In this document: one piece after another, positions 1-11,503 of the stretch
How the letters are laid out: each line of letters starts with the position of its first letter
Numbering within the stretch: the first letter of the stretch is position 1
From: an uncultured Actinomycetes bacterium
GTDB lineage: Bacteria; Actinomycetota; Thermoleophilia; Solirubrobacterales; 70-9
Direction of reading: 5' to 3'
Length of the DNA stretch: 11,503 bases
Assembly (NCBI GenBank): GCA_946886425.1
Contig: CAMPIP010000063.1
Coordinates: 1-11,503, forward strand
The notes under the pieces: generated by a model
What the model was told of the DNA's origin: nothing
What the model saw: only the letters and a program-made list of their open reading frames with translations
Databases searched by the model: none
Translations under genes and position numbers: made by a program

Positions 1-1
1 C

Positions 2-946
2 ACACCCCGGAATACCCGATGCGCGCTAGTCGGGTGGGCTCGGAGTTGTGTATACGACCCCGGGGCGGGCCAAGTCCGCGAGCTCGCCCTCACCAACCTC
101 GACAAGGTGCTCTACCCGGCGACCGGGTTCACGAAGGGCGAGCTGATCGAGTGGTACGCGCGGATGGCCGAGGTGCTGCTGCCGCACCTGCGCGGCCGGC
201 CGCTGACGATGAAGCGCTACCCGGACGGGGTCGACGCCGGCCACTTCTACGAGAAGCGTTGCCCGAGCCACCGGCCCGAGTGGGTGCGGACGGCGCGGAT
301 CTGGAGTGACAGCCACAACGAGGAGGTCGAGTACTGCCTGGTCGAGGACCTGCCGACTCTGGTCTGGGCGGCCAACCTCGCCGACGTCGAGCTGCACACC
401 TCGCTCTCGCAGGCGAGCGAGATGGAGCGCCCGACCGCGGTCGTCTTCGACCTCGACCCCGGCGCCCCCGCCGACGTCCTCGACTGCGCCCAGGTGGCGC
501 TCTGGATCCGCGGCATGTTCGAGCAGCTCGGCCTGCGCTGCTACCCGAAGACCTCGGGCTCGAAGGGGATCCAGGTCTACGTGCCGCTCAACACCGAGGT
601 CACCTACGAGCAGACCAAGCCGTTCGCCAAAGCCGTCGCCGAGACGCTGGAGGCGAAGTTCGGCGAGCGGGTCGTCTCGCGGATGACCAAGGCCAAGCGG
701 GCCGGCAAGGTCTTGGTCGACTGGAGCCAGAACGACCGCCACAAGACGACCGTCTGCGTCTACTCGCTGCGCGCCAGGGAGCGCCCCACGGTCTCCACCC
801 CGCTCGAGTGGGAGGAGCTGGAGGCGGCCTGCGAGGGCGGCGACGCCGACCGACTCGTCTTCGATCACGCCGCCGTACTGCGCCGCGTCGAGGAGCGCGG
901 CGACCTCTTCGCGGCGCTGCTCGGCGAGAAGCAGGCGCTGCCCTAG
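2..946 (+). CDS. ligD: LigD-type DNA polymerase/primase domain protein, 5' end unresolved
   Basis: This is the archaeo-eukaryotic-primase-like polymerase domain of DNA ligase D, which adds nucleotides to broken DNA ends in Ku-dependent non-homologous end joining. Counting from the first in-frame GTG (107), the catalytic metal-binding pair is FDLDP (D115, D117), a third acidic residue is in VDWSQN (D205), and the nucleotide-binding stretch KTSGSKGIQVYVPL lies at 148-161. The family N-terminus LTNLDKVLYP is read upstream of GTG 107, starting near base 89, so GTG 107 would cut off conserved residues. The frame stays open to base 2 with no ATG, GTG or TTG. Either the start lies before the window, or there is a frameshift or unusual start near 45-70, where codon use looks non-coding. 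No ligase or phosphoesterase domain follows the polymerase domain. Family certain; 5' end uncertain. Confidence 0.85.
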   Translation, partial: TPRNTRCALVGWARSCVYDPGAGQVRELALTNLDKVLYPATGFTKGELIEWYARMAEVLLPHLRGRPLTMKRYPDGVDAGHFYEKRCPSHRPEWVRTARIWSDSHNEEVEYCLVEDLPTLVWAANLADVELHTSLSQASEMERPTAVVFDLDPGAPADVLDCAQVALWIRGMFEQLGLRCYPKTSGSKGIQVYVPLNTEVTYEQTKPFAKAVAETLEAKFGERVVSRMTKAKRAGKVLVDWSQNDRHKTTVCVYSLRARERPTVSTPLEWEELEAACEGGDADRLVFDHAAVLRRVEERGDLFAALLGEKQALP

Positions 947-980
947 TTTGCTCGTCCGCGTGGGCGGGAACCACGGGAGC

Positions 981-2024
981 ATGAGCGTCGTCGACCAGGA
1001 ACTTGCGGTGACGCTGCCCAGCGCGGGCCCGATCTCGGCGACGGTGGCCGGCCTGCTCTCGCGTCCAGCCGAGGTCGGCGCGGACCTGGCGGCGCCCCTC
1101 GCCGAGGTCGAGGCGCACGCCGCCGAGGTCGGCGATCCGCTCGGCGAGGACGACCTGCAGCTCGCCCTCTACCTCTGCTTCGAGCTGCACTACCGCTCGT
1201 TCGCCGGCGTCGATCCCGACTGGGAGTGGAGCCCCGGGTTGATCGCGATCCGGGGCGTGCTGGAGCGGACCTTCTTCGCGGCGCTCGCGGAGGCGGTCGG
1301 ACCGGCCGAGCCGGTCGACCCCGCCGGGGTCGGCGACCTGCTGTTCCGGCTCGAGGCCGAGGACGACGGGCCGCCGCTCTCCCGCTTCGTGGAGCGCGAG
1401 GCCGACCTAGAGCAGTTCCGCGAGTTCGTCGTGCACCGCTCGCTCTACCAGCTGAAGGAGTCCGACCCGCACAGCTGGGCGATCCCCCGCCTCGACGGGC
1501 CGGCGAAGACGGCACTGCTGGAGGTGCAGGCCGATGAGTACGGTGGCGGCCGCCCGGAGCGGATGCACTCGCGGCTGTTCGCCAAGACGATGCGGGCGCT
1601 GGGGCTCGACGATCGTGAGAACGCCTACCTCGACCGGATCCCGGGCACGACGCTGGCGACGGTCAACCTGATGTCGGCGACCGGGCTGCGCCGCGGCTGG
1701 CGCGGCGCGATAGTCGGCCACCTGGCGATGTTCGAGATGACCTCCTCGATCCCCAACCGCCGCTACGGCAACGGCCTGCGACGGCTCGGCTTCGACGCCG
1801 AGGCGACCGACTTCTACGACGAGCACGTCGAGGCCGACGCCGTCCACGAGAACATCGCCGCCTACGACCTCGCCGGCGGCCTCGCCCGCCAGGAGCCGGA
1901 GCTGGCCGCCGACATCGTCTTCGGCGCCCGCGCCCTGCTGCTCCTCGAGGCCCGCTTCGCCCAGCTCCTGCTCGACTGCTGGGCACGCGGCGAGACCTCG
2001 CTTCGCCGTTCACTGGGCAGTTAA
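981..2024 (+). CDS. Iron-containing redox enzyme of the heme-oxygenase-like (HDO) fold
   Basis: A 347-aa all-helical protein resembling the 'iron-containing redox enzyme family', di-iron oxygenases or oxidases with a heme-oxygenase-like fold; the substrate cannot be told. Candidate metal ligands sit in family-like positions: E68 and H70 in CFELHYRSF, E181 and D185 in LEVQADEYGGG, H247 in GHLAMFEMTSSIPNRRYGNG, and H282/D286/H289 in FYDEHVEADAVHE. Length is normal for the long actinobacterial subgroup. I chose ATG 981; the frame is open back to TTG 948, but those extra residues look unrelated. A 5-bp hairpin (959-963 with 971-975) and a GGGAG run directly precede the ATG. The glycosyltransferase gene begins 7 bp after the stop, so the two are probably co-transcribed. 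From general memory, such enzymes often neighbour CDGSH genes in actinobacteria, as here; this was not checked. Confidence 0.78.
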   Translation: MSVVDQELAVTLPSAGPISATVAGLLSRPAEVGADLAAPLAEVEAHAAEVGDPLGEDDLQLALYLCFELHYRSFAGVDPDWEWSPGLIAIRGVLERTFFAALAEAVGPAEPVDPAGVGDLLFRLEAEDDGPPLSRFVEREADLEQFREFVVHRSLYQLKESDPHSWAIPRLDGPAKTALLEVQADEYGGGRPERMHSRLFAKTMRALGLDDRENAYLDRIPGTTLATVNLMSATGLRRGWRGAIVGHLAMFEMTSSIPNRRYGNGLRRLGFDAEATDFYDEHVEADAVHENIAAYDLAGGLARQEPELAADIVFGARALLLLEARFAQLLLDCWARGETSLRRSLGS

Positions 2025-2031
2025 CCGGGCT

Positions 2032-3054
2032 ATGGCACGGTCGAGAGCCCAGTCGACCTCATACGTGCTGCCGCTGCGCTGGACCGAGCCGGGGCCGATC
2101 GCCGAGCTGGCCGAGTACCTGCGGGGGATCGGCGGCGAGGTGGGGGAGATCGTCGTCGTCGACGGCTCGCCCGAGCCGCTGTTCGGCCAGCACGCCGAGG
2201 CTCTGCGCGGCCTCGCCCGGCACCTGCCGCCCCACCCGGACCTGCGCTTCCGGATGGGCAAGGTGAACGGCGTCGTCACCGGCGTCCGCGAGTGCCGCGG
2301 CGAGCTGGTGGTCCTTGCCGACGACGACGTCCGCTACGACCCGGCGGCGCTGCGCCGCGCCGCCGACCTGCTCGCGGAGGCCGACCTGGTCCGGCCGCAG
2401 AACTATTTCGACGAGCTCCCCTGGCACGCCCGCTGGGACACCGCCCGGACGCTCCTCAACCGCGTCTTCACGGGCGATTCGGAGTTCCCGGTCGGCGACT
2501 TTCCCGGCACCCTCGCGGTCCGCCGCTCGAGCTTCCTCGCCGCCGGCGCCTACGACGGCGACGTCCTCTTCGAGAACCTCGAGCTGATGCGGACCGTGCG
2601 CGCGGCCGGGGGGTCCGTCGCGACCCCGCTCGACCTCTACGTCGCCCGGCGACCGCCGACCACGTCCCACTTCTTCTCGCAGCGGGTCCGCCAGGCCTAC
2701 GATGACTTCGCGATCCCGGCACGGATGGCGTTCTTCCTCGCGCTCCTGCCACTGCTGGCCTGGGAGGCGGCGCCGATCGCCCGCCCTCCCGGTCGACGGC
2801 GCCGCGGGCTCGTTCGCCTCGCCGTGGCCGCCGCGGCCCTGGCCGCTGCCGCCGAGTTGGGCCGCCGCCGTGCTGGCGGCGCCGAGCGCTTCCCGGCCGG
2901 CTCCTCGCTGCTCGCCCCGGCTTGGGCGGTCGAACGGTCGCTCTGCGCCTGGCTGGCCGTCGGCGCCCGCTGGCGCGGCGGCGTGCGCTACGGCGAGGTG
3001 CGGCTCTCGCGCTCGGCCACGCCGCTCTCGGCCCTGAAGCCGATCGCCTTGTGA
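2032..3054 (+). CDS. Family 2 glycosyltransferase with C-terminal membrane segments
   Basis: A 340-aa GT-A type glycosyltransferase. Residues 10-120 form the nucleotide-sugar binding half: IVVVDGSPEP near 40-49 and the metal-binding DDD (97-99) in VVLADDDVRYDP. ENLEL at 181-185 occupies the place of the usual acidic ED motif, and FFSQRVRQAYDDF (214-226) resembles the QxxRW region in degenerate form. Hydrophobic stretches near 232-250, 260-276 and 291-311 suggest membrane attachment with the catalytic domain in the cytoplasm. Donor and acceptor are unknown. The start is ATG 2032, 7 bp after the iron-enzyme stop, suggesting a two-gene operon. The last 67 bp overlap the 3' end of the CDGSH gene on the opposite strand. 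The Ala/Arg-rich region 250-285 is low complexity. Confidence 0.83.
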   Translation: MARSRAQSTSYVLPLRWTEPGPIAELAEYLRGIGGEVGEIVVVDGSPEPLFGQHAEALRGLARHLPPHPDLRFRMGKVNGVVTGVRECRGELVVLADDDVRYDPAALRRAADLLAEADLVRPQNYFDELPWHARWDTARTLLNRVFTGDSEFPVGDFPGTLAVRRSSFLAAGAYDGDVLFENLELMRTVRAAGGSVATPLDLYVARRPPTTSHFFSQRVRQAYDDFAIPARMAFFLALLPLLAWEAAPIARPPGRRRRGLVRLAVAAAALAAAAELGRRRAGGAERFPAGSSLLAPAWAVERSLCAWLAVGARWRGGVRYGEVRLSRSATPLSALKPIAL

Positions 3055-3215
3055 GTGCCGTCGCAGAAGGGCCGCGTCGCCGAGCGCCCGCACCGGCATA
3101 GGGCCACCACCTTCCGCCTCACCTCGATCTCCCCGCCATCCTGGTCGACCAGCATCAGCGGCCCGCGCACCAGATAGGGACCGTTGCGGTAGGGGGTGAT
3201 CCGGGTCGGCTCCAT
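2988..3215 (-). CDS. CDGSH iron-sulfur domain protein
   Basis: A 75-aa protein with one complete CDGSH motif, CRCGRSATRPFCDGTH, which supplies the three Cys and one His that ligate a redox-active [2Fe-2S] cluster (the mitoNEET/CISD family signature). The upstream half, with LVRGPLMLVDQDGGEIEV, matches the beta-rich N-terminus of small bacterial CDGSH proteins. Likely roles are electron or cluster transfer; the partner is not identifiable. ATG 3215 lies 8 bp after the stop of the 54-aa gene, with a weak GAGACGG behind it, so it is the third gene of a minus-strand operon. Its last 22 codons (beyond KAIGF) overlap the glycosyltransferase end. That tail looks non-conserved and may only be read-through into the opposing gene. 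Confidence 0.88.
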   Translation of the reverse strand: MEPTRITPYRNGPYLVRGPLMLVDQDGGEIEVRRKVVALCRCGRSATRPFCDGTHKAIGFRAESGVAERESRTSP

Positions 3216-3223
3216 CCGTCTCG

Positions 3224-3388
3224 CTAGGCGGCGGTTCCGCGCCCGGCGATCGGCAAGCGTTCGCGGGGCGGGAGGCGTCGCTGGGTCCAGAGGGCCTGCT
3301 CGATCAGCCGCTCTCGGCGTTGGCGCAGGGCCCGGGCCGGATCGCTGGGGTTGAGGCTGCCGCGGCTGAAGGTGGAGGCGCTTCGCAT
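3224..3388 (-). CDS. Small conserved-looking protein of unknown function (54 aa)
   Basis: An ORF of 54 codons beginning MRSASTFSRGSLNPSDPARA and ending RLPIAGRGTAA. It is basic (many Arg), has a central helix-prone stretch LRQRRERLIEQALWTQRRL, and lacks cysteines, membrane segments or a signal peptide. Support for being real: almost every third codon position is G or C, and it fills the gap between the zinc-ribbon gene (stop 3408, 19 bp upstream) and the CDGSH gene (start 3215, 8 bp downstream). A GGTGAG run abuts its ATG with no spacer, so initiation may depend on coupling. I do not recognise the family. A short nucleic-acid or partner-protein binding peptide is possible, but only because it is basic and helical. 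Confidence 0.55.
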   Translation of the reverse strand: MRSASTFSRGSLNPSDPARALRQRRERLIEQALWTQRRLPPRERLPIAGRGTAA

Positions 3389-3407
3389 CTCACCGCACGG
3401 TACCCGC

Positions 3408-3620
3408 TCACGGGAGGGTGGAAACGCCGCCGTTCTGTTTCGCCGGGGCCTCGGCCTCGTTCACGGGCGCCGCGGCCGGCTTCGCTTCACCGGGGAGCGT
3501 GAAGGCCTTGAAGGCCAGCGGCTCCGAGACCTTGTCGCGGACCTGACACCGGGGGCAGTTCTCCAGGGTCACCGCGTGCGTGGCGCTGTAGCTGCTCCCG
3601 CACCTCTCGCATCGAAACAC
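3408..3620 (-). CDS. Small zinc-ribbon protein
   Basis: A 70-aa protein with two CxxC knuckles, MFRCERCG and NCPRC, 15 residues apart, a typical rubredoxin- or FmdB-like zinc ribbon. It is followed by the conserved-looking VRDKVSEPLAFKAFTLPG and a disordered Ala/Pro/Glu tail. The start is GTG 3620, chosen because a strong purine-rich ribosome site (GGGAGAGAG, ending about 3 bases upstream) precedes it and the first CxxC begins at residue 4. It heads a compact minus-strand operon with the 54-aa gene and the CDGSH gene. Function is unknown; small zinc ribbons often regulate or chaperone metal-dependent enzymes, and the iron-sulfur partner downstream would fit metal or redox biology, but that is inference. 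Confidence 0.72.
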   Translation of the reverse strand: MFRCERCGSSYSATHAVTLENCPRCQVRDKVSEPLAFKAFTLPGEAKPAAAPVNEAEAPAKQNGGVSTLP

Positions 3621-3766
3621 TTTCTCTCTCCCTTTCCCGAATTCGTTATCGACAGGCCGTACAGGCCAGCGCTACCCGGCTTGACATTGTGGCTAAACAT
3701 CTTGTTAGGTGGAGTGGGTATGTCGTAAAAAATGTCCTGCGTCTGGCTCGAATTTCTCACCCGGTA
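3621..3766. promoter_or_regulatory. Divergent intergenic promoter region
   Basis: This 146-bp gap separates the minus-strand zinc-ribbon operon from the plus-strand anti-sigma gene and is visibly richer in A and T than its surroundings. It contains a perfect TTGACA (3681-3686), but the hexamer 18 bp downstream (TTAGGT) is a poor -10. A weaker pair is TTGTTA (3702-3707) and TAAAAA (3726-3731), also 18 bp apart. GGGTAT at 3716-3721 matches a sigma-B/SigF -10, with no matching -35 at the right distance. ACAGGCC occurs twice, 9 bp apart (3652-3658, 3661-3667). Which elements are used cannot be decided from the sequence. Confidence 0.4.
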
Positions 3767-4678
3767 ATGCAAGGCTTCTCGCACGAAGCTCTGATCTACG
3801 AGGACCGCGACGAGTTCCTGGCCGGCACGGTTCCCTTTCTTCGCGCGGGCATCGCGGCCGAAGCGGTGGTCCTGGTCGCGGTGGGCCCGGAGAAGACGGC
3901 ACTGCTTCGGGACGAGCTCGGAGCCGACGTGGAAGCCGTCCAGTTCTTCGACATGCGGACGCTCGGCCGCAACCCGGCCCGGCTGATCCCGTTCTGGCGC
4001 CAGTTCATCGACGCCCAGGGCGAGCGGCCGGGCCGCGGCGTCGGCGAACCGGTCTGGCCCGGCCGCACCCCCGCGGAGATCGACGAGTGCGAGCGTCACG
4101 AGGCGCTGCTCAACCTCGCCTTCGGCGGCGACCGCGAGTGGTCGATGCGCTGCCCCTACGACGGCGCCGCGCTGACCGACGCCGTGCTGGACGGGGTCGC
4201 TCGCTCCCACCCTCACCTCCACCGCTACGGCGAGTCCCGAGCCAGCGGCAGCTTCCTCGCCGAGTCCGACTGCTTCGCGGGGGCGCTCCCGGCACGCCCG
4301 CCCGTGGTCGCCAGCTTCCAGTTCGGCCGGGCCGACCTGCACAAGGTGCGGAGCTGGGTCGGGCACGCCGCCTGCGACGCCGGGATGCCGACCGGGGAAG
4401 CCGCCGACCTGGTCGCCGGTGCCAGCGAGGTGGCTGCCAACAGCATCGCCTACGGCGGGGGCGGCGGCAGCCTCCACATCTGGCGGGACCCGGCCGGGAT
4501 CGTGGTCGAGATCGCCGACGCGGGGAGGATCGAGCAGCCGCTGGCCGGCCGGGTCCGGCCGGCGCCGTCGCAGCAGCGCGGCCGCGGCCTCTGGCTCGCC
4601 AACCAGCTCTGCGACCTGGTCCAGATCCGCTCCGACGCGGGCGGGACGACGGTGCGGTTGCGCGGCAACCTGGCCTGA
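3767..4678 (+). CDS. MEDS-domain / HATPase anti-sigma regulator, RsbA-like
   Basis: A 303-aa two-domain regulator. Residues 5-160 match the MEDS (DcmR-type sensory) domain: HEALIYEDRDEFLAG at the start, then VGPEKTALLRDEL, VQFFDMRTLGRNPARLIPFW, and HEALLNLAF. Residues 180-303 are a GHKL ATPase of the anti-sigma serine kinase kind. It shows an N box (E221, N225 in SEVAANSIAYGGGG), a G1 box (D251-A-G253) and a G2 box (GRGLWLANQL, 272-281). There is no phosphoacceptor-histidine dimerisation helix, so it is not an ordinary sensor kinase. Such proteins are thought to phosphorylate or bind anti-sigma antagonists or sigma factors in response to a sensed signal. ATG 3767 was chosen because homology starts there; no good Shine-Dalgarno sequence is seen. 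No sigma factor or antagonist gene lies beside it, so its target is probably elsewhere. Confidence 0.82.
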   Translation: MQGFSHEALIYEDRDEFLAGTVPFLRAGIAAEAVVLVAVGPEKTALLRDELGADVEAVQFFDMRTLGRNPARLIPFWRQFIDAQGERPGRGVGEPVWPGRTPAEIDECERHEALLNLAFGGDREWSMRCPYDGAALTDAVLDGVARSHPHLHRYGESRASGSFLAESDCFAGALPARPPVVASFQFGRADLHKVRSWVGHAACDAGMPTGEAADLVAGASEVAANSIAYGGGGGSLHIWRDPAGIVVEIADAGRIEQPLAGRVRPAPSQQRGRGLWLANQLCDLVQIRSDAGGTTVRLRGNLA

Positions 4679-4691
4679 GCCGAGCGCTCGT

Positions 4692-5351
4692 TCAGCTCGC
4701 GGGCGCGTCGCCGTAGATCGCCCGCACCCAGATCTCGACGAGGACGTCGAGGACCTCGTCCTCGGGCAGCGACGGCTGCTCGGCGGCGAAGCTGGCGTAC
4801 TGAGCGCGCTCGTTCATCTGCACCAGGGCGATCGCCAGGTCGCGGGCCGGTTTGCCGGCGGGGGCGGCGCCGCGGGCTCGCTCGGCCTCGACGATCGCGG
4901 TGACGTCGTCGACCCAGCCTTCCATCACCTGCGACCAGAGCTGGCGCGCCTCGGGATTGGTGGCGCGCAGCTCGGCCCCGGCCAGGGTCAGCGAGCGGTG
5001 GGCGCGGAAGGCCTCGTAGAAGGCTTCGATCCCCTCGCGCCAGCCGGCCCGGGGGTCCTCGGCGAGCTTCGCCACCGCCGCCTCGCGGCCGCCCTTCGCC
5101 TCCTCGACGAGGCGGTCGATCAGGGTCAGCACCACCGCGTCCTTGGAGGGGAAGTAGAAGTAGAAGGTGGGGCGGGAGATGCCGGCGCCGCGAGCGAGGT
5201 CGTCGACCGAGATCTCGTTCAGCGGCCGTTCTTCGATCAGCCGTTCGGCGGTGGCGAGGATCTCCCGCTCGCGGTCGTCGCCGCTGGCGCGCGGCGCGCG
5301 GCGGCCGCGGCTCGTCTCGGGGGCGGTGGCGGTGGCGGAGCGGCTTGGCAT
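4692..5351 (-). CDS. ethR: EthR-like TetR-family transcriptional repressor
   Basis: A 219-aa TetR-family repressor strongly resembling mycobacterial EthR along its whole length. Shared stretches, as I recall EthR, include ASGDDRE, ISVDDLARGAGISRPTFYFYFPSK (DNA-binding helix-turn-helix, residues 47-70), AERARGAAP, MNERAQYASFA and EIWVRAIYG. The ligand tunnel keeps the equivalents of EthR N179 (N180) and W207 (W208), while the equivalent of N176 is Val177, so ligand preference may differ. ATG 5351 was chosen over GTG 5366 because a -10-like hexamer ends 6 bases before this ATG. The gene is divergent from the SDR/ethA operon, and the operator array lies between them. The convergent stop of the anti-sigma gene is 13 bp away, next to a 10-bp palindrome (4681-4690). 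Confidence 0.9.
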   Translation of the reverse strand: MPSRSATATAPETSRGRRAPRASGDDREREILATAERLIEERPLNEISVDDLARGAGISRPTFYFYFPSKDAVVLTLIDRLVEEAKGGREAAVAKLAEDPRAGWREGIEAFYEAFRAHRSLTLAGAELRATNPEARQLWSQVMEGWVDDVTAIVEAERARGAAPAGKPARDLAIALVQMNERAQYASFAAEQPSLPEDEVLDVLVEIWVRAIYGDAPAS

Positions 5352-5357
5352 CGCTCC

Positions 5358-5386
5358 ACCGTACACGCCGTCGAGCGCCTCGACAA
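5358..5386 (-). promoter_or_regulatory. Predicted ethR promoter, possibly leaderless
   Basis: On the minus strand, TTGTCG (5386-5381) and TACGGT (5363-5358) are separated by exactly 17 bp. TACGGT fits the actinobacterial -10 pattern TANNNT and ends 6 bases before the ethR ATG (5351), so transcription may start at or next to the start codon. A GGTGGAG run also sits there, so an ordinary ribosome site cannot be excluded. The two ethR-proximal operator half-sites (5370 and 5380) fall within this promoter, which suggests autorepression. Confidence 0.5.
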
Positions 5387-5414
5387 GAAGTTGACAGACT
5401 CAACACTGTGTTGA
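5370..5414. promoter_or_regulatory. Predicted EthR operator: five alternating half-sites at 10-bp spacing
   Basis: Five 5-bp half-sites start at 5370 (GTCGA), 5380 (TCGAC), 5390 (GTTGA), 5400 (TCAAC) and 5410 (GTTGA). They alternate in orientation with an exact 10-bp period, so all face one side of the helix. The last two form a perfect 15-bp palindrome (5400-5414, centre 5407). The array overlaps both divergent promoters. As I remember it, the 55-bp M. tuberculosis EthR operator has the same alternating GTCGA/GTTGA pattern at the same period, which fits cooperative binding by several EthR dimers. The pattern is seen directly; its function is inferred. Confidence 0.75.
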
Positions 5415-5420
5415 TAGGTT
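5391..5420 (+). promoter_or_regulatory. Predicted promoter of the SDR-ethA operon, leaderless
   Basis: A consensus -35 TTGACA (5391-5396) and a TANNNT-type -10 TAGGTT (5415-5420) are separated by 18 bp. The -10 ends 7 bases before the SDR ATG (5428), and no Shine-Dalgarno sequence lies between, so the mRNA probably starts at or within a base or two of the ATG. The 15-bp operator palindrome occupies most of the spacer, so bound EthR would directly block RNA polymerase. Confidence 0.65.
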
Positions 5421-5427
5421 GGCGGCG

Positions 5428-6252
5428 ATGGCCGAGCGAGTCCTGATCACCGGCGCCGCCAGCGGCATCGGCGCCGCCACCGCCGCGGAGCTGCGCGGGC
5501 GCGGGGCCGAGGTCGTCGGCCTCGATCTCAACGCCGGTGGTGACGTCGCCGCCTGCGACGTCACCGACCAGGCCTCGGTCGCCGCCTGCGACGTCACCGA
5601 CCAGGCCTCGGTCGACGCCGCGGTCGCCGCCGCGGTGGAGAAGCTCGGCGGCCTCGACGCGCTCGTCAACTGCGCCGGGATCGGCATCCCCCAGAGCGCC
5701 GCCCAGCGTCCCGACGCCGACGCGGCCCGGGTCCTCGACGTCAACCTGCTCGGCACCTGGCGGGTCACCGCCGCGGCGCTGCCGGCCCTGCGCGAGTCGC
5801 GCGGCCGCGTCGTCAACATCTCCTCCGGGCTCGCCTACCTGGCGGTCCCCTTCGCCTCCGCCTACGGCGCCAGCAAGCGCGGCGTCGTCGGCTACTCCGA
5901 CCAGCTGCGCTCCGAGGTCGGCGACGAGGTGACGGTGACGACGGTCTACCCCGGCTACGTCCGCACCCCGATCCACGACGCCGGCAAGGCGCTCGGCGTG
6001 CAGCTCGAGGGCATGGTGCCGCCGGAGCCGGTCGGGGCCGTGGTGGCGACGATCGTCCGCGCCCTCTACGGCAAGCCGGCTCGCGACCTGGCGACCACCC
6101 GGCGCGGCACGGTCAGCTACGCGGCGCTGCGGCTGCTGCCCAAGTCCGTGGTCGAGAAGGCGATCCGGCGCCAGGTCGAGAAGGCCGCCCGCCGCGGCCG
6201 CTTCGGCGAGAGCCCGATGACCGCCGACCTGCTGGGGCGGGTGGGCCGGTGA
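5428..6252 (+). CDS. Short-chain dehydrogenase/reductase (SDR), with internal duplication
   Basis: A 274-aa classical SDR, an NAD(P)-dependent oxidoreductase of alcohols and ketones. It has the dinucleotide-binding TGAASGIG (8-15), Asp33 at the end of the second strand (usually NAD preference), NCAG (81-84), Asn106, Ser133 and the catalytic YGASK (Tyr146, Lys150). The C-terminal extension rich in Arg/Lys (after about 235) is common in actinobacterial SDRs linked to monooxygenases. Residues 40-50 and 51-61 are identical copies of an 11-residue segment (see the repeat entry), placed just after the cofactor-binding Asp. ATG 5428 was chosen from the leaderless promoter; TTG 5419 is the only nearby alternative. 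Its TGA overlaps the monooxygenase GTG by 4 bp, so translation is probably coupled. A likely role is making the ketone used by the next enzyme; the substrate is unknown. Confidence 0.88.
   Translation: MAERVLITGAASGIGAATAAELRGRGAEVVGLDLNAGGDVAACDVTDQASVAACDVTDQASVDAAVAAAVEKLGGLDALVNCAGIGIPQSAAQRPDADAARVLDVNLLGTWRVTAAALPALRESRGRVVNISSGLAYLAVPFASAYGASKRGVVGYSDQLRSEVGDEVTVTTVYPGYVRTPIHDAGKALGVQLEGMVPPEPVGAVVATIVRALYGKPARDLATTRRGTVSYAALRLLPKSVVEKAIRRQVEKAARRGRFGESPMTADLLGRVGR
5545..5610 (+). repeat. Perfect 33-bp tandem duplication inside the SDR gene
   Basis: Bases 5545-5577 and 5578-5610 are identical, encoding VAACDVTDQAS twice in frame. Typical SDRs have only one DVTD segment between the second and third cofactor-binding elements, so this adds 11 residues to the Rossmann core. 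The absence of even silent differences points to a recent event or an assembly artefact. Confidence 0.95.
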
Positions 6253-7760
6253 GCGCCGCGACCGAGAAGGGGCTCGAGCACGTCGACGTGCTGATCGTCG
6301 GCGCCGGGCTCTCCGGCGTCGGTGCCGCCTGCGTCCTGCGGAAGCAGATGCCCGGCAAGAGCTTCGCGATCCTCGAGGCGCGCGACGCGATCGGCGGCAC
6401 CTGGGACCTCTTCCGCTACCCCGGCATCCGCTCCGATTCCGACATGTTCACGCTCGGCTACTCCTTCCGGCCCTGGGAGGACAGCAAGGCGATCGCCGAT
6501 GGCCCCTCGATCCTCCGCTACGTCCGCGAGACCGCCCGCGAGTACGGGGTCGAGGAGCGAGTCCGCTTCGGCCACAGGGTGGTGAGCGCCGACTGGTCGA
6601 GCGAGCAGGCGCGCTGGACCGTGACCGCCGAGCGCACCGACACCGGCGAGCAGGTCCAGCTCACCGCCGGCTTCCTCTACGGCTGCACCGGCTACTACCG
6701 CTACGACCAGGGCTACACCCCGGAGTTCCCCGGCATCGATGGCTTCGGCGGCCAGGTGATCCACCCCCAGCATTGGCCCGAGGGGCTCGACTACGCCGGC
6801 AAGCGGGTGGTCGTGATCGGCAGCGGCGCCACCGCCGTCACCCTCGTCCCCTCGATGGCCGAGAAGGCCGCCAAGGTGACGATGCTGCAGCGCTCGCCGA
6901 CCTACATCGCCACCCTGCCGGCCACCGACCGGCTCGCCACCGGGCTGCGGCGCTTCCTCCCCGAGCGAGCCGTCTACGCGATCGTGCGCTGGAAGAACGT
7001 CGGCCGGATGATGCTCAGCTACCAGCTCTCCCGCCGCGCCCCGAAGCTGATGCGGCGGGTGCTGCGCAAGGGCGTGGAGATGCAGACGCCCGACGGCTAC
7101 GACGTCGGCACCCACTTCGAACCGCGCTACGACCCCTGGGACGAGCGCCTCTGTCTGGTCCCCGACGGCGACCTCTTCCGGTCCCTGCGCCAGGGCAAGG
7201 CGGAGATCGTCACCGACCGGATCGAGACCTTCACCGAGACCGGCATCCGCCTCCACTCCGGCCGCGAGCTCGAGGCCGACATCGTCGTCACCGCCACGGG
7301 GCTCAACCTGCTGCTGATCGGCGGGATCGAGCCGAGCATCAACGGCGAGGCCGTCGACATGTCCCAGGCGGTCGGCTACAAGGGGATGATGTTCGGCGGG
7401 ATCCCGAACATGGCGATCGCGCTCGGCTACACCAACGCCTCCTGGACGCTGAAGTGCGACCTCGTCGCCGAGTACGTCTGCCGCCTGCTCGCTCATATGG
7501 ACGCGAACGGCTATCGCGTCGCCACCCCGCGGGCCCCCGACCCCTCGCAGCCGACCGATCCCTTCATCGACCTCAGGTCCGGCTACGTGATGCGCTCGAT
7601 CGACCAGCTGCCCAAACAGGGCGCCACCCATCCCTGGCGCCTGCACCAGAACTACCCGAAGGACATCCGCCTGCTCAAGCGCGGCCCGGTCGACGACCAG
7701 ATGGACTTCGCGCGCGCCCCGGTCCCCGCCCCCGCCGAGGAGCCGGTCGCCGCCGCGTAG
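6249..7760 (+). CDS. ethA: EthA-type FAD-dependent Baeyer-Villiger monooxygenase
   Basis: A 503-aa flavoprotein monooxygenase that uses FAD, NADPH and O2 to insert oxygen next to a ketone carbonyl; the mycobacterial relative EthA also S-oxidises thioamides such as ethionamide. Motifs in order are the FAD Rossmann GAGLSG (18-23), GGTWDLFRYPGIRSDSDM (49-66), the Baeyer-Villiger fingerprint FGGQVIHPQHW (166-176), the NADPH Rossmann GSGATA (191-196) and ATG (349-351). Blocks such as VTMLQRSPTYI, LCLVPDGDLFR, GYTNASWTLK and PKQGATHPWRLHQNYPKDIRL match EthA closely as I remember it. Length is close to the 489 aa of EthA. GTG 6249 overlaps the SDR stop. The gene is thus controlled from the EthR-operator promoter upstream of the SDR, and a stem-loop follows 12 bp after the stop. 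Confidence 0.9.
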   Translation: MSAATEKGLEHVDVLIVGAGLSGVGAACVLRKQMPGKSFAILEARDAIGGTWDLFRYPGIRSDSDMFTLGYSFRPWEDSKAIADGPSILRYVRETAREYGVEERVRFGHRVVSADWSSEQARWTVTAERTDTGEQVQLTAGFLYGCTGYYRYDQGYTPEFPGIDGFGGQVIHPQHWPEGLDYAGKRVVVIGSGATAVTLVPSMAEKAAKVTMLQRSPTYIATLPATDRLATGLRRFLPERAVYAIVRWKNVGRMMLSYQLSRRAPKLMRRVLRKGVEMQTPDGYDVGTHFEPRYDPWDERLCLVPDGDLFRSLRQGKAEIVTDRIETFTETGIRLHSGRELEADIVVTATGLNLLLIGGIEPSINGEAVDMSQAVGYKGMMFGGIPNMAIALGYTNASWTLKCDLVAEYVCRLLAHMDANGYRVATPRAPDPSQPTDPFIDLRSGYVMRSIDQLPKQGATHPWRLHQNYPKDIRLLKRGPVDDQMDFARAPVPAPAEEPVAAA

Positions 7761-7771
7761 CCCCCCTGGCC

Positions 7772-7797
7772 CGCGTCGCTTTCGTCGTCGCGACGCG
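7772..7797 (+). terminator. Stem-loop terminator candidate after ethA
   Basis: A perfect 8-bp inverted repeat (CGCGTCGC at 7772-7779 with GCGACGCG at 7790-7797) encloses a 10-base loop, starting 12 bases after the ethA stop. There is no U tract, but U-poor hairpins are common at gene ends in GC-rich actinobacteria. The rest of the gap to 7930 shows nothing clear. Confidence 0.45.
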
Positions 7798-7930
7798 TCT
7801 GCCGCTACCGGTCCATTACACGGGTCAGGGCGGACGCACGATCTACAGCGCGGTCGATGCGAAGCCGAAGCGGACGGTCGAGCTGCGGTGGCTGGTCGAC
7901 CCGTTGAGCGGGCGGCCACAATGCGGTGAC

Positions 7931-8587
7931 GTGAGAGCGCTCGCGACCCTCGTCCTCGTGCTGGCGGCATTCGCCGCCGCCGCCCCGGCCGGCAGCGCCG
8001 ATCGCGTGGCGCGCTTCGAGGGGCGGGTCGCGCCGATCGACCGGGCGCTGCGGGCGCGGATGACCGGGGTTTCCTGGCATCCCGGTTGCCCGGTCGGGTT
8101 CGCGCGCCTGCGGCTGCTGACGGTCAGCCACTGGGGGTTCGACGGCAAGGTGCGGCGGGGGCGGCTGGTCGTTCACCGCGACGCCGCGCGGCCGATCCTC
8201 GGCGCGGTGCGAAAGCTGTTCGAGCTGCGTTACCCGATCAGGCGCATGCGGCTCGTCGACGCCTACGGCGGCGACGACCACCGCAGCATGGACGCCGACA
8301 ACACCTCGGCCTTCAACTGCCGGCCCGTCGCCGGCACCAGCCGCTGGTCCGAACACGCCTACGGCCTGGCGCTCGACCTCAACCCGCGCGAGAACCCCTA
8401 CGTCACCGCCTCCGGCTACGTCTCGCCGCCCGCCGGCGCCCTCTTCGCCGACCGCGACCAGCGCGCCAAGGGGCTGATCCACCGTGGCGGCCCGGTCGTC
8501 GCCGCCTTCGCGGCCGCGGGCTGGGAGTGGGGCGGCAACTGGCCCTGGCCGCGGGACTACCAGCACTTCTCGGCCGGCGGGCACTGA
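7931..8587 (+). CDS. Secreted M15-family zinc peptidase (VanY/endolysin-like)
   Basis: A 218-aa exported metallopeptidase. Residues 1-23 form a signal peptide (Arg, then a Leu/Ala-rich core) with a likely cut after AGSA. The M15 zinc site is complete: His142 and Asp149 in SRWSEHAYGLALDLNP and His212 in DYQHFSAGGH, with Glu199 in GWEWGGNW as the probable catalytic base. Arg131 and the SAFNCR segment fit the substrate-binding region of the M15_4 group. Cys53 and Cys130 could form a disulfide outside the cell. The family cleaves D-Ala-containing peptides of peptidoglycan. GTG 7931 was chosen because the signal peptide begins there; the frame is open far upstream through ethA, but that is a shadow. 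CACAAT (7917-7922) ends 8 bases before the GTG, a possible leaderless -10 without a clear -35. No terminator with a U tract follows. Confidence 0.85.
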   Translation: MRALATLVLVLAAFAAAAPAGSADRVARFEGRVAPIDRALRARMTGVSWHPGCPVGFARLRLLTVSHWGFDGKVRRGRLVVHRDAARPILGAVRKLFELRYPIRRMRLVDAYGGDDHRSMDADNTSAFNCRPVAGTSRWSEHAYGLALDLNPRENPYVTASGYVSPPAGALFADRDQRAKGLIHRGGPVVAAFAAAGWEWGGNWPWPRDYQHFSAGGH

Positions 8588-8597
8588 GCGTCTCCGA

Positions 8598-8638
8598 GGG
8601 ATCCTTGCGATCCCAAATCAGAATTTAGATTTGCAAGG
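8598..8638 (+). other. Two mutually exclusive inverted repeats after the M15 gene
   Basis: GGGATC (8598-8603) can pair with GATCCC (8609-8614) around a 5-base loop. Alternatively CCTTGC (8603-8608) and AAATC (8615-8619) can pair with GATTT (8628-8632) and GCAAGG (8633-8638), bulging out GATCCC. The two folds share bases and cannot coexist. The segment is AT-rich for this genome. It may act as a terminator of the peptidase gene or as a switch-like leader; neither is proven. Confidence 0.4.
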
Positions 8639-8689
8639 GAGTGAACCGCCACTCATAAGGAGCCTCGCGCCCGCTCCGGCCAGCAACGT

Positions 8690-8714
8690 GTTCCAAAGCT
8701 CCTCATCCGGGTAC
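8690..8714 (+). promoter_or_regulatory. Sigma-B/SigF-like promoter before the small membrane protein
   Basis: GTTCCA (8690-8695) and GGGTAC (8709-8714) lie 13 bp apart. Against the general-stress sigma consensus GTTTAA / GGGTAT with a 12-14 bp spacer, they match 4 of 6 and 5 of 6 bases. Transcription would begin near 8721, leaving about 33 bases of leader carrying a strong ribosome site before ATG 8754. Confidence 0.4.
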
Positions 8715-8753
8715 CTGTGGCGCGGCAGGCAACGGGAAGCAGAAGGAGGAGCA

Positions 8754-8921
8754 ATGGACACCAGAGCAGACAGAGGTTCCGGGATCGGCATCTCGCTCGG
8801 CGGCATCATCGTCATCGTCGGCATCGTGCTGATGTTCGTCTGGAGCTTCTGGGCCGGCTTGATCATCGCCCTGATCGGACTGATCGCCTTCGGCGGCTTC
8901 GCGCGCGGGAAGTGGTACTGA
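8754..8921 (+). CDS. Small two-helix membrane protein (55 aa)
   Basis: A 55-aa protein with a charged N-terminus (MDTRADRGSG), two hydrophobic helices (about 12-30 and 33-48, separated by a WSFW turn) and a basic end (FARGKWY), so an inner-membrane hairpin is likely. The ribosome site AAGGAGGAG, 3 bases before the ATG, is the strongest in the window and decides the start, although the frame is open further upstream. It has a sigma-B-like promoter, suggesting stress or growth-phase expression. It resembles the small hydrophobic proteins many bacteria make under stress, but no specific family is recognised. Just downstream (8926-8939) is a C/G-rich run with overlapping CCCGGG palindromes that could end transcription. 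Confidence 0.78.
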   Translation: MDTRADRGSGIGISLGGIIVIVGIVLMFVWSFWAGLIIALIGLIAFGGFARGKWY

Positions 8922-8937
8922 GCGCCCCCGGGACCCG

Positions 8938-8961
8938 GGCGATACCTGTTAAGGTATCGCC
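8938..8961 (+). promoter_or_regulatory. Perfect inverted repeat with embedded extended -10 (operator of the XRE/NTase pair)
   Basis: GGCGATACCT (8938-8947) and AGGTATCGCC (8952-8961) are perfect 10-bp inverted arms around GTTA. The repeat holds TG-T-TAAGGT (8947-8955), an extended -10 of the TGNTANNNT form, and ends 3 bases before the XRE ATG (8965), so the mRNA is probably leaderless or nearly so. No -35 is evident. A dimeric XRE protein bound here would cover the promoter, the classic layout of toxin-antitoxin autoregulation. Confidence 0.7.
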
Positions 8962-8964
8962 GAG

Positions 8965-9282
8965 ATGGAGGACCTCGGCGCTCTCGTACGTGAGTTGAGG
9001 CTGGACGCCGGCCTATCCCAGCGCGCCTTGGCGCATCGGGCCGGCACCTCCCAGCCCGCCATCGCCCGCTACGAGGGTGGTCTCGCGGCTCCCTCGTGGG
9101 CGACGCTGCAGCGGTTGGCGGCGGCCTGCGGGCGCCAGCTCCGGGTCAGCGTCGAGGGGGTGCCCGACCCCGACGACCTCGAGCTGGTCGAGCGGCAGCT
9201 CGAGCTGACTCCACTGGAGCGTCTGCGGGCTCTGCCTCGCTACCTCCGGCTGCGCGCCCTCGCCGAGGGCGGCGGGCGGTGA
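8965..9282 (+). CDS. XRE-family helix-turn-helix regulator, probable antitoxin
   Basis: A 105-aa protein with a Cro/CI-type HTH at residues 6-58: LVRELRLDAGLSQRALAHRAG, then the recognition helix TSQPAIARYEGG (28-39), then PSWATLQRLAAACG. The acidic linker VPDPDDLELVERQLELTP and a basic C-terminal helix (ERLRALPRYLRLRALA) could bind a partner. The start is ATG 8965, directly after the inverted repeat. Its TGA overlaps the GTG of the nucleotidyltransferase gene by 4 bp, so the pair is translationally coupled. This order, DNA-binding protein first and nucleotidyltransferase second, fits a type II or IV toxin-antitoxin operon of the AbiE/MNT kind. The HTH is of XRE type rather than the winged AbiEi domain. 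Confidence 0.83.
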   Translation: MEDLGALVRELRLDAGLSQRALAHRAGTSQPAIARYEGGLAAPSWATLQRLAAACGRQLRVSVEGVPDPDDLELVERQLELTPLERLRALPRYLRLRALAEGGGR

Positions 9283-9770
9283 CCGAGCTCGACCCCGAGC
9301 GCCTGCTGCGCGCCCTCGTCGAGCACGACGTCGCGTTCTGTGTGATCGGCGCCCTCGCCGCCTGGCTGCAGGGCAGCCCCGCGGCGACGCTCGACCTCGA
9401 CGTGATGCCGCGGCGGGACCTCGAGAACGCCGATCGGCTCGCCGCCGCTCTCAACTCGGTCGGGGTGAGGAGCCAAGGCAGCGACGGCGCGCCGCTGGAG
9501 CTCGACGGCGGGGACTTCGTCGGCTGGGAGACGCAGCGCTTCGAAACCGAGGCCGGGCCGGTCGACGTGGTCCCGCGCGCCGCCGGGATCGGCGGCTTCG
9601 AGGAGGTCGCGACGATCGAGCTGCCGCTTGGCGACCTCGCCGTCCGGGTGCTGACGATCGACGAGGTGATCGCGTCGAAGGAGAAGCTGGGGAGGCCGAA
9701 GGACGCCGCGGCGCTTCCCGCCCTCTACGCGACCCGCGAGGCCTTGCGCCGCCGCCGCGAAGAGCCCTAG
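9279..9770 (+). CDS. Nucleotidyltransferase (AbiEii/MNT-like), probable toxin
   Basis: A 163-aa pol-beta-type nucleotidyltransferase. The metal-binding acids are Asp39 and Asp41 in TLDLDVMPR and Asp96 in GPVDVVPR. The glycine motif reads IGALAAWLQGSP (23-34), where many relatives have GG. The C-terminal VLTIDEVIASKEKLGRPKDAAALPAL (124-149) is typical of small NTases paired with HTH proteins. Toxic members transfer nucleotides onto RNA, often tRNA; others may use proteins. The substrate here is unknown. GTG 9279 was chosen because it gives the 4-bp overlap with the XRE gene and starts just before conserved residues. The enoyl-CoA hydratase gene begins 15 bp after the stop but seems to have its own promoter. 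A housekeeping role rather than toxicity cannot be excluded. Confidence 0.78.
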   Translation: MTELDPERLLRALVEHDVAFCVIGALAAWLQGSPAATLDLDVMPRRDLENADRLAAALNSVGVRSQGSDGAPLELDGGDFVGWETQRFETEAGPVDVVPRAAGIGGFEEVATIELPLGDLAVRVLTIDEVIASKEKLGRPKDAAALPALYATREALRRRREEP

Positions 9771-9773
9771 AGT
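9744..9773 (+). promoter_or_regulatory. Candidate promoter of the enoyl-CoA hydratase/isomerase gene
   Basis: TTGCGC (9744-9749) and TAGAGT (9768-9773) are 18 bp apart; the first three bases of TAGAGT are the TAG stop of the nucleotidyltransferase gene. The hexamer fits TANNNT and ends 12 bases before ATG 9786, giving a leader of about 5 bases. No Shine-Dalgarno sequence is present, in line with nearly leaderless translation. Confidence 0.4.
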
Positions 9774-9785
9774 CGCGCGACGACG

Positions 9786-10469
9786 ATGGCCGAGCTGGCG
9801 AAAGCACCGACCGTGAGCCAGGAGGGCGACCTGTTCGTCCTCGACCTCGGCGACGGCGAGAACCGTCTCAACGCGGACTGGATGGACGCGGTCGAGTCGG
9901 CGATCGGGGCCGCCGAAGCCGCCGCGCCGCCGCGGGCGCTGGTCACCGTCGCCTCTGGCAAGTTCTGGTCGAACGGGCTCGACCTCGAGTGGATGGCCGC
10001 CAACCCCGAGGCGGTCGAGGGGTTCGTGGACCGCGTGCACGGGATCTTCGCCCGCTTCCTTGCCGCCGGCGTGCCGACCGTGGCCGCCGTCCAGGGGCAC
10101 GCCTTCGCGGCCGGGGCGATGTTCGCGCTCGCCCACGACCAGATCGTGATGCGCGAGGACCGCGGCTTCTTTTGCGTGCCCGAGGTCGACATCCGCCTCC
10201 CCTTCACCCTGGGGATGACGGCCCTGCTACGGGCCCGGCTGGCGCCCGCGATAGCCCATGAGGCGATGACCACCGCCCGCCGCTACGGCGGCGCCGAGGC
10301 GGCGGCTGCGCAGATCGTCGCCGAGGCGGTCGGCGAGGAGCGGCTCGGCGAGGCCGCCCGGGAACGCGCCCAGGCCCGCGCCGCCACCGACCCGGCGACG
10401 CTCGCCGCGATCAAGGAGCGCCTCTACGCCGAGGCGCTGGCGGTGCTGCGCGGTCCCCAGCAGGGTTGA
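9786..10469 (+). CDS. Enoyl-CoA hydratase/isomerase family protein
   Basis: A 227-aa crotonase-fold protein, somewhat short for the family (usually about 250-280). The oxyanion-hole segments are present as KFWSNGLDLEWM (59-70) and GHAFAAGAMFALAHD (104-118). A single acidic catalytic candidate, Glu133 in CVPEVDIRLPF, fits delta3,delta2-enoyl-CoA isomerases of the plant peroxisomal ECI type rather than a hydratase with two glutamates. The likely role is shifting double bonds during beta-oxidation of unsaturated fatty acids. ATG 9786 follows a TAGAGT -10 candidate. There is no fatty-acid operon around it, so it is probably a single gene placed downstream of the toxin-antitoxin pair by chance. 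Confidence 0.8.
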   Translation: MAELAKAPTVSQEGDLFVLDLGDGENRLNADWMDAVESAIGAAEAAAPPRALVTVASGKFWSNGLDLEWMAANPEAVEGFVDRVHGIFARFLAAGVPTVAAVQGHAFAAGAMFALAHDQIVMREDRGFFCVPEVDIRLPFTLGMTALLRARLAPAIAHEAMTTARRYGGAEAAAAQIVAEAVGEERLGEAARERAQARAATDPATLAAIKERLYAEALAVLRGPQQG

Positions 10470-10508
10470 GCTGTCGGTCTCGTCCGAGCGGGCGGCGAGG
10501 ATTGCGCG

Positions 10509-11503
10509 GTGAGAATGCTCGGGGAGATTCGCTTGCCGTTGCGCGTTGCGCTGGCTCTTCTCGCGCTTGCGGCGCTGCTGCTCCCGGCCGCCGCCATCGC
10601 CGCGAAACCGGGCAAAGCCGGCGATCGCGGCTCGCTGCGCCCAGGCAGCCTCGTGCAGTTGAGCAAGAAGCGCGGCTGCATCGTCGATCGCTCGGCCCCG
10701 CTGCGCGGCTGCGAGCAGGCGCGGGCGCTGAAGGGGGCGGGGCCGTTCCTGGGCTCGCGGGCGATCGCGGTCAGCCCCGACGATCGCCACGTCTACGTCG
10801 CCTCCTCGCGCAGCAACGCGATCGCGATCTTCCGGCGCCTGCCCGGCAACGGGGCGCTCCGCCAGGCTCCCCGCGCCAACGGCTGCATCGCCAGCAAAGG
10901 CGCCGAAGACTGCGCCCGGGCGGTCGGGCTGAACGGGGTCAACTCGGTGGCGGTCAGCGCCGACGGCCGCAACGTCTACGCGACCGCGCGGGGCAGCGAC
11001 GCCGTCACCGCTTTCCGCCGCAACCCCAACACCGGCGGCCTGCGGCAGCTGCCCGGCCCGGCCGGTTGCTGGTCCGGGCTGCCGCAGCCGAGCTGCGGTC
11101 AGGGGCGGGGCGTCGTCGGCCCCGACGTCGTCGTCGCCAGCGGCGACGGAAAGAACGTCTACGTCGGCTCCTTCTTCGGCGGCGCGGTTGCCGTCTTCAA
11201 CCGTGAAGCGCCGCTCGGCGGTCTCTCGCAGCCGGCCGGCAGCGCCGGCTGCCTCGCCGCGGCGATCTCCGGCTGCGCGACCGCCGTCGGGCTCGGCGCG
11301 CCCGAGGGGATGGCGATCAGCTCCAACGGCGGCAGCCTCTACGTCGCCAACGCCCTCGCCGACACCGTCCTCACCTTCTCGCGCGACCGTGACAGCGGCG
11401 TGCTCGCGCAGGCGACCGACGGCAGCGGCTGCTTCGCCGCCGCCGAAGCCGGCGGCTGCAGGGCCGCGGTCCAGATCGAAGGCGCCAACGCGATCGCGAT
11501 CGC
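10509..11503 (+). CDS. Exported beta-propeller (lactonase/YVTN-like) protein with Cys-pair repeats, 3' cut by window
   Basis: An open frame running off the window end (331 codons visible). Residues 1-33 form a signal peptide (basic start, then a Leu/Ala core ending AAAIAA). About five repeats of roughly 45-55 residues follow, each with AVSxDxxxVYV, a strand ending in F-R-R or similar, G-x-L-x-Q, and a cysteine pair: GCIVDRSAPLRGC, GCIASKGAEDC, GCWSGLPQPSC, GCLAAAISGC, GCFAAAEAGGC. This is the 7-bladed propeller pattern of the lactonase/YVTN group; the paired cysteines probably make one disulfide per blade outside the cell. The enzymatic activity is unknown and the repeats could be purely structural. 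GTG 10509 has GAGG 8 bases upstream; ATG 10515 is an alternative. It lies 39 bp after the enoyl-CoA gene. Confidence 0.8.
   Translation, partial: MRMLGEIRLPLRVALALLALAALLLPAAAIAAKPGKAGDRGSLRPGSLVQLSKKRGCIVDRSAPLRGCEQARALKGAGPFLGSRAIAVSPDDRHVYVASSRSNAIAIFRRLPGNGALRQAPRANGCIASKGAEDCARAVGLNGVNSVAVSADGRNVYATARGSDAVTAFRRNPNTGGLRQLPGPAGCWSGLPQPSCGQGRGVVGPDVVVASGDGKNVYVGSFFGGAVAVFNREAPLGGLSQPAGSAGCLAAAISGCATAVGLGAPEGMAISSNGGSLYVANALADTVLTFSRDRDSGVLAQATDGSGCFAAAEAGGCRAAVQIEGANAIAI

What the first reader, a model, noticed from the sequence alone, without database searches (positions are those of the whole stretch)
5370..5414. EthR operator architecture conserved outside mycobacteria
Five half-sites (GTCGA, TCGAC, GTTGA, TCAAC, GTTGA) start at 5370, 5380, 5390, 5400 and 5410, alternating in orientation at an exact 10-bp period between an EthR homologue and its targets. 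My memory of the M. tuberculosis ethA-ethR operator gives the same word set and period, ending in the same TTGATAG. If right, operator and regulator have co-evolved over a very large distance, and cooperative multi-dimer binding is an ancestral property of this regulator. The array spans both divergent promoters.
Basis: partly seen in the sequence, partly recalled or inferred. Interest (0 to 1): 0.85.

Follow-up and report, generated by a model that had tools for sequence, protein, structure and literature searches.

The report
Conserved EthR operator in distant bacteria
The DNA switch that the regulator EthR uses to shut off the ethA gene in mycobacteria is present, word for word in its half-sites, in this only distantly related bacterium, and comparison across species suggests that it is a row of simple 15-base mirror-image sites built into the gene's promoter.

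Summary
Confirmed and extended. Five half-sites (GTYGA/TCRAC) lie at 5370, 5380, 5390, 5400 and 5410 (25 of 25 letters; at most 21 in 1000 whole-window shuffles). The gene at 4692-5351(-) is an EthR homologue (55% identical to M. tuberculosis EthR; Pfam EthR_C). The + strand carries an SDR gene and then an EthA-like monooxygenase gene. Among 128 distinct EthR loci, a matrix trained on mycobacteria alone scores the window site 41.9 (next best -12.8) and finds strong sites in 57 of 97 other loci, Nannocystis included, 56 of them in the ethR/ethA promoter region. The site follows ethA when gene order changes. The half-sites need re-pairing: the rigid unit is the 15-bp palindrome TCRAC-N5-GTYGA (218 pairs 10 bp apart, 4 at 11), repeated every 20-21 bp. 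The window has two (5380-5394, 5400-5414) plus a fifth half-site by the ethR promoter. One half-site doubles as a -35 box; a -10 box abuts the array 7 nt before the ATG (leaderless mRNA predicted). The recognition helix is almost invariant: co-conservation, not visible co-evolution. Patchy distribution leaves ancient transfer open. Binding and cooperativity were not tested. New member of a known kind.

The parts
4692..5351 (-). EthR homologue (TetR family, EthR_C domain), 219 aa; ATG at 5351 preferred to GTG 5366 (judgement)
   Evidence: PDB EthR 241.6 bits; Pfam EthR_C 152.9 bits, cut-off 27; recognition helix SRPTFYFYF the same as in M. tuberculosis EthR
5400..5414 (.). operator palindrome 1, TCAACACTGTGTTGA (perfect except its centre), next to the predicted -10 box of the SDR-monooxygenase operon
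   Evidence: 0 mismatches; register
5380..5394 (.). operator palindrome 2, TCGACAAGAAGTTGA, 20 bp from palindrome 1
   Evidence: 0 mismatches; register
5370..5374 (.). fifth half-site GTCGA; its partner position 5360-5364 (CGTAC) is degenerate and overlaps the predicted ethR -10 box
   Evidence: this outer half-site is less conserved in relatives than the inner four (0.6-1.1 bits against mostly 1.7-2.0)
5391..5396 (+). predicted -35 box TTGACA, inside the half-site at 5390; spacer 18 bp
   Evidence: TTGACN at this place in 65 of the 71 divergent loci that have a terminal half-site plus TAnnnT; 41 further divergent loci lack that strict register; a generic sigma-70 scan found no promoter
5415..5420 (+). 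predicted -10 box TAGGTT (TAnnnT), directly after the terminal half-site, 7 nt before the ATG
   Evidence: TAnnnT in this register in 67 of 72 cores, at most 5 at any other shift; 7 nt to start
5358..5363 (-). predicted ethR -10 box TACGGT, 6 nt before the ethR ATG
   Evidence: read; in the alignment TAnnnT is present in 22 of 22 rows, 18 in this register and 4 shifted by one base (my reading of the rows)
5428..6252 (+). short-chain dehydrogenase gene, first gene of the presumed operon
   Evidence: Pfam adh_short 154.6 bits; 70-71% identical SDR in the same place in L001 and L002
6249..7760 (+). EthA-like flavin monooxygenase, start overlaps the SDR stop by 4 bp
   Evidence: Pfam FMO-like 54.1 bits, cut-off 22; 55-68% identical to the monooxygenase next to ethR in the loci with long alignments; sequence FGGQVIHPQHWP fits the recalled Baeyer-Villiger fingerprint FxGxxxHxxxWP

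Best explanation
The array is the operator of the EthR homologue beside it. EthR dimers bind 15-bp palindromes TCRAC-N5-GTYGA placed 20 bp (about two helical turns) apart, so that neighbouring dimers lie on nearly the same face of the DNA and can touch. The sites are built into the promoter of the SDR-monooxygenase operon (one half-site is the -35 box, the array ends at the -10 box) and reach the ethR promoter on the other strand, so a bound array shuts both promoters by blocking RNA polymerase. A small ligand of the EthR pocket would release it. Shown here: sequence, register, conservation, linkage to ethA-like genes, promoter-like elements in fixed register. Inferred: binding, repression of both genes, autoregulation, cooperativity, ligand release, leaderless transcripts.
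For: (1) EthR homologue adjacent. (2) Matrix from 29 distinct mycobacterial sites (31 loci): window best 41.9, next -12.8; 57 of 97 non-training loci score over 15, and 56 of these 57 best sites lie in the ethR-upstream or ethA-promoter region; the other (L062) lies upstream of an SDR-ethR gene pair. (3) Perfect R-F palindromes: 218 in 61.8 kb inside these regions against 8 in 913 kb outside. (4) 116 of 117 loci with an ethA-like gene have at least one; 4 of 11 without it. (5) The site follows the target: Nannocystis L045 and L057 have it at the monooxygenase-SDR junction about 975 bp from ethR; L131, L144, L149, L153 and L156 have it between ethR and a downstream monooxygenase gene. (6) In 10 of 10 genomes searched with a sequence-only model the best hit is the operator at the EthR locus; sites of 4 of these 10 genomes were in the model. 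(7) Recognition helix: 110 of 114 rows read RPTFYFYF. (8) M. tuberculosis EthR is described as repressing both divergent genes and binding cooperatively as an octamer (PMC5403819 passages); published ethA promoter changes at -11 and -7 fall on the two invariant bases of the -10 box defined here, and the one at -11 was shown not to act through ethR (PMC5700317 passages).
Against: No binding or expression data exist for this protein. 31 Micromonospora-type loci (23 named Micromonospora, 8 unnamed that group with them) score -8 to 8 with the strict matrix; 29 of them have two perfect palindromes 21 bp apart, two (L008, L044) have one of the pair with a mismatch. L110, L112 and L123 (EthR 53-57% identical, no ethA-like gene within the 1.5 kb held) lack a perfect palindrome, and L130 has only a loose run; these four and L120 still have the RPTFYFYF helix, so the helix does not tell operator-bearing loci from the others. 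Distant EthR-like proteins (36-44% identical: L108, L119, L120) have no perfect palindrome upstream. L066 has an ethA-like gene but no perfect palindrome. The generic promoter scan found nothing in 5300-5500. Many loci come from a few genera, so they are not independent, and all were chosen by likeness to the window's EthR.
Confidence: 0.88

Rival explanations
1. The conservation is that of the divergent promoters, not of an operator: TTGAC and TAnnnT are kept for RNA polymerase and the other half-sites are by-products.
For: Half-site 5390 is the predicted -35 box and the array abuts the -10 box; the variable position is A/T-type in 96% at the -35 half-site and 87% at the terminal one, against 37-45% at the other two inner half-sites.
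Against: The second and fourth half-sites of the profile are as invariant at their fixed letters as the -35 half-site but are not promoter boxes. In Nannocystis the terminal half-site plus TAnnnT was not found while the half-sites remain. Palindromes are kept at 21-bp spacing in Micromonospora.
Confidence: 0.05
2. The unit is the convergent pair GTYGA-N5-TCRAC (F-R), or five equal half-sites at a 10-bp period, with EthR bound along a continuous half-site ladder.
For: In the window and in the 22 aligned operators both kinds of pair are exactly 10 bp apart; the published octamer (PMC5403819 passages) exceeds two or three dimers.
Against: R-to-F distances: 4 at 8, 218 at 10, 4 at 11, 1 at 13, 2 at 14; F-to-R: 126 at 10, 65 at 11, 4 at 12, 5 at 13, 2 at 14 (GTCGAC can be read both ways, which adds some of the 11s). 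R-F spacers are palindromically biased (1.09 and 1.53 bits at the ends), F-R spacers less (0.55 and 0.43).
Confidence: 0.12
3. The likeness to the mycobacterial operator reflects recent horizontal transfer of the ethR-ethA cassette from mycobacteria, not long conservation.
For: Patchy presence, each count including the genome that centred the search: 11 of 399 class-mates of a Solirubrobacterales genome (E 1e-30; three were known before, two are weak), 14 of 396 of its phylum (E 1e-30), 1 of 235 of the Nannocystis phylum (E 1e-25, the centre itself), 1 of 247 of an Acidimicrobiaceae class (E 1e-25, the centre itself), against 92 of 298 in the order of Actinophytocola (E 1e-25).
Against: In a 58-row tree 18 mycobacterial rows (11 named, 7 labelled by their place in the tree) form one side of a branch (100/98) that excludes the window; the window groups with L001 and L002 (98/83) and with L003 and L021 (98/89). 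The window's EthR is only 53-60% identical to the mycobacterial ones while half-sites are identical and spacers randomised. Older transfers between deep lineages are not excluded; deep branches are weakly supported.
Confidence: 0.05
4. Chance arrangement of GC-rich words.
For: Palindromes with one mismatch occur elsewhere in the window (7 matches in all, 1.5 expected, 2 of 200 shuffles as many).
Against: None of 6000 shuffles reached 22 of 25, and the arrangement is conserved in relatives.
Confidence: 0.001

Closest known systems
M. tuberculosis EthR-ethA operator (Engohang-Ndong 2004, not seen; described in PMC5403819 passages)
   Same: Homologous regulator (55% identity), ethA-like gene in the divergent direction, same terminal pair and TTGATAG, same -10 register.
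   Different: Here an SDR gene precedes the monooxygenase; stoichiometry unknown. PMC4482099 calls the EthR motif larger, more complex, multi-copy and not a classical palindrome; the comparison here resolves it into classical 15-bp palindromes in tandem.
TetR-tetA operators
   Same: Dimeric TetR-family repressor on 15-bp palindromes between divergent genes (PMC3511530 passages).
   Different: Two operators in TetR-tetA; the 20-21-bp tandem spacing and the overlap with the -35 box are what is described here; TetR's own word was not compared.
Streptomyces SCO7222-SCO7223 (TetR regulator and divergent monooxygenase; PMC3511530)
   Same: 15-bp palindromes in three copies between a TetR-family repressor and a monooxygenase gene, bound and footprinted (passages).
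   Different: Word TGGAACGNCGTTCCA; whether SCO7222 belongs to the EthR clade was not tested.

Membership tests
EthR regulator | EthR_C ligand-binding domain plus TetR_N | tested here: met
   152.9 and 52.4 bits, cut-offs 27 and 24
EthR regulator | closest solved structures are EthR | tested here: met
   the top eight of 130 matched sequences are EthR at 237-242 bits; the next protein is at 45 bits (60 of 130 shown)
EthR regulator | divergent from an ethA-type monooxygenase gene | tested here: met
   monooxygenase at 6249-7760, second gene of the divergent operon after an SDR gene
EthR operator | half-site array in mycobacterial register | tested here: met
   41.9 against -12.8 for the next place with a matrix trained only on mycobacteria
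EthR operator | bound by EthR, multi-dimer and cooperative | not testable with these tools
   no binding assay; array length is only consistent with it
EthR operator | represses both divergent promoters | not testable with these tools
   position over both predicted promoters only
EthA monooxygenase | FAD/NADPH flavin monooxygenase of the EthA type | tested here: inconclusive
   FMO-like Pfam match and 55-68% identity to ethR-linked monooxygenases in long alignments; not compared with M. tuberculosis EthA itself, no assay
sigma-70-like promoter | -35 and -10 hexamers by a generic consensus | tested here: not met
   0 found in 5300-5500; the TTGACA-18-TAnnnT reading rests on comparative register

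The most novel reading that the evidence does not exclude
The regulator gene, the tandem 15-bp palindromes and the promoter they are built into form one regulatory cassette that was already assembled in the common ancestor of ethA-linked EthRs and has since been carried, by descent and by transfer, across Actinomycetota and into Myxococcota; EthR binds it as stacked dimers two helical turns apart (two or three dimers, not a continuous ladder), which would revise the stoichiometry of a drug-relevant mycobacterial operator.
Probability: 0.55. Interest if true: 0.65.

Novelty: new member of a known kind. Interest (0 to 1): 0.5.

Why it matters
EthR is a drug-discovery target, since inhibiting it boosts ethionamide (PMC13234193 passages), yet its physiological role is described as unknown and its operator as complex (PMC4482099 passages). 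A comparative set across distant bacteria reduces the operator to one simple palindrome, predicts where dimers sit and how many, separates operator from promoter bases, and offers relatives outside mycobacteria as models for asking what EthR-EthA systems are for.

Tried and rejected
Chance was rejected. Half-site ladder and F-R pairing were set aside as the unit because the R-F pair nearly always keeps its 10-bp distance and the F-R junction does not. Promoter-only conservation was rejected as a full explanation (Nannocystis and Micromonospora variants). Recent transfer from mycobacteria was rejected by the tree; deep transfer could not be decided, and the 125-row quick tree had 43 open branches of 122. 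A wider EthR regulon: the sequence-only model gave one strong site per genome in 10 of 10 genomes, each at the EthR locus; the only other place below E 0.01 was in the L006 genome (the tool scored 150 first-look candidates per genome, so weak sites may be missed). A generic promoter scan gave nothing. Loci whose EthR match was under 60 bits (distant TetR genes) were dropped before all counts. Structure prediction was not used: it would add little to a 55% homologue of a solved protein and cannot model DNA. Ten literature searches showed, in the titles and abstract starts listed (searches list 20 of 37, 40 and 24), no description of this operator outside mycobacteria; subscription papers are not held, so this is no proof of novelty. 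A native mass-spectrometry report of up to six EthR subunits on the operator is recalled and was not found. Engohang-Ndong 2004 itself was not seen.

Full report
Observation. The next unrelated place in the window scores 16. Of 1000 whole-window and 5000 regional dinucleotide shuffles none exceeded 21, and no other period from 6 to 15 bp exceeded 19 in the real window. In a first scan of 81 upstream regions, 1620 shuffles reached at most 19.

Setting. The minus-strand gene 4692-5351 is an EthR homologue: the top eight PDB sequences are EthR at 237-242 bits, the next protein is at 45, and Pfam EthR_C matches at 152.9 bits. The plus-strand operon has an SDR gene (5428-6252) overlapping an FMO-type monooxygenase gene (6249-7760). 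L001 and L002 have the same SDR-monooxygenase order; in most other loci the monooxygenase gene begins close to ethR with no such SDR between them.

Conservation. One scan of the species genomes kept 80 of 293 confirmed EthR relatives; further genome searches gave more. After removal of 18 duplicates, and of loci with an EthR match under 60 bits, 128 loci including the window were analysed. A matrix built from 29 distinct mycobacterial sites (31 loci) was run over the 97 others: the window scored 41.9 (next -12.8); 57 scored over 15, of which 56 lay in the ethR-upstream or ethA-promoter region (420 bp upstream of ethR, or within 150 bp of the monooxygenase match start) and one (L062) upstream of an SDR-ethR pair; 40 scored 15 or less. 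Of these 40, 31 are Micromonospora-type (23 named Micromonospora, L007 included, and 8 unnamed that group with them), of which 29 have two perfect palindromes 21 bp apart and two have one of the pair with a mismatch; one is a Mycobacterium locus (L040, 13.5, three half-sites, contig ends upstream); and eight (L107, L108, L110, L112, L119, L120, L123, L130) have no ethA-like gene within the held flanks. Outside the defined regions the highest score apart from L062 was 14.6 (L006, upstream of an ORF that reads like an MFS transporter).

Register. Perfect R-to-F pairs (TCRAC then GTYGA) are 10 bp apart in 218 cases, against 4 at 8, 4 at 11, 1 at 13 and 2 at 14; F-to-R junctions are 10 in 126, 11 in 65, 12 in 4, 13 in 5 and 14 in 2 (the self-complementary GTCGAC inflates some 11s). 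Successive perfect palindromes lie 20 bp apart 63 times, 21 bp 30 times, 22 once, 42 once. Perfect R-F palindromes occur 218 times in 61.8 kb of ethR/ethA promoter regions and 8 times in 913 kb elsewhere; F-R pairs 126 and 43 times. In 62 distinct aligned cores (66 of 109 loci passed the 19-of-20 cut) most fixed half-site letters of the inner four half-sites carry 1.65-2.0 bits and the middle of the spacers about 0; the fifth half-site carries 0.6-1.1 bits. The unit is therefore best read as a 15-bp palindrome, as for TetR, repeated about every two helical turns. In the window the units are 5380-5394 and 5400-5414, and 5370-5374 is half of a third site whose other half overlaps the predicted ethR -10 box.

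Promoter built in. Directly after the terminal half-site comes TAnnnT in 67 of 72 cores, against at most 5 at any other shift. Of 112 divergent loci with an ethA-like gene, 71 have a terminal half-site plus TAnnnT in strict register and 41 do not (mostly Micromonospora; also Nannocystis, Kineococcus and some unnamed). In the 71, TTGACN lies at the third half-site with an 18-bp spacer in 65; the nearest in-frame start codon is 6-9 nt after the -10 box in 52 (7 nt in the window), 18 nt or more in 16, and not found in 3. Leaderless transcripts are thus predicted for the window's group and for the mycobacteria printed in that call, not for the Blastococcus, Modestobacter and Actinophytocola rows printed. 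The generic promoter scan missed this promoter. Two published M. tuberculosis ethA promoter positions (-11 and -7; PMC5700317 passages) fall on the invariant A and T of this -10 box, placed by the primer coordinates in PMC12915838 and a recalled ethA start coordinate; only the -11 change was reported there as tested, and it lowered ethA expression independently of ethR.

The operator follows the target. 116 of 117 loci with an ethA-like gene have a perfect palindrome in the defined regions (exception L066; in L118 the monooxygenase is only 30% identical), and 4 of 11 without one (L040, L043, L107, L130). L062 counts as lacking both because its contig ends and its site lies outside the defined region. 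In 10 of 10 genomes searched with a sequence-only model the best hit was the operator at the EthR locus, with no comparable second site; sites of 4 of these genomes (G001, G002, G490, G764) were in the model.

Protein side. In 114 of 125 aligned EthRs (11 set aside: eight without an ethA-like gene, and L062, L066, L118) the recognition helix reads RPTFYFYF in 110, with four rows differing by one or two residues; the HTH averages 94% conservation against 66% for the remainder. Four paralogues without the array (L110, L112, L123) or with a loose one (L130), and the distant L120, keep the same helix, so it does not by itself predict an adjacent operator. That is joint stasis, not compensating change.

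History. The tree of 58 EthRs keeps 18 mycobacterial rows (11 named, 7 labelled by their place) as one side of a branch (100/98) and puts the window with L001 and L002 (98/83) and L003 and L021 (98/89); ten rows labelled Thermoleophilia (class name recalled; labels from the class search around L001's genome, the window's by grouping) need two changes, and deep branches are weak. EthR matches are patchy: 11 of 399 and 14 of 396 genomes at E 1e-30, 92 of 298, 1 of 235 and 1 of 247 at E 1e-25; each count includes the genome that centred the search, and the last two are only that genome. Recent transfer from mycobacteria is excluded by this tree; ancient transfer is not.

Known work. PMC4482099 (abstract and passages) reports a mycobacterial ethR motif by MEME (logo not seen) and calls the EthR motif complex and non-classical. 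PMC3511530 (passages) gives the TetR and SCO7222 comparisons. PMC5403819 (passages) gives the octamer and two-way repression. In the listings and passages seen, none describes the operator outside mycobacteria.

Limits. All loci were selected by likeness to the window's EthR, many are from the same genera, no genome is held for the window, and binding, cooperativity, transcription starts and ligand are untested.

Noticed in passing
window 5545-5619: 33-bp in-frame tandem duplication (2.3 copies, 97%) inside the SDR gene, giving CDVTDQASV-AACDVTDQASV near the cofactor-binding fold; L001 and L002 have one copy.
   Followed up: partly
L006 240-284: A second EthR-like operator (18.7 bits) near the start of an ORF that reads like an MFS transporter in Blastococcus, about 4.7 kb from the ethR operator: possible second target.
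   Followed up: partly
L130 1336-1425: A second EthR paralogue in the genome of L028 has a loose, AT-rich run of half-sites with 10-11-bp steps upstream and no ethA-like gene in the held flanks.
   Followed up: no
L107 about 1287-1301: A distant EthR-like gene (41% identity) with a single perfect palindrome 67 bp upstream of the match start and no ethA-like gene in the held flanks.
   Followed up: no
window 3689-4678: RsbA-type anti-sigma regulatory protein (MEDS plus HATPase domains) next to ethR.
   Followed up: no
window 107-946: LigD-type primase-polymerase domain protein.
   Followed up: no
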